Position numbers and translations under genes: made by a program. Below, piece by piece: positions 1 to 64,000 of a stretch of DNA of 64,000 nt. Origin of the DNA: Zhongshania aquimaris (GTDB taxonomy: Bacteria; Pseudomonadota; Gammaproteobacteria; Pseudomonadales; Spongiibacteraceae); assembly GCF_019312595.1 (NCBI RefSeq), contig NZ_JAHWDQ010000001.1, forward strand, positions 62,001-126,000, written 5' to 3'. Each line of letters starts with the position of its first letter. Positions within the stretch are counted from its first letter, which is position 1. The notes under the pieces were generated by a model that saw nothing but the letters and a program-made list of their open reading frames with translations, made no database searches and was not told where the DNA came from.

Positions 1-744
1 GGGGGTGATGGTGTCATCCATATCGTGGCCATATAAACATAGGCCCGCCTCAAGACGCAGCGAGTCGCGAGCGCCTAGGCCAATAAACTCAACCTCAGGC
101 TGCGCCAATAAAATTCGCGCTAGTGAATCTGTATGCTCAGGCGCAACGGAAATCTCGAAGCCGTCTTCGCCGGTATAGCCCGAGCAACTAAGCCAACAGG
201 GTATACCTTCGATTGTGCAATCGGCGGTATCCATAAAAATCATATTTGCAGTAGCTGGCGCCAAACGCGCAAGGACGTCGCGTGAGCTCGGCCCCTGCAA
301 GGCTAATAATCCATAATCTGCGAGCAACTCCATTTCAATACTTGCCGGCAGATGTTTTCTCAACCAAGCAAAATCCTGGTCTTTACAGGCCGCATTTACA
401 ATGAGCAAAAAGTAGTCACCACAATTTGCGAACATTAAATCGTCGAGAATACCGCCGCGGTCATTTGTGAGAAGACCATAGCGCTGTCGATTTAAAGGTA
501 GCCCAAGTACATCCTGCGGCATCAATTTCTCCAGTTCGAGCGCCACATTGGGCCCTCGCACACGAATTTGACCCATATGGGAGACGTCGAATAAACCCGC
601 AGCGCTGCGCACATGTAAGTGTTCTTTAAGTACGCCCATTGGATACTGTACCGGCATATCATAACCAGCAAAGGGCACCATTTTTGCTGACAGCTCGCGG
701 TGCAAGCTATTCAAGGGCGTAGTCAATAAATTTTCTGTGCTCAA
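1..744 (-). CDS. gcvT: Glycine cleavage T protein (aminomethyltransferase), N-terminal 248 residues
   Basis: Aminomethyltransferase of the glycine cleavage complex; it moves the aminomethyl carbon from the H-protein lipoyl arm to tetrahydrofolate. I translated it directly: it starts STENLLTTPLNSLHREL and contains FAGYDMPVQY, FDVSHMGQ, NDRGGILDDL and SGYTGEDGFE, all typical GcvT landmarks. The likely start is TTG at 744, with AGGAGA seven bases upstream; no in-frame ATG fits. The frame stays open to the window edge, so the C-terminal third is missing from view. It lies 44 bp downstream of the tatD-like gene on the same strand. A GcvR-like ACT protein lies far away at 37.5 kb. Confidence 0.93.
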   Translation of the reverse strand, partial: MSTENLLTTPLNSLHRELSAKMVPFAGYDMPVQYPMGVLKEHLHVRSAAGLFDVSHMGQIRVRGPNVALELEKLMPQDVLGLPLNRQRYGLLTNDRGGILDDLMFANCGDYFLLIVNAACKDQDFAWLRKHLPASIEMELLADYGLLALQGPSSRDVLARLAPATANMIFMDTADCTIEGIPCWLSCSGYTGEDGFEISVAPEHTDSLARILLAQPEVEFIGLGARDSLRLEAGLCLYGHDMDDTITP

Positions 745-788
745 TGGACTTCTCCTCGGCGGAATAGACCTGCCGCAATTTCGTTAAT

Positions 789-1565
789 TTACTTTGTTAA
801 AGGGAAAAGCCGCTCGAAATTTTGAGTGGTGTGCTGCAATACGTCCTGATAAGAAAGACCCTTGAGATCAGCCACACACTCGGCAACCTCTACCACGTAC
901 TTGGGCTCATTTTTTTTACCCCGATACGGCACTGGCGCCAAATATGGTGAATCAGTCTCCACCAACAAGCGCTCTATAGGAACACGTCGCACTACCTCGC
1001 GGAGCTCCTCAGCATTCTTAAAGGTGATGATGCCCGAGAAGGAAATGTAGTAACCCATTTCTATCGCGGCTTCTGCCATCTCCCAAGATTCAGTAAAACA
1101 GTGCAGAACCCCTCCAACGTCAGGAGAACCATGTTCAGCAATTATCGCCAAGGTATCTTCGCGAGCATCGCGGGTATGAACGATGGTGGGCTTACCGCAG
1201 GAAGCAGATACTTGAAGATGTTGGGCAAAACTCCACTGCTGATCGACTTTTCGTTCGCTACTGTAGTAATAATCTAACCCTGTTTCGCCAATAGCGACGA
1301 CCTTCGGGTGATTCGCCAATTCCGTGAGGGTTTGTATTGAACAAATTTCGTCGCTGATATCGAGCGGATGCACGCCGACCGAGGCATAGATCTGCGGAAA
1401 TCGCTCCGCGATCGCCACAACAGTTGGCGCATTTCCTAAATCGATTCCTATACACAGCATCTTCGAAACGCCGCGCTCTGTTGCGGCTTGTACCGCTAAA
1501 TCCAAGTTGCCGCCATAGGGTTTTAAGTCTATGCGGTCGAGATGACAATGGCTGTCTACGAGCAT
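789..1565 (-). CDS. ycfH: TatD-family metal-dependent hydrolase (YcfH type)
   Basis: Predicted TatD-type deoxyribonuclease/metallohydrolase with a TIM-barrel fold, 258 aa, the usual length. Metal-site residues are in order: HxH at H6/H8 in DSHCHLD, E94 in GETGLDYY, H130 in VHTRDA, H155 in LHCF and D205 in ETDSPYLAP. Members are Mg-dependent 3'-5' exonucleases or nucleic-acid hydrolases; the exact substrate of this YcfH branch is uncertain. The ATG lies 57 bp after the pilZ stop, and the gene closes the pilZ-holB-tmk run, the position ycfH/tatD takes in many gammaproteobacteria. Confidence 0.93.
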   Translation of the reverse strand: MLVDSHCHLDRIDLKPYGGNLDLAVQAATERGVSKMLCIGIDLGNAPTVVAIAERFPQIYASVGVHPLDISDEICSIQTLTELANHPKVVAIGETGLDYYYSSERKVDQQWSFAQHLQVSASCGKPTIVHTRDAREDTLAIIAEHGSPDVGGVLHCFTESWEMAEAAIEMGYYISFSGIITFKNAEELREVVRRVPIERLLVETDSPYLAPVPYRGKKNEPKYVVEVAECVADLKGLSYQDVLQHTTQNFERLFPLTK

Positions 1566-1622
1566 GGGATTTCCGTTTACAGTTTTTGTTTAACGACAGG
1601 CCGATGCCGGCCAGTTTTGCAC

Positions 1623-1973
1623 TTACATGGTATGTGTGGGCTTGTCCGACTCCATAATACCCGCTAGGTAGGACTCTATTTTTTTATTGGCAACGCCGTC
1701 GCCACCGATAAACTGTACGCCAATTCCAGCCGCACGATTACTTTGGGCACCACGCGGGGTGATCCAGACTACTTTTCCGGCAATGGGAAGTTTCTCGGGC
1801 TCATCCATCAAGGTCAAAAGCATAAATACCTCGTCCCCAACCTTATAAGGTTTAGTGGTTGGCACGAATAAGCCGCCATCGCGAATAAATGGCATATAGG
1901 CCGCGTATAATACCGCCTTGTCTCTGATGGTAAGGGACAAAATTCCGTTCCGTGCACCCTGCGCACCACTCAT
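1623..1973 (-). CDS. pilZ: PilZ-domain protein, type IV pilus assembly PilZ
   Basis: 116 aa, a single PilZ beta-barrel (about residues 10-105). Between holB and tatD, this is the locus that defines canonical pilZ in Pseudomonas, where the protein is needed for type IV pilus biogenesis with PilB and FimX. The c-di-GMP-binding RxxxR motif is absent and the D/NxSxxG position reads DGGLFV, as expected for the PilZ orthologue that does not bind the nucleotide. No pilus genes are in this window, so pilus function is inferred from family and synteny. ATG start; 60 bp downstream of holB. Confidence 0.9.
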   Translation of the reverse strand: MSGAQGARNGILSLTIRDKAVLYAAYMPFIRDGGLFVPTTKPYKVGDEVFMLLTLMDEPEKLPIAGKVVWITPRGAQSNRAAGIGVQFIGGDGVANKKIESYLAGIMESDKPTHTM

Positions 1974-2033
1974 ACACTCAACCCCAATAACCTAAACACT
2001 ATGTCAAAAACACAAACTACTATAGCAATACAG

Positions 2034-3023
2034 CTATGATGCCGCACTACGCTTGCACAATGCCACCCATTCAAGAAACAGAGTTTCTAAAACAAGCTGC
2101 TTATTCAACGCTACACCGCGGCTAAAACCTGAACGCAACTCCAAGCCCCGCTGCAAAGTTTGCATTACGAGATTTGCGGGCAAGTTTTTATAACTAGCCC
2201 AACTATTAGCAAGCAGCGGCACTCCCGCGAGTTGGTGACGCGACAACTCCATCAATCGCGAGCACCACCAATCAAAAACCTGCAATATATCCTTGTCCTT
2301 TAACTCTAGCGCAACTTGCAAGGCCGTTTTGCCGCCATCCAGCAGTGCCGACATCGCCGCATCAAAACTTTCACGCACCGCCAAACCATCTTCATCAAAT
2401 GTTTGCCTCGCCGCCAAGGGACGCCCCCCCGCCTCTAGAAGCAATTTTTTACTCAGCTCAGCATCGCCAACATAGTCACGTAACCAGGACTCCGCTAGTG
2501 AAGAATCTGGAATACCAAACCGTAATTGCACGCAGCGCGATCTTATCGTTGGCAAAAGTTGACTGCTAGTGTGGCTAATCAAAATTAAAATTGTGCCTGA
2601 ATTAGGCTCTTCCAAGGTTTTTAACAGGGCATTTGCCGTATACACATTCATCGCTTCCGCAGGATGAATAATCACGATTTTTCGGCCTTTATCACGATGA
2701 GCGTGTTGCGCAGAAAAACTCTGCAAGCCCCGAACCTGATCGATACCAATTTGGCGCTTGCCCTCGTCAGGACAAATTTCACGATAGTCAGGGTTGCTAG
2801 CATCAATTTGAAAATGGCAGCTACGGCATTGGCCGCAAGCGCCTACTTGACTAGGCGATTCACACAATAGAAACCCGGCAAGGGCTTTAGCAAAACGAAG
2901 CTTGCCTATCGAATCCGGCCCCGCCAAAAGGAGCGCATGAGGCAGACGGCCAGACTCAATCAAGCGCTGCAAGTCATGCCATTGACTCATTTGCCAAGAA
3001 TAGGCAAGCAGCGGCTCAGCCAT
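2034..3023 (-). CDS. holB: DNA polymerase III subunit delta'
   Basis: Clamp-loader subunit of the replicative polymerase, 329 aa. N-terminal AAA+ fold with a P-loop-like [14 protein letters not shown] (from residue 35) and a zinc module of cysteines C54, C63, C66 and C69 (CGQCRSCH), both typical of delta'. [14 protein letters not shown] and [15 protein letters not shown] are the conserved sensor segments. The start codon overlaps the end of tmk by 8 nt, implying coupled translation; the tmk-holB-pilZ order is conserved in gammaproteobacteria. Confidence 0.96.
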
Positions 3024-3696
3024 GTCGACCGTCCAGATTTACCTTGTCAGAGGCAGCTTTGTGACTATCAATTTGCAAGCTCAACGCCTTGGCGATACTG
3101 TCCTGAACAACTTGCAAATCAGTGCTGGCATCCACTACCACAAACCGATCTGGCTCCTGTGCAACACGCGCTAAGTATGCCCCGCGTACTTTTTCAAAAA
3201 AGGCCTGTTTTTCCTGCTCAAAGCGGTCAAGTGCGCCGCGAGCGCCCGCTCTGGCCATACCCACATCGACAGGAGCATCAAGCAACAACGTACAATCTGG
3301 TCGCAAGCCGCCCTGCACCAAGTCCTGTAACTGGCCGATAACAGCGGTCGATAATCCACGACCACCACCCTGGTAAGCGAATGTCGCATCGGTAAAGCGA
3401 TCACAAAGCACCCAGATGCCCTTGGCCAAATTCGGCTCAATAAGTGCCTGTAGATGCTGAGCGCGAGCGGCAAAAACCAGTAACAACTCAGTAAGTTCGC
3501 ACATTGGCTCCTCTCTGGGCACAACCAACACATTGCGAATTTCTTCTGCCAAGGCTGTGCCGCCGGGCTCTCTTGTTACAATGTGCTGAATGCCGGCTGA
3601 GCTAAGCAACCCTTGAATAAACGCGATATTCGTTGATTTACCTACCCCCTCAGTGCCCTCAACAGTAATAAAACGGCCTCTCACTTGCTCAGTCAT
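3016..3696 (-). CDS. tmk: Thymidylate kinase
   Basis: Phosphorylates dTMP to dTDP for dTTP synthesis in the cytoplasm. 226 aa, slightly longer than the usual 210 or so because of a C-terminal extension. P-loop GTEGVGKST at residues 14-22; the TREPGGT substrate loop near 41-47; DRF at 99-101, followed by a GGGRGL lid segment. It begins directly after the mltG stop and overlaps holB by 8 nt, so mltG, tmk and holB are almost certainly one transcript. Confidence 0.96.
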
Positions 3697-4767
3697 TTAT
3701 TTCTCCGAGATCGGTGGCGCAGAACGGTAATTGGTTTTGCGTTGACTCAGTTGATAACGCTTAACGGCCGCTTCATGCTCTTGGAGTGTGGCTGAAAAAG
3801 CGTGAGTACCATCACCTTTGGCAACAAAGAAGATGGCATCGCCATCGGCGGGATGTAACGCGGCATGAATTGCCTCCCTGCCAGCTAAGGCTATCGGGCT
3901 CGGCGGTAAACCTTGCTGCTTATAGGTGTTGTAGATATTTTTTTCGTCACGTAAATGCGAGCCGCGCAGATTCCCTTTGTAGACATCACCCAAGCCGTAA
4001 ATTACGGTCGGATCCGTTTGCAAGCGCATCCCCATCCGCAATCTGCGCACAAATACACCAGCTATTTGAGCCCGCTCCTCAGGCACACCGGTTTCTTTTT
4101 CAATGATGGACGCCATGACCAAGGCTTCATAGGCATTTTCATAGGGTAATCCAGCCTCGCGCGCCTCCCACTCTTCATTCAGTACAAACTGGAGGCGCTT
4201 ATATGCACGTAGCAGTATATTGCTCGGCTGATCATTGAGGTGGTAATCGTAGGTATCCGGAAAAAACAGGCCTTCTGGCAGTGTTGCAAGTGGCTCATCG
4301 ACACCAAGCGCCTCCCATAAACTTGAATCATTTGTTAATGCTTGTTTCACCAGTAACTCTTGGCTCTCTAAATACAAGAGTGCCTGCGCCACCGTCCACC
4401 CCTCAAGAAGCGTTAATTGATGTCGAACAACATCTCCAGCGCGCATCATCGCCAACATTTCTGCTAACGTCGCTCCCTTCTCAAAGCGATATTCACCCGC
4501 TTTTATTTCCGCTGCGGCAGGGTTGAGCCGGCCGTATAGCTTTAATACCCGCGGCTGCTTAACCCAGCCCAACCCTTGAAGCTGATTTACCATCGCTGAA
4601 AAGCCAGTGCCCGGCGCCAGAACAAACACCGCGGTTGGCTCTGTTAGGGGTAGCTCACGATTTAAATAGGTATTGAGATACCACGTTGCTGCTAACACCG
4701 TCAGTATAAACGGGAATAGAACCGCCAGTGCGGCCTTAAAAAGTTTATAGATAGAAATAGGTATCAA
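3697..4767 (-). CDS. mltG: Endolytic murein transglycosylase MltG
   Basis: Inner-membrane lytic transglycosylase thought to end nascent glycan strands. 356 aa: an N-terminal transmembrane segment (about residues 10-30), a LysM-like region, then the YceG domain with catalytic E223 in ASIIEKETGVPEE and conserved LFFPDTYDY and PSPIALAGREAI. The start is uncertain: the only plausible codon is TTG at 4767, with GGGAG unusually close to it and the first 23 nt overlapping pabC. This arrangement suggests translational coupling to pabC rather than independent initiation. Confidence 0.94.
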   Translation of the reverse strand: MIPISIYKLFKAALAVLFPFILTVLAATWYLNTYLNRELPLTEPTAVFVLAPGTGFSAMVNQLQGLGWVKQPRVLKLYGRLNPAAAEIKAGEYRFEKGATLAEMLAMMRAGDVVRHQLTLLEGWTVAQALLYLESQELLVKQALTNDSSLWEALGVDEPLATLPEGLFFPDTYDYHLNDQPSNILLRAYKRLQFVLNEEWEAREAGLPYENAYEALVMASIIEKETGVPEERAQIAGVFVRRLRMGMRLQTDPTVIYGLGDVYKGNLRGSHLRDEKNIYNTYKQQGLPPSPIALAGREAIHAALHPADGDAIFFVAKGDGTHAFSATLQEHEAAVKRYQLSQRKTNYRSAPPISEK

Positions 4768-5572
4768 ACTCCCGCTGTAATAGGCGGCTTATTGGGCCAA
4801 TTTGCATATGCACGCATTCAACTTTGCTAATTGGCCATATCCCGAAAACACTATTGCAAACAAAGGCTTCCTCTGCACTGCACAAAGCTGACACACCGAA
4901 CTCTTTTATGCGGGTTTCAAGCCCCAAGGCATTGGCATGCTTTAAAACACGCTGACGCATAATGCCGTCTACGCCACAACGACTCAAGGACGGTGTAAAC
5001 AAAATACCGCCAACAACCATAAATAAGTTGCTGCGACTGCCCTCTACAACCAAGCCCCTCTCTGTCATCAACCCTTCGTGGAATCCGCGACGATGTATCT
5101 CTTCAGCCGCCAAGACTTGCTCCAAGCGATTTAAGTGCTTGATACCGGCCAGCTTAGGCTGGGATGAAAGCTGGGTTTGGCAAACTGCCACGGCAATTCC
5201 GTCATCCCATAACTGTCGATTTTGGGTATACGCAGCAATGCTAACAATGCGCTCTGGACGTGCCGCATGAGGAGTGTAACCCCGCATACTCGCGCCGCGA
5301 GTAATTACGATTTTAAGTGCTGCCGCCGGCTCCGAAAAATCGCCCAACAAGCGAGCGCAATCTCGCTTTAATTCCGCGACATCACAGGGAATATTTAGTT
5401 GTTTTGCTCCACTGACTAGTCGCGCAAGATGGTCGTCCAGCCAAAGTGGCCGAAAGTCGCGCACAAGAATGGTCTCAAAAAGCCCATCCCCATAGGCTAA
5501 ACCTCGATTACCGACGGAGACATCTTTACAAAACTGGCCATTTATCAGCGTTAAATCTGCGCCCTTCGCCAT
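4745..5572 (-). CDS. pabC: Aminodeoxychorismate lyase
   Basis: PLP enzyme of fold-type IV that converts aminodeoxychorismate to p-aminobenzoate and pyruvate for folate synthesis. 275 aa. K145 in AGIKHLNRLEQVLA is the PLP lysine; GLAYGDGLFETI and GLMTERGLVVEGSRSNLFMV are family landmarks. The ATG shares its A with the fabF stop (TAATG), and the 3' end overlaps mltG, so it is embedded in the fab run. It could in principle be a branched-chain aminotransferase relative, but length and locus favour PabC. Confidence 0.93.
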   Translation of the reverse strand: MAKGADLTLINGQFCKDVSVGNRGLAYGDGLFETILVRDFRPLWLDDHLARLVSGAKQLNIPCDVAELKRDCARLLGDFSEPAAALKIVITRGASMRGYTPHAARPERIVSIAAYTQNRQLWDDGIAVAVCQTQLSSQPKLAGIKHLNRLEQVLAAEEIHRRGFHEGLMTERGLVVEGSRSNLFMVVGGILFTPSLSRCGVDGIMRQRVLKHANALGLETRIKEFGVSALCSAEEAFVCNSVFGIWPISKVECVHMQIGPISRLLQREFDTYFYL

Positions 5573-6816
5573 TAATTTTGCAATTGACCAAATAGCAGAC
5601 TGCCATTGGTACCGCCGAAACCAAAAGAATTAGACAATACGTAGGCGAGATTGCGCTGTTGCGCAGTATTGGGAACGTAATTTAGCGTACATGCGTCGTC
5701 GGGTTCGTCTAAGTTTATCGTAGGCGGCGCTACTTGGTCGCGAAGCGCCAATATTGAAAATATCGCCTCTACCGCACCCGCCGCACCTAACAAATGACCA
5801 ACCATAGACTTAGTAGAGCTCACGGCCACTTTAGCGGCTGCCGACCCAAGTAATTGCTCAATCGCCTTACTTTCGGCGACATCACCAGCGACCGTTGACG
5901 TACCGTGAGCATTAATATAATCAATTTTTTCGGCATTCAGACCGGCATCATTGAGTGCATTTTGCATAGCAGCTTGTGCACCACGCCCATCTTCTGGTGG
6001 CGATGTCATATGAAACGCATCGCAACTCATACCGAATCCTAGCAACTCCGCGTGAATTTCGGCTCCGCGACGTTTTGCAAACTCATACTCTTCCAAAACC
6101 AGCATGCCGGCACCATCACCCAAGACAAAGCCGTCTCGCTGCTTATCCCAAGGCCGGCTGGCAGCCTGCGGATCATCGTTGCGGGTCGACATCGCACGCG
6201 CCGCTGCAAAACCGCCAAGGCCAACGGGGGTAGTCGCCATTTCTGCACCACCAACCAACATGGCGTCAGCATCTCCATAAGCGATCATTCTGGCCGCCAT
6301 GCCGATATTGTGCGTACCCGTTGTGCAGGCAGTAGCTATGGCAATACTGGGGCCCTGTAAATTGTGCTTAATCGCTAATACCCCAGCTACCATATTAATA
6401 ATGGCACCCGGTACGGTGAAGGGGGATAATTTTCGCGGACCGCTTTTATCTATAATTGTTCGGCTACTTTCTATTAAGCCTATCCCACCAATACCCGAAC
6501 CGATGGCAGTGCCAATACGCTGCGCATTGGATTCGGTTACTTCAAGGCCGGAATCAGACAGCGCCTGCTCTGCAGCGGCAACGCCGTAATGAATAAATGG
6601 GTCAAAGCGCTTTGCTTCTTTCGCGGCCATATAGTCGGCAACATCGAAATTTTTAATAGCACCACCAATACGGGTGGTAAATTCAGACACATCAAAGCGA
6701 TCAATCAATGCGATACCGCTTTTCCCCGCCAATACATTTTGCCAGGTCTCTGCCACCGAGTTTCCGAGCGGGCTAATCATTCCCATACCGGTGACGACTA
6801 CTCTTCTTTTAGTCAT
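5572..6816 (-). CDS. fabF: Beta-ketoacyl-ACP synthase II
   Basis: Elongating condensing enzyme of type II fatty-acid synthesis (malonyl-ACP plus acyl-ACP). 414 aa, the usual length. The Cys-His-His triad is complete: C164 in [10 protein letters not shown]304 in [12 protein letters not shown] and H341 in [14 protein letters not shown] (K336 also present). The ATG at 6816 has GGGAG upstream. A terminator separates it from acpP, so fabF may be made both by read-through and from its own promoter. It overlaps pabC by one base. Confidence 0.97.
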
Positions 6817-6888
6817 GAACCACTCCCGAGCTTATTTTTACGCGTATTATACGTAATTTTCACTCTATAGATGTGTACGTACAGGCAT

Positions 6889-6927
6889 AAAAAAAGCCGC
6901 CCTACATTACATAGAAACGGCTTTTTA
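6889..6927 (-). terminator. Rho-independent terminator after acpP
   Basis: Read on the minus strand, a nine-base stem (AAAAAGCCG/CGGCTTTTT) with an 18-nt loop is followed by more T residues. It lies 25 bp beyond the acpP stop, which fits the usual very high expression of acpP relative to fabF, with partial read-through. Confidence 0.75.
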
Positions 6928-6951
6928 AACGGCTAGGCCGCTACATACTGA

Positions 6952-7188
6952 TTACTGAAGGTTTTCTTTGATGTAATCAATTGCTAAACGAACAGTTGTG
7001 ATTTTCTCAGCTTCTTCATCAGGAATCTCTGTTTCGAATTCCTCTTCCAGAGCCATTACCAGCTCAACCGTATCCAGAGAATCTGCGCCCAGGTCTTCTA
7101 CGAATGATGCAGACTCTGACACATCCTCTTCTTTAACACCTAGTTGCTCTGCAACAATCTTCTTGACGCGCTCTTCAATGCTACTCAT
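6952..7188 (-). CDS. acpP: Acyl carrier protein
   Basis: 78-aa acidic four-helix protein that carries growing acyl chains on phosphopantetheine. The attachment serine is S37 in the canonical [17 protein letters not shown] start; AGGAG lies about 12 nt upstream, a rather long spacing. A plausible promoter sits 127 bp upstream and a terminator follows, so the gene can be an independent, strongly expressed unit inside the fab cluster. Confidence 0.99.
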
Positions 7189-7314
7189 GGTCGTTGGTGA
7201 CTCCTAATTAAAATTAAAATTTTGGGCCTGCTCTTTACTTTGCCAAGGTACAAAACCTTAAGTAAAAGCGCAGCCGCCGAAATCGTGTTTCATACTGCCA
7301 GCACTTGGGCGCTC

Positions 7315-7343
7315 ATTCTACCGCGACTAACGTCGCTTGTGCA
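7315..7343 (-). promoter_or_regulatory. Probable sigma70 promoter of acpP
   Basis: On the minus strand, TGCACA (7338-7343) and TAGAAT (7315-7320) are separated by 17 bp. The -10 is one mismatch from consensus; the -35 matches 4 of 6. It lies in the 211-bp fabG-acpP gap and would give a leader of about 120 nt. Confidence 0.55.
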
Positions 7344-7399
7344 TAGCAAAATATGAAAAATTCACGCTCAGATAGGAAAAATCCTTCCTGAACATATGT

Positions 7400-8137
7400 T
7401 TACGCCATATACATGCCGCCATTCACATGTATAGTTTCGCCCGTTACGTACGCTGCGGCATCGCTAACCAAAAACGCAACAACACCTGCGATTTCTTCGG
7501 GGCTACCAAGACGCTGCAGCGGAATCTGATTTTTTAGCGCGTCACGCTGATCATCGCCCAATTTTTTAGTCATATCGGTATCGATAAAACCCGGCGCCAC
7601 GCCATTTACAGTAATACCGCGCGAGCCAATTTCACGCGCCAAGGCACGGGTAAACCCATCCATACCCGCCTTTGCAGCGGCATAGTTAGCCTGCCCCGCA
7701 TTACCCATGGCACCCACTACTGAGCTTATATTTACAATACGGCCCCAGCGCGCCTTGGTCATGCCACGCAGGCAAGCCTTACTTAAACGGTAAAGCGAAT
7801 TGAGGTTGGTATCGATAACGTCATACCATTCATCGTCTTTCATGCGCAGCATAATATTGTCTTTAGTAATACCGGCATTGTTTATTAATACCGACGGCGC
7901 ACCAAATTGCTCATTTATCGATTTAACAACCGATTCTACCGACGCCGAATCAGACACATTCAGCATCATACCAACACCCTCTATACCCGCGTCTTTAAAA
8001 TGTGCAGTGATCGCCTCGGCGCCCCCCTCAGACGTAGCAGTACCAACGACTGTATATCCCAATTTGCCAACTGCGATGGCGATGGCTTGGCCTATACCGC
8101 GACTTGCCCCAGTCACTAATGCTATTTTTGCCGTCAT
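7400..8137 (-). CDS. fabG: 3-oxoacyl-ACP reductase
   Basis: NADPH-dependent SDR that reduces beta-ketoacyl-ACP. Start set at ATG 8137 (MTAKIALVTGASRGIG), which has AAGGAG just upstream and gives 245 aa, matching the family; an 11-residue upstream extension to 8170 is unlikely. Cofactor motif TGASRGIG (9-16), INNAG, and the catalytic S139, Y152 and K156 in NYAAAKAG. It follows fabD by 39 bp. Confidence 0.97.
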   Translation of the reverse strand: MTAKIALVTGASRGIGQAIAIAVGKLGYTVVGTATSEGGAEAITAHFKDAGIEGVGMMLNVSDSASVESVVKSINEQFGAPSVLINNAGITKDNIMLRMKDDEWYDVIDTNLNSLYRLSKACLRGMTKARWGRIVNISSVVGAMGNAGQANYAAAKAGMDGFTRALAREIGSRGITVNGVAPGFIDTDMTKKLGDDQRDALKNQIPLQRLGSPEEIAGVVAFLVSDAAAYVTGETIHVNGGMYMA

Positions 8138-8176
8138 GATAAAACTCCTTAAAAATGTATTTTGAGGCAATAAGCC

Positions 8177-9121
8177 CTAGCTCACTGATTCCAGCGCTGC
8201 TGCCAAGCTGTCAGGCGACTCAATATTGAAGCAGTTCAGCGATTTATTAATGCGCTTATTTAAGCCACTCAGCACTTTTCCAGGCCCACACTCAATGGTG
8301 GTTTCAATCCCTGCGGCGACCATTGTCTCGACACAGCCTACCCACTTAACCGCACTGTAAATTTGCTCAACTAATAGCGTCTTAATCACTGCTGGGTCAG
8401 ACTCAGTCTTGCCGTGTACATTATGAACGACGGGAATAAGCGGCGCTTTTAAAGAAATATCCGCCAGAGCTAACGCCAGTTTTTCACCGGCGGGCCGCAT
8501 CAATGATGTATGGAAAGGCGCGCTCACTGGGAGCGGCATAGCCCGCTTCGCACCAGCAGCCTTAAGCAATTCGATCGCCCTATCGACCGCTGCAACTTGA
8601 CCAGCGATAACAACCTGACCTGGCGAGTTGAAGTTTACTGCCTCGACTACGCCAGCACCCTGCGCCGCCTCAGCGCAAATCCGCACTATTTGAGCATCAT
8701 CCAAGCCTAACACCGCTGCCATGGCGCCTTCACCAACGGGAACAGCAGTCTGCATAAACTGACCGCGGGCGCGCACCAAGCGGACCGCATCAGCGAATTC
8801 AAGTGCACCGGCGCAAACCAAAGCAGAGAATTCGCCAAGGCTATGACCGGCAAGCAACGCGGGCTTTATACCGCCCTGCTCACACCACAAACGCCAAACC
8901 GCAACACTCGCAGTCAATAAAACAGGCTGCGTGGTTTCGGTTAGATTAAGCTGGGCTTGTTCGCCGTTTTGAATTAAGTCCCACATATCATAGCCCAGCG
9001 CATCTGAGGCCTCAGCGAAAGTGGCTTTAATACTACTAAACGACTCGCCAAGCTCGGCCAGCATACCGACTTTCTGAGACCCTTGACCGGGGAAAACCAG
9101 AGCAAGTTGCTGTGTGTTCAT
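8177..9121 (-). CDS. fabD: Malonyl-CoA:ACP transacylase
   Basis: Loads malonate from CoA onto ACP, supplying the extender for FabF. 314 aa. Nucleophile S94 in AGHSLGEFSAL and H204 in SAPFHTSLM form the catalytic pair; PGQGSQ near residue 11 is the oxyanion-hole motif. ATG start. It sits between plsX and fabG in the standard order. Confidence 0.97.
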   Translation of the reverse strand: MNTQQLALVFPGQGSQKVGMLAELGESFSSIKATFAEASDALGYDMWDLIQNGEQAQLNLTETTQPVLLTASVAVWRLWCEQGGIKPALLAGHSLGEFSALVCAGALEFADAVRLVRARGQFMQTAVPVGEGAMAAVLGLDDAQIVRICAEAAQGAGVVEAVNFNSPGQVVIAGQVAAVDRAIELLKAAGAKRAMPLPVSAPFHTSLMRPAGEKLALALADISLKAPLIPVVHNVHGKTESDPAVIKTLLVEQIYSAVKWVGCVETMVAAGIETTIECGPGKVLSGLNKRINKSLNCFNIESPDSLAAALESVS

Positions 9122-9148
9122 TTGCTATTCCTTCTTAATGTCGATTTA

Positions 9149-10159
9149 TTACGATTCTGTTGTATTTATCTGGGTAGCTATAAGTTGCGGTAGATGACAC
9201 TCCACCGCTTTTGCCGCCTTATGAATTGCCGACTCGAAACTCGCAGCGCCAGAGCTACCATGACTCTTAATAACGACGCCATTTAAGCCGAGTAAAGCCG
9301 CGCCATTGTAGCGATCCGGGTTTATTTCTCGGGCAAAGGCACTTAGCACTGGCTTCACCACCACGGCTGCAATCTTACCGTAGAGACTTTGCACAAATTT
9401 CGCTTTCAGCTGGCCGCGAATAAAATTGGCAGTGCCTTCACAGACCTTAAGCGCCACGTTGCCAGTAAATCCATCACAGATCATCACGTCTATCTGCTCA
9501 GAAAAAATATCATTCCCTTCGGCAAATCCAACATAATTAAGCTGAGGATTGGCCGAGATAAGCTCAGCTGCCTCTTTTACTACCGAAGTGCCTTTGATCA
9601 GCTCAGCACCAACATTTAACAGTGCTAAACGTGGCCGCTCCCTGCCATCAAGCGCTTTGGCCAGCGCAGAGCCCATGACCGCAAATTGATATAGTTGCTC
9701 CGCATCACAACTGATATTGGCGCCTAAATCCAGCATATAGGTTACACCATTGTGAGCCGGCACCGGCGCACAAATGGCCGGGCGACGAACGCCGGGTAAG
9801 CGATCTAGAATTATACAACTCATAGCGACAAGCGCACCGGTATTACCAGCACTTACAACACCCGCAACGCTGCCGTCACGAAGTAGCTCTAAAGCGCGAT
9901 ACATCGAAGATTGCTTTTTATATCTAAGTGCTTTCGACGGGATGTCATCCATTGTGACAACGTCTGTACTATGAACAATTTGCAGGCGAGCAGGATCGTA
10001 TTTTTTTGTGGCGAGCGCGTTAACAATGGCAGGCTCATCGCCAACCAGAGAAACATGAAGGGCTGAATTACGGTTCAGCGCATTGAGTGTGGCAGAGAGA
10101 GAAGAGCGAAGACCGTGGTCTCCGCTCATTGCATCAACGGCTAGTCGCAGCGATGCCAC
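9149..10159 (-). CDS. plsX: Phosphate acyltransferase PlsX
   Basis: Makes acyl-phosphate from acyl-ACP, the first step toward phosphatidic acid through PlsY. 336 aa; opens with LAVDAMSGDHGL and contains SAGNTGALVA and CDGFTGNVALK, all PlsX hallmarks. GTG start at 10159, only 8 bp after rpmF and without a strong ribosome-binding site, suggesting coupling to rpmF translation. The rpmF-plsX-fab order is widely conserved. Confidence 0.96.
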   Translation of the reverse strand: MASLRLAVDAMSGDHGLRSSLSATLNALNRNSALHVSLVGDEPAIVNALATKKYDPARLQIVHSTDVVTMDDIPSKALRYKKQSSMYRALELLRDGSVAGVVSAGNTGALVAMSCIILDRLPGVRRPAICAPVPAHNGVTYMLDLGANISCDAEQLYQFAVMGSALAKALDGRERPRLALLNVGAELIKGTSVVKEAAELISANPQLNYVGFAEGNDIFSEQIDVMICDGFTGNVALKVCEGTANFIRGQLKAKFVQSLYGKIAAVVVKPVLSAFAREINPDRYNGAALLGLNGVVIKSHGSSGAASFESAIHKAAKAVECHLPQLIATQINTTES

Positions 10160-10167
10160 GCAAATAT

Positions 10168-10347
10168 TTAGTCGTCTTTACCAGCAACAACTTTGCGACC
10201 ACGGAAAAATCCGTCCGCAGTCACATTGTGACGAAGGTGCTTTTCACCGCTAGTTTGATCAACAGATAGCGTTGCGCCAGTTAGAGCATCATGTGAACGA
10301 CGCTGACCGCGACGTGAACGGGTCACTTTACTTTTTTGAACAGCCAT
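10168..10347 (-). CDS. rpmF: 50S ribosomal protein L32
   Basis: 59-aa basic protein, translated by hand because it is short: it begins [20 protein letters not shown] and ends [10 protein letters not shown]. The N-terminus is the L32 signature. It contains no cysteine, so it is the zinc-free form of L32. It lies 26 bp after yceD and 8 bp before plsX, the conserved yceD-rpmF-plsX arrangement that links ribosome and lipid synthesis. Confidence 0.97.
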
Positions 10348-10373
10348 GGCCTAAAAATTCCTCGTACTAAAGA

Positions 10374-10895
10374 TTAATCGCGGGGCTTTAATTGCCCCAA
10401 TATAGCAAACGGCTTCTCACCTTCCTCTATGTCGCTAACCACCTCAACCGGCTCTGGCTCAGGTATAAATTCGCGACACTCTTCGTCATGAAAGCTGACA
10501 AAGGGAGTATTTATGATTAACTCTTCTTGCAGCAAATCAGCGAGCACTAGACTTTCCTCTTCCAAAATCAAAGGATCCAATGATTTTGGCAGCGCCTTGG
10601 CCTGCTCATCCGTCCACACGATAGCTAAATTAAATTCAGCTTCAATGCATATAGGCATTGGGTTTAAGCAGCGCTGACAAATAACTTCAACCTGCGCAAC
10701 CGCATTACCTTGTATACACTTAAACCCCTGCTCATCTCGAAAAAAGCGCAAATCAACGTCTACCGAACCGCTATTATTGGCGAGACCGGCAACGAAAAGA
10801 TCGAGGCCATCAACTTGTCGATAAGCATGAATCTCCATGCCTGACGCAACAAATTTACGAGCATCAACAAACTTGGGCAGGGGCTGTCTTTGCAT
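10374..10895 (-). CDS. yceD: YceD family protein (DUF177, 23S rRNA accumulation factor)
   Basis: Conserved partner of rpmF; E. coli YceD has been linked to 23S rRNA processing. Motifs seen: a CQRC pair in VEVICQRCLNP and the acidic tail LVLADLLQEELIINTPFVSF followed by a conserved Cys/Glu cluster. I choose ATG 10895 (MQRQPLPKFVDARK), which aligns with the E. coli N-terminus and gives 173 aa; a GTG at 10922 would add nine residues. Neither has a strong ribosome-binding site. Confidence 0.9.
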   Translation of the reverse strand: MQRQPLPKFVDARKFVASGMEIHAYRQVDGLDLFVAGLANNSGSVDVDLRFFRDEQGFKCIQGNAVAQVEVICQRCLNPMPICIEAEFNLAIVWTDEQAKALPKSLDPLILEEESLVLADLLQEELIINTPFVSFHDEECREFIPEPEPVEVVSDIEEGEKPFAILGQLKPRD

Positions 10896-11077
10896 AGGCG
10901 CGCAATCATAGGGACTTCGCACACTATTGTCAAAGCAAAAACACCCGTATTATTGGGGGCTTAGCGGCAAAAAGCACTATACCTTGTGCCTAAGCCTATA
11001 AAATCACCAACGTAGCCCCACGATGCAAACAATCGCATGCACAAACCCGCCCCCTATCACTACGGAAACCATAATCG

Positions 11078-11677
11078 ATGCACCCAAATGGCCAGACTCC
11101 AGCAAACCTAATACTAGCATCAAGCTCGCAATACCGACTGAGACTTCTCAATCAAATTGGCTTGAACCCAATATGTATTGCACCAGAGATCGACGAGACG
11201 GCACACCCTCACGAGCACGCTATCACAATCGCAACAAGACTAAGCGAAGAAAAGGCCCGCGCCGTAGCAGTAAACCAGAGCAACGCACTTATTATAGCCG
11301 GCGACCAAGTCTGCGATGTCAATGGTGTAATTCTAGGTAAACCGGGAAATGCAGGGCGCGCAAAACAACAACTAGAGCACTGCTCTGGTCAGGAAGTTAT
11401 ATTTCATACTGGACTATGCGTATTTAATACCGCCACAAATACAATGCACCGCCATACCGAAAAGGTGTTAGTGCATTTCAGGCATTTAAGCGATCGAGAA
11501 ATCGACAGCTATATAAAGAAGGAGCCGGCCTTTGATTGCGCAGGCAGCTTTAAAATGGAGGGGCTGGGTATAAGCCTATTCAGCAGCATCCGCAGTGACG
11601 ACCCCAACTCATTAATCGGACTCCCCCTGATTAAACTTTGCGAGTTTCTGAGACTGGAGGGCCTTGCAATTATTTAA
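11078..11677 (+). CDS. yceF: Maf-like nucleoside triphosphate pyrophosphatase (YceF type)
   Basis: House-cleaning enzyme that hydrolyses modified nucleotides; the YceF branch prefers m7GTP. 199 aa: LILASSSQYRLRLL at the N-terminus, EIDETAHPHE, AGDQVCDVNG with the catalytic acid, LGKPGNAG, and AGSFKMEGLGISLF, which is diagnostic for YceF rather than YhdE. It is divergent from yceD and convergent with the HAD gene. The ATG has a weak ribosome-binding site. Confidence 0.93.
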   Translation: MHPNGQTPANLILASSSQYRLRLLNQIGLNPICIAPEIDETAHPHEHAITIATRLSEEKARAVAVNQSNALIIAGDQVCDVNGVILGKPGNAGRAKQQLEHCSGQEVIFHTGLCVFNTATNTMHRHTEKVLVHFRHLSDREIDSYIKKEPAFDCAGSFKMEGLGISLFSSIRSDDPNSLIGLPLIKLCEFLRLEGLAII

Positions 11678-11690
11678 TCCCCGATTCAGC

Positions 11691-12335
11691 CTACTGATGA
11701 ATACCAACCAAGGGCAGCAGCATAGCGAATTCATCTAACACCGACAGCGGTTCCCAGCGCAGCAGCCGCTCTATACTGTGAGCACCGTAAGAAACCCCCA
11801 CGCTCGGCATGGCAATTCGACTTGCCATCTCCAAATCGTACTCGGTATCACCTACCATAATCGCGTCACGGGGGCTTATTGCCAGCTCGGTGCACAATTG
11901 ATGAAGCATAAGCGGATCTGGTTTCGATGCAGTCTCATCTGCACAGCGACTCGCGCTAAACAATCCACTAATCTCCAAACCCGCAAACACCCGATCAAGC
12001 CCCCTGCGACTCTTGCCTGTGGCAACACACAAATCGTGCCCAGCAGCCTTTAGGTCGAATAAGGTTTCTTCAACACCTGGGAACAATTGGCATGGCTGCT
12101 TATCCGCCTCAATAAAGCACGCCACATAGCACCCACGCATTGCCTCCACACCAGCTTTGTCGAGTTCGGGATAGAGCATGGCGATAGCCAAGCTTAATTC
12201 AAGGCCAATAATATTGCGTATTTCGTCTGCCGAGCAGACCGGAACGCCGAAATCTCTAGCGCCCTGCTGCATGCAAAAAACGATCTTATCACTGGAGTCT
12301 AAAATCGTCCCATCCCAATCAAAAATTATAAGCAT
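11691..12335 (-). CDS. HAD-IA family phosphatase (Gph-like)
   Basis: 214-aa haloacid dehalogenase hydrolase. Motif I DWDGTILDSSD (Asp nucleophile at residues 5-7), motif II VATGKSRRGLD, motif III lysine in ETASKPDPLML, motif IV VGDTEYDLEMA, with an alpha-helical cap between. It resembles phosphoglycolate-phosphatase-like enzymes; the substrate cannot be read from sequence. It overlaps the rluC stop by one base (TAATG), so the two are cotranscribed. The same rluC-HAD pairing is common in gammaproteobacteria. Confidence 0.9.
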   Translation of the reverse strand: MLIIFDWDGTILDSSDKIVFCMQQGARDFGVPVCSADEIRNIIGLELSLAIAMLYPELDKAGVEAMRGCYVACFIEADKQPCQLFPGVEETLFDLKAAGHDLCVATGKSRRGLDRVFAGLEISGLFSASRCADETASKPDPLMLHQLCTELAISPRDAIMVGDTEYDLEMASRIAMPSVGVSYGAHSIERLLRWEPLSVLDEFAMLLPLVGIHQ

Positions 12336-13288
12336 TACAATTCACTACCAGCACTATCTAATATTTTTTCTAATTCACTAGGGAGTGGCGCTTTCACATC
12401 GACACGCCGCCCATCAAGCGTAAAAGAAAGGGAATGCGCATGAAGAAACAGGCGCTTCAAGCCGAGCTGCTTGAAATGCGCATTCGCTCCATCATCGCCG
12501 TATTTGTCGTCACCTAAAATTGGGTAACCCGCGTATTGGCAATGGACGCGAATTTGATGCGTCCTACCGGTGATTGGCTTCGCCTCAATTAAACTTGCAC
12601 CCGCCACCCTTTTTATCAGCGTGAATTCAGTGAGCGATTTCTTACCGTCTAGCTCGACGCGCACCATACGCTCACCGGAGTTAAGTACATTTTTTTGCAG
12701 CGGCGCGTTCACTTGCTGTTTACGCACCGGCCACTTACCCGCGACCAAGGCCAAATAACGCTTATCGACCCCTTTGCGAGCCTTTAACAGCTCGTGCAAC
12801 TGCTTTAACACACTGCGCTTCTTCGCAACCATCACACAGCCGGAGGTATCTCTGTCCAAGCGGTGCACCAACTCCAAGCTCCGCTGATCTGGATACATTT
12901 GCCGCAGAGCCTCAATCAGACCGAGGGATATGCCACTTCCGCCATGCACCGCGAGTCCAGAAGGTTTATTGATAATAATTAAGCCATCATCTTCGTATAA
13001 AATAGCCGACCGCAAACTCGAATCAAGCCCACCAGGGACGACAACCCCCTCCCTAACCGCAACCCGAACAGGCGGCACGCGCACCACATCGCCAAAGGCC
13101 AGCTTTTGATCCGGTTTTACTCTCGATTTATTCAGCCGCACTTCGCCACGGCGCAATAAGTTATAAATCCGTGACTTAGGGACGCCTTTTAATTCTCTCA
13201 TTAAGAAATTATCGATACGCTGACCCGCATAATCAGCGTCGACAGTCACCAAGCGCACAGTCGGATTGATGACAGATTCTGAACTCAC
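12335..13288 (-). CDS. rluC: 23S rRNA pseudouridine synthase RluC
   Basis: Isomerises uridines in 23S rRNA (955/2504/2580 in E. coli). 317 aa with an N-terminal S4 RNA-binding domain (about residues 20-75) and an RsuA/RluA catalytic domain; D145 in VHRLDRDTSG is the catalytic aspartate. ITGRTHQIRVHCQYAGYPILGDDKYG is split here as its two halves TGRTHQIRVH and YPILGDDKYG. GTG start. Divergent from rne, as in pseudomonads and enterics. Confidence 0.95.
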   Translation of the reverse strand: MSSESVINPTVRLVTVDADYAGQRIDNFLMRELKGVPKSRIYNLLRRGEVRLNKSRVKPDQKLAFGDVVRVPPVRVAVREGVVVPGGLDSSLRSAILYEDDGLIIINKPSGLAVHGGSGISLGLIEALRQMYPDQRSLELVHRLDRDTSGCVMVAKKRSVLKQLHELLKARKGVDKRYLALVAGKWPVRKQQVNAPLQKNVLNSGERMVRVELDGKKSLTEFTLIKRVAGASLIEAKPITGRTHQIRVHCQYAGYPILGDDKYGDDGANAHFKQLGLKRLFLHAHSLSFTLDGRRVDVKAPLPSELEKILDSAGSEL

Positions 13289-13306
13289 TTACACTCCCGT
13301 AACTCA

Positions 13307-13335
13307 TTGAGTTAGTTATTGAATACTGATATAGT
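13307..13335 (+). promoter_or_regulatory. Sigma70 promoter of rne
   Basis: TTGAGT (13307-13312) and TATAGT (13330-13335) are separated by exactly 17 bp, matching the -35 at 4 of 6 and the -10 at 5 of 6. The predicted start near 13342 leaves an untranslated leader of about 477 nt before the rne ATG. Confidence 0.75.
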
Positions 13336-13341
13336 CGCCCG

Positions 13342-13818
13342 GTAGTTACCGGGTCCGGTTCCCGCCACAGCATGGCTGTGACGTGAGGGAAGACCGCCGG
13401 CCATCTACTAAGGTAAAGACTGCGGTTTCACGCATAGCCTTATTTCCATCAGTGAATAGCAGTGTACCGGCGGCATTCTAACGTAGTGTCGGTACATTAA
13501 TTAATAGTACTGCCGATATTTGTTTACACCACGGCTGTGAAAGAACTCTGAGAAAGCGACGTAAAGAACGTTACCAATACTGGCGCAGTGTATACGCGCC
13601 CAACAGTAATAGATGAAAGACGCCCAGCGCGGGACTGTTAAATCACACCCCCAGCGAACTGGAATATAAGGGCCAGGTTGTAGGCCACACTGATGTACCC
13701 GTGCAGCGCAGCATTTACAGTGCCGCACCCACAAGGTAATGCAGCGTACATCAGAACGCTTGAAGATGCTCGATCGCACGAGTGGCGCGACAAATCCCGG
13801 CTTTTGGGATTTTAGCTC
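13342..13818 (+). promoter_or_regulatory. Long structured 5' leader of rne (candidate autoregulatory RNA)
   Basis: The 530-bp rluC-rne gap has no convincing gene. It carries nested inverted repeats: CCCGG/CCGGG around 13338-13353; GGTTCCC (13357-13363) facing GGGAAGACC (13387-13395), enclosing a CACAGC/GCTGTG hairpin (13366-13380); and a GTACCG...CGGTAC pair near 13463-13497. In E. coli RNase E represses its own mRNA through a structured leader, and a separate leader motif is known upstream of rne in Pseudomonas; equivalence here is inferred. A 92-codon minus-strand frame at 13501-13779 lacks coding features. Confidence 0.6.
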
Positions 13819-16626
13819 ATGAAAAGAATGCTTATTAATGCAACTCAGCCAGAAGAGTTGCGCGTTGCCCTCGTAGATGGCCAGCGCTTATTTGATCTGG
13901 ATATAGAAAACCGCACCCGCGTACAAAAGAAAGCCAACGTCTATAAAGGGACTATTACCCGTGTAGAACCAAGCCTAGAGGCCGCATTTGTTGATTTTGG
14001 TGCTGAGCGTCACGGTTTCCTCCCCCTCAAAGAAATTTCTAAAGAATACTTCTACCGCAACCCATCCGATGTCAGCGGCCGCGCCAAGATCAAAGATCTG
14101 GTAAAAGAAGGCACGCAGGTCATTGTTCAAGTGGAGAAGGAAGAGCGCGGCAATAAAGGTGCCGCACTAACCACCTTTATCAGCCTAGCTGGCCGGTATA
14201 TGGTGTTAATGCCTAACAATCCTCGCGCCGGCGGCATTTCTCGCCGTATTGAAGGTGACGAACGCAGCGAATTGCGCGACGCACTCAGCTCAATAAACAT
14301 ACCCGATTCCATGGGCGTTATCGTCCGTACAGCGGGCGTTGGCCGCAGCTCTGAAGAATTACAGTGGGATTTAGACTACCTTCTACACCTGTGGTCTGCG
14401 ATCAAGCAAGCCTCTGAAGAGCGCAAAGCGCCCATCCTGATTTTGCAAGAGAGCAACGTGATTATTCGCGCTATTCGCGACTATTTACGCGACGATATAG
14501 ACCAAGTTCTGATTGATGCCGAAGAGTCCTACAACGAAGCCATGCACTTTGTTGAGCAGGTCATGCCGCACTTCAAAAGCAAGATCAAACTTTATAAAGA
14601 CCAAGTCCCGCTATTTAATCGCTACCAAATAGAAAGCCAGATCGAATCCGCCTTCCAGCGCGAAGTACAGCTACCCTCTGGCGGCTCAATAGTCATTGAC
14701 CCGACCGAGGCCTTGGTTTCCATTGACATCAACTCCGCCCGCGCCACCAAAGGCGGCGATATCGAAGAAACCGCGCTGCAAACCAATTTGGAAGCAGCTG
14801 ATGAAATTGCGCGTCAGTTACGTTTGCGCGATATCGGCGGCCTCATCGTCGTCGACTTTATCGACATGCTAGCGGCTAAAAATCAGCGCGAAGTCGAAAA
14901 TCGCGTACGCGATGCCATGGAGCCAGACCGCGCACGTATTCAAATCGGCCGTATTTCGCGCTTCGGCTTGCTCGAAATGTCCCGTCAACGCCTTCGCCCT
15001 TCACTCGGTGAAACCAGCGCAAAGGTTTGTCCACGCTGCAGCGGCCAAGGCACTATTCGCGATACCAACTCATTGGCACTATCGATTCTTCGCCTAGTTG
15101 AAGAAGAGGCCAATAAAGAGAAAAGCGCCGAAATTCGCGTTATCGTACCCGTCAATGTTGCGTCATATTTATTAAACGAAAAGCGCACAGCGATATATGA
15201 TGTAGAGCAGCGCAGCGGTGTCCGCGTAGTCGTGATCCCAACCCCCGCACTAGATACACCGCATTTTGAAGTAATGCGTTTACGCGAAAGCGATATTGGC
15301 GACGAAAAAGAAATCAGCTACAAAATTGTTTCCGAAATGGAAGCTCAGGCAGAAGCGCTGGATGAAGTTACCTCAAGCGCGCCGATAGCAGCGGCCGTTG
15401 TTCGCACCTTAGCCCCCAAAGGCCCAGCACCTGTGGCAGCGGCAAGTAGCGAAAAAACGCAAGTAGAAAGCAAAAGCACAACAGAAAGCAGCGAAGGCTT
15501 CTTTAGCAAATTAGCCAAGTCACTGAGCGGATTATTTAAATCCGCAGAGCCTGAGCCAGAACCTGAGCCAACACCGGCGCCGCGGCCTCGCAGCAGCAAT
15601 AATAATCGCAGCAACAACCGCTCGGGTAACAGAAATAACAACCGTGGTGGCCGCAACCGCCGCAATCCAGATCAACGTGAGCGCACACCCCGCGACGACA
15701 ACCGAGTCACTGATAATCGCGGCAACAAGGCAGAAAGCAGCCCTGCGCCTGAAACAGTGACTGGCAGCGATGCAGCTAGCCCTGAGCAAAATCCGGCAAC
15801 TGAGAATGGCAATCGCCCTAAACGCCGCCCAGGGAACCGCAAGCCGCGCAACTCTCAGGAGCGTAAGCGTACGCCCGCGCCAGTATCAGAAGAAAATTCA
15901 GCGACAGATCAAGCTAGCGCCGACAGCCAGACAGTAATCAACGACACGCCCGCCACCGGCGAACAAGAAAACAAGAGGCCAAACCGCAACGCAAACCGCT
16001 CACGCGGCCAGGCAAATACCGACGCACGGGCTGAAGTTAGCGACGCTCCGGCAAGCTCAGCTACCGAGACAAGTAATGCAACACCGACGGCCGAAGATAC
16101 TAAGCCGGTAAAAAGCGTAAGCACAGATACTCTTGCGCAGACTGAAGCTAAAGCCAACGAAGTCGCAAAAGAGGACACACCCGCAACTCAGCCCCCAGCT
16201 GAGTCGCAAGCACCTTCCGAGCCACAAACGCCTTCAGAGCCACAGGCAGCGGAAGAATCAACTGCAAGCCCAATAGCTGAAAGTACAGCTACTGAGGAAT
16301 CAGCAGCGATTGCCGTTGTAAAAGAAGAAACAGTCGCTGAAGCAGCTCCCGCCGGAGAAAAAGCACCTGTCGCCGAAGAAGCAAAAGAACCTGCGCCCAA
16401 ACCTGCCCCTGCGAAAGCGGCTGAGCCCGTGAGTACCGCTACGGTAGAAAAAGTGAAACCGGTTGGACGCGCAGCCAATGATCCGCGTATCGCACCAAAA
16501 CCGGTTCAGAACTTACAGATTACCACTGCCAAGCCAACACCACCGGTACTTGATGGCGCCATTATGGCTCTGCCAGATCCAAGCCGTCCAAAATTACCAC
16601 GGGCGGTTAACGATCCACGCAACTGA
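13819..16626 (+). CDS. rne: Ribonuclease E
   Basis: Endonuclease and scaffold of the RNA degradosome, 935 aa. The catalytic half opens [10 protein letters not shown], then an S1 domain (about 35-125), the RNase H-like/5'-sensor region and DNase I-like acids in SIDINSA and VVDFIDM; the Zn-link CPRC sits at C404/C407. After about residue 520 the protein is low-complexity: a possible membrane-binding amphipathic stretch ([16 protein letters not shown]), an Arg/Asn-rich RNA-binding segment (about 595-640), Pro/Glu/Ala-rich linkers with SEPQ repeats, and two NDPR motifs at 887-890 and 931-934. No clear ribosome-binding site is visible. Confidence 0.98.
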
Positions 16627-16654
16627 AGCCAGCACTCTTTAAAGGAGTAAACGT

Positions 16655-16683
16655 AAGCCCAGCTAAAACGCTGGGCTTTTTTT
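16655..16683 (+). terminator. Rho-independent terminator of rne
   Basis: AAGCCCAGC (16655-16663) pairs perfectly with GCTGGGCTT (16670-16678) across a six-base loop, followed by a T run to 16683. It starts 29 bp after the rne stop. Confidence 0.9.
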
Positions 16684-16746
16684 GCCTAAATTTTATCCAA
16701 TCAGAACGTCATCAAACTGATTTATAAGTCTTTTTTATAATACTGC

Positions 16747-16774
16747 TTGTTTCGCTAAACAAGCTATGTATAAT
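16747..16774 (+). promoter_or_regulatory. Probable promoter of tRNA-Ser
   Basis: TTGTTT (16747-16752) and a consensus TATAAT (16769-16774) are spaced by 16 bp. The predicted start lies about 7 nt before the mature tRNA 5' end. Confidence 0.65.
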
Positions 16775-16787
16775 TCGCAACTGCTGC

Positions 16788-16877
16788 GGAGGGGTGGCAG
16801 AGTGGTCGATTGCACCGGTCTTGAAAACCGGCGTTGGTTTATCCCAACCCAGGGTTCAAATCCCTGCCCCTCCGCCA
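16788..16877 (+). tRNA. tRNA-Ser (anticodon TGA)
   Basis: 90-nt class II tRNA. The acceptor stem GGAGGGG pairs with CCCCTCC, the discriminator is G, and CCA is encoded. The anticodon loop CTTGAAA sits on a CCGGT/ACCGG stem, and a long variable arm follows, as expected for serine. Confidence 0.97.
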
Positions 16878-16985
16878 CTTTATCCCCATTCTCGTATCCT
16901 CCGATCTTTCTTTGCAAGTCACTCCACACCCAGTATGATATGCCTTCGGTATCAGAATTTTATTTGGCAATTAACGGAGTAAGAC

Positions 16986-17657
16986 ATGCAAGATAAATCA
17001 GTTTTTCAGACACACGCGGGATCAATGCCTGCGCTGGAAACGAGCAAGGTACTTCGCAATACATACCTATTACTAGGCATGACTCTGGTAACTAGCGCAA
17101 TGTGCGCCGGCCTGGCGATGGCAATGAACATCGGCCACGGTACCGGTCTTGTGCTATCCATTCTCGGCTTTGTTATGCTTTTCGTGGTGCACAAAACAGC
17201 AGACTCTAGCAAAGGCATCGTCGCCATATTTGTGTTCACTGGTTTATTGGGCGCTGCGCTTGGGCCCATGCTAAAAGCCTATTTAGCGCTACCAAACGGC
17301 GGTGAGCTTGTTATGCAAGCGCTCGGCGGCACGGCCTTGGTATTTTTTGGTTTGTCGGCATATGTATTGACGACTCGTAAGGACTTCTCCTTCCTTGGCG
17401 GCTTCTTGATGATCGGCCTGCTAGTTATCGTCGTCGCGAGCATTGCAAACCTGTTCTTTCAAGTGCCTGCGGCATCTCTGGCGATATCTGCAGCTGCTGT
17501 ATTTATTATGTCTGGCCTTATTTTGTTTGATACGAGCCGCATTATTCACGGCGGCGAAACCAATTATATTCGGGCCACTGTCGCGCTATATCTAGATATT
17601 TATAACCTGTTTGTTCACCTCTTACACTTATTAGGTGTTTTTAGCGGCGATGACTAA
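16986..17657 (+). CDS. yccA: Bax inhibitor-1/YccA family membrane protein
   Basis: 223-aa integral inner-membrane protein with about seven hydrophobic segments and the C-terminal FDTSRIIHGGETNYIRATVALYLD motif (read here as FDTSRIIHGG and YIRATVALYLDIYN), characteristic of the BI-1 family. E. coli YccA is a substrate and modulator of the FtsH protease; some bacterial BI-1 proteins leak Ca2+. GGAG precedes the ATG. It sits directly upstream of tusDCBE, as in Pseudomonas, but a hairpin separates it from tusD. Confidence 0.92.
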   Translation: MQDKSVFQTHAGSMPALETSKVLRNTYLLLGMTLVTSAMCAGLAMAMNIGHGTGLVLSILGFVMLFVVHKTADSSKGIVAIFVFTGLLGAALGPMLKAYLALPNGGELVMQALGGTALVFFGLSAYVLTTRKDFSFLGGFLMIGLLVIVVASIANLFFQVPAASLAISAAAVFIMSGLILFDTSRIIHGGETNYIRATVALYLDIYNLFVHLLHLLGVFSGDD

Positions 17658-17687
17658 GCGCCAAAGCAATAAGTCTATGCAAACTCT

Positions 17688-17717
17688 AAAACAGAGGCTC
17701 CTATGAGCCTCTGTTTT
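17688..17717 (+). promoter_or_regulatory. Perfect 13-bp inverted repeat covering the tusD start
   Basis: AAAACAGAGGCTC (17688-17700) and GAGCCTCTGTTTT (17705-17717) are exact complements around a 4-nt loop. The tusD AGAGG ribosome-binding site lies in the left arm and the ATG (17703-17705) straddles the loop and right arm. In RNA it resembles a weak terminator (stem plus UUUU) and would also mask tusD initiation. Confidence 0.7.
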
Positions 17718-18101
17718 GCTATTCTGGTTACGGGCCAATCGTATTCAGATCAATCAAGCGCCACCGCCTTGCGATTTTGCAAAGCAGTTCTTGCACGTCA
17801 GCACCAAATTTACCGCGTTTTCTTTTTTAATGACGGCGTGCACTGTGCAAACAGTTACATCACCCCACCACAAGATGAAAAAGCCTTACCGGATCAGTGG
17901 CAACAGCTGCAGCAAGAGCACGAGCTTGACTTAGTAGTATGTGTATCAAGTGCACTTAAACGCGGCATCATCGACGAAAAAGAGGCGCAACGCTACGAGA
18001 TTGGCGGCCACAATATGGCTGAGGGATTTAGCATAGGTGGTCTTGGTCAATGGGTAGACGCCTGCATAAGCGCTGATCGCATCATAAGATTCGGGAATTA
18101 A
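17703..18101 (+). CDS. tusD: Sulfurtransferase TusD
   Basis: DsrE-like subunit of the TusBCD hexamer, which takes persulfide sulfur from TusA and hands it to TusE during 2-thiouridine synthesis in tRNA Glu/Lys/Gln. 132 aa; active cysteine C80 in LVVCVSSALKRGI, aligning with E. coli Cys78. YRVFFFNDGVHCAN and AEGFSIGGLGQW are family motifs. The start at 17703 is the only one that preserves the N-terminal strand, and it lies inside a perfect hairpin. Confidence 0.95.
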   Translation: MSLCFAILVTGQSYSDQSSATALRFCKAVLARQHQIYRVFFFNDGVHCANSYITPPQDEKALPDQWQQLQQEHELDLVVCVSSALKRGIIDEKEAQRYEIGGHNMAEGFSIGGLGQWVDACISADRIIRFGN

Positions 18102-18455
18102 ATGCACTTCCTCTATCTATTTACTCACCAAGCCTATGGGCATAGCCTAGCACGAGAGGCGCTAGATATGGCGCTAGCGACGGCGGCCTTCGACCAAAAG
18201 ATTAGCCTCGTGTTTCTACAAGATGGTATTTACCAGCTTCTTAGTAGCAAGGACGCCAGCAGCATTGAGACAAAGCCACACTGCGGGGTAATTAGTGCCC
18301 TGCCCCTGTACGACATAGAAAACATATTTTACCTAGCGACGGATCGTGACGATCGCTGCATCAATCAAGAAAGTTTACTGGCCCATGCGACTGCAATTTC
18401 ACCGTCGGATCTTCAGGCATTAATGGCTTCAGCTGATCGGATTCAGAGCTTCTAA
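18102..18455 (+). CDS. tusC: Sulfurtransferase TusC
   Basis: 117-aa DsrF-like subunit of TusBCD. FLQDGIYQLL and the general DsrE/F fold are visible; the catalytic cysteine is in TusD, not here. Its ATG follows the tusD stop with no gap, and its stop overlaps tusB by one base, so stoichiometric production is expected. Confidence 0.93.
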   Translation: MHFLYLFTHQAYGHSLAREALDMALATAAFDQKISLVFLQDGIYQLLSSKDASSIETKPHCGVISALPLYDIENIFYLATDRDDRCINQESLLAHATAISPSDLQALMASADRIQSF

Positions 18456-18718
18456 TGCGCCTACATATATTAAACAGCCCAGAGAGCCTAAGCCGATGCC
18501 AATCGCTCTTAATCGAGACGGACTCATTAATATTCATCGAGGACGCCGCCGTCTTAGCGTGCAGGCAACTCAGTGGCGTTAACGCCGACATCGCCCTGCA
18601 CGCTTTGGACGATGATCTAAAGCGAAGGGGCATTATTGCTGCCAGCAATGTAAGCGCTGTCACAATGGAAGAGTTCGTCGATTTGTGCGCAGAACATAGC
18701 CAATGTTTAAGCTGGTAA
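18455..18718 (+). CDS. tusB: Sulfurtransferase TusB
   Basis: 87-aa DsrH-like subunit of TusBCD. LHILNSPESLSRC, DSLIFIEDAAVLAC and the C-terminal FVDLCAEHSQCLSW match the family. It is translationally coupled to tusC through TAATG and precedes tusE by one base. Confidence 0.92.
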   Translation: MRLHILNSPESLSRCQSLLIETDSLIFIEDAAVLACRQLSGVNADIALHALDDDLKRRGIIAASNVSAVTMEEFVDLCAEHSQCLSW

Positions 18719-18719
18719 A

Positions 18720-19055
18720 ATGACCCACCTCGTCGTACACGGAAAAGAAATCGCCACCGACAAAGATGGCTTTTTAAAGCATTTAGACGATTGGTCGCCG
18801 GACGTCGCGGCAGCGCTAGCGGAAACTGTCGACATTCAACTGACCGACACTCACTGGGAATTGATTTCATTGGTACAAGAGTTCTACCAAAAATTTGGCC
18901 TATCCCCCGCCATGCGCCCGCTGATAAAATACGCCAAGTTCGAACTCGGTGTCGACAAAGGAAACAGCCTTTATTTCTTGCAACACTTTCCCGGCAGCCC
19001 AGCAAAAATTCTCAGCAAAGTTGCTGGCCTACCGCGACCGGACAACTGCCTCTAA
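18720..19055 (+). CDS. tusE: Sulfur carrier TusE (DsrC family)
   Basis: Receives sulfur from TusBCD and delivers it to the MnmA-tRNA complex. 111 aa. The swinging C-terminal arm ends AGLPRPDNCL with the single active cysteine C110. True DsrC of sulfur oxidisers or sulfite reducers has a second cysteine ten residues earlier; that position is not cysteine here, so this is TusE. Last gene of the contiguous tus run. Confidence 0.95.
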   Translation: MTHLVVHGKEIATDKDGFLKHLDDWSPDVAAALAETVDIQLTDTHWELISLVQEFYQKFGLSPAMRPLIKYAKFELGVDKGNSLYFLQHFPGSPAKILSKVAGLPRPDNCL

Positions 19056-19073
19056 TACAATGCGAGTATTAAC

Positions 19074-20066
19074 ATGTCGCTAGAACACCCCTTCGCGCAG
19101 TATGTGCGTATTCTTGGCAAAGGCAAAACCGGCTCGCGCTCACTAACCGAAGACGAAGCCCGTGAAGCAATGGGAATGATTTTGCGCGGAGAAGTACAAG
19201 ACGTACAACTTGGCGCCTTTCTTATGCTGCTTCGCGTAAAAGAAGAAAGCTATCAAGAGCTGGCGGGGTTCGTTCGCGCAGTCCGAGACACCGTTTCTGC
19301 ACCGTCAATACCAGTCGATCTTGATTGGGCAAGCTACGCTGGCAAACGTCGTCAATTACCATGGTACTTACTTGCGGCACTCGCGCTGGCAGACAGTGGT
19401 GTGCGGGTTTTTATGCACGGCGCGGCCGGCCACACCGCCGAGCGAGTTTATAGCGAATACGTGCTTGAAAGCATGGGTGTAAGCCCAGCGAAAAACTGGC
19501 AAGACGTAAGCGAAAAATTGGATCAAAGCAACTTCGCCTACCTGCCTTTGTCGGCTTTTTCCCCACAACTGCAGCGTATGATAGACCTGCGCAATGAGTT
19601 TGGCCTCCGCTCGCCGGTACACACACTATCCAGGTTATTAAATCCCCTAGCCGCGCCCTACTCTCTGCAAAGCATCTTCCACCCCGCCTACGCCGAAAAC
19701 CACCAACAGGCGGCGGCCATGCTCGGCCAGGCTCACGCAGCCGTGTTTAAAGGCGAGGCCGGCGAAGCTGAGCGCAAACCAGAAGCAATCTGCAGGGTGA
19801 AAATGGTTCACTGTGGCGAGCTATCTGAAGTCGAGTGGCCAAAATTGATTGATGGCCGCCAAGATAAACAAGAAACACTAAACATCGATGATCTAGTCAA
19901 TGCATGGCGAGAAGATAAGGTTGAAGAGTATGGCAAGCTGGCGATAATTGGCACCATCGCAATCGCTCTACATTTACAATCGCCCGAACTTGATCAGCAG
20001 CATTGTCTGGATCGCGCTGATAACATTTGGAAGAACCGCGACCGCACTCGCCTCGCATCACGCTGA
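19074..20066 (+). CDS. ybiB: TrpD2/YbiB-like protein (glycosyltransferase family 3 fold)
   Basis: 330 aa, homologous to anthranilate phosphoribosyltransferase over GSRSLTEDEAREAMGMIL and HGAAGHTAERVYSEYVLESMG, but lacking the intact phosphoribosyl-pyrophosphate loop. YbiB of E. coli is a dimeric DNA-binding relative of TrpD with no demonstrated transferase activity. It follows tusE by 18 bp, an arrangement I recall from pseudomonads. No trp genes are nearby, which argues against a role in tryptophan synthesis. Confidence 0.85.
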   Translation: MSLEHPFAQYVRILGKGKTGSRSLTEDEAREAMGMILRGEVQDVQLGAFLMLLRVKEESYQELAGFVRAVRDTVSAPSIPVDLDWASYAGKRRQLPWYLLAALALADSGVRVFMHGAAGHTAERVYSEYVLESMGVSPAKNWQDVSEKLDQSNFAYLPLSAFSPQLQRMIDLRNEFGLRSPVHTLSRLLNPLAAPYSLQSIFHPAYAENHQQAAAMLGQAHAAVFKGEAGEAERKPEAICRVKMVHCGELSEVEWPKLIDGRQDKQETLNIDDLVNAWREDKVEEYGKLAIIGTIAIALHLQSPELDQQHCLDRADNIWKNRDRTRLASR

Positions 20067-20091
20067 AAAGCGCCATACCGCCGGACAATTT

Positions 20092-21192
20092 ATGAATATC
20101 AACCCCGTAGACATAGACAATTACCCGAACATTCTCGACGACAAAACAACGAGAATAACGGCCCTATTTAGCGATTTAGCCTTACCTAAACCCACTGTTT
20201 TTCCCTCTGAGCCTACCCACTACCGTTTGCGCGCAGAATTTCGCTTATGGCACGACAAAGATTCGGCGTATTACGCCATGTTCGATCCCGCCGAACCCAA
20301 AACGCCGATTCGTGTAGACCAATTTTCTGTCGCATCAAAAAGCATCTTTGATTTAATGCCAGTATTGCTGGAAAAACTTAATCGCCAAGTGATGCTAAGC
20401 AAGCGTCTTTTTCAAGTGGAGTTTCTCAGCACCCTCAGCGGCGATATGTTGGTAAGTCTTATTTACCACCGCCGTCTGGATGAAGAATGGCAAGTCTTGG
20501 CAGAAAAATTAGCTAGCGAACTGGATATTCAAATTATTGGCCGCAGCAAAAAGCAAAAACTGGTGCTTGGCCGCGACTACGTCGTTGAGAATTTAGCGAT
20601 AGACGGCGAACACTATGTTTACAATCAATATGAAGGCGGATTCACCCAGCCGAATGGCAAACTCAATGCAACAATGATTAGTTGGGCAAAAGCGCAGGTT
20701 GGCGAAAACCCTGATACCGACTTGCTCGAGTTGTACTGCGGCAATGGCAATTTCACCATTCCCCTGTCTGCCCAATTCCGAAAGGTGTTGGCAACGGAGA
20801 TCTCAAAGACCTCGGTAAAAGCGGCACACGAAAATTTTGCGCTAAATAACGTCACAAGTATCGACATATTAAGAATGTCTAGCGAGGAACTCACCTCAGC
20901 ACTAAATAAAGAGCGCAGCTTTCGCAGACTCGAACACATCGATTTAGACAGCTACGATATCAGCCACGTGCTGGTTGACCCGCCAAGAGCTGGCCTCGAC
21001 GAAAATACCCGCCTGCTAATTTCAGGCTTCGATAAGATCGTATATATATCGTGCAGCCCAGAAACGCTACATCGCGATTTGCAAATATTAACCAAAACTC
21101 ATGACGTCGATGCCTTCGCCCTCTTCGACCAGTTCCCGTACACTCATCATATGGAATGTGGAGTGTATTTAAAAAGAAGGGTCAAGCCATGA
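20092..21192 (+). CDS. trmA: tRNA (uracil-5-)-methyltransferase TrmA
   Basis: Makes m5U54 (ribothymidine) in the T-loop of tRNAs. The start at ATG 20092 ([15 protein letters not shown]) gives 366 aa, the same length as E. coli TrmA; the frame is open further upstream but overlaps ybiB. SAM motif [15 protein letters not shown] (212-225), VDPPRAGLD (295-303) and nucleophile C321 in [13 protein letters not shown]. Its stop overlaps phhB by ATGA. Confidence 0.96.
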
Positions 21193-21476
21193 CGGTGAAG
21201 CTAACCGATTTAGAAATTAGCAATGCGCTTAAAGACTTAGACGGATGGGCGCTAAAAGACGAGAAATTACATCGCGTCTTTGAATTTGATGATTTTATCA
21301 GCGCATTTGCGTTTATGACACGCGTTGCGATTCGCGCTGAAAAGATTGATCACCACCCCGAGTGGAGCAACGTCTACAAAACCGTTACCATTGCATTAAC
21401 AACCCATGACGCCGGCGGTCTTTCCGCAAAGGACTTAGCCTTGGCAGAGGCGATAAAGATTGAGTATGGTCGCTAG
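21189..21476 (+). CDS. phhB: Pterin-4a-carbinolamine dehydratase
   Basis: 95 aa. Dehydrates 4a-hydroxytetrahydropterin, recycling the cofactor of phenylalanine hydroxylase. The catalytic motif [10 protein letters not shown] holds H55/H56, and H73 is in TTHDAGG. Start at ATG 21189, which overlaps the trmA stop by 4 nt. No phhA is in the window, so the partner enzyme is elsewhere or the protein has another role, such as molybdopterin-related pterin repair. Confidence 0.93.
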
Positions 21477-21508
21477 CTAAAAATGCCACCAATCTGCTGC
21501 ATTTTGGA

Positions 21509-22366
21509 CTAGTAGAAGTCCACACCAAGCTGCTGCAAATGACGACTAAGATAATCATCTAATACCGGCATATCTTCCGGGTGAATGTCCAGCACCGATA
21601 AATTCAATTCCTTGCATAACTCAGCTCGGCGCATCCGCGCCGAAATAGCGTCAGAGTGTTCGCCGGCGCCCCAATACTCCAAACACACGCCACTCTCTGG
21701 CAAATAAAAATCGCTTAGCTGACATTCATCCACCGGTAATGGCCGATAAATACTGTAGCGAATTCCGGCAAGGTAAAGCCACTGAGCGATTTGGCAGTGC
21801 TCCCGCGTTTTGCACGTAACACCATCTAGAGAGACCCAGGTGCCATTTTTATTCTCAAATAAATCATCAGTCGCCTGCTCGTCAATCTGACACTCACGCA
21901 ATAATCGCGTGAATGGCTCGCGACTGCGAATATCTTCGGGCCACAACACATAGCTCAGGCTACTTTGCTGATTTTCAAAAAGTTGACCACCTTGCGCCCC
22001 CCCCGCTTTAGTAAGCTCCCAGCCACGGGTACTGGGCTTTAACCAGCCTAACTCGACAAGAACGCGATTCAACTCGCGACCACTGAGCCCTTCTGAACGG
22101 CCAAGTGCCGTGGCGGAAAGGAGTTTGGTGCTCTCCATCGCCTTAAATAATTGATGATCTAGCAAATTTTGCGGCCAAACAATATAACGACCGTAACGCT
22201 TGCTAGTTAGGTAACTACCACCCTCAAACTCACCCTTGCTTGTCAACACCCAGCCATCGTCGACTTTGCGTATCCAACCATAATCTTTAAGCACCGAAAA
22301 TAGCTGCTGAACGGGAATTTCTCCCTGCTTAGCGAGTGCCGACGTAGATAGCTTGTCCGATGACAT
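21509..22366 (-). CDS. Uncharacterised protein: tandem winged-helix-like repeats plus PD-(D/E)XK nuclease-like domain
   Basis: 285 aa from ATG 22366, which has GGTGGAG upstream. Residues 7-69 and 83-146 are an internal duplication: SALAKQ/TALGRS, KDYGWI/VELGWL, DGWVLT/RGWELT and YIVWPQ/YVLWPE align in register, which suggests two small helical DNA-binding-like domains. The C-terminal part has the order KTREHCQIAQWLYLAGI (E189), SDFYLP (D219) and VCLEYWG (E230), the PD-(D/E)XK layout seen in DUF559/UvrD-linked nucleases, with W at the usual Lys position. It immediately follows a dUTPase gene. Function unproved. Confidence 0.7.
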   Translation of the reverse strand: MSSDKLSTSALAKQGEIPVQQLFSVLKDYGWIRKVDDGWVLTSKGEFEGGSYLTSKRYGRYIVWPQNLLDHQLFKAMESTKLLSATALGRSEGLSGRELNRVLVELGWLKPSTRGWELTKAGGAQGGQLFENQQSSLSYVLWPEDIRSREPFTRLLRECQIDEQATDDLFENKNGTWVSLDGVTCKTREHCQIAQWLYLAGIRYSIYRPLPVDECQLSDFYLPESGVCLEYWGAGEHSDAISARMRRAELCKELNLSVLDIHPEDMPVLDDYLSRHLQQLGVDFY

Positions 22367-22378
22367 TACCGTCTCCAC

Positions 22379-23011
22379 CTAGGCCTTGGGATACCTTGCC
22401 GCGAGACCTTGATAAACATCATCAGCAAATTGCGGAGAGAGGACATTCGCATTAGCCAGTATCTCAACCAAGTGGACATTGTCTTCCAGACCTTGCCAAT
22501 TTTTTATATAACTACCGTCTTTGTAGCCATGATCCTGGCGGAAAAAATTTAATACGTTCTTGCCAACGTACTGCTTGTAAAGATCGTCAAAACTTAATTC
22601 AGCAGCAGCCATCAAATCCCAAAATAGCGGCACCGAAAAACCTTTGCTACGCAAGCAGTACTCGGCCAAGGCCTCGGTAGATTCCAACACACCGGCCTCG
22701 CTCACACGATGACCGTCAAGCGCGACAATAATCTCATCTGCTAGCGTCTCAACGGTTACCCCCTCGCGAAACAAGGCACTCATCCCAAAATGCCAAATAT
22801 CGACTATTTCAAGCTGTACTTGGGCCAAATCCGGGGTCTGTTTCTTCCACCATTTGTAGCCGTAGTGATCCATAAGCTCACCGCACTCGATCCACGCCGC
22901 GCGATACCAGGCATTACCCCGAGCCATCCAATCGACATTTACTTTGCTGTTCATACGGTTCTGCAAGTCCAGCATTGTAATAAATGCTGATCGACGCGTT
23001 GAATCGGACAC
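22379..23011 (-). CDS. Dimeric all-alpha dUTPase (MazG-like NTP pyrophosphatase superfamily)
   Basis: Predicted dUTP diphosphatase, 210 aa. The metal-binding EXXE-(n)-EXXD signature is E42/E45 in WIECGELMDHY and E68/D71 in LEIVDIWHFG; WKKQTPD is the loop typical of dimeric dUTPases. It would limit uracil in DNA. GTG start with GGTGGGG nearby; an internal ATG at 22975 is a possible alternative. Its stop is 12 bp before the nuclease-like ATG, so the two form an operon. The family is common in phages and patchy in bacterial chromosomes. Confidence 0.87.
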   Translation of the reverse strand: MSDSTRRSAFITMLDLQNRMNSKVNVDWMARGNAWYRAAWIECGELMDHYGYKWWKKQTPDLAQVQLEIVDIWHFGMSALFREGVTVETLADEIIVALDGHRVSEAGVLESTEALAEYCLRSKGFSVPLFWDLMAAAELSFDDLYKQYVGKNVLNFFRQDHGYKDGSYIKNWQGLEDNVHLVEILANANVLSPQFADDVYQGLAARYPKA

Positions 23012-23120
23012 TGTTTACCCCACCCATCTAAAATCTGAGTTCACATGATAAACAAGGAAGGCATATTAAGCAGCGACTATTTGTCGCTTTCTATCGCGGA
23101 TGATGAGGTTACAAGCGAGA

Positions 23121-23417
23121 TTACTTCGCTAAATTTTCACCTAGTTCAATGAAGTAATTTAAAAGGTCCGCGCCGACAAGCTCGCGATAATCATCGCCCA
23201 AGCGGTCACCGATGCTTTCAGGAATCTGCGCTTTGAAATTGGGGCCATAGCTCACCCGCCTCTCTGGTATGCAAAGCGTAATAGTAGATTGCGGCCCATG
23301 TACTGAGTAGTGGTTCGATTCTAGCGGGCGACTTCTTTGCATATACCCCATGCTAGGCACAACGCTGCTGATCAAGTGGATAGACCAGCGATAACTTTCG
23401 ACCGTGAGCAAAATCAA
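23121..23417 (-). pseudogene. Possible 3' half of an interrupted gene
   Basis: 98-codon frame with a TTG start inside the preceding frame. The C-terminal half (PESIGDRLGDDYRELVGADLLNY) looks protein-like; the first 25 codons run antiparallel to no known gene and overlap the 23353-23691 frame in another register by 65 nt. I recognise no domain. It may be the remainder of a gene split by a frameshift, or a separate small gene. Confidence 0.35.
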
Positions 23418-23691
23418 TCACCTGTAGTGGCTTTCCAGCAAGGAGGTGTTTTACCGCATTGTCAGGAAGTGAGGGTAAGCACACAATATTATTGGGTGCA
23501 GGCGCGTCGGCAAACAGCATGATGAGATCGACAACCTCCGTAACAGAGTCGTCACAACGGCCCCGAGAAAACAGACGCATCTCAACACAATCCAGTTGCT
23601 CGGGCAGAATATTGTCGACTGCGAGGTGCTTTACGCTGTCTTTATTGTCGAAACCGAGTAGATAGCTTGCTAACAGCATTGCGACTCTCAT
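23353..23691 (-). CDS. Unrecognised 112-aa protein, possibly the 5' part of an interrupted gene
   Basis: Soluble protein with a plausible ATG at 23691, or at 23679, where GAGAG precedes. It contains LPEQLDCVEMRLFSRG and LLAGKPLQVIDFAHG; no motif is recognised. It ends at a TAG just where a second, protein-like frame continues in a different register, so a frameshift is suspected. It lies between queF and the dUTPase gene with gaps of about 95-110 bp. Confidence 0.4.
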   Translation of the reverse strand: MRVAMLLASYLLGFDNKDSVKHLAVDNILPEQLDCVEMRLFSRGRCDDSVTEVVDLIMLFADAPAPNNIVCLPSLPDNAVKHLLAGKPLQVIDFAHGRKLSLVYPLDQQRCA

Positions 23692-23785
23692 TCAATCTAG
23701 GAATGATGTCATTATGCCCTTTTCAGGAATTTAGCCTATCCGGTGATTTACTTATCGCCCGCAAACAATGCATTCAAGCCAGCAA

Positions 23786-24622
23786 CTATTGACGAACTCC
23801 ACGACTATTGGGCGGATCAAAGACAGGATCACTACTGCGCCAAGGGTTTATATCCAAGCCCCCGCGCCGTGTATATCGTGCATAAACGGCTAAGGATTCT
23901 GGCTCGCAACGCCGACTAATATCGCTAAATATCCGCTCGACACAATGCTCGTGAAATTCATCATGTTCCCTAAAAGAGACGATATAGGCCAATAGCTGTT
24001 CGCGATTAATTTTTGTGCCGCGATAGCGGATTTCTAGACTCGCCCAATCGGGCTGCGACGTTACTGGGCAGCGCGAACGCAGCAAGTGGCTATAAAGTAT
24101 CTCGCTGTAAACTGCATCACCACTAACCTCAAGCAGCTCAGCATTTGGTGCGTAGCAGAATGGATTTATATCTAAATCATCCAGACATTCGCCCTCAGGC
24201 TTGGCAATTTGGTAGGCCTCGCCCCACCGATCAGGAGTAAACACACTTGCCTGCACTACCGCACCGCTAGCCGCGCTTAAATCCTCCGCCAGCGTTTGCT
24301 GAACCGCAGAGGCATCACGAAAACGGCTCTGATTAAAGGAGTTTAAATACAATTTAAGCGATTTTGATTCGATAATATTCGGGCTATCAGCAGGAAAACG
24401 GAACTCCGCACACGCGACTTGCGGCTTTCCCGACTCGTTTAACCAAGATAACTCATAGGCGTTCCAAATATCGACGCCAGCGAACGGCAGTGGCATCGTC
24501 GCGTCAATGCCCAGCCCATCCCGCCCCTGCTTCCTCGAAATGGGATGAAGGCAAGACGGATCGTATTGGTTCGGATAATTAACCTTTTCACCGAGTGGCC
24601 CGTGGCCGCTATGCTTAGTCAC
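23786..24622 (-). CDS. queF: NADPH-dependent 7-cyano-7-deazaguanine reductase QueF
   Basis: Reduces preQ0 to preQ1 in queuosine synthesis. 278 aa, the long (YqcD) form with two T-fold halves. The QueF motif ESKSLKLYLNSF lies at 85-96; catalytic C185 in SRCPVTSQPDW and D192 are present. GTG start, only 12 bp after the ABC permease gene, so it is likely cotranscribed with that transporter. No queC, queD or queE is nearby. Confidence 0.96.
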   Translation of the reverse strand: MTKHSGHGPLGEKVNYPNQYDPSCLHPISRKQGRDGLGIDATMPLPFAGVDIWNAYELSWLNESGKPQVACAEFRFPADSPNIIESKSLKLYLNSFNQSRFRDASAVQQTLAEDLSAASGAVVQASVFTPDRWGEAYQIAKPEGECLDDLDINPFCYAPNAELLEVSGDAVYSEILYSHLLRSRCPVTSQPDWASLEIRYRGTKINREQLLAYIVSFREHDEFHEHCVERIFSDISRRCEPESLAVYARYTRRGGLDINPWRSSDPVFDPPNSRGVRQ

Positions 24623-24634
24623 TTAACGCCCTCT

Positions 24635-25408
24635 CTACTGACGCAGACGCGTACCACTGGACAACAAATACATACAGTAGGCATAGGCAGCCAGAGTGAA
24701 ACCGCCAACCATCAAAAATGCGGTAGTCACATTGACGTCAGACACACCGAGTACGCCATACCGGAAGGCATTAACGATGTAAAGCATGGGATTCAATCGC
24801 GACACACCTGCCCAAAAATCGGGGAGCAAATCGATTGAGTAAAATACTCCACCAAGATAGGTAAGCGGAGTTAATACAAACACAGGCACAATCGACACAT
24901 CGTCAAAATTATTGGCAAAGACTGCATTAATAAAGCCCGCCAACGAGAACATAATTGAGGTCATTAATACAATCGCGATAGTGACGCCGACGTGCTGTAT
25001 GTTCAAACTGGTAAAGAATAGGGACAACATCGTTACGATCAGACCGACCAGCAAACCGCGAGCAACGCCTCCGATTACAAAACCCCACAACACCGTGTTG
25101 TTTGACATCGGTGACACTAAAATTTCTTCTACAAATCGCTGAAACTTCGCACCAAAAAATGAGGACACCACATTAGAGTAGGCATTGGTAATGACCGACA
25201 TCATAATCAAACCAGGAACAACAAACTCCATATAGCTAAAGCCGCCCATCTGACCAATTCGCGAGCCGATAAGCGCGCCAAATATGACAAAATACAACGA
25301 CATGGTGATCGCTGGTGGTAATAGGGTCTGCATCCAAATACGCAAAAAACGGCGGATTTCTTTGCGGACAATGGTGTAAAACGCCACCCACTGCTCTGCT
25401 AATGTCAT
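24635..25408 (-). CDS. ABC-2 type transporter permease (YadH-like)
   Basis: 257-aa inner-membrane protein with about six transmembrane helices and the ABC-2 signature region (MGGFSYMEFVVPGLIMMSV; LTPLTYLGGVFYSI). It pairs with the ATPase gene 64 bp upstream. YadGH-type exporters have no established substrate. The downstream neighbour is queF. Confidence 0.92.
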   Translation of the reverse strand: MTLAEQWVAFYTIVRKEIRRFLRIWMQTLLPPAITMSLYFVIFGALIGSRIGQMGGFSYMEFVVPGLIMMSVITNAYSNVVSSFFGAKFQRFVEEILVSPMSNNTVLWGFVIGGVARGLLVGLIVTMLSLFFTSLNIQHVGVTIAIVLMTSIMFSLAGFINAVFANNFDDVSIVPVFVLTPLTYLGGVFYSIDLLPDFWAGVSRLNPMLYIVNAFRYGVLGVSDVNVTTAFLMVGGFTLAAYAYCMYLLSSGTRLRQ

Positions 25409-25472
25409 TTAATACTCCATCCACATTGTGTCGACGATTTTCGCCGGCAAGCCTAAATTTAAAACGCCAAGC

Positions 25473-26387
25473 TTACTTAGCAGCTAATAGCGACACGAAT
25501 AACTCTTCCAAGCGATTTGCCTTGTTCCGCATGCTGGTGATAACCATATTTTGCTGAGCTAAAGCGGAGAAAACGTCGTTGAGCGAACTGCCTTTATTCA
25601 GCACAAGCTCGAACATATGCTCGTCTAAATAGCGGGTATCAAAGCCCTCAATAGCGAGGTCGGGACTAATAGTATCGCGGGTATCTAATATAAATACCTC
25701 CTTCTGAAGCTGTTTTAGCAGCGCCTTCATGCTGGTGTTTTCTACGATATTACCACCGTCAATAATCGCAATATGGCGACAGAGACTTTCCGCTTCTTCT
25801 AAATAGTGGGTAGTGAGAATAATCGTTGTACCGCTGCGATTGATCTCGGTTAAAAATTCCCACATTGAGCGCCGCAACTCAATATCGACACCGGCGGTAG
25901 GCTCATCAAGAATCAATAAGCGCGGTTCATGAATGAGCGCTCGCGCTATCATTAACCGCCTTTTCATACCACCAGACAGCATCCGCGACGCGACATCGCG
26001 TTTATCCCAGAGCCCTAGCTTTTTTAGATACTTCTCGGCGCGCTCGCCCGCAATCGCCCTGCTTAACCCGTAATAACCCGCCTGATTTACGACAATATCC
26101 CAGACCGATTCAAAGTTAGAAAAGTTAAACTCTTGCGGAACAACTCCGATCTGGCGCTTGGCCGCGGCCAAATCAGTCTGAATGGAGTGTCCAAAGACGT
26201 GCACATCCCCTGCCGTTTTTTTTACTAGCGAGGACACGATACCTATTGTTGTCGACTTTCCCGCGCCGTTGGGGCCGAGCAAAGCGAAAAAATCGCCTTC
26301 TTTTACTTCTAAATCAATACCTTTTAGTGCCTCAAAGCCATTGTCGTAAACTTTACGCAATCCTTTAATTTGCAGGGCAATTGCCAT
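25473..26387 (-). CDS. ABC transporter ATP-binding protein (YadG-like)
   Basis: 304 aa. Walker A GPNGAGKST at 38-46, Q-loop VVPQEFNFS near 83, signature LSGGMKRRL at 137-145, Walker B LLILDEP at 157-163, and switch TTHYLEEAESL. It belongs to the DrrA/YadG class that works with ABC-2 permeases; the substrate is unknown. Divergent from the 26587 gene across a 199-bp gap. Confidence 0.94.
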   Translation of the reverse strand: MAIALQIKGLRKVYDNGFEALKGIDLEVKEGDFFALLGPNGAGKSTTIGIVSSLVKKTAGDVHVFGHSIQTDLAAAKRQIGVVPQEFNFSNFESVWDIVVNQAGYYGLSRAIAGERAEKYLKKLGLWDKRDVASRMLSGGMKRRLMIARALIHEPRLLILDEPTAGVDIELRRSMWEFLTEINRSGTTIILTTHYLEEAESLCRHIAIIDGGNIVENTSMKALLKQLQKEVFILDTRDTISPDLAIEGFDTRYLDEHMFELVLNKGSSLNDVFSALAQQNMVITSMRNKANRLEELFVSLLAAK

Positions 26388-26586
26388 AGTATTCGCCTAA
26401 AATTATTGATAGCTAAATGTATTCAAGCACTTCGGCAGCGAGATCTTTTGGAACTTTGCAGCAAAAATCGAGGCTTATAGCTTCATTTTTTTGCAAGACG
26501 CCCGATCTGACTTGTTACTACCGACGGTAAATTGAAAATGAAAGCCGTCTATTTTGCCACGGCCACGAAGTGGAATACACCTAAGT

Positions 26587-27006
26587 ATGAAATCTACGCC
26601 AAATGGAGACACAGTGACGACGCGTTTAGAGTATTACCACCAGCTAAATGATGCACTTAAGGCGCTATGCCTAAAGGCAGTGCCAAACCACCCCTCGCAC
26701 AGCGACGAAAGCAACGAGGAATTATTGAGTTTATTTATACAGCTTGATGCTAGCCTTTCTGCGGGAGATGATTGTGCACTCATCGGCCAGCAAATTATCA
26801 CTCGAATCGTCAGTCACTATCCGGATATAACACCGCAGCTGCACCGCGACTTGCTATGGTTTTTTGGCGGTGACTGCCTGCACTACTTGGGCGACGAGGA
26901 AATACAAAAATACCAGGATTTAGAAGAGCGCTATTATGAGCTCTGCAACAGCGAAGCCAATGGCTGCTATAGAAACCTTCGCGCCCAAGTTTTTAATATG
27001 CACTGA
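26587..27006 (+). CDS. Small conserved protein, PA2817-like
   Basis: 139 aa from ATG 26587. The frame is open upstream, but the extra residues look non-coding. The segment RDLLWFFGGDCLHYLGDEEI is, from memory, the hallmark of an uncharacterised family named after Pseudomonas PA2817. Mostly alpha-helical, with no membrane segment. Neighbours (ABC pair, queF, msrB, aminotransferase) repeat the PA2806-PA2828 neighbourhood. Function unknown. Confidence 0.75.
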   Translation: MKSTPNGDTVTTRLEYYHQLNDALKALCLKAVPNHPSHSDESNEELLSLFIQLDASLSAGDDCALIGQQIITRIVSHYPDITPQLHRDLLWFFGGDCLHYLGDEEIQKYQDLEERYYELCNSEANGCYRNLRAQVFNMH

Positions 27007-27021
27007 TCAAAATAGCAGGCG

Positions 27022-27053
27022 AAAAAAAAGCGAAGCACAAGCTTCGCTTTTTT
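27022..27053. terminator. Bidirectional terminator between the PA2817-like gene and tRNA-Gly
   Basis: AAAAAAGCGAAGC and GCTTCGCTTTTTT form a 13-bp stem with an ACAA loop. A run on one side and T run on the other let it end both the plus-strand gene (16 bp upstream) and the minus-strand tRNA-Gly transcript. Confidence 0.9.
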
Positions 27054-27059
27054 AAAATT

Positions 27060-27135
27060 TGGAGCGGGAAAGGAGGCTCGAACTCCCGACCTCAACCTTG
27101 GCAAGGTTGCGCTCTACCAACTGAGCTATTCCCGC
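27060..27135 (-). tRNA. tRNA-Gly (anticodon GCC)
   Basis: 76 nt including the encoded CCA. Acceptor GCGGGAA pairs with TTCCCGC; the anticodon loop is TTGCCAA; the T-loop GTTCGAG is intact. Nearly identical to E. coli glyV-type tRNA. Confidence 0.98.
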
Positions 27136-27226
27136 AAACTCCGGTTTTAATATTTACCTCAAGTAAATAAATAACCGTACAGCCTTGATAAGAAACACTT
27201 TTTTGCCCCTATTCAAAGACCGGCGC

Positions 27227-27255
27227 ATAGTAAAAAGTTTTCTTTAAGCTGTCAA
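27227..27255 (-). promoter_or_regulatory. Sigma70 promoter of tRNA-Gly
   Basis: On minus, consensus TTGACA (27250-27255), a 17-bp spacer and TACTAT (27227-27232). It lies between the proximal tRNA-Glu and tRNA-Gly, so glycine tRNA has its own start. Confidence 0.8.
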
Positions 27256-27310
27256 CAGCACCGTGGCAGGCATTTTGCTGACATTATTCTACGCGCTGTA
27301 ACGTAGAAAT

Positions 27311-27386
27311 TGGCGTCCCCTAGGGGACTCGAACCCCTGTTACTGCCGTGAAAGGGCAGTGTCCTAGGCCACTAGACGAAGGGGAC
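27311..27386 (-). tRNA. tRNA-Glu (anticodon TTC), copy 1
   Basis: 76 nt with encoded CCA. Acceptor GTCCCCT, anticodon loop CTTTCAC (TTC), intact T-loop. Identical over its whole length to copy 2. Its U34 is a target of MnmA thiolation fed by the Tus proteins encoded in this window. Confidence 0.98.
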
Positions 27387-27433
27387 GCCGCGAGCCTTTC
27401 AGAGCGATACTGCTGTCCCTGAAAGAGGGCGCA

Positions 27434-27462
27434 ATTTTAGAGTGACTCCCCCACCCCGTCAA
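27434..27462 (-). promoter_or_regulatory. Sigma70 promoter of tRNA-Glu copy 1
   Basis: On minus, TTGACG (27457-27462), 17-bp spacer, TAAAAT (27434-27439). Confidence 0.78.
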
Positions 27463-27495
27463 GGCCATTTTGGCACTAAATAGAGGAAAAACAAC

Positions 27496-27525
27496 AAAAA
27501 AAAAGAGAAGCATTTCTGCTTCTCT
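27496..27525 (-). terminator. Terminator of tRNA-Glu copy 2
   Basis: On minus, AGAGAAGC/GCTTCTCT stem with a 6-nt loop followed by nine T residues; it lies 37 bp after the copy-2 tRNA. Confidence 0.85.
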
Positions 27526-27561
27526 CTTAGCGTTGCCGGCGATGCCGACATCGCAGAATAA

Positions 27562-27637
27562 TGGCGTCCCCTAGGGGACTCGAACCCCTGTTACTGCCGT
27601 GAAAGGGCAGTGTCCTAGGCCACTAGACGAAGGGGAC
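27562..27637 (-). tRNA. tRNA-Glu (anticodon TTC), copy 2
   Basis: Same 76-nt sequence as copy 1. The 5' flanks of the two copies are also related (both share a GTCAAG-containing -35 region and a CTTTCAG/CTTCCAG stretch), pointing to a tandem duplication that included the promoter. Confidence 0.98.
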
Positions 27638-27687
27638 GCCGCAAACCTTCCAGACTCCGAGTCACTTGACGTCTGAAAGTGGCGCGA

Positions 27688-27716
27688 ATTCTAGAAACCT
27701 TAGGCCCCGCCGTCAA
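27688..27716 (-). promoter_or_regulatory. Sigma70 promoter of tRNA-Glu copy 2
   Basis: On minus, TTGACG (27711-27716), 17-bp spacer, TAGAAT (27688-27693); a GC-rich discriminator follows, typical of stringently controlled stable-RNA promoters. Confidence 0.8.
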
Positions 27717-27793
27717 GTCGCTTTTTACAGTTAATCGCAAAAAAGCAAAAAAACCCCATAAATCGCTTACTTAACAGTCAACTTGGCCACAAT

Positions 27794-28192
27794 TCAATCA
27801 GTTGACTCCTCTAATCGCAAAGAAAGGGAGTTGATACAGTAACGCAATCCAGTCGGTTCTGGCCCATCAGGGAAAACATGACCTAAATGCGCCTCACAGC
27901 GTGCACACACCACTTCTTCACGAACCATGCCGTGGCTCACATCGCGGTTTACTCCCACGACGTCTTCGTCGACAGGTTTGTAAAAACTAGGCCAGCCAGA
28001 ACCGGAATCATATTTGGTGCCCGATTCAAACAAGGCCTGCCCGCAACAGCGACACACATAATTACCAGTCGATTTTTCATTGTAATACTCGCCGGTAAAA
28101 GCTCGCTCTGTGCCCTTCTGCCGACACACGTAAAATTCGTCGTCTGTTAGAAGTTCCCGCCATTCTTGTTCAGATTTCACTACTTTTTCCAC
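27794..28192 (-). CDS. msrB: Peptide-methionine (R)-S-oxide reductase
   Basis: Repairs methionine-R-sulfoxide in oxidised proteins. 132 aa. Two zinc CxxC pairs (CRCCG with neighbours, and [12 protein letters not shown]), [12 protein letters not shown], and the catalytic cysteine in [14 protein letters not shown] start at 28192 with AGAGG five bases upstream. Faces away from the aminotransferase gene. Confidence 0.96.
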
Positions 28193-28345
28193 GAATACCT
28201 CTCCACCTAGCCACCTTTGAACACGTATACTTGTTTGCTACGCCGTTTAAAGCCTATAAGTGACCTTAGTGTATACCGCTTTAAATGACACACAAGATGA
28301 TTAACACAGTTCGCAATAAGACTTTGCCAGCTAAACACAAAAACT

Positions 28346-28360
28346 CCGGCATGCTGCCGG
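28346..28360 (+). promoter_or_regulatory. Small hairpin just upstream of alaA
   Basis: CCGGCA/TGCCGG with a 3-nt loop, ending five bases before the AAGAAGGCAGG ribosome-binding region. It may modulate initiation; nothing else supports a role. Confidence 0.35.
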
Positions 28361-28376
28361 CATAAGAAGGCAGGAC

Positions 28377-29615
28377 ATGGGCCAGCATTTAAAATCTAAA
28401 AAACTTAACAACGTCTGCTATGAAATTCGTGGGCCGGTATTACAACGCGCCAATGAATTAGAAGAAGAAGGCCACCGTATTCTGAAGTTGAATATTGGTA
28501 ACCCTGCGCCTTTTGGTTTTAATGCACCCGACGAAATCATTCAAGACGTGATTCGCATGCTGCCTGACAGCGAGGGCTACAGCGATTCAAAAGGTCTTTA
28601 CAGTGCACGCAAAGCGATCATGCAGGAGTGCCAGAAAATAGGCATTCCCGGTGTTGGCGTAAATGATATTTATCTGGGCAATGGTGCCAGTGAACTCATC
28701 AGCATGGCAACACAAGCCCTACTGAACCAGGGGGACGAAGTACTCATTCCCGCCCCAGACTACCCGCTATGGACCGCTGTAGTATCTCTTTCAGGCGCAA
28801 CCCCGGTGCACTACATATGCGAGGAAGATAATGGCTGGCAGCCGTCGATTGACGATATCGTTAGCAAAATAACGCCGAATACCAAAGCCATTGTCATTAT
28901 CAACCCGAACAACCCGACCGGCGCCGTATACAGCCGCGAGATGCTTGAGCAACTCGTTGCAATCGCTGAAGCGCACGAGCTAGTGGTGTTCGCCGATGAA
29001 ATTTACAGCAAAATTCTTTTCGACGACGCCGTCCACATCCCGATTGGCAGCCTGAAAGCAGATATTCTGTGTTTAACCTTCAACGGTTTATCCAAAGCCT
29101 ATCGTCTCGCGGGATTCCGCAGCGGCTGGTTAATTGTGTCTGGTGCGAAAGATCGTGCTGCAGACTATATCGAGGGTCTGAATATTCTCTCCTCGATGCG
29201 ACTTTGCGCCAACGTACCGGCCCAACACGCCATTCAAACAGCGCTAGGTGGTTATCAGAGTATTAATGAGCTGATCCTGCCTGGTGGACGACTGCTTGAG
29301 CAGCGAGACCTCGCTCATAAAATGCTAAACGAAATCCCCGGTGTGAGCTGCACTAAACCCGCCGGCGCCATTTATATGTTCCCTCGCCTTGACCCCGAGG
29401 TATACCCAGTGCGTGACGACGAACAGTTGGTACTGGACTTGCTGAACCAAGAAAAAATCCTGCTGGTACAAGGCAGCGGTTTCAACTGGCATGAGCCGGA
29501 TCACCTCAGGATTGTGTTTTTGCCAAATAAGATCGATTTGGCAGATGCCATTGAGCGGTTCGCCAATTTCTTAGGCTCTTATCGCAAGCAACTTTTACTA
29601 AGTAAACAAGCCTAG
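28377..29615 (+). CDS. alaA: Alanine-synthesising aminotransferase (AlaA family)
   Basis: Fold-type I PLP aminotransferase, 412 aa. PLP lysine K240 in FNGLSKAYRLAGFRSGW; NPNNPTGAVYS (177-187) and DEIYSKILFDD are conserved. Very close in pattern to E. coli AlaA, a glutamate-pyruvate aminotransferase. ATG preceded by an AGGCAGGA site. Monocistronic; divergent from msrB. Confidence 0.92.
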   Translation: MGQHLKSKKLNNVCYEIRGPVLQRANELEEEGHRILKLNIGNPAPFGFNAPDEIIQDVIRMLPDSEGYSDSKGLYSARKAIMQECQKIGIPGVGVNDIYLGNGASELISMATQALLNQGDEVLIPAPDYPLWTAVVSLSGATPVHYICEEDNGWQPSIDDIVSKITPNTKAIVIINPNNPTGAVYSREMLEQLVAIAEAHELVVFADEIYSKILFDDAVHIPIGSLKADILCLTFNGLSKAYRLAGFRSGWLIVSGAKDRAADYIEGLNILSSMRLCANVPAQHAIQTALGGYQSINELILPGGRLLEQRDLAHKMLNEIPGVSCTKPAGAIYMFPRLDPEVYPVRDDEQLVLDLLNQEKILLVQGSGFNWHEPDHLRIVFLPNKIDLADAIERFANFLGSYRKQLLLSKQA

Positions 29616-29642
29616 CTCGCTTATCCAATCACCGCAGCCGGC

Positions 29643-30341
29643 TTACGGCTGCGGTGTTCTTCCCTCGCCTGCTTGCGTGAGTGGAGGTCCGGTAAATTCA
29701 GCCTCGATTATCACCTCAATGTTATCGCCCACCCCCATCGTCGATCCCGGCTCTGGAATACCGTAGGAAATCCCGAAATCAGATCGCTTAAAACTCCCCC
29801 GTGCCGAAAAGCCAATCCGCCCATGCGGATCTAAGGGATGACCAGCGTAGCCTCCATTAAAGACCGCGTTGAGCACAACTGGTTTGCGAACCCCATGCAA
29901 ACTTAAATCCCCAGTAATCCGCACCGAGTTTTCCCCAGTGGGCTCAACCCGTGTCGAACTGAATTTAATCTCTGGAAACTGAGCCGCATCCAGCCATTGG
30001 GCCCCCAACAGGGTATCGAGGAAATCCGCCGGTGGTGATGGCAACACCAGCGAACGCGAATTAATGGTGGCAACGACGTTCATTTCTGCTGGTTTAAGCG
30101 GATCAAAATGAAGATCAGCAGAGAAGTTTGTAAAGCGCGCCGTATACCAAGAAAACCCCAAATGATTAACGCGAAACGACAAATCAGCATGGCTAGGATC
30201 AACGTGATAAGCCCCGGCGGGCGCTTCAGTTGCAAAGGCTTCAATAGCCACTGCAGTCTGATCCTCGGCCATCGGTCCACATGCAGCTAGCGTGAAAACG
30301 ACAGTGATCAAAGCCAGGCAGTTTATGGTATTTATCTTCAT
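29643..30341 (-). CDS. YceI-family lipoprotein
   Basis: 232 aa. A lipoprotein signal ends at the lipobox TLAAC (C21); the YceI lipocalin-like domain follows (YHVDPSHADLSFRVNHLGFSWYTARF is read as YHVDPSHADLSFRV plus NHLGFSWYTARF). YceI proteins bind long isoprenoid-like lipids such as polyprenyl chains in the periplasm; the ligand here is unknown. Convergent with alaA; a 168-bp gap follows its start. Confidence 0.9.
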   Translation of the reverse strand: MKINTINCLALITVVFTLAACGPMAEDQTAVAIEAFATEAPAGAYHVDPSHADLSFRVNHLGFSWYTARFTNFSADLHFDPLKPAEMNVVATINSRSLVLPSPPADFLDTLLGAQWLDAAQFPEIKFSSTRVEPTGENSVRITGDLSLHGVRKPVVLNAVFNGGYAGHPLDPHGRIGFSARGSFKRSDFGISYGIPEPGSTMGVGDNIEVIIEAEFTGPPLTQAGEGRTPQP

Positions 30342-30509
30342 ACGTTATTGCCTTCTCAAAAGTGTTAGGAGTTCAGTGCAGTATGGTCGTTCCCGTATAC
30401 ACCGTGCCAACCTATAGTCGAATAGCCAATTAAAATTCGACAAACATTCGCGGCTTTTATCCGCTTTTCCGCGTTTAGCAGAATCAAACAGCTAAAATAT
30501 CGAGCTTTA

Positions 30510-31442
30510 TTAAAGCCGATAATGCATCACTTTCAAGGCCGCATCACTATCCGCTTCCGGAAAATCTGCCCGCCCCTCAAGACGAGAGATAAACTCGGCC
30601 GCAGGGCAATCCTCAGCCATCAAGTCTTGCAGAAAGCCCTGCCCCAGATAGGGCGCATTTAAACAAACTAAGACGTCACCGCCATCTGCTAACAGTGCCG
30701 GAAATTGACGCACCAATTTACGATAATCTTTAATTGCATCGAAACTACCTAGCTGTCGCGATGGCGGGTCGCATATCACAATATCGAAGGGCCCAGATTT
30801 TTTTAAACGACCCCAGGATTTAAGAATATCGTGACTTAGGTAAGTTATATCCGCAGGCTGCTTAGATGGCGGATTCAGTCGATGATTTTCGCGCCCCTGC
30901 AGCAGTGCGGGTCTGCTGGTATCGATATTAACAATACTCCCAGCGCCAGCCTGTTCAGCGGCGACGGAAAAAGCGCAGGTGTATGAAAACAGATTAAGTA
31001 TGCGCTTTCCTTCCGCCCGCTCAGCAAGCCACTGTCTCGCCGGCTGCATGTCCATAAAGTAGCCGATATTTTGCTTGCTACTTAAGTCGAGTTTAAATCT
31101 GCAATCGCCCTCTTCTGCAAATATCCTTTCTGGACATTCACCCCATAGACAATGGATCGGCGCGGTCTTTTCGTAACGCCGTTGAACCACCGCTGCATCG
31201 CAGCAAGCACTAAAGCGAGCTTTTAAAGCTTCGCAAAACTCTGCCCAGAACACCTCATCCGGCTGTCGATATAAGACAATCCAAAGTATTGGCTGAAAGT
31301 AATCTACGGTGAAATATTCAAAGCCGGCAAAGCATTGGCCACGACCATGAAACAGCCGCTGGGCGCCATTTTCAGCTGTTAACGCCCAATCAGAAAACTC
31401 ACAAATATCGGTGAAACGCGTAAACTCACTCACCGCTGGCAC
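30510..31442 (-). CDS. Class I SAM-dependent methyltransferase (RlmI/RlmK-like, no PUA domain)
   Basis: 310 aa. SAM motif ILNLFSYTCAFSVAA (about 147-161), DxxxP motif in CDPPSRQ, and FDAIKDYRKLVRQFPALL, as in large-subunit rRNA m5C/m7G methyltransferases. The N-terminal part has no obvious PUA domain, so target specificity is uncertain. GTG at 31442 or 31433; the 5' end overlaps the ATP-NAD kinase-like gene by 17 nt. Confidence 0.85.
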   Translation of the reverse strand: MPAVSEFTRFTDICEFSDWALTAENGAQRLFHGRGQCFAGFEYFTVDYFQPILWIVLYRQPDEVFWAEFCEALKARFSACCDAAVVQRRYEKTAPIHCLWGECPERIFAEEGDCRFKLDLSSKQNIGYFMDMQPARQWLAERAEGKRILNLFSYTCAFSVAAEQAGAGSIVNIDTSRPALLQGRENHRLNPPSKQPADITYLSHDILKSWGRLKKSGPFDIVICDPPSRQLGSFDAIKDYRKLVRQFPALLADGGDVLVCLNAPYLGQGFLQDLMAEDCPAAEFISRLEGRADFPEADSDAALKVMHYRL

Positions 31443-32571
31443 TGACTCGATACATGACGCTATCCCGATAGCCGGTCACCACTTTAATAAAACCCTGCCA
31501 CTCTCGATCTACGTCCGGGTCATTGCTATCAACTAATAATGGGCGGCCGTTTAGCTCGGTAATCTTTGTTTTCGTTGCGACAATAATGAAGTTGTCTCTA
31601 CCGATTCGCCTAATTATCGCCGGCGTTAGTTGCTGGTTTCCGCGCCCGAGAATATGGCCTTGCCCGCCAATGGCGGTAATTACCGCTTTAAGTGGCCCTT
31701 GGTGGTCAGTGATAGCCTGCATTAATAACTTTGCATTAACATCGCTGGCCTGCAGCTCAAAATTAGCGATGAGGTCTACACCCAGCAGGGTATTGTCTAG
31801 ACCGAGCTGCGCCATAATCGCGGCGGTAGTACTGCCGGGACCGACGACATAAAGCGATTCGGGGTCCATTTCTTCGATAATATGATCGGCAATATCCGCT
31901 AGCACCAACTCTTTTTGTTCGCGACCGCCCGCTTTTACATGCTGTAAAAATCCGCCGATAATCGGCACAGTTAGTTCGCCAAAGTATTTAGAACGCACCG
32001 TGCCCGCCCTAAACGCCTCTTCATCAATATCCCTGACCTCTTGCTGGGAAACTTCAACCAATTTGCCGGTGATCAGGGCAACGACAATATCTGCCGCACT
32101 TTCGGGACTCACGGCGTAAACGCCGGAATGCATTTTCACTCCCGCTGGCACACCAAGGCAGGGAATACGCGTACCTACCGCAGTAAATATGTCACGAGCG
32201 GTGCCGTCACCACCGACAAATAACAGCAAATCAACACCGGCTTTCACTATCGCCTGCGCCGCTTCCTGGGTGTCGACTTTAGTCGTCAGATTAGGATCAG
32301 CCGGCTGGCCGACGGAAATAAAGGGAAGTCCAGCAATACGGGGAACATCATTCGCTGCGCTTTGGGCGGACATCAAACCGGCAAAGCCATACACGGTCAA
32401 CTCTTCAATGCCACTCTCAGCTATTCTTTCCAAGCATCGCAAAGCTCGCGCCGCAGATCGGCCCAAGTCCTCGGCGTGAACACGAGACAGATCCAGTCCG
32501 TCGCTTCCCTTCATTGCCATGGGGCCTCCAAGGCCCGCAAAGGGGTTAACCACAATCCCAAGTTTAAACAT
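31426..32571 (-). CDS. ATP-NAD kinase family protein (AcoX-like)
   Basis: 381 aa. NPFAGLGGP at the N-terminus, the GGDGTARD nucleotide motif (about residues 120-127) and GVKMHSGVYAVSP match the COG3199 branch of diacylglycerol/NAD-kinase-fold proteins. It is longer than NadK and lacks the NadK NTDGST motif, so it is a relative rather than the essential NAD kinase. Substrate unknown. Coupled to the methyltransferase gene by overlap. Confidence 0.85.
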   Translation of the reverse strand: MFKLGIVVNPFAGLGGPMAMKGSDGLDLSRVHAEDLGRSAARALRCLERIAESGIEELTVYGFAGLMSAQSAANDVPRIAGLPFISVGQPADPNLTTKVDTQEAAQAIVKAGVDLLLFVGGDGTARDIFTAVGTRIPCLGVPAGVKMHSGVYAVSPESAADIVVALITGKLVEVSQQEVRDIDEEAFRAGTVRSKYFGELTVPIIGGFLQHVKAGGREQKELVLADIADHIIEEMDPESLYVVGPGSTTAAIMAQLGLDNTLLGVDLIANFELQASDVNAKLLMQAITDHQGPLKAVITAIGGQGHILGRGNQQLTPAIIRRIGRDNFIIVATKTKITELNGRPLLVDSNDPDVDREWQGFIKVVTGYRDSVMYRVSASGE

Positions 32572-32633
32572 TAAACCCTCAAAACCCGGTTAAATCACCG
32601 CTAATTTGTCCAATAGACACGTTACTAAGATGT

Positions 32634-33752
32634 TCACTTACCGCTCTGCAGAGCGTTTAGCAGCGATAAAAATTTAGCGTTGCCGACTGTTAGATCACTA
32701 AACGCAAGCTCTCTGCGAACAGGATAGGATTTGCGTAAGAGATCGAACGCTTCTCCCCGTGCAGATGACTGAATGATTGCGCGAAAGCGCAGATTATCTT
32801 CCTCGACGTCATAGACAGAGGCAACCGTGCGACGAATGAAATCAGCTACGTCGTTTCCGTCACAGTATATGGGAGCAGCGTGAGTGACATAATCAGGCTT
32901 ATCAAAAGACGCCAATTGCACGCCTAAAAACGCCGCCAATTCTGACGCGACCATATTTAGTCCCGTTAACTTGCCATCGGCACTATAGCCGGCAATATGT
33001 GGCGTTGCGATGCGGCAAGCCGAAGCCAGGGCGACAGGGAAATCAGGCTCCCCCTCCCAAACATCAAGGGCCAACTGAATATCTGGCCGTCGCGCAATAA
33101 GTTGCTGTAGATCCTCGGTCGCCACCACCTCTCCCCGCCCAGCATTGACCAACACCGCATTCTTAGGCATCGCACACAGCTGGTCTGCGCTCATCATATG
33201 GTAGCTTGGAAAAGGACCATCGCGGGTTAATGGCGCGTGCAGACACAACAAATCACTGTCAATCACCTCTTCCAAACTACATAACTCAGGGAACTGACTT
33301 TGATCTAGTAGTGGATCATAGGCACGGCAAGTGATACCCAAAGCACTTAAACGACGGCCCAAACGACGGCCGACATTACCGTAACCGACAATGCCCACAG
33401 TTGCTCCCGCGAGTAGACGGTCCAGTACATTATCGATACGGCATATTACGCTGAGAACGTAGTCCACAACGGATTCTGCATTTGAACCAGGGGCATTACA
33501 GTAGTGAATATCATTGGCGTGTAAATAGCTTAGATCGAGATGGTCTGTACCGATGGTAGTTGAACCTACAAAACGAACGCCGCTACCCGCTAGAAGATTC
33601 TCGTTAACCTTGGTGACGGAACGAACAATTAAGACCTCCGCATCGCCAATGCTGTCCTTCGTTAATTGCCTGCCATTGACCTGCTGCACTTCGCCAAACT
33701 GGGAAAAACACGCCACAGCCGCGGGAATATTTTCGTCAACCAATATCTTCAA
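32634..33752 (-). CDS. pdxB: 4-phosphoerythronate dehydrogenase
   Basis: Second step of DXP-dependent pyridoxal phosphate synthesis. 372 aa. MKILVDENIPAA start (here from a TTG), GIVGYGNVGRRLGRRL Rossmann motif, the catalytic Arg/Glu/His set in NAGRGEVV, WEGEPD and TPHIAGYS, and the PdxB-specific C-terminal dimerisation domain. GGGAG lies 11 nt from the TTG. Confidence 0.95.
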   Translation of the reverse strand: MKILVDENIPAAVACFSQFGEVQQVNGRQLTKDSIGDAEVLIVRSVTKVNENLLAGSGVRFVGSTTIGTDHLDLSYLHANDIHYCNAPGSNAESVVDYVLSVICRIDNVLDRLLAGATVGIVGYGNVGRRLGRRLSALGITCRAYDPLLDQSQFPELCSLEEVIDSDLLCLHAPLTRDGPFPSYHMMSADQLCAMPKNAVLVNAGRGEVVATEDLQQLIARRPDIQLALDVWEGEPDFPVALASACRIATPHIAGYSADGKLTGLNMVASELAAFLGVQLASFDKPDYVTHAAPIYCDGNDVADFIRRTVASVYDVEEDNLRFRAIIQSSARGEAFDLLRKSYPVRRELAFSDLTVGNAKFLSLLNALQSGK

Positions 33753-33826
33753 TCGTTCTATAACTCCCAGGTTAGCTCAAACACAAATCTATAATAAGAA
33801 TTAACAAACATACATAATTAACTGAT

Positions 33827-34402
33827 TTAATTGCATATTATTTTACCAATTAAATAGTTGTCGGCGTTCGCACAGGAGCCTGTTCTGAAGTGCGCTTGCA
33901 ATGCCTGGCAAAACAGCGCTGCCCGCCGCGGAAGTCCAAACACCCGATAACGATGCGCCGCTTGCCACACCGCAAGCTGAAAAGGAAAAGGATCAATGGC
34001 GCCGCCATCTAAATTGTCGATGCTGACTCTAAACTGACGGCCCGCCGCAACACTGAACATCCATTCCAAAGCCTGGGGTTTAGCCTCTACCGCTTCAAAC
34101 GTTCGCTGCTGCTCCACGCCTCTTCCGTCAGGCTCGTACCAATATCCGTAGTCAAGCAGCAATCTTCTTTGCTCGCCCGCAATACACCAGTGCGCAGCCT
34201 CGTGCAATGCGCTTGCCGCGTAATCTGAGCGGAAAATAATCTGGTGGTAATCGATCTGCTCATCTGCAGGTCGATATAAGGGCTCCGCACCCCCGCCAAG
34301 CAAGCGCGTTCGATCCGACGCCCAAAAACAAGACGCAAATACCGAACAGATAAGGTCAGCATCTGTAGAAATGTTACCCGTTGCTAAGTTGGCGTCAGGC
34401 AT
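33827..34402 (-). CDS. epmC: Elongation factor P hydroxylase EpmC
   Basis: Hydroxylates the beta-lysylated Lys of EF-P. 191 aa from ATG 34402; this start overlaps the upstream stop by 8 nt, whereas an upstream extension to 34453 looks non-coding. SALHEAAHWCIAGEQRR, YGYWYEPDGR and EVEAKPQALEWMF-like segments (FEAVEAKPQALEW) match E. coli YfcM. epmA, epmB and efp are not in the window. Confidence 0.92.
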   Translation of the reverse strand: MPDANLATGNISTDADLICSVFASCFWASDRTRLLGGGAEPLYRPADEQIDYHQIIFRSDYAASALHEAAHWCIAGEQRRLLLDYGYWYEPDGRGVEQQRTFEAVEAKPQALEWMFSVAAGRQFRVSIDNLDGGAIDPFPFQLAVWQAAHRYRVFGLPRRAALFCQALQAHFRTGSCANADNYLIGKIICN

Positions 34403-34889
34403 TGCGCAACAAGCCCTGCTCGCCGAGAAGAGGCTCAGAGTATACGCTCTCATGGCCAGTCAATATGTCGATGTATTCACTGGACAAAAACTGGCGTCCG
34501 GCCAATAAATGGGCGAGATAGCTACTTTCCGGCAACAATGCATTGTTGATATACGCTGGGTTGGCCAGGTAAATCCACGTCGCACGCTGACCAGAACTTG
34601 TGTGAACGTGCATGCACTCTCGGCTATAACGTACCGGCGTACCCTCAAAATGATCCATTAAGCGCAAGTTATCGATACTGGCTAATGTATATAAAACGCC
34701 CTCGACATGGCAGTTACTTGCCTGCTGCACGTTGGCATAGGCGACACTCGGCTTGCAGTGCGATTGTTTGTTGAAAACCAACTTAAACCCACGCAGCGAC
34801 GCAGCTTCCGCCGTCAAAAAGCGCAAGCCGCGAGCCCGCATTCTGGCGGGATTCATATTGGAGCCATAGGCAAAATAGCAAGAAGTCAT
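34395..34889 (-). CDS. Gamma-glutamylcyclotransferase family protein
   Basis: 164 aa from ATG 34889 (a TTG two codons upstream is possible). CYFAYGSNMNPARM is the classic substrate-binding signature of the BtrG/GGCT fold, and MDHFEGTPVRY supports it. Likely acts on gamma-glutamyl peptides or amines; substrate not predictable. Overlaps epmC by 8 nt. Confidence 0.85.
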   Translation of the reverse strand: MTSCYFAYGSNMNPARMRARGLRFLTAEAASLRGFKLVFNKQSHCKPSVAYANVQQASNCHVEGVLYTLASIDNLRLMDHFEGTPVRYSRECMHVHTSSGQRATWIYLANPAYINNALLPESSYLAHLLAGRQFLSSEYIDILTGHESVYSEPLLGEQGLLRNA

Positions 34890-35066
34890 GGTCAAACACT
34901 TGGCAAATCGATAAACAGAGAGTAATTTTAGCAGAAAGGGACATCGCAGCGACCGAGTTTAGTTTATATCGGTATTGATTCGAGGTTTTCCTTGAAAGGT
35001 TTTGTGCAAGGTGCACACCTCACAAAATCCGCTGGGATGTACCGCCCGCTACGTGAGGAATGATAT

Positions 35067-35747
35067 ATGGCTCCACGTAACCACGGTAAACCTTCGTCCG
35101 CGAAGATAATCCCCTTTCCTCTGCGTTCTTCACGCACAGAGCAGCATCGAATCCTTCGAATTTCCCCAGAGTACGAGGGCCTCTGTTTGCTCTACGCCCA
35201 CCACGCATTGAGTCGTGACAAACTCTATGCGGTGAAGATTCTAGCTTGGGCGCGTTTGGCAAATGGTCAAGATGTCGCGATCTTACCTTGGCTAAGCGGT
35301 ATTGCTCGTTGCATAGACCTTAAAGACCCTGAATCTGGTCAAACCCGTGGCTATTACGACCCGCGCAGCTCGCGTCATTTTAGTGACATTCCACCCCATC
35401 ACGCCGCTGCCCTGGACGCGATGTGCGAGTATCCACAACAAAGTGGTATGCACATTGTGCAGGAAATCCCTGACCTTATAGGCAGCCACGCAGCATTATT
35501 GAGTGACGACAAACAATTTTTACTAGAACCCGTAATCAGCTGGCGCTTGCATAGCGACGGGAAATTAGAGGCGCTTGTGGCAGACTTAAGTCTTGCCCGA
35601 GAATCGCCAGTACTCCCGAGTGACGAGTGCCTTTATCCGGTTCAGCGCGAGGGAAACTTTCGATACTTTTTTCAATACCACATTGCCAATCAAATTAAAG
35701 CGGGAGGACAAATTGCAACGCGAGCACTTCAGCAATTATTAACCTGA
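35067..35747 (+). CDS. Uncharacterised protein, 226 aa
   Basis: No domain recognised. Soluble, with an Arg/Lys-rich N-terminus (residues 1-30) and a body containing LLYAHHALSRDKLYAVKILAW and YFFQYHIANQIKAGG. The ATG has GTGAGGAA seven bases upstream, and codon use looks like its neighbours. Convergent with tusA, with a 10-bp gap. It could be a conserved gammaproteobacterial protein I cannot place. Confidence 0.7.
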   Translation: MAPRNHGKPSSAKIIPFPLRSSRTEQHRILRISPEYEGLCLLYAHHALSRDKLYAVKILAWARLANGQDVAILPWLSGIARCIDLKDPESGQTRGYYDPRSSRHFSDIPPHHAAALDAMCEYPQQSGMHIVQEIPDLIGSHAALLSDDKQFLLEPVISWRLHSDGKLEALVADLSLARESPVLPSDECLYPVQREGNFRYFFQYHIANQIKAGGQIATRALQQLLT

Positions 35748-35757
35748 GCGCATGCTT

Positions 35758-35991
35758 TTAAGCTTTTTTAACAAAATAACGGTAGTTGCCAGCGCCCTCT
35801 TCCTGCGATAGCAATTCATGGCCAAGGAAGGTGCAAAACTTGGGAATATCCCGCGTCGTGGCAGGGTCAGTGGCAACTATTTCAAGCACATCCCCAGAGG
35901 AAATATCGCGAATTTTATTGTGCAACAACATAACCGGTTCTGGGCAAAAAAGCCCGCAGGTATCAAGTGTGTGATCTGCGACTATAGCCAA
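35758..35991 (-). CDS. tusA: Sulfur carrier TusA
   Basis: 77 aa. Takes persulfide from IscS and passes it to Tus[16 protein letters not shown] holds the active cysteine in the CPxP motif; [19 protein letters not shown] is the TusA second half. TTG start with GGAG seven bases upstream. It lies about 17 kb from tusDCBE, with no sulfur gene next to it. Confidence 0.95.
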
Positions 35992-36051
35992 ACTTAAACT
36001 CCAAAATTGTCATCGTTGTGCACAACACGGCGGTTTTCTGCGTTTATGTCG

Positions 36052-36270
36052 TTAGTCCTTAGCAATAACGCTCCAACTTTCAGTGTCTGGACTAAACACA
36101 ATAATAGCCTTGTTGTTTTCCAAGGCCATGCGAAGTTGGCTTATTTTTTCCTCCTGGCTTATTTCTGTCTCGCCGTAATCAGTGCCGTCCCGGGTCACCA
36201 TTTCCTCTAGCAGGCCTTGAAACGCATCCGCGCTCAGCTTCTGCCAGGGGATTTCAACATAATCACTCAT
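36052..36270 (-). CDS. yheU: YheU family protein (UPF0270)
   Basis: 72 aa from ATG 36270 (MSDYVEIPWQKL). The pattern EEMVTRDGTDYGETEIS and IVFSPDTESW matches UPF0270, a small conserved proteobacterial family of unknown function. It overlaps the upstream methyltransferase stop by 8 nt. Confidence 0.85.
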   Translation of the reverse strand: MSDYVEIPWQKLSADAFQGLLEEMVTRDGTDYGETEISQEEKISQLRMALENNKAIIVFSPDTESWSVIAKD

Positions 36271-37084
36271 GAACAGGTTTACCAAATTTAAGGGTCATTC
36301 GATCGCTTTCGCCAATCGCTAAATATTTTTCACGCTGCTGGTCGCCCAGTCGCAAGCTGGGAGGTAAAGTCCAGACACCTGCCGGATGATCGTGATTATC
36401 CTTGCTATTGGCATTAATTTCACTGCTATCAAGCAATAAAAACCCAGCGGATTCAGCCAGTGCAATAACCTGCTTTTCAGAGACATAGCCGCTCTTTATC
36501 ATGGTTTGCAATGAGGCATCCGGATCTGCCCGATGCTCAACCACACCGAAGATACCGCCAGGCTTTAAGGCTTTATATGCGGCGGCAAAAACGTCCTCAG
36601 CGACACCTGACTTAAGCCAGTTGTGTACATTGCGAAAGGTAAGCACCTTATCAGCTGAGCCGGCTGGCGCGATATCTCGATACGCTGGCGGCTGCAGTGT
36701 GGTAACCACCACTTTTTGATATACCGCGGGATCTTTCGCCAGCTTGGCATCAAAGGCTGAGCGCGACTTATTGTAATAGCTCACATCACTATCTGTTGCA
36801 AAGTGTGCTGTGTAGAGCTTGCCGCAATCTTTAACAATCGGTGTCAGAATTTCGGTGTACCAACCCCCACCGGGCCATAACTCTACTACGGAGTCGCAGG
36901 GTTGAACGCCAAAGAAAAGCAGCGTTTGCAATGGGTGGCGATACTCATCGCGGAGGTGATTTTGCGCGCTGCGATGGTCTGCATCCAGCACTTCCGCCCA
37001 CATCAAATCGTTCACCGCCGGTGCCGCGAAAACACTTCCAATACACAAAGACTGGACAAGCACTAGCATACCGATACGTTTCAT
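36263..37084 (-). CDS. Predicted secreted SAM-methyltransferase-like protein
   Basis: 273 aa from ATG 37084, followed by a clear Sec signal peptide (MKRIGMLVLVQSLCIGSVFA, cleavage before APA). The mature part is a class I methyltransferase fold: VVELWPGGGWYTEIL as the SAM loop, FRNVHNW, and LKPGGIFGVVEHR. SAM is not known in the periplasm, so the role of such exported members (COG4798-like) is obscure. Cotranscribed with yheU. Confidence 0.85.
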   Translation of the reverse strand: MKRIGMLVLVQSLCIGSVFAAPAVNDLMWAEVLDADHRSAQNHLRDEYRHPLQTLLFFGVQPCDSVVELWPGGGWYTEILTPIVKDCGKLYTAHFATDSDVSYYNKSRSAFDAKLAKDPAVYQKVVVTTLQPPAYRDIAPAGSADKVLTFRNVHNWLKSGVAEDVFAAAYKALKPGGIFGVVEHRADPDASLQTMIKSGYVSEKQVIALAESAGFLLLDSSEINANSKDNHDHPAGVWTLPPSLRLGDQQREKYLAIGESDRMTLKFGKPVHE

Positions 37085-37116
37085 TTTATTTCCCTTGGTT
37101 AACAAATTGCTCGCAT

Positions 37117-37434
37117 TCACGGTGCCTGCTTGGCCAAATGAGCACGCACATGTTCGACTTTATCTGCAATAGTTTTAGTTTGTTCGCGATCAGATCGCGT
37201 TCCAATCTTTAACTGGCTTGACAGCCTAGGCGCCCCCATTTCGTGAAGGCGGACATGGCATCGCTTAACCGCTTCCATTACCACCTCCCACTCACCTTCT
37301 ATATTGGTACCATAAGCGTGTAGTTGATGAGATAAACCCATATCGATGAGAATTAATTGGCATTCTACAATATACGGCGTCAATGATGTTTCAACCCCTA
37401 AGGGAGTAATACAAAAATCCACAATCACTTTCAT
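37117..37434 (-). CDS. MTH1187/YkoF-type thiamine-binding protein
   Basis: 105 aa, a single ferredoxin-like domain. VDFCITPLGVETSLTPYI, HQLHAYGTNIEGEWEVV and the C-terminal RSDREQTKTIADKVEHV match the MTH1187 family, whose members bind thiamine. No thi gene or TPP riboswitch is visible nearby. Confidence 0.85.
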   Translation of the reverse strand: MKVIVDFCITPLGVETSLTPYIVECQLILIDMGLSHQLHAYGTNIEGEWEVVMEAVKRCHVRLHEMGAPRLSSQLKIGTRSDREQTKTIADKVEHVRAHLAKQAP

Positions 37435-37460
37435 GTCGAAGCCTCTGCCTTTCTATAGTA

Positions 37461-37489
37461 TTACTCTGTTCGTCAGCTAAGACTATAAT
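37461..37489 (+). promoter_or_regulatory. Probable promoter of the gcvR-like gene
   Basis: Consensus TATAAT (37484-37489) with a weak TTACTC 17 bp upstream; about 27 nt before the GTG start. Confidence 0.5.
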
Positions 37490-37522
37490 CTAACACCACC
37501 TACGCATAAAAAGGACGACACC

Positions 37523-38038
37523 GTGAACAACTCTCTTGTCTTTACCTTTTTGGGACTGGATCGCCCAGGACTGGTTGAACGTCTGGCCGACATTGTCGCT
37601 GACCACCAAGGCAACTGGCTAGAAAGCCGTATGACCCAGCTCGCCGGCCAATTTGCTGGCATTGCCCGAGTCACCGTTCCCGCAAGTGAGGTCGACGAAC
37701 TCAGCAATGCGCTGCTAAGCCTTAACATTGAAGGCTTAACAATCAATATCCAACAAGGCCAGATACCGGCAGCTGGCGCCAAGCCAAAACTGTGTAAATT
37801 GCATATTCTAGGTAACGACCGCCCGGGAATTGTGCGCGAAGTCAGTCGCGCGCTAAAGCAACAACAAATCAACGTTGTCGAAATGAGCTCGAATATTACC
37901 AGCGCCCCAATGAGTGGCGATGCCTTATTTGAAGCCCACGTCAGCGCGGAAATGCCACAAGGATGTAATTTTGATGAGCTGGAAGAAAGCCTCGATACTA
38001 TCGCGGATCAACTCAGTGTTGATATTGTTTTAAGCTAA
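37523..38038 (+). CDS. gcvR: GcvR-like glycine cleavage regulator with two ACT domains
   Basis: 171 aa. Tandem ACT domains: FTFLGLDRPGLVERLADI (about 8-25) and LHILGNDRPGIVREVSRAL (about 94-112). In E. coli GcvR represses gcv expression by binding GcvA in the absence of glycine. GTG start with AAGGA upstream. gcvT is at the opposite end of the window. It could also be another ACT-only regulator. Confidence 0.85.
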   Translation: MNNSLVFTFLGLDRPGLVERLADIVADHQGNWLESRMTQLAGQFAGIARVTVPASEVDELSNALLSLNIEGLTINIQQGQIPAAGAKPKLCKLHILGNDRPGIVREVSRALKQQQINVVEMSSNITSAPMSGDALFEAHVSAEMPQGCNFDELEESLDTIADQLSVDIVLS

Positions 38039-38049
38039 AATAATGAACA

Positions 38050-38262
38050 TTAGCCTTGAATCTTTTTCATTACAAAAACCAGCGCTGCGGCCAGCAGCGC
38101 TATAAACGTCACACCCAGCACACACAGTAAAAAATACTGCGCAATATCACGCCAGGGCACATCGAAACTCCAAACCGCTGAGCACACCAGCATAACTGTC
38201 GCCAATACCGCCAACACCGGTGTTCGATAGCGCTTGTACGCCTTTACATACTCATTTGCCAC
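38050..38262 (-). CDS. Small two-helix membrane protein, unknown
   Basis: 70 aa from a GTG start. Basic N-terminus (KAYKRYR), then two transmembrane segments (about 14-31 and 42-64) and a lysine-containing tail, giving a hairpin in the inner membrane. No family recognised. Convergent with gcvR and downstream of the 38295 gene. Confidence 0.6.
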   Translation of the reverse strand: MANEYVKAYKRYRTPVLAVLATVMLVCSAVWSFDVPWRDIAQYFLLCVLGVTFIALLAAALVFVMKKIQG

Positions 38263-38294
38263 GTTGTGTTACCGTTTTAATGTACTTGTATCGC

Positions 38295-38726
38295 TTAGCT
38301 TAACGTATCTTCCCGAACCCACTCACAGCGCAGCTTTCCCGTACCCTGCCCCGGCACATGACATTCGTCTTCTGCCTGCCAAACAAAGGTGTGGGTGCCG
38401 CTGTAGGCCGTTTGCAGATGCACCGTTGCCGTCACCCAATACATCTTGTGAAGGACCTTCTCAAACTGCTGCAGCCAAGCATCCCATTCATGCTCTATTG
38501 CTTTGTAGGAGCTGCCAAAATGAATCACATCGGTCTGGCAATCGCCGAAATCTATGGCGGGTCGCGGTGCCGAAAACATTTCACGACACAGCAAAGGCCA
38601 GTCTTCAGACGCTGGCAAAGAGGCTGTCACCAACTGATTATTGTCCCTTCGCTCAGCGACGTCCTCTTTGCTGCGCGCATACAACATATCTGTGATACAA
38701 CCGTAAACCACCGATTCCTGTGCCAT
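38295..38726 (-). CDS. Uncharacterised conserved protein, 143 aa
   Basis: Soluble. Contains VYGCITDMLYARSK, IHFGSSYKAIEHEWDAWL and YWVTATVHLQT; I recall similar uncharacterised proteins in pseudomonads but cannot name a function. Many Trp/His/Cys residues and no catalytic signature I can defend. ATG start. Confidence 0.65.
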   Translation of the reverse strand: MAQESVVYGCITDMLYARSKEDVAERRDNNQLVTASLPASEDWPLLCREMFSAPRPAIDFGDCQTDVIHFGSSYKAIEHEWDAWLQQFEKVLHKMYWVTATVHLQTAYSGTHTFVWQAEDECHVPGQGTGKLRCEWVREDTLS

Positions 38727-38790
38727 AACACTACCTAAATAAGTATTTCCCAGCGAGTCTACAAAAGCTGCTCGTCATCGGCTAGTTATT

Positions 38791-39963
38791 TTAAGAATGC
38801 TCGGTGATCGCAGATTGTTCGTATAGCGGCGAGCGAAGATAGTGCCAGGCAATGGCAAAGGCGACTGCAGCTGCAAACGCGGCCACGGTAAAACACAAAA
38901 CCCCGCTTAAGTCCCAAGCCCAGCCACTCAGAACGGCGCCAGCCGCGCCACCTAAACCAAAACTTAAGCCGCTATATAAGGCCATACCTTGGCCCTGATG
39001 ACCGACAAAAGACCGCCTAATAATCTCGATGCTCGCCGCGTGATAACTACCAAAGCTGGCCGCGTGCAAGCACTGCGCAAAAATGAGTACCACGGGGTAT
39101 TCGACAAAATAAGCAATTAACAACCAACGCAAACAAGACAAGCCCAAACTCCACAGCACAATATTGCGAAGGCTAAACGCCGCCAACACCCGGTGCATTC
39201 CGATAAAAAGGATTACTTCGGCAATCACGCCTAGCGACCACAAAACACCTATTGCGGACTTTGAATAATCCTGTACCTCAAGATAAATACTGAAGAATGT
39301 GTAGTACGGGCCGTGGGATAGCTGCAAAAAAAAGCTGATCGCAAAAAATGCCAGCACCGCGGGATGACGCAGAATAACCAATAGAGACGCGCGGGTTTGA
39401 GCCCCCCGCTGACTCCCATTTTTTTCAGAAACCAACAAGCTTGCGAGCCAAATACCGCTTAACAATGCGCTAATAAGATAGAGCAGATGAACAATAGGAT
39501 GGGTATCTAACCACCACCCCACACCCAGAACCGCGACGATAAAACCGATGGAGCCCCACACTCGAATACGACTATAGCGCCCGTAACGCCCGGCGAGATG
39601 AGAAAGCGTCACCACATCAAACTGTGCTAGCACCGCATTCCAAAAAAAACTGTATGCCACCACAACAGCGGCCAACCACCAAAAATCCGAGCGGAGATAC
39701 ACGCCGCTGAATGCCACAATGCCGAAAAAAGCCCCATATCGAATAATCCGGCTTCGGTGACCGTAGTGATCAGCCAGCCATCCCCATAGGTTCGGCGCAA
39801 CGATCTTAGTCGCCATCACCAGAGCCGACAAAACACCAATTTCTTCGGAGCTAAAACCTAGAGATTTAAGGTAAAGGGCCCAGTACGGCACCCAAGTTCC
39901 CAATAATGCAAAATAGCAAAAATAGAAACCCGACAAGCGCCAGTACGGCACCGAGGCAGACAC
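38791..39963 (-). CDS. MFS transporter, HcaT/PPP-like
   Basis: 390 aa with about twelve transmembrane helices. N-terminal LSGFYFCYFALLGTWVPYWALYLKSLG is the MFS_1-like/HcaT signature (shown as FALLGTWVPYWALYLKSLG), and loop 2-3 WGWLADHYGHR is the MFS motif. HcaT takes up 3-phenylpropionate; specificity here is unproved. GTG start 5 bp after aroC, so cotranscribed with it, as in pseudomonads. Confidence 0.88.
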   Translation of the reverse strand: MSASVPYWRLSGFYFCYFALLGTWVPYWALYLKSLGFSSEEIGVLSALVMATKIVAPNLWGWLADHYGHRSRIIRYGAFFGIVAFSGVYLRSDFWWLAAVVVAYSFFWNAVLAQFDVVTLSHLAGRYGRYSRIRVWGSIGFIVAVLGVGWWLDTHPIVHLLYLISALLSGIWLASLLVSEKNGSQRGAQTRASLLVILRHPAVLAFFAISFFLQLSHGPYYTFFSIYLEVQDYSKSAIGVLWSLGVIAEVILFIGMHRVLAAFSLRNIVLWSLGLSCLRWLLIAYFVEYPVVLIFAQCLHAASFGSYHAASIEIIRRSFVGHQGQGMALYSGLSFGLGGAAGAVLSGWAWDLSGVLCFTVAAFAAAVAFAIAWHYLRSPLYEQSAITEHS

Positions 39964-39968
39964 ACTAA

Positions 39969-41069
39969 TTACGAGTTAGCAGCGGGAATGACTGGTGTTG
40001 TGGAATGCACATCGGCATTTTGTGCCCGATTGCGGAGCAAATGATCCATCAACACAATCGCAACCATCGCTTCAGCAATGGGAACCGCGCGAATACCCAC
40101 ACAAGGGTCATGACGACCAGTGGTGATGACTTCAACGGCATTGCCATCGATGTCTACCGTCTTGCCAGGCACGAGAATACTGGAGGTAGGTTTAAGCGCG
40201 AGATGGGCCACCAAATCTTGGCCACTGGAGATTCCACCAAGCACACCACCGGCGTTATTAGAGGTAAAACCGTCTGGCGTGAGCTCGTCGCGATGAAGGC
40301 TACCTAAAGCATCAACACAATCAAAGCCCGCGCCCAATTCAACACCTTTTACTGCATTTATGCCCATGAGTGCATGAGCGATGTCCGCATCCAGCCGATC
40401 GAACACAGGCTCACCCAAACCCACTGGCATACCGCTGGCGACAACGGTTAATTTTGCCCCCACAGAGTCACCGGATTTGCGCAATTTCTGCATATATTCT
40501 TCCATTTCCCCCACTTTACTTTCATCGGGACAAAAGAAGGGGTTGGTCTCCACCACACTCCAATCGACATTTTCCACAGCGATCGGGCCGAGCTGAGAAA
40601 GATAGCCCCGCACTTCAATTCCGCAGTGTGTTAGCAAATATTTTTTAGCGACCGCACCCGCAGCCACGCGCATGGCCGTTTCCCGCGCAGAGGAGCGACC
40701 GCCGCCTCGATAGTCGCGGGCGCCGTATTTTTGTTGATACGTGTAATCCGCGTGCATAGGGCGAAAACGATCCTTAATTTTACCGTAGTCTTTCGATCGC
40801 TGGTCGGTGTTTTCTATAAGTAAACCGATCGAGGTACCAGTGGTTTTTCCTTCAAAAACACCGGACAGAATTTTAACTACGTCATCCTCTCTGCGCTGAG
40901 TTGTATAGCGAGAGGTGCCTGGTTTGCGGCGATCTAAGTCCAGCTGCATATCCAGTTCGGAGAGCTCAATACCTGGTGGGCAGCCATCGATAATCGCCCC
41001 TAAGGCGAGACCGTGGCTCTCACCAAAGGTGGTTACCGTGAATAATTTACCGATGCTATTACCTGACAT
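39969..41069 (-). CDS. aroC: Chorismate synthase
   Basis: Converts EPSP to chorismate with reduced FMN, the last shikimate step. 366 aa from ATG 41069 ([20 protein letters not shown]); a longer frame upstream is not needed. GESHGLALG, the [11 protein letters not shown]-like [11 protein letters not shown] and [19 protein letters not shown] are the three AroC signatures. It supplies the chorismate used by PabC. 78 bp after prmB. Confidence 0.97.
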
Positions 41070-41147
41070 GAACCTTCCTGAATCGACTTTAATTAGCGCC
41101 ACACTGCTGACGGATTATACGGCAAAACGACAAAGGCCGTCAGAACC

Positions 41148-42077
41148 TCATGCAAAACTGTCTGCATATTCAAGCAATTGCTCGCGAGTCATGACAAAGA
41201 CCCCGTGCCCTCCGCGCTCAAATTCCAGCCACATAAAGGGTACGTTCGGAAAAGCCTCGTCCAAGGCCACGCAGCTATTCCCCACCTCGACTATCAATAC
41301 GCCGCCGACATTTAGGTGATCTGCGGCATAACGCAAGATTTGCCGAGTAATATCTAAACCGTCAGGCCCAGATGCTAAGCCTAGCGCTGGTTCGCGGTGA
41401 TACTCCATGGGCATATCCGCAAGGTCTTCGGCATCGACATAAGGCGGGTTGCTGACAATTAAGTCATAGCGTTCACCGGCCAGCCATTCAAAAACATCTG
41501 ACTGCACAGCGCGAACGCGGTCAGAGAGCTCGTGGCGAGCAATATTTATATCGGCGACATTAATGGCATCAAGAGAGATATCGGCCAAATCAACACTGGC
41601 ATCTTCAAATTGATAGGCGCAAGCAATACCAATACAACCGCTGCCGGAACAAAGATCAAGGATTCGCTGCGGGTAAATACCAGACAGCCAAGGCTCAAAA
41701 TCCTGCGCAATTAATTCTGCAATTGGCGATCTCGGCACCAATACTCGCTCATCAACGTAAAAGGATAGCCCTGCAAACCACGCCTCTCGCGTTAAGTAAG
41801 CTGCGGGAACGCGCTCAGTAATCCGGCGCTCTAACAGCGACAGAATTGATTCTCGCTCGGCAATAGTTAAGCGGGCATCCAACAGTTCTGCCTCAAAATC
41901 GAACGGCAAATTTAAAACATGTGAAACCAAAACCCGAGATTCGTCGTAAGCGTTATCTGTTCCGTGGCCAAAAAACAAACCTGCGCGCCCGAATTCACTG
42001 ACACCCCAGCGAAGGTAGTCGCGGATGCTAACTAGTTCATTGGTAATATTGTTTACTTGGCTCACGACGATACCCAA
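41148..42077 (-). CDS. prmB: 50S ribosomal protein L3 glutamine methyltransferase
   Basis: N5-glutamine methyltransferase for L3, 309 aa. SAM motif [17 protein letters not shown] and the NPPY motif in [23 protein letters not shown] is PrmB-specific. The start is uncertain: TTG 42077 or GTG 42065, neither with a good ribosome-binding site. Gene order prmB-aroC-MFS. Confidence 0.95.
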
Positions 42078-42239
42078 AAAATGTAAAACGTAATTTTACA
42101 CTAGCTAAACAAAGAATCCTGCACTGTTTTAATATGAGTAAAAGCAGCCGCATAAAACAACAGCTATGTTCAAGATCGTTTGGAAACTCACGGCGGGTTT
42201 GCTACCATTCCAGCCCCGATAACGCATGAAGGATAAACA

Positions 42240-42782
42240 GTGGAAAAGGCGTTTGCAGATATTATTAAAAAAATCGGCGAAGATCCGACCCGTGACGGTT
42301 TGATAGATACGCCGACTAGAGCAGCAAAGGCGTTTGAGTTCCTGACCGAAGGCTATCGTCGCAATGTAAAAGACGTTGTCAACGATGCCCTATTCGAGTC
42401 TGACTGCAATGAAATGGTGGTGGTATCAGATATCGAACTCTATTCCCTGTGCGAACATCACTTGCTTCCCTTTATTGGCAAATGCCACGTTGCGTATATC
42501 CCGCGCGGCAAAGTGCTCGGCTTGTCGAAAGTAGCTCGCATCGTCGATTTGTACGCTCGACGCCTGCAAATCCAAGAGGGTCTCACTACCCAAATTGCGA
42601 ATACGATGATGGACGTCACTGGCGCAGAAGGTGTCGGCGTTATCATTGAAGCCCGCCATATGTGCATGATGATGCGCGGTGTGGAAAAGCAAAACTCGGT
42701 GATGCGCACCAGTGCAATGCTCGGCGCCTTTAAAGACAATCAAGCGACTCGCACCGAATTCTTATCTCTTATCAGCATGTAA
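42240..42782 (+). CDS. folE: GTP cyclohydrolase I
   Basis: Converts GTP to dihydroneopterin triphosphate for folate. 180 aa, the short bacterial form. Zinc ligands C71 and H74 in [10 protein letters not shown] and C142 in RHMCMMMRG are all present, so it is the zinc-dependent enzyme. GTG start at 42240. Together with pabC it places two folate steps in the window. Confidence 0.96.
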
Positions 42783-42854
42783 ATGTATCCGCACCAGACG
42801 CTATCAGCTCGAATTAGCAACTGGTGTGGATTGTTATCGTGAAAGCCACTTATT

Positions 42855-43721
42855 TTACGAGCTTTTAGCCCCGATAAAATCCTTAATCCACGCTACCATT
42901 TGTACCGATTGCGCTTCCATATGGCAGTGATGCTGACCTTCAATTTCTTTAACAACGAAACGCTTTGTGATATCGAAGGGCCATTTTGGCAACCATTGCC
43001 CCAAGCCCTGTTTGGCGGAAATCAGCAGCGCCGGTGACGAAATCGCATCCAGTGCCGCCTGCAACTGGCCAAGGCTTAACTTTACAGGGGAAGCAAATTT
43101 CAATCGTCTATCACTGCGCCAATAATAGCGACCGTCGTCTGTCTTTACGCTAGCTCGCTCTACAATTAAAGCGGCGGCTTTGGCCGTCATTGGCGTCGCC
43201 CTTATCCTCGCCGCGACCGCCGCCTCAAAACTAGCGTGCCCCTTGTCACCGCGCGGGGATTTGCTATCCGCAAAATCAGTGATATACCTGCCCAATTGCA
43301 GCGGAAAGTTGCTATCGGGTTCTGGCGGTGGCAGTAAACCATCTATACAAATCAGATGGCTCACCCTGTCCGGCAGCGTGGCGCTAAGCAGGGTCGAGAT
43401 ATTGGCACCGCGGGAATGACCAATAACAGAAAACTCAGACCAGCCCATTTGATCTACGACGGCGGTAATAACGCGCAAGTCATCCCAAATCGCATAATTT
43501 CCAGACGCTGGCTTGTGATCGCTTAAACCGTGACCAGGTAAATCGATGGCCAACACCTGAAAATCTGTCAATTGGGCGGCAATGCAATCAAAGCTAGCCG
43601 CGTTGTCCAACCAACCGTGCAAGGCTATAACGGGGAGTCGCGCATCGTCGCCCCACAATTTTGCCGCAATGTTTAAACCTTCAACATTGAAACGTTTTTC
43701 ACATGCCAAACGAACACTCAT
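42855..43721 (-). CDS. Alpha/beta hydrolase
   Basis: 288 aa. Oxyanion region ALHGWLDNAASF, nucleophile elbow GHSRGAN (Ser near 103), IDLPGHGLSD, and a C-terminal His in EGQHHCHME. The substrate is not predictable; it resembles the MhpC/esterase group. Overlaps the sixA stop by ATGA. Confidence 0.88.
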   Translation of the reverse strand: MSVRLACEKRFNVEGLNIAAKLWGDDARLPVIALHGWLDNAASFDCIAAQLTDFQVLAIDLPGHGLSDHKPASGNYAIWDDLRVITAVVDQMGWSEFSVIGHSRGANISTLLSATLPDRVSHLICIDGLLPPPEPDSNFPLQLGRYITDFADSKSPRGDKGHASFEAAVAARIRATPMTAKAAALIVERASVKTDDGRYYWRSDRRLKFASPVKLSLGQLQAALDAISSPALLISAKQGLGQWLPKWPFDITKRFVVKEIEGQHHCHMEAQSVQMVAWIKDFIGAKSS

Positions 43722-44197
43722 CGCCCGTTATGATCGTAATTAGGATAGTGACGAAGCCATTCTAAATTGCCGCAACCCTGCGCAAATACCTCTGCGCTGA
43801 TAAGGGCCATACTCGCCGGCTGCATACCCCAGTAGCTTTTATTGGCACCGCCATGCCAAGAGGCAATGATATTGCTCAACAGAGGGTTGTGCGACACCAC
43901 CATTAGTCGCTCGCCGCGAAACGTAGCCAACATTGCTTCTAATTCTGACTGCGGGGTGTCTGGCGTTAATGACGATTTCAATCTTGGTCGCAGCTGCCAT
44001 TCGCGATTTAAAATCGCGGCGGTTTGAACCGCGCGCTTGTATGGACTCACCCAAAGCTCGTCGGGTCGCCAGGAACTGGCTGCTATCCAGTCCGCCGCTG
44101 CATTAACTTCTTGTTCACCACCCGCGGTTAGTTCACGCTCGATATCTGTTTTGGTATCCCACGAGGCTGAACCGTGGCGTATTAACAAAATTTCCAT
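43718..44197 (-). CDS. sixA: Phosphohistidine phosphatase SixA
   Basis: 159 aa of the histidine-phosphatase fold. Catalytic H8 in LIRHGSASWD; second His in VVSHNPLLSN. SixA dephosphorylates HPt domains (ArcB in E. coli) and the nitrogen PTS protein NPr. It lies 13 bp after gpsA and overlaps the hydrolase gene. Confidence 0.9.
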   Translation of the reverse strand: MEILLIRHGSASWDTKTDIERELTAGGEQEVNAAADWIAASSWRPDELWVSPYKRAVQTAAILNREWQLRPRLKSSLTPDTPQSELEAMLATFRGERLMVVSHNPLLSNIIASWHGGANKSYWGMQPASMALISAEVFAQGCGNLEWLRHYPNYDHNGR

Positions 44198-44210
44198 ATT
44201 ACCTATTACA

Positions 44211-45227
44211 TTACTTAATGATGAACTCTACATCGCGGTTTTGCTCAGCACACATCATCGTGCCAATGACCTCGCTGACTTTACGACCATTGTAAATAAT
44301 ATCGTAGAGACCATTTACCAAAGGCATATAAATCCCTAAGGCTTCCGACTGCTCTTTCATTAATCTAAGGGTATTTACGCCCTCGGCAACCTGCCCCAGA
44401 CTTTCAACCACCTCATTGAGATCACGCCCCTGCCCCAATTCATAGCCAACGCGGTAATTTCGGCTCAGTGGCGACGTGCAGGTGACAAATAAATCGCCGA
44501 CTCCAGCCAGACCTAAGAATGTCAGTGGATCGGCGCCTTTCATCACTGCGTAGCGACTCATTTCGGCCAAACTGCGGGTCACGAGCATACTGATCGTATT
44601 GTGACCACAACCCATAGCAGCCGCCATACCCGCGGTTATTGCGTATACGTTTTTCAGCGCACCAGCCAACTCCACGCCGTACATGTCACTGCCGGCGTAA
44701 ACTCGAAAGTATGAGCACTGCAAAATATCCTGAACGACGCTACCCACTTCCGGATCTGCGCTTGCAATTACGGTGCCTGTAATCATTCTGGCAGCTAATT
44801 CTTTAGCGAGATTAGGACCGCTCATCACGCCTAAACGAACCTGAGGCAGTTCCTCTTTTAGCACCTCGCTCATGAGTTTATTGGTATCGAACTCTATACC
44901 TTTGGTGGTGCTAACCAAAATTGTGCCAGGCGCGAGGTAATCGGCGAGCTGGCGCGCAACTTCGCGGCTGGATTTACTTGGTATCGAGAAAAAAACCGCA
45001 TCACAAGCCGCGACTGCCTCCTTAAGATCTGAACTAGCCCTTAGGGCGGGATTAAGCTGTATACCCGGCAAGTAAACTTCATTTGTGTGTAGCTCATTGA
45101 CTTCGTCTACACGTGCAACGGTTCTCATCCACTGGCAGGTATCATGTCCATTATCCGCCATGATGTTAGCTATTGCAGTGCCAAAGCTGCCACCACCAAT
45201 AATCGCAACCTTATATTGTTTTCCCAT
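44211..45227 (-). CDS. gpsA: Glycerol-3-phosphate dehydrogenase [NAD(P)+]
   Basis: Makes sn-glycerol-3-phosphate for phospholipids from DHAP. 338 aa. GGGSFGTAIA (cofactor loop, 11-20), GPNLAKELAARM, catalytic Lys in ALKNVYAI and GDLFVTCTSPLSRNYRVG. It links with the PlsX/Fab genes in function. ATG start; 98 bp downstream of htpG with a terminator between. Confidence 0.96.
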   Translation of the reverse strand: MGKQYKVAIIGGGSFGTAIANIMADNGHDTCQWMRTVARVDEVNELHTNEVYLPGIQLNPALRASSDLKEAVAACDAVFFSIPSKSSREVARQLADYLAPGTILVSTTKGIEFDTNKLMSEVLKEELPQVRLGVMSGPNLAKELAARMITGTVIASADPEVGSVVQDILQCSYFRVYAGSDMYGVELAGALKNVYAITAGMAAAMGCGHNTISMLVTRSLAEMSRYAVMKGADPLTFLGLAGVGDLFVTCTSPLSRNYRVGYELGQGRDLNEVVESLGQVAEGVNTLRLMKEQSEALGIYMPLVNGLYDIIYNGRKVSEVIGTMMCAEQNRDVEFIIK

Positions 45228-45285
45228 ACTAGACTTAACCCCTGTCTTATTTACTGGGAGTTTATCACTGCTACACCGGACTAAA

Positions 45286-45314
45286 ACAAAAAAGGCGGCT
45301 TTCGCCGCCTTTTA
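45286..45314 (-). terminator. Terminator of htpG
   Basis: On minus, AAAGGCGGC/GCCGCCTTT around a 4-nt loop with T residues after it, starting about 12 bp past the htpG stop. Confidence 0.88.
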
Positions 45315-45325
45315 CTACAAATAAA

Positions 45326-47230
45326 TTATGCACTTAACTCAAGCAAGAGCTTGTTTAACTTGTGAACGTAGCTAGCCGGATCTTCTAGCTGCGCACCCTC
45401 CGCCAAATGAGCCTGATCGAACAAGACGTCTACCAAATCAGCGAAACGATCTTCATCACTTTCTTGATCCAGTTTCTGCACAAGCGGATGAGCAGGATTT
45501 AGCTCAAAAATAGGTTTGCTCGGTGGCAGCGCCTGCCCAGCAGCTTCCATCATTCGGCGCATTTGCGCCCCCATATCGTCTTCAGTGACAACTAAACACG
45601 CGGGGGACTCGGTTAGACGACTAGTGACTCGCACTGTCTCTACTTTTTCAGCCAGGACTTTATTCACTCGCTCGACCAGATCCTTGTGCTCCTCTGCGAG
45701 TACTTCCTGTGCCTTTTTCTCTTCCTCATCTTCCAAATCGCCGAGATCCAGTTCGCCGCGACCTACGTCTAGGAAAGACTTGCCATCAAACTCCGCTAAA
45801 TGGTTCATCAACCAATCGTCTACGCGCTCGGAAAGTAACAACACTTCGATGCCCTTCTTACGGAACACTTCCAAGTGCGGGCTGCTTGACGCTGTCTTAT
45901 GACTCTCGCCGGCAACATAGTAAATTTTAGTCTGACCTTCCTTCATGCGCGCCACATAATCTTCAAGTGAGTGCGTTTGTTCAGATTTATTGTCAAAAGT
46001 GGTCGCAAAACGCAATAACTTGGCGATTTTTTCTTTATTAGTGAAATCTTCCGCAGGGCCTTCTTTCAGCACTTGACCAAAGGCTTTCCAAAACTGCTGG
46101 TATTTCTCAACATCACTTTTTGCCAATTTGCTAAGCATATCAAGCACGCGCTTAGTCAAGGCACTCTTCATCGCGTCGACAGCGGGGTCTTGCTGCAGTA
46201 TTTCTCGAGATACATTTAAAGATAAGTCATTTGAATCAATAACGCCTTTCACAAAGCGCAAATACAAGGGCAAGAACTGCTCAGCGTCGTCCATGATAAA
46301 GGTGCGCTGAACGTATAATTTCAGTCCACGCGCAGCATCGCGATTCCATAAGTCCATCGGCGCTTGGCCAGGTAAGTACAGCAAGCTCGTGTACTCTAAT
46401 TTCCCTTCAACTTTGTTATGACTCCAGTGCAGGGCCGGGCTAAAGCCATGGCTGACGTGCTTGTAGAACGCTTGATACTCTTCGTCAGTCACTTCACTGC
46501 GAGAGCGTGTCCACAGTGCAGTTGCACTGTTTACCGACTCAAAACTCGGCTCCGCTTGCTCTTCACCCTCTTTGGCCTTAGGCGGAGTATTCAGCATTTG
46601 CACAGGAATACTAATATGGTCGGAATATTTTTTAATGATGGAGCGAACGCGCCAATCGTCTGCAAACTCGCTATCTTCGGGACGCAGATGGAGTACAACC
46701 GTGGTACCACGATCAAGCTTTTCGCACTCCTCTACGGAGAAATCCGCTTCGCCAGTAGATTCCCAATGGGTGGCAGATGACGCCGTGTCACCAGCGCGAC
46801 GGGTAAACACCTCAACGCGCTCTGCAACAATAAATGCCGAGTAAAAACCAACACCAAATTGGCCAATTAACTGAGAATCTTTTTTGCCATCGCCACTGAG
46901 ATTCTTAAGGAATTCAGCAGTACCTGAGCGCGCAATGGTACCTAAATTGGCAATAACCTCATCGCGTGACATGCCAATACCGTTGTCACTAATGGATAGC
47001 GTATTACCTTCCTTATCAAGGGTAACGCGAACTCGAAGATCGGGATCATTTTCAAACAACGCACTATCGGATAGTGCTTCATAGCGTAATTTATCAGCGG
47101 CGTCAGAGGCGTTTGATACCAGCTCTCTAAGAAAGATTTCTTTATTGCTATACATTGAGTGAATCATTAACTGCAGCATTTGTTTTGCTTCAGTTTGAAA
47201 ACCCAGAGTTTCTTTTTCTGCTGTCGACAT
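45326..47230 (-). CDS. htpG: Chaperone HtpG (Hsp90)
   Basis: 634 aa. N-terminal GHKL ATPase ([44 protein letters not shown]), middle client-binding domain and C-terminal dimerisation domain, without a eukaryotic charged linker. ATG start with AGAAAGG upstream. A strong heat-shock promoter match lies 64 bp upstream, overlapping the end of the acyl-CoA dehydrogenase gene. Confidence 0.98.
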
Positions 47231-47293
47231 TGTTGCTACCTTTCTTCAAAAAAATTAAGTGTGGCCACAGCTTCTGTGGTCAGTGTCTATAAG

Positions 47294-47319
47294 ATGGGGC
47301 CATCACTTTTTTTTTCAAG
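47294..47319 (-). promoter_or_regulatory. Sigma32 (heat-shock) promoter of htpG
   Basis: On minus, CTTGAAA (47313-47319), a 13-bp spacer and CCCCAT followed by CT (47294-47299 for CCCCAT): essentially the sigma32 consensus. The -35 overlaps the stop codon of the preceding gene. A CCACAG/CTGTGG hairpin (47265-47279) is in the leader. Confidence 0.82.
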
Positions 47320-49006
47320 ACTCAGCGCAATCAAACTCTGGAAGCACCCTTGATAAAATCATGTGTACGTCGACACCTTCAGGCAAACAGCCGTAAACAG
47401 CCTGGCCACCACTCAAACGTGAGCGAACAAAGGCGTCCACAACCGGCTGCGGGGCAGATTGCACCAATAGTGCCGCTTGCATCGTCAATGCTAACTGCTC
47501 AATCAAATAGCGCGCCCGAAACTCGAGGCTTCCCGGTTTATTGAAGAAAGTTTGCAGCCGCTCTACTGCAGCGTCTAGCAAGGGATAGCTGCCTGCGGAT
47601 TTAGCCATCTCCTTAAACCAACGCTCCAGCACCGCGGGCGTTTTTTGGAGGGCCCGTAGCACATCTAATGCTTGTATATTGCCCGAACCTTCCCAGATGG
47701 CATTAATCGGGGCCTCGCGGTATAGACGCGGCATAATGCAATTTTCAATAACGCCGTTCCCCCCCAAACACTCCATAGCCTCATAAGCGTGGCCGGGAGT
47801 GCGTTTACATATCCAAAACTTGCCAACCGCCGTACCTAGGCGCATTAATAGTTGTTCGCTCGGATCATCCGCGTTATCAAGCGCCTTCGCCATGCGCATA
47901 GTCAGGGCAAGCGAGCCCTCAACCTCAAGCTGTAGATCCGCTAAGACATTCTGCATTAAAGGCTGATCTATCAAGCGCGCGCCGAATGATGAGCGCTGTT
48001 GAGCGTGATTAACGGCTTGGGCAACCGCTTGGCGCTGCCCTGCCGTTGAGCCAACCATGCAATCAAAGCGCGTCAGCGACACCATTTCGATAATCGCCGA
48101 TACCCCGCGCCCTTCGTCGCCAACCATCCAACCGTGGGCCTGACGCAACTCTACTTCTGACGAGGCGTTAGAGACATTACCCATTTTATTTTTAAGGCGC
48201 TGAACGTAAAGCCCATTCTTGGTGCCATCTTCACGCCAACGCGGCACTAAAAAGCAACTCAGGCCACCCTGAGCCTGCGCCAGCATCAAAAAGGCATCGC
48301 ACATTGGCGCCGATAAAAACCATTTGTGACCGCTTATTGTGTACAAGGCACCATTGCCCGAAGCAGTGATCGGCTCTGCCACGGTGGTGTTCGCACGCAC
48401 GTCTGAGCCACCCTGCTTCTCGGTCATCCCCATGCCAATGGTGACAGCACTCTTTTCAAAATACGGGACATTGTCAGGCTGATATTTGTTAGCAAGTATT
48501 TTCGGCAGCCATGTTGCAGCCAATGCCGGGCTTAACTTTATCGTTGGAACCGATGCGAAGGTCATCGTTAACGGGCAGCCGTGCCCCGCTTCTACCTGCG
48601 CCTGCATATAGCTAAGTGCAGCGCGCTTTAGGTGTGCATTTTTAACGCCATCGCGCCAGGGACCGGAGTGAATCCCATTGCTAAGCGCCAATTCCATTAG
48701 GCTATGGTAAGCGGGATGGAATTTAACGAGATCGACGCGCCTGCCGAAACGATCGTGAGTATCGAACTGCGGTTTATTCTCATTAGCGTCAAAGCCCCAT
48801 GCAATCACTTCAGCTTCACCACAACGGGCACCGTGGGCAACAAGGCTCTCGGTATCTTCAACGCCATAGTGATGAAGGGCTTCTTGAAGAGCGATATCGC
48901 TTTTATACAAATTGTAATTTTCCAAGGCAGAGGACTGGTTAAATACCTCGTGAGTTTCACCACTTGTACTTTCAATATGCTCAGCATGCTTTTGTATAAG
49001 CGACAT
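47315..49006 (-). CDS. AidB-type acyl-CoA dehydrogenase
   Basis: 563 aa, the AidB length. GMGMTEKQGGSDVRANTT (about 190-207) and the catalytic-region AIWEGSGNIQALDVLRAL match the AidB branch rather than ordinary 380-aa acyl-CoA dehydrogenases. E. coli AidB binds DNA and FAD and is part of the adaptive response to alkylation, with weak isovaleryl-CoA dehydrogenase activity. Here it follows a TetR gene by 29 bp, suggesting fatty-acid or stress control rather than Ada. Confidence 0.9.
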   Translation of the reverse strand: MSLIQKHAEHIESTSGETHEVFNQSSALENYNLYKSDIALQEALHHYGVEDTESLVAHGARCGEAEVIAWGFDANENKPQFDTHDRFGRRVDLVKFHPAYHSLMELALSNGIHSGPWRDGVKNAHLKRAALSYMQAQVEAGHGCPLTMTFASVPTIKLSPALAATWLPKILANKYQPDNVPYFEKSAVTIGMGMTEKQGGSDVRANTTVAEPITASGNGALYTISGHKWFLSAPMCDAFLMLAQAQGGLSCFLVPRWREDGTKNGLYVQRLKNKMGNVSNASSEVELRQAHGWMVGDEGRGVSAIIEMVSLTRFDCMVGSTAGQRQAVAQAVNHAQQRSSFGARLIDQPLMQNVLADLQLEVEGSLALTMRMAKALDNADDPSEQLLMRLGTAVGKFWICKRTPGHAYEAMECLGGNGVIENCIMPRLYREAPINAIWEGSGNIQALDVLRALQKTPAVLERWFKEMAKSAGSYPLLDAAVERLQTFFNKPGSLEFRARYLIEQLALTMQAALLVQSAPQPVVDAFVRSRLSGGQAVYGCLPEGVDVHMILSRVLPEFDCAES

Positions 49007-49035
49007 ACGCCCTCCTCATTGAATATAATTTTGTA

Positions 49036-49641
49036 CTAGGGTTTATATAAAACCCCAACTGCTCTTAAACAAAACTCTCGCAACGCGACTATTGTAAGTG
49101 AGTCGCAGCTAGGATGATCCAATGGCCCTAATAGGCTCTCTGCCATTGCGCCAACTAAGGCAGCGGCAGATAAGGACGGAGTCTGCGATACCAATACACC
49201 ACTATCTACGCCCTCAGCGATCACCGCTTCGAAAAGTGCGGAATAGGCTTTTCGATATTCTAGGCGCGCCAGATCTACTGCCGGATCAACAGGTTCGGCG
49301 ATTAATGCCCATGCTAGTTTCGGCGCGGCAAATGCGCGCTGGGCAAATACTTCAGCGGCATCCGCGAGACGCACTGCAACCGATAACTCAGCTGACAAGG
49401 CGAGCTTGACTGCCTCGAGCTCTCGAATCGTTGCACGTCTAAACACCTCGGTGCTCAATTCATCTTTATTGTTAAAGTAGCGATACACAGTGCCGACACC
49501 AACACCCGCCTTTGAGGCGACAGCTTGGATGGTGAGAGCGGCAAACCCGCCCTCCCTCACCAAGGATTCTGCTGCACGAAGCAAACCCGACTTTTGCGCA
49601 AGCTTGCGCTGTTTTACCATCGGTGTTTCGCGATATGCCAT
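49036..49641 (-). CDS. TetR/AcrR family regulator
   Basis: 201 aa. N-terminal helix-turn-helix at about 22-65 (LTIQAVASKAGVGVGTVYRYFNNKDEL); the rest is a helical ligand-binding domain. Same transcript as the AidB-type gene. A 30-bp perfect palindrome 18 bp upstream of its ATG is the likely operator, so it probably represses itself and the dehydrogenase until an acyl or toxic ligand binds (inferred). Confidence 0.92.
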   Translation of the reverse strand: MAYRETPMVKQRKLAQKSGLLRAAESLVREGGFAALTIQAVASKAGVGVGTVYRYFNNKDELSTEVFRRATIRELEAVKLALSAELSVAVRLADAAEVFAQRAFAAPKLAWALIAEPVDPAVDLARLEYRKAYSALFEAVIAEGVDSGVLVSQTPSLSAAALVGAMAESLLGPLDHPSCDSLTIVALREFCLRAVGVLYKP

Positions 49642-49659
49642 ATAGACTCCCTAAGACGC

Positions 49660-49689
49660 TAAAGAAGTGAATCATGATTCACTTCTTTA
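49660..49689. promoter_or_regulatory. 30-bp perfect palindrome, likely TetR operator
   Basis: Half-site TAAAGAAGTGAATCA (49660-49674) is exactly mirrored at 49675-49689, with no mismatch and no spacer. The AGTGAATCATGATTCACT core resembles operators of TetR regulators of lipid metabolism. It sits between the tetR start and the sucD terminator. Confidence 0.85.
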
Positions 49690-49729
49690 ATCAAGACTCA
49701 GCTAATTGATTATGTCTGCCCTTAAACGC

Positions 49730-49755
49730 AAAAAGGCGGCCGAAGCCGCCTTTTC
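49730..49755 (-). terminator. Terminator of the sdh-suc operon (after sucD)
   Basis: On minus, AAAAGGCGGC/GCCGCCTTTT around a short loop, with a T run, 19 bp past the sucD stop. Confidence 0.88.
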
Positions 49756-49773
49756 TAACAATACCAACTGAAC

Positions 49774-50646
49774 TTACCAGCCGGTAATTTCTTTCAGCGC
49801 TTTGCCGATATCCGCCAGCGAGCGAACAGTTTTAACACCAGCGTCTTGCAGTGCCGCAAACTTCTCGTCAGCAGTACCTTTACCACCAGAGATAATCGCG
49901 CCAGCATGGCCCATGCGCTTACCAGCAGGTGCGGTAACACCAGCAATGTAAGATACAACAGGCTTGGTCACGTTTGCTTTGATGTACGCAGCAGCTTCTT
50001 CTTCAGCAGTACCACCAATCTCACCGATCATCACAATCGCTTCGGTTTGTGGATCATTCTGGAACATTTCCAAAATGTCGATGAAGCTTGAACCAGGAAT
50101 CGGATCACCACCGATACCTACGCAAGTAGACTGACCAAAACCATAGTCAGTAGTCTGCTTAACTGCTTCATAGGTCAAAGTACCTGAACGAGATACGATG
50201 CCCACTTTACCTGGCAAATGAATATGACCAGGCATAATGCCAATCTTAGACTCACCTGGAGTGATAACACCTGGGCAGTTTGGTCCGATCAGACGCACAC
50301 CCATCTCATCGCACTTCACTTTACATTCCAGCATATCCAGCGTTGGAATGCCTTCGGTGATACAAACAATCAGTTTGATACCGGAAGTGGCTGCTTCAAG
50401 GATAGAGTCTTTACAAAATGCGGCGGGAACGTAAATTACTGAAGCTTCTGCACCAGTAGCATTAACCGCATCGGCAACAGTATTAAATACTGGCAAGCCC
50501 AAATGTTCTTGACCACCTTTGCCCGGCGTTACACCACCGACCATTTTTGTACCATAAGCGATGGCTTGCTCAGAGTGAAAAGTACCCTGTGCGCCGGTGA
50601 AGCCTTGGCAAATAACTTTAGTATCTTTGTTAAGTAAAACGCTCAT
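49774..50646 (-). CDS. sucD: Succinyl-CoA synthetase subunit alpha
   Basis: 290 aa. CoA-binding Rossmann domain ([15 protein letters not shown]) and ligase domain with the phosphohistidine H247 in [15 protein letters not shown]. Works with SucC in the TCA step that makes ATP/GTP. ATG overlaps the sucC stop by one base. Confidence 0.98.
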
Positions 50647-51812
50647 TATTTACCCTCCGCTGCTTTAACGACTGTTTCAGCCGCTTCAGTGAGGCTGTTA
50701 GCAGCGATAATGTTCAGGCCGCTTTCTGCAAGAATCTTGGAGCCAACATCTGCATTGTTACCTTCTAGGCGAACAACAACAGGGATCTTAACGCCCACTT
50801 CTTGTACTGCACCGATGATACCGTCTGCGATCAAATCACAGCGTACGATACCGCCAAAAATATTTACCAGAACCGCTTTCACGCTGTCGTCTGACAAAAT
50901 AATTTTGAATGCTTCAGAAACACGCTCTTTAGTTGCACCACCACCTACATCGAGAAAGTTGGCAGGAGCGCCACCGTGCAATTTAACGATATCCATGGTG
51001 CCCATCGCCAAGCCAGCGCCGTTTACCATGCAGCCGATGTTGCCATCTAGCGCGACATAGTTAAGTTCAAAGCTCGCAGCGTGCGCTTCACGTGCATCTT
51101 CCTGTGAAGGATCATGCATTTTTTTCAATTCAGGATGGCGATACATTGCATTGCTATCAACAACCAGTTTGGCGTCTAGGCAGTGCAAATTACCTTCACT
51201 GGTAATAACCAGCGGGTTGATTTCCATCAACGCAAGGTCTTTGTCTTGGAACAATTTAGCCAAGCCCAAGAAAATATTTACAAACTGCTTAACCTGAGTT
51301 GGGTTTAAACCCAATTTGAACGCCAGTTCGCGACCTTGGTATGGCTGAGCGCCAGTCATCGGATCGATAATTGCCTTGAGAATCTTCTCTGGAGTCTCTT
51401 CTGCAACTTTCTCGATCTCAACACCACCTTCGGTAGATGCCATGAAAACGATACGACGTGAAGAGCGGTCTACAACCGCGCCCAAATACAACTCTTGATC
51501 AATGTCAGTGCACGACTCAACTAAGATTTTAGAGACGGGCTGACCATGTTCATCTGTCTGATAAGTTACCAGGTTTTTACCTAGCCACTTTTCAGCAAAT
51601 GCCTTGATCTCTTCTTTGCTGCTAACTAGCTTAACGCCGCCAGCTTTGCCTCGGCCACCAGCGTGAACTTGGGCTTTAACTACCCATTTGTCGCCGCCAA
51701 TTTTATCAGCTGCTGCTGCAGCTTCTTCCGGGGTATCACAGGCATATCCTGTAGAAACAGGTAGCCCGTATTCAGCAAACAACTGTTTGCCCTGGTACTC
51801 GTGAAGGTTCAT
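50646..51812 (-). CDS. sucC: Succinyl-CoA synthetase subunit beta
   Basis: 388 aa from ATG 51812 ([18 protein letters not shown]), the exact E. coli length; a 26-residue upstream extension is not conserved. ATP-grasp domain ([17 protein letters not shown]) and [13 protein letters not shown] in the CoA-ligase part. 140 bp after lpd, with a hairpin in the gap. Confidence 0.98.
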
Positions 51813-51903
51813 GTTGGAATTACCATCTCGGTCTGTGGAAGTGTTAAGCGAGTTAGATCCTGTCAGTGACTTGGCCCGCTCCCTCTGCACATTGCAGTAA
51901 CAA

Positions 51904-51939
51904 CGCGAAATCGGGATGCGTATTTTCCCGAATTTCGCG
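51904..51939 (-). promoter_or_regulatory. Intercistronic hairpin between lpd and sucC
   Basis: CGCGAAATCGGG (51904-51915) pairs with CCCGAATTTCGCG (51927-51939) with one bulge and an 11-nt loop, 13 bp after the lpd stop. No T run follows on the minus strand, so it is more likely an RNA stability or processing element than a terminator. Confidence 0.6.
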
Positions 51940-51952
51940 CACTACCGCAAAT

Positions 51953-53425
<1,473 letters not shown>

Positions 53426-53458
53426 CTACCTTCCGCCAACCACTGCTGAAAAATACAC

Positions 53459-53478
53459 GCGCCGGCGTATTCCGGCGC
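53459..53478 (-). promoter_or_regulatory. Intercistronic hairpin between sucB and lpd
   Basis: GCGCCGG/CCGGCGC with a 6-nt loop, 6 bp after the sucB stop and without a T tract. Confidence 0.55.
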
Positions 53479-53484
53479 ACTCAA

Positions 53485-54684
53485 TTAAACTTCTAGCAAA
53501 ATACGCGCTGGATCTTCAATTAAGTCTTTAATCGCTACTAGAAATTGCACCGCGTCTTTACCATCGACCAAGCGGTGATCGTAAGACAGCGCCAAGTACA
53601 TCATCGGCAAAATAACAACTTCGCCATTTACCGCCATTGGGCGATCCTGGATTTTATGCATTCCCAAAATGGCAGTTTGCGGCGGGTTTAGAATTGGCGT
53701 TGACAGCAAGGAACCGAACACACCACCGTTGGTGATAGTAAACGTACCGCCTGTCATATCTTCCATGCTTAGCTTGCCATCTTTAGCGCGCAAGCCGTAT
53801 TCGCGGATCTTCTCTTCAATTTTAGCCATGCTCATGTTTTCAGCATCGCGAAGTACCGGAACAACCAAACCTTTCTCAGTTGATACCGCTACACCGACAT
53901 CCTGATAGCCGTGATAAACCACATCATCGCCGTCAATAGATGCGTTTACCGCGGGGAAACGCTTCAGCGATTCACAGGCCGCTTTCACGAAGAAGCCCAT
54001 AAAGCCCAAGCGGGTGCCGTTGTGCGATTTTTCAAACAAATCTTTATATTGATTGCGCAAATCCATAATCGGCTTCATGTTGACTTCGTTAAATGTCGTC
54101 AACATCGCAGTCGTGTGCGTCGCCTCCAGAAGACGCTCGGCAATACGCTTGCGCAAGCGCGTCATTGGCACGCGCTTTTCAACTCGCTCACCGGCAGGCA
54201 CATCTACCGCTGGCGCAGTGGCAGGTGCTGGCGCCGGTTTCGCAGCGGGTGCCGCGGCAGGCTTAGGCTTATACGCAGCAACGTCTTCTTTAGTAATAAC
54301 GCCGCCCTTGCCAGTACCGGTAACAGCGGCCGCATCAATGCCTTTTTCATCTAACATTTTACGCGCTGCGGGACTGATCTTGAGATCGGCTGCGGCAGCC
54401 GGTGCGGTAGCTTCTTCCGCTGGCTCAGCAGAAACGCTTGCTGATGCACCCTCCTCAAACAAGGCAACGACCTCATCGCTTAGAACCGTATCGCCTTCGC
54501 CTTTTATAATTTCTTTCAATACGCCGTCCGCAGGCGCCACAACTTCAAGAACCACTTTATCCGTTTCAATATCTACCAAGGGTTCATCACGGGTCACCGC
54601 TTCGCCGACTTTCTTATGCCATGTTGCAATAGAACCGTCTGCTACTGATTCCGGAAATGTTGGCGCTTTGATTTCAGTACTCAT
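53485..54684 (-). CDS. sucB: 2-oxoglutarate dehydrogenase E2 (dihydrolipoyl succinyltransferase)
   Basis: 399 aa from ATG 54684, with AGGAAG upstream. Lipoyl domain with K43 in [11 protein letters not shown], an Ala/Pro linker, peripheral subunit-binding domain (about 103-140, [14 protein letters not shown]), a second Ala/Pro linker and a catalytic acyltransferase core ending [16 protein letters not shown]. One lipoyl domain only, as in E. coli SucB. Confidence 0.97.
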
Positions 54685-54742
54685 CACTCTTCCTGTCATT
54701 AAATTCGCTGTACGAGACAGTCTTTATAAGTTGATTAAAACC

Positions 54743-57577
54743 TTAAAGTTTTAATGCCTGTTTAATAAATTTCTCTTGCTGTTCAAGGTGCAAAGCCATG
54801 TATCCAGCTGCAGGTGATGCAGAAGGCTCACGCCCCACATAACCCAACAAAAGGTTTTTCTCCGGCTTAAAGCTGCGAATCACTCGGGTCATACGGTGGC
54901 GACTGTTATACCAAGCACCTTGGTTGCGCGGCTCTTCCTGACACCAAACCACCTTCTTGAGGTTTGGATAACCCGCAATCGCATTGCGCAAATCGTCATA
55001 AGGGAATGGATATACTTGCTCTAGACGAACAATGGCTACCGAGTCTTTACTATGCTCACGACGAGCTGCTCGCAAGTCGTAGTAGACTTTACCGCTGCAC
55101 AAAATCATCCGCGTGACTTTAGACTTATCGATATCGTCGGTCTCGTCGATCACATTCTGGAAATGACCTTCGGTTAATTCCTCAATGCTTGAAACGGCCT
55201 CTTTATGACGAAGCAAGCTCTTCGGCGACATTACCACCAGTGGGCGGCGCAGAGGCCGAATCGCCTGACGGCGCAGCATATGGTAAACCTGCGCAGGCGT
55301 CGACGGGATACACACTTGAATATTGTGCTCAGCACAAAGCTGCAAGAAACGCTCTAAGCGAGCAGACGAATGCTCTGGTCCCTGCCCTTCATAGCCGTGT
55401 GGCAGCAACATGGTAAGTCCACACAGACGCCCCCACTTCAATTCACCACTGCTAATAAACTGGTCAATAACAACTTGGGCACCGTTGGCAAAGTCACCAA
55501 ACTGCGCTTCCCAAATTACTAGGGAGTCTGGCTGAGTGGTCGAATATCCATACTCGAACGCAAGTACTGCCTCTTCCGATAACAAGGAGTCGAAAATAGA
55601 AAAGCTAGGTTGATCTGCAGCCATATTCTGCAGTGGAACATACCGGCTCGCATCGCTCTGGCTATGCAGCACTGCATGACGATGCGAAAAAGTACCGCGA
55701 CCGACATCCTGGCCGGTTAGGCGTACTTTATGACCTTGCTTTAGCAGTGACCCATACGCCAAAACTTCGGCAAAGCCCCAGTTTATCGGCATAGCGCCAG
55801 CAGCCATCTTGCGACGGTCTTCATAAATCTTGGCCACCTGACGCTGTACGACAATACCTTCTGGTACCGCATTGACGAGGTCGGCTGTTTCTTTTAACAA
55901 TTTGGGATCGATTGTGGTATCACCGGCAACATCCCAAGCGTGACCAAGATAAGGCGTCCAATCAACAAACAGTTCAGTATTTGGCTGCATCACTAGACTT
56001 TTGGCAACGTGCTCACCGTTATCAAGTGCCTGACGATAATCGTCAGCCATTTTATCGGCTAAGTCTTTAGTTACAGCCCCCTCTTCAAGTAATTTATTAA
56101 CATACAGCTCGCGTGTTGTTTTTTGCTTGCTGATCTTGCTATACATCAATGGCTGTGTGCCCGAGGGCTCATCAGCTTCATTGTGACCACGGCGGCGATA
56201 GCAGATAAGGTCGACAACGACGTCTTTCTTAAACTCTTGACGGAAATCTGCAGCCAACTGACTGACAAACAATACCGCTTCAGGGTCATCACCATTAACA
56301 TGGAATATCGGCGCCTGAACCATTTTTGCTACATCGGTACAGTATTCAGTCGAACGCGCATCTTCTTGCAGACTAGTGGTAAAACCAACCTGATTATTGA
56401 TAACAATATGAACCGTGCCACCCGTTTTGTACGCACGGGTTTGAGACATTTGAAATGTCTCCATCACCACGCCTTGACCGGCAAATGCTGCATCGCCGTG
56501 CAATACAATGGGGACAACCTTGTCGCCAATTGGGTCGTTTCGGCGATCCTGTCTCGCTCGCACCGAACCCTCTACCACCGGCGAAACGATTTCTAAATGC
56601 GATGGGTTAAACGCCAAGGCCAAGTGAACTTCGCCGCCTGGGGTCATCACATTAGACGAGAAGCCTTGGTGGTATTTAACGTCTGCTGAGCCTTGGTATT
56701 TAACTTTACCTTCAAACTCGTCAAATAATTCAGCGGGGCTTTTGCCCAGGATATTAACCAGTAAGTTTAAACGGCCGCGGTGAGCCATTCCGATAACCAT
56801 TTCTTTTGCGCCGTAAGAACCAGCACGCTGGATAATGGCATCCATCATCGGGATTAAGCTTTCTCCACCCTCAAGACCAAAGCGTTTGGTACCTGGGTAT
56901 TTGGAGCCAAGCGATTTCTCCAAGCCCTCCGCAGCGGTTAAGCGCTCCAGCAAATGGGTGCGCACCTCTAGCCCGTACTGCGGCTGAGACCGAACGCTCT
57001 CCATGCGCTGCTGAATCCAGGTGCGCTCGCGGGTATCCACGATATGCATAAACTCTGCGCCGACCGAGCGACAATAAGTCGAACGCAAGGCATTGTAGAT
57101 TTCTTTTAAGGTCGCCTGGTCTTTGCCAATATAGAGACTGCCAGTTTGGAAAGTAGTGTCAAAATCGGCTTCAGTCAGCTGGTGATACTGGAGCTCAAGA
57201 TCGGGGACCCGTGCGCGCTGCCACAAACCCAATGGATCGAGTTCTGCCTCCTGATGACCACGCTGCCGATAGGCACTGACCAACTGAATAACTCTTACCT
57301 GCTTGCGCTCGTGAACACTAATATCGCTGCTCACTGGACCGCTATACCGAATAGGCGTCTTCGCTAATTGCGCAAAATGATCGCGAATCGGCGAGTGAGG
57401 GATATCGTGAGTGGTTTTTTCGCTTACGCGGGGTAACTGTTGAAAATAATCACGCCATTCGTCGGAAACGGCATTGGGATCTGTGAGGTAGGCTTCATAC
57501 AACTCTTCTACGTAAGTCGCATTGCCGCCAGATATATGTGAGCTCTTCCATAAAAGCTCCATTGAGTTTTTCTGCAT
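54743..57577 (-). CDS. sucA: 2-oxoglutarate dehydrogenase E1
   Basis: Thiamine-diphosphate decarboxylase, 944 aa. N-terminal E1 motif (EELYEAYLTDPNAVSDEWR), GMAHRGRLNLLVNILGK, the ThDP-binding GDAAFAGQGVVMET and CYRRRGHNEADEP, and a transketolase-like C-terminal domain. ATG with AGGTGG 11 bp upstream. A 266-bp structured gap separates it from sdhB. Confidence 0.98.
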   Translation of the reverse strand: MQKNSMELLWKSSHISGGNATYVEELYEAYLTDPNAVSDEWRDYFQQLPRVSEKTTHDIPHSPIRDHFAQLAKTPIRYSGPVSSDISVHERKQVRVIQLVSAYRQRGHQEAELDPLGLWQRARVPDLELQYHQLTEADFDTTFQTGSLYIGKDQATLKEIYNALRSTYCRSVGAEFMHIVDTRERTWIQQRMESVRSQPQYGLEVRTHLLERLTAAEGLEKSLGSKYPGTKRFGLEGGESLIPMMDAIIQRAGSYGAKEMVIGMAHRGRLNLLVNILGKSPAELFDEFEGKVKYQGSADVKYHQGFSSNVMTPGGEVHLALAFNPSHLEIVSPVVEGSVRARQDRRNDPIGDKVVPIVLHGDAAFAGQGVVMETFQMSQTRAYKTGGTVHIVINNQVGFTTSLQEDARSTEYCTDVAKMVQAPIFHVNGDDPEAVLFVSQLAADFRQEFKKDVVVDLICYRRRGHNEADEPSGTQPLMYSKISKQKTTRELYVNKLLEEGAVTKDLADKMADDYRQALDNGEHVAKSLVMQPNTELFVDWTPYLGHAWDVAGDTTIDPKLLKETADLVNAVPEGIVVQRQVAKIYEDRRKMAAGAMPINWGFAEVLAYGSLLKQGHKVRLTGQDVGRGTFSHRHAVLHSQSDASRYVPLQNMAADQPSFSIFDSLLSEEAVLAFEYGYSTTQPDSLVIWEAQFGDFANGAQVVIDQFISSGELKWGRLCGLTMLLPHGYEGQGPEHSSARLERFLQLCAEHNIQVCIPSTPAQVYHMLRRQAIRPLRRPLVVMSPKSLLRHKEAVSSIEELTEGHFQNVIDETDDIDKSKVTRMILCSGKVYYDLRAARREHSKDSVAIVRLEQVYPFPYDDLRNAIAGYPNLKKVVWCQEEPRNQGAWYNSRHRMTRVIRSFKPEKNLLLGYVGREPSASPAAGYMALHLEQQEKFIKQALKL

Positions 57578-57843
57578 TCCTGTCCACCTAAAAATAAGGG
57601 AAGTGGCAGTTCGAATGATTCTGGCCCGATAAGGCCTTCCTCACCCTGTGTAGTCCAGCGACATCAGTGTACGCCGCAGAACCGACTCTCACCACAGGGA
57701 ACGTTTCTTCCCTCTTATACGCTTTAACGCTCATATAGTGCCGGTAAGCACCGAGTTGTATTTTATTTGGCGCTGCTCGTAAGCAGCGCCAGAGGACTAA
57801 CTATACGCAGAGTTTTATAGCTCGGCCAAAGCCGAGGGAATAC
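57578..57843 (-). promoter_or_regulatory. Structured sdhB-sucA intercistronic region
   Basis: No gene fits. It has a CTCGGC/GCCGAG hairpin (57821-57836), a strong GGCGCTGC/GCAGCGCC hairpin (57769-57790), a CCCTGTG/CACAGGG long-range pair (57644-57650 with 57693-57699) enclosing a smaller fold, and GGCC/GGGCC close to sucA. No clear sigma70 promoter was found. A structured leader upstream of sucA has been described in Pseudomonas; equivalence is not shown. Confidence 0.5.
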
Positions 57844-58560
57844 TTAAGTTGCTCTGCTTAGCAACATATTCCGAATATGTCCGATTGCCTTTGTAGGGTT
57901 TAAACCTTTCGGGCAAACATTGACGCAGTTTTGAATACCGTGGCAACGGAAAACACTGAATGGATCATCAAGATCACTCAAGCGCTCCTCAGTCGCGGTA
58001 TCCCGACTGTCGGCCAAAAAGCGATAAGCCTGTAACAAGCCACTTGGACCAATAAAACGATCAGGGTTCCACCAGAAAGACGGGCAAGCCGTTGAACAGC
58101 ATGCACAAAGAATGCACTCGTACAAACCATCCAATTTCTCGCGCTCTTCAGGGGACTGAAGGCGCTCGATCGCGGGAGCCGGCGTGTCGTTTAGCAAGAA
58201 TGGCTTAATCTTCTCATACTGCTTGTAGAAAAGACTCATGTCGATAACGAGGTCACGAATTACCGGCAAACCAGGCAGCGGACGCAATACTAATTTATTG
58301 CCACCTTTGCCATTTTTTAGCGCTTCGGAAATCGGCGTAATACAGGCCAAGCCATTTTTGCCATTGATATTCATACCGTCTGAGCCACATACACCCTCAC
58401 GGCACGAGCGGCGGTAAGCCAAAGAAGGATCGCTGCCTTTCAACAACTCGAGAACATCTAATACCATCAAGTCTTTGCCTGCGGTATCAAGCTCCACTTC
58501 CTGCATGTACGGTTCCTGATCAGTTTCAGGATTGTAACGATAGAGACTAACTTTCAACAT
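57844..58560 (-). CDS. sdhB: Succinate dehydrogenase iron-sulfur subunit
   Basis: 238 aa. 2Fe-2S ligands in RRSCREGVCGSDGM, and 4Fe-4S/3Fe-4S ligands in CILCACCSTACPSFWW and CHGIQNCVNVCPKGLNP. Transfers electrons from SdhA to quinone. 17 bp after sdhA; ATG. Confidence 0.98.
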   Translation of the reverse strand: MLKVSLYRYNPETDQEPYMQEVELDTAGKDLMVLDVLELLKGSDPSLAYRRSCREGVCGSDGMNINGKNGLACITPISEALKNGKGGNKLVLRPLPGLPVIRDLVIDMSLFYKQYEKIKPFLLNDTPAPAIERLQSPEEREKLDGLYECILCACCSTACPSFWWNPDRFIGPSGLLQAYRFLADSRDTATEERLSDLDDPFSVFRCHGIQNCVNVCPKGLNPTKAIGHIRNMLLSRAT

Positions 58561-58577
58561 ATTCGTTTTCCCCTGAA

Positions 58578-60350
58578 TCAGTACGTACGAATTTTTGGTG
58601 CAAACGCTTCACGTGTTTTAGGCGTAAAGTTTACCGCCCGCTTACCAACACGCTTCTCACTAGGGAAGTACACAGAGTGGCAAAGCCAATTGTCATCATC
58701 GCGCTCTGTGAAATCTTCACGAGCATGAGCACCACGGCTCTCATTGCGCGCTTCAGCGGCGATTGCAGTCGCCTCGGCAACTTCAAACAAGTTATGAAGC
58801 TCAAGTGCTTCAATACGCGCTGTATTGTAGGCGTTGCTCTTGTCTTCAAGGTGCGCGTTTTCAATGCGAACACGAAGTTCAGCCAGCTTTTTAATACCTT
58901 CCTGCATAAAGTCACCGCGACGGAATACGCCAAAGTGGTTTTGCATGATGGTTTGTAACTCAGTGCGCAACGCCGAAACGCTTTCGCCTCCAGTTGTATT
59001 GTTGATCTTATTCAAGCGCTCCATAGCCACTTCAATATTGGCCTCAGAGGCGTCCTTCATTTCAATGCCTTCACGCAGACTCTTTTCAATAAACAAGCCT
59101 GACGCGCGACCGAATACGACCAAGTCTAACAGCGAGTTACCACCCAAACGGTTCGCACCGTGCACAGATACGCACGCCACCTCACCGCAGGCATACAAAC
59201 CTGGGATAACTGTGTCGTTGCCGTCGGCATCAACAGTCAGAGCCTGACCGTTAACATTGGTTGGAATACCACCCATCATATAGTGACAAGTCGGCACCAC
59301 AGGAACCGGCTCTTTTACCGGATCAGCGTGAGCAAAGGTCCGCGACAGCTCACAGATACCCGGAAGACGACTTTCCAATACTTCTTCGCCAAGATGATCC
59401 AGCTTCAAGTAAACGTGATCGCCATTGGGGCCGCAGCCACGACCTTCAAGAATTTCCAAGGTCATTGAGCGCGCGACGACGTCGCGACCAGCCAAATCTT
59501 TAGCATTTGGGGCGTAACGCTCCATGAAGCGCTCGCCATCTTTATTGACGAGGTAACCGCCCTCACCGCGACAGCCTTCTGTTACAAGTACGCCAGCGCC
59601 GGCGATACCGGTTGGGTGGAACTGCCACATTTCGATATCTTGCACTGGAAAGCCAGCACGCAAAGCCATACCCACGCCGTCACCGGTATTGATATGAGCA
59701 TTGGTAGTAGAAGCATAAATACGACCAGCACCACCGGTTGCGAATACGGTAGCCTTAGATTTTACATAGACCACTTCGCCAGTTTCGATGCAAATGGCAA
59801 TAACACCGACCACTTCGCCATCGTCGTTTTTAACCAAATCAGTGGCGTACCACTCATTGAAAAACACGGTATTGTTTTTCAGGTTACCTTGATAAAGGGT
59901 GTGAAGCAGCGCGTGACCAGTACGGTCAGCCGCAGCACAGGTACGAGCAGCCTGACCGCCCTCACCAAAATTCTTAGACTGACCACCGAAAGGACGCTGG
60001 TAAATACGGCCTTCTTCGGTACGCGAAAAAGGCATACCCATGTGATCCAATTCGTATACAGCTTCAGGGCCAACCTGACACATATACTCAATGGCTTCTT
60101 GGTCACCGATATAATCAGACCCTTTTACCGTGTCATACATATGCCACTGCCACTGATCTTGTGGATCTGAGCTAGCAATCGCACAGGTAATACCACCCTG
60201 AGCCGACACTGTGTGCGAACGCGTTGGAAATACTTTAGAAATTACAGCTGTTTTGTAACCTGATTGCGCCAACTGCAATGCCGCGCGCATACCTGCGCCG
60301 CCGCCGCCAACAATTACACCATCAAAAGAAATTGTACGAATATTAGCCAT
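58578..60350 (-). CDS. sdhA: Succinate dehydrogenase flavoprotein subunit
   Basis: 590 aa. FAD loop [16 protein letters not shown], covalent-flavin His46 in [12 protein letters not shown], active-site [21 protein letters not shown] (shown as HPTGIAG and TEGCRGEGG) and ARDFTERDD-type [10 protein letters not shown] capping region. Oxidises succinate to fumarate at the inner membrane. Directly follows sdhD. Confidence 0.98.
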
Positions 60351-60353
60351 TGT

Positions 60354-60722
60354 TTAACTCCAAAGAATCTGGATGCCCCAAACGAGGTAGGTGAATAAAA
60401 CAACAGCTGACGCTGCCTGAAACGCCAAGCGCAGCACTGTGCCTCGACCACCCATCATTCGTTCAGTTAAATAGTCGGTAGAGACAGACCACAAACCGAT
60501 CCAGGCATGCGCAACAATGGACAACACCGCAGCCGTACTAAAGACACGCATAAAGGTGCTGTCAAAATAGCCGCTCCACTGCGCGTAGGTCAGCTCTGAT
60601 CCGCTGCACAGCAAATAAAAACCAACTACCAGCATATACGCCAGCAACACCACACCAGAAACCCGCTGAACCAACCAGTCAGACAAGCCGCTGCGGCCTA
60701 AATTCGTTACTGAACTTACCAT
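60354..60722 (-). CDS. sdhD: Succinate dehydrogenase membrane anchor SdhD
   Basis: 122 aa from ATG 60722, chosen over GTG 60728 because GGGG is better spaced. Three transmembrane helices; LVQRVSGVVLLAYML is the quinone-site helix, and the heme His is likely in VAHAWIGLWSV. Overlaps the sdhC stop by 7 nt. Confidence 0.94.
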   Translation of the reverse strand: MVSSVTNLGRSGLSDWLVQRVSGVVLLAYMLVVGFYLLCSGSELTYAQWSGYFDSTFMRVFSTAAVLSIVAHAWIGLWSVSTDYLTERMMGGRGTVLRLAFQAASAVVLFTYLVWGIQILWS

Positions 60723-61102
60723 ATCCACAACCCCGTCAGCAGAACCAATACCGCCGTAACAACCAACACCAATTTCGCGCCAGTCTCACCACCTTTCATA
60801 GTCTCACCGATACCAGCATCCATCACCAAATGCTTTACACCGGCAGCAGAGTGGTAGCTTAAACCGATCAACACGGCCCAAATACTTAACTTGCCCCAGA
60901 ACGATGCCAAACACGTCTTAGCTTGAGCAAACCCTTCAGGGCCATCCAAGCTGGTGCCAAGGAACCAAAACAGCAGGGCTACGCCCGCCACAAGAAACAC
61001 ACCACTAATGCGGTGTAAAATAGAGGTATATGCGGTAATCGGCAGCGCGATTGTCCCGATATCCAGGTTTACAGGTCGTTTATCGTTCACGGTATTTGCC
61101 AC
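60716..61102 (-). CDS. sdhC: Succinate dehydrogenase cytochrome b556 subunit SdhC
   Basis: 128 aa with three transmembrane helices. RPVNLDIGTIALPITAYTSILHRISG contains the conserved SxxxR quinone motif (SILHR), and the heme His is likely in SYHSAAGVKHLVMD. GTG start at 61102. First gene of the operon, about 120 nt after the predicted transcription start. Confidence 0.95.
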   Translation of the reverse strand: MANTVNDKRPVNLDIGTIALPITAYTSILHRISGVFLVAGVALLFWFLGTSLDGPEGFAQAKTCLASFWGKLSIWAVLIGLSYHSAAGVKHLVMDAGIGETMKGGETGAKLVLVVTAVLVLLTGLWIW

Positions 61103-61230
61103 ACTTTTAATTTCTGGCTCGATTTTTACGAGCGGTTTAAAGGGAGTGGATCAATCAGATACCGAACTCTCCAATCCGGCATCGCTTCTTTAGGAGCAGG
61201 AGTAGGTAAACTCCCGTAGAAACGCCGCGC

Positions 61231-61259
61231 ATTATAGGGCCATCGAAGTGCAATTACAA
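61231..61259 (-). promoter_or_regulatory. Promoter of the sdhCDAB-sucAB-lpd-sucCD operon
   Basis: On minus, TTGTAA (61254-61259), 17-bp spacer, consensus TATAAT (61231-61236). Confidence 0.75.
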
Positions 61260-61471
61260 ACCCTTACGCCTCCGTAAATCAGCTGCAAAAAACTCGAATA
61301 TCAAGGGCTTAAAGCGCTATTTCGCACCATTATGGCGCCATACAATTTTTGAGTCCGACCCAAATTGGCGCACAATAATTAGCAGACATTTATGTACAAA
61401 CTACAAAAACCTGCCCACTCCGATCATTTAGAATTCCATCCGAGACAATAGCAGGCTAAAATATGCGACCG

Positions 61472-61499
61472 TTGACAAAACATTTCAGCTCTCTATATT
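61472..61499 (+). promoter_or_regulatory. Promoter of gltA
   Basis: Consensus TTGACA (61472-61477), 16-bp spacer, TATATT (61494-61499); leader of about 110 nt. Confidence 0.72.
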
Positions 61500-61616
61500 T
61501 GTCACTCCCGCAAAAGCGGATTTCCCCTCTGTTACTCTTGGCAATACCTTGCCGGATGCTAGACAAGGGGTACTAACGCCACAAGCTATGTCCAAAAGTT
61601 ACAGGAGCCCGTCCCA

Positions 61617-62900
61617 ATGAGCGATAAGAAAGCAAGTCTGAGTATCGATGGAAAAACGCTGGACCTTAAAGTCCACTCTGGCACCATCGGTCCTGACGTC
61701 ATCGAAGTCAGCGCCCTGACGGGGAACGGATACTTCACTTATGACCCCGGCTTCGTTTCAACAGCCGCATGTGAATCAAAAATTACCTATATTGACGGCG
61801 ACAAAGGCGTATTGCTGCACGGCGGCTACCCCATTGAGCAACTCGCAGAACAATCAGATTATCTAGAAACTTGCTACCTCTTGCTTTACGGCGCCCTGCC
61901 AAACGCGACCCAGAAAGAAACCTTTGTCAATAAAGTGCGTATGCACACCATGGTCAACGACCAAATGAGCACCTTTTTCAAAGGTTTCCGCCGCGATGCT
62001 CACCCTATGGCGATCATGTGTGGTGTGGTTGGCGCGCTGTCTGCGTTTTACCACGACTCACTCGACATTACTGACGAAAAGCACCGCGAGATTTCAGCGA
62101 TTCGCCTAATTGCAAAAATGCCAACCTTGGCGGCAATGACCTACAAATACACCATTGGCCAGCCTTTCATGTACCCACAAAATCACCTCAGCTACGCAGA
62201 AAACTTTCTGCACATGATGTTCGGCAACCCTTGCGAACAAGACAAGGTAAATCCCGTACTTGCTAAAGCAATGGACAAAATTTTCCTCTTGCACGCTGAC
62301 CACGAACAAAATGCATCAACGTCTACCGTGCGCTTAGCTGGTTCAACTGGCGCCAACCCATTTGCCTGTATATCCGCTGGCATTGCAGCACTGTGGGGAC
62401 CATCACACGGCGGCGCGAACGAAGCTGTATTGGACATGCTAAACGAGATCGGCGACGCTTCGCGCATCGACGAGTTTGTTGCTAAAGCGAAGGACAAAGA
62501 TGACCCATTCCGCCTGATGGGCTTTGGTCACCGGGTTTACAAAAACTTCGACCCACGCGCTAAGGTAATGAAACAAGCTGCCGACGAAGTGCTGGCAGAA
62601 CTAGGTTTAGAAAACGATCCCCTTTTAATTATCGCTAAACGTCTAGAGCAAATCGCACTGGAAGACGAATATTTTATTGAAAGAAAACTCTATCCAAATG
62701 TCGACTTCTACTCAGGCATTATTCTGAAAGCGATTGGCATTCCGACAAGCATGTTTACCGTAATTTTTGCCCTGGGACGCACCCCAGGCTGGATCGCACA
62801 CTGGAATGAAATGATAAGCGGCAGCTACCGTATCGGTCGCCCTCGCCAGCTTTACACTGGACCAGCTCAGCGCGATTTTGTACCGTTAGACAAACGCTAA
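61617..62900 (+). CDS. gltA: Citrate synthase (type II, hexameric)
   Basis: 427 aa, the E. coli length. Catalytic H264 in [13 protein letters not shown]305 in [12 protein letters not shown] and D363 in NVDFYSG; the N-terminal beta domain and a cysteine at 206 (FGNPCEQ) are present, so NADH inhibition is likely as in other Gram-negatives. AGGAG upstream of the ATG. Divergent from sdhC. Confidence 0.98.
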
Positions 62901-62904
62901 TTAA

Positions 62905-62934
62905 TAAAAAAGGCCGCTATCGCGGCCTTTTTTA
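62905..62934. terminator. Bidirectional terminator between gltA and a lipoprotein gene
   Basis: AAAAAAGGCCGC/GCGGCCTTTTTT stem with a 4-nt loop; A and T runs on both sides. Serves gltA (plus) and the 62969 lipoprotein gene (minus). Confidence 0.9.
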
Positions 62935-62968
62935 TTTCCATTTAATCGCCGTTGCAGCAAAGGTGATG

Positions 62969-63412
62969 CTAAAACGTTTTATATTCAAAACCCATTTCAG
63001 CGCCGTCCACCGAATCCCCATAAGCATCTAATTTACTATTTTTATCGAACTCTGCGCCCTCCTTGATACGAAGTTTCGTTTTTAACTTTAAACGCCGCTC
63101 CTCACTTTTGTTCTCCTCAAACCAAGTTTCAACGCCATAGCGGCTTTCTTGCTGCGTATTCCAATCTTGTGTATTTAACTTCTCACTGCTTGGCAAACTT
63201 AAATCCAAGGGCTTTAATTCCTGTGATGACGTAACGGAAGCTGGTATCGCTGGCACCGAAACTATTGGCTTTTTTGCCTCGACACTACCTTGCTTTACTA
63301 CAATCACATTAGATTTCTGCTCCTGCAGCACTGCGCCTTCCTGCTTAACTTTTTCACCGCACGCGAGCAGTAGCACACTAAAAAAAATCATCAACAAATA
63401 ACGACTCAACAT
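62969..63412 (-). CDS. Small predicted lipoprotein, unknown
   Basis: 147 aa. N-terminal signal with lipobox LLAC (C18), then a low-complexity Lys/Val/Ser region and a charged segment (WFEENKSEERRLKLKTKLRIKEG, i.e. rich in K/E) suggesting a soluble periplasmic tail. No domain recognised. ATG start. Confidence 0.72.
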   Translation of the reverse strand: MLSRYLLMIFFSVLLLACGEKVKQEGAVLQEQKSNVIVVKQGSVEAKKPIVSVPAIPASVTSSQELKPLDLSLPSSEKLNTQDWNTQQESRYGVETWFEENKSEERRLKLKTKLRIKEGAEFDKNSKLDAYGDSVDGAEMGFEYKTF

Positions 63413-63488
63413 ACTTACCTTTCAACTTATTTAAAGACAATCCACAAACCCTAGTACTCCTTCAATTTAATATTGCCTGATGCCAAAG

Positions 63489-63624
63489 TTTGTAGATTGA
63501 GGAACGACATGCCTTCAGGCTGGACGCCCGTCAGGGCACCCCGAAAGGGTTTATCAAACCCAACATGGCGCGATGCTCTACCAACGCTTGTTGGGTATCG
63601 CTACCGCTCCACACAACCTACAAA
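63489..63624. repeat. 136-bp palindromic intergenic element, MITE/REP-like
   Basis: Ends TTTGTAG (63489-63495) and CTACAAA (63618-63624) are inverted repeats, extended imperfectly (GATTG against CAACC). Inside are GGGTTT/AAACCC and CCCAACA/TGTTGGG arms, so the whole folds into nested hairpins. No coding frame of note and no clear target duplication. It lies in the 325-bp gap between the lipoprotein and SDR genes; the rest of that gap is featureless. Confidence 0.6.
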
Positions 63625-63737
63625 GTCACACGTCATTTTCAAATTGAATGAGTACTAGTCCAATTGGACAATAGCCAAGATCACGAGTGGCGTATACATT
63701 TAGCTCATTTTACACCACCAAAAAATAAGGAATATAA

Positions 63738-64000
63738 AATGAGCAGACTAGCTGGAAAAGTCGCCATAATCACTGGCGCCGCTCGCGGCATGGGTGCGGT
63801 AACAGCTAAGTTATTCGTAGAACAAGGCGCTAAGGTTATTATTGCAGACATTCTCGACGACGTCGGCGAGTCCTTGGCTACCTCACTTGGCAACAGTGCT
63901 CAGTATGTACACGCCGATGTATCAAGCGAGGCTGATTGGGTAAAACTCGTAAGTGAAGCGGAAAAGCTAGGCCCTTTAAATATTCTAGTAAACAACGCCG
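63738..64000 (+). CDS. SDR-family oxidoreductase, N-terminal 87 residues
   Basis: Translated by hand from ATG 63738 (MSRLAGKVAIITGAARGMGA), with AAGGA seven bases upstream. Cofactor motif TGAARGMG, an acidic residue after the second strand (IIADILDD) suggesting NAD preference, DVSSEADW, and ILVNNA at the window edge. Catalytic Ser/Tyr/Lys lie beyond the edge, so the substrate is unknown. Confidence 0.9.

Follow-up and report, generated by a model that had tools for sequence, protein, structure and literature searches.

In Zhongshania aquimaris, the gene encoding ribonuclease E (rne) is preceded by a long leader that is very probably a structured cis-regulatory element. Its main feature, which was absent from the initial annotation of this DNA, is a long-range helix predicted to compete with a hairpin at the translation start site, such that the downstream strand of the helix (block 2) pairs either with a strand in the middle of the leader (block 1) or with the start site. 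The helix itself is well supported by the comparison of related leaders. The reading of the whole as a genus-specific element serving feedback control of RNase E we place at about even, with control by RNase E itself being likely by analogy with known systems and a start-site switch driven by blocks 1 and 2 being put forward tentatively. RNase E plays a key part in RNA decay in Gram-negative bacteria, and it is mainly in E. coli that its feedback leader has been analysed in detail.

Table 1. Features of the rluC-rne region, in coordinates of the window.
Feature	Position	Strand	Basis or remark
rluC, divergent neighbour of rne	12335..13288	-	
Promoter: -35 TTGAGT, 17-nt spacer, extended -10 TGaTATAGT	13307..13335	+	Sequence, family recurrence
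rne 5' leader, ~477 nt	13342..13818	+	5' end inferred as 7 nt past -10
5' hairpin P1	13349..13400	+	Helices 1-3, 95-98% of cells paired, 3/18 pairs changed on both sides
Stem h-a, the second stem, formed by 13462-13471 with 13488-13497	13462..13497	+	96.5% of cells paired, both-side changes in 3/10 pairs
Block 1, 5' strand of long-range helix	13512..13558	+	
Enclosed variable domain, possible local hairpins 13579-13607 and 13690-13698 with 13746-13754	13559..13756	+	Read from sequence/alignment
Block 2, 3' strand of long-range helix; ribosome-binding site and start codon are alternative partners of its 3' part	13757..13801	+	
Anti-start strand CACGAGT, pairs with 13815-13821	13777..13783	+	
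Start-site hairpin AAATCCC/GGGATTT, weak Shine-Dalgarno-like GGGA in 3' arm	13792..13812	+	
GCTCATG including start codon, partner of 13777-13783	13815..13821	+	
rne, ribonuclease E, 935 aa	13819..16626	+	NCBIfam PRK10811 equivalog above cut-off

The features are listed in Table 1 by their position in the window, i.e., the whole stretch of 64,000 nt of DNA that was analysed. The genes rluC and rne stand back to back across a gap of 530 nt, the same arrangement as in E. coli. The initial annotation had placed a good promoter 484 bp ahead of the rne ATG, and this proposal held: a sigma-70-like site, with TG ahead of the -10 TATAGT, ends 484 nt before the ATG, and its pattern is present in 19 of the 20 family leaders, where the -35 starts at -499 to -578. 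In the twentieth (G004), ATTGAG is retained at about -650, with a poor -10. A consensus scan of 13200-13900 returned this site as the sole promoter-like one on the + strand, none lying closer to the gene, and thus does not point to a start close to the ATG, the counter-indication named by the initial annotation. Over both strands the scan gave 2 promoter-like sites against 0.7 expected and is therefore weak support if taken alone; the putative promoter is backed more by its recurrence in the family than by its consensus score. Overlying the rne -35 in the rluC-rne gap, a near-perfect palindrome, TAACTCATTGAGTTA (window 13300-13314), is matched nowhere else in the window when up to 2 mismatches are allowed, and its ATTGA core is retained in 20/20 family leaders; it may act as an operator or form a shared promoter element. 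Elsewhere in the window (27060-27637), three tRNA genes (Gly-GCC, Glu-TTC, and Glu-TTC) follow one another at an exact spacing of 251 bp, which suggests tandem duplication.

Leader-like DNA was found in 17 of the 18 genus genomes, including this one; G009 was missed and then located via rne. Because its contig ends inside the leader, one genus genome (G003) was left out of the leader counts, which are based on 17/18 genus and 20/21 family genomes. Among these, G004 (L040) is a divergent genus member with a leader of ~650 nt, which keeps block 1 and block 2 despite ~160 nt extra between the promoter and the core.

By its fold energy, the stretch 13335-13860 stands out only marginally (-163.7 kcal/mol; z -1.73; equalled by 5/100 shuffles). 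From the structure alignment of the 17 complete genus leaders, RNAalifold derived a consensus of 78 pairs, 16 of which have both partners replaced in one sequence or more. Toward the 5' end, hairpin P1 and stem h-a are together paired in 96.3% of cells, compared with 28-48% when slid, and 6 of their 28 pairs have changed on both sides; P1 has a gap in G004 and is mostly unpaired in G009. The complementary arms and nested stems described in the initial annotation are thus borne out by P1, h-a, and the long-range helix, all far above slid controls, and the covarying pairs whose absence from relatives it had named as evidence against the idea exist, as pairs changed on both sides. An all-pairs covariation test with a tree-based null gave no significant pair (top pair E=2.2), so that the support for structure comes from the named helices, which were drawn from the same alignment, and from further pairing tests. 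Within the 5' part, CCGCCGG and CCGGCGG (window 13393-13400 and 13467-13473) could also pair with each other at the expense of stem h-a, which may give the leader a second alternative fold.

The long-range helix extends over ~45 nt and bridges ~200 nt. Across the 17 genus leaders, its 32 pairs are formed in 95.4% of 544 cells, versus 27-41% when slid, and 5/32 have changed on both sides. Its covariation score and percentage paired were matched by 0/500 shuffles, which take no account of relatedness, and two of the five measures were unexceptional by the same yardstick (further pair types, 464/500; both-side changes, 23/500). One pair, added by hand to the RNAalifold helix, is unpaired in 7/17 leaders. 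Among ~97 windows per leader, block 1 is the top partner of block 2 in 18 of the 20 family leaders, the exceptions being this genome (G000), with 5 better windows, and G006, with 2. The duplex of the two blocks is better than all 200 shuffles in 14/20 family leaders; the remaining six, in which 1-13 of 200 shuffles are equal, are those of this genome and its five closest relatives. This genome is among the weakest (duplex -26.4 kcal/mol, 13/200 shuffles equal, 5/97 other windows better). When the region upstream was searched freely with a longer strand, the top partner fell at block 1 in 16/20 leaders (not in G000, G001, G005, and G006), and the duplex was indistinct from shuffles (z above -1) in 7/20.

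The three sister-genus leaders carry a helix at the equivalent place, built from different letters. A matrix built for 11 of the 20 leaders gave duplexes of -37 to -43 kcal/mol when both sister-genus blocks came from that genus and of -13 to -31 kcal/mol when blocks were combined across genera, a difference implying that both strands of the helix changed together. This contrast is the strongest evidence for co-evolving strands. Within the large genus, a leader's own two blocks do not as a rule pair better than blocks taken from different leaders.

The alternative partner of block 2 is the region of the ribosome-binding site and start codon (13806-13821). Over 13 distinct alignment rows, the start-site pairing is formed in 93.9% of 181 cells, compared with 21-45% when slid; 2 pairs have changed on both sides, a count that sliding by +1 and +3 matches or exceeds, and the clade to which this genome belongs has one C-A mismatch in the start-codon helix. 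Since both partners lie in block 2, formation of the start-site fold precludes that of the end of the long helix and vice versa, and block 1 and the start site compete for the same strand.

Calculated energies back a start-site switch only in part. Mean openness of positions -16..+3 is greater with block 1 than in a leader starting just past it in 20/20 cases, and exceeds that of the last 70 nt alone in 19/20; the gain is small in this genome (0.51 vs 0.42) and large in others (e.g., 0.48 vs 0.15 in G004). For the AUG alone, the presence of block 1 makes the codon more open in 9/20 leaders and less open in 11/20, the effect being reversed in the clade of this genome and the sister genus (in this genome, 0.57 with and 0.86 without block 1). 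When a choice was forced, the state with an open start was cheaper than that with an open block 1 in 18/20 leaders; the unconstrained best fold lies 0.8-10.2 kcal/mol below the former in all 20 leaders and 5.7-23.1 kcal/mol below the latter. Folding of 10 leaders from near block 1 yielded a long helix that displaces the start hairpin in 6, including this genome, and a hairpin retained beside part of the long helix in the other 4, as is also seen in the longer fold of this genome (13335-13860). These mixed results indicate that the computed balance between the states is close. Taken alone, the anti-Shine-Dalgarno (anti-SD) arm was tested against the upstream leader and had no exceptional partner there, reaching p<=0.05 in 3/20 family leaders (control, 1/20) and in 10/109 leaders outside the family (control, 5/109). 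As the latter figure is only slightly above control, a start-site switch is not claimed for other families.

Judged by its sequence, the leader is recognisable in its genus only, in line with the lineage-specific character proposed in the initial annotation. An nhmmer search of the other leaders, including those of the sister genus, with a genus profile returned no match with E below 1.2. The 17 genus leaders also served to build a covariance model of the core (108 positions), which therefore finds them by construction; it located one place per genus genome, missing the truncated leader of G003, and had no credible match outside the genus in the 293 order genomes and 21 family genomes scanned, one of the scans having used filters prone to losing weak matches. 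Two candidate matches were rejected, one (G275, E=0.008) lying within an unrelated open frame of 325 aa and the other (G019 C5, E=0.07) on a different contig from the rne of that genome.

Features of the leader were also sought in rne leaders at large, for which 103 of 140 rne-bearing genomes outside the family were analysed and 26 of 80 named-record loci were used (G072, with 8 nt upstream, was dropped), giving 130 leaders with that of E. coli and 129 without it. The region -50..+3 folds with a mean z of -1.83 in the 103 leaders, compared with a mean of -0.37 over 56 other window genes, and of -0.83 in the 26 named-record leaders, mostly from gammaproteobacteria; in this genome, rne ranks sixth of 57 window genes by fold energy. 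A Shine-Dalgarno-like motif lies wholly inside the 3' arm in 47/84 cases versus 3/38 in a control drawn from one genome with crude starts, and touches it in 75/84 versus 30/38 in the same control. Start-site hairpins are thus common in rne leaders of the order. A helix joining -460..-110 to -75..-15 beats shuffles (z<-2) in 27/130 leaders and, in a second run, in 23/129 (mean z -0.94), with two control positions in the same leaders giving 4/129 and 3/129 (mean z +0.19 and +0.22). The 12 clearest cases are spread over nine families; in family f47, the upstream strand again forms a strong duplex that takes in the anti-SD arm in 2/4 leaders (G143 and G116). The majority of leaders outside the family show no excess of such a helix.

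The E. coli leader of this kind, rne5, features an hp2-type RNase E-binding stem-loop. No family related to our leader was returned by an Rfam search, whether at the gathering score or at E<=10, and the same search found rne5 in E. coli (260 bits) and rne-II in Pseudomonas. Specifically, covariance matching to rne5 (RF00040) gave nothing in the leader at the gathering score or at E<=10, and rne-II (RF01756; gathering score 50 bits) gave nothing at E<=10 in 13200-13950 and nothing in the genome as a whole; the view that this leader is unrelated in sequence to that of E. coli therefore holds for both Rfam rne leaders. Of the 145 order genomes scanned, four, all from one family, have an rne-II match above the cut-off. 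Among five weaker matches in the order, four are on contigs without the rne of the respective genome, and only that of G100 (L140 / L180; family f2), at 15.4 bits and under the cut-off, is upstream of rne; this second family hints that rne-II-like leaders may extend beyond Pseudomonas.

In anatomy, the leader shares with rne5 of E. coli and its relatives a long leader upstream of rne, a divergent rluC and, by the Rfam structure line, a long-range helix whose 3' strand falls shortly before the start. It shares with rne-II of Pseudomonas the position upstream of rne and a terminal hairpin just before the start, whereas the rne-II structure line has no helix linking the middle of the leader to the start-site region. 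As expected of an autoregulatory rne leader, a long 5' UTR lies directly upstream of rne, its promoter being placed by sequence. Unlike the competition considered here, the mode described for rne5 is binding and cleavage of the leader by RNase E, with no mention of a start-site switch in the accessible parts of its descriptions. E. coli RNase E binds and cuts its own 361-nt leader, lowering its own synthesis (PMC6850036, PMC3997798). In other bacteria, truncation of RNase E in P. aeruginosa is reported to raise reads over the rne 5' UTR and coding region (PMC11964227), a band which vanishes upon phage infection of P. aeruginosa is attributed by the authors to cleavage at rne-II (PMC8545117), and in Synechocystis the enzyme is reported to cut its leader within a U-rich stretch (PMC10989929); the description of rne-II lists it for Pseudomonadales (PMC2864571). 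A full-text literature search, mostly of papers other than subscription ones (which include the two main E. coli papers), found no description of a start-site switch in any rne leader.

Against this background, the leader probably represents a variant, peculiar to this lineage, of the feedback by which RNase E is known to restrain its own production. In the mechanism that we propose tentatively, block 1, being made first, would capture block 2 in the intact leader, and the start site would stay open. RNase E in excess would bind or cut the leader within block 1 or close by; with block 2 then set free, the start site would be closed. Translation would then drop and the untranslated message decay, such that RNase E would limit its own supply. 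Closing of the start once block 1 is lost by cleavage is a possibility suggested by the anatomy. Short RNWUU-like matches are present in block 1, in the start-site loop, and at other places in this genome, the one examined for them.

A sensor of the E. coli type that works without a switch is a real possibility, if clearly short of an even one. The long-range helix would then merely scaffold an RNase E-binding hairpin, located in the enclosed or the 5' domain, the start hairpin would permanently limit translation, and control would consist of cleavage and decay. The E. coli leader likewise has a helix from its middle to just before the start in the rne5 structure line, and the mode described for it is cleavage and decay (PMC6850036, PMC3997798). 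Such a sensor also fits the AUG result in 11/20 leaders, the folds that retain the start hairpin, and the test of the anti-SD arm. It sits less well with the conservation of the part of the helix that covers the anti-SD arm itself, where 11 pairs are formed in 96.8% of cells and 3 have changed on both sides. A temperature- or ion-dependent gate, in which conditions would govern the melting of the start-site hairpin with no special part for RNase E, is improbable; it is in keeping with the start hairpins holding the ribosome-binding site in their 3' arm that are common in rne leaders of the order, but it leaves the conserved long-range helix unexplained. Scarcely credible is a hidden gene (an antisense ORF or a leader peptide) as the cause of conservation in place of RNA structure: the leader does contain an antisense ORF of 92 aa (window 13501-13779, - strand) at the place where yceQ is annotated opposite the E. 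coli rne leader, yet 3-11 frame-breaking indels in 9/9 relatives tested and substitutions lacking codon periodicity led us to reject this ORF as not conserved as coding.

Returning to the competition between block 1 and the start site, its extension to a switch common to the Pseudomonadales is doubtful. Three strands, far upstream, anti-start, and start site, would be kept in fast-diverging sequences, the cut by RNase E would remove the first, and the anti-start strand would then close the start. If true, cutting by RNase E would halt translation of its own message, beyond destroying it. A leader without detectable shared sequence but with a defined layout of competing strands would constitute a testable second design of rne leader, and the rne leader of this genus is a candidate for a new Rfam family. 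Such a design could account for the fact that rne leaders look unrelated between families, often with a hairpin at the start site and, in a minority, with a long-range helix.
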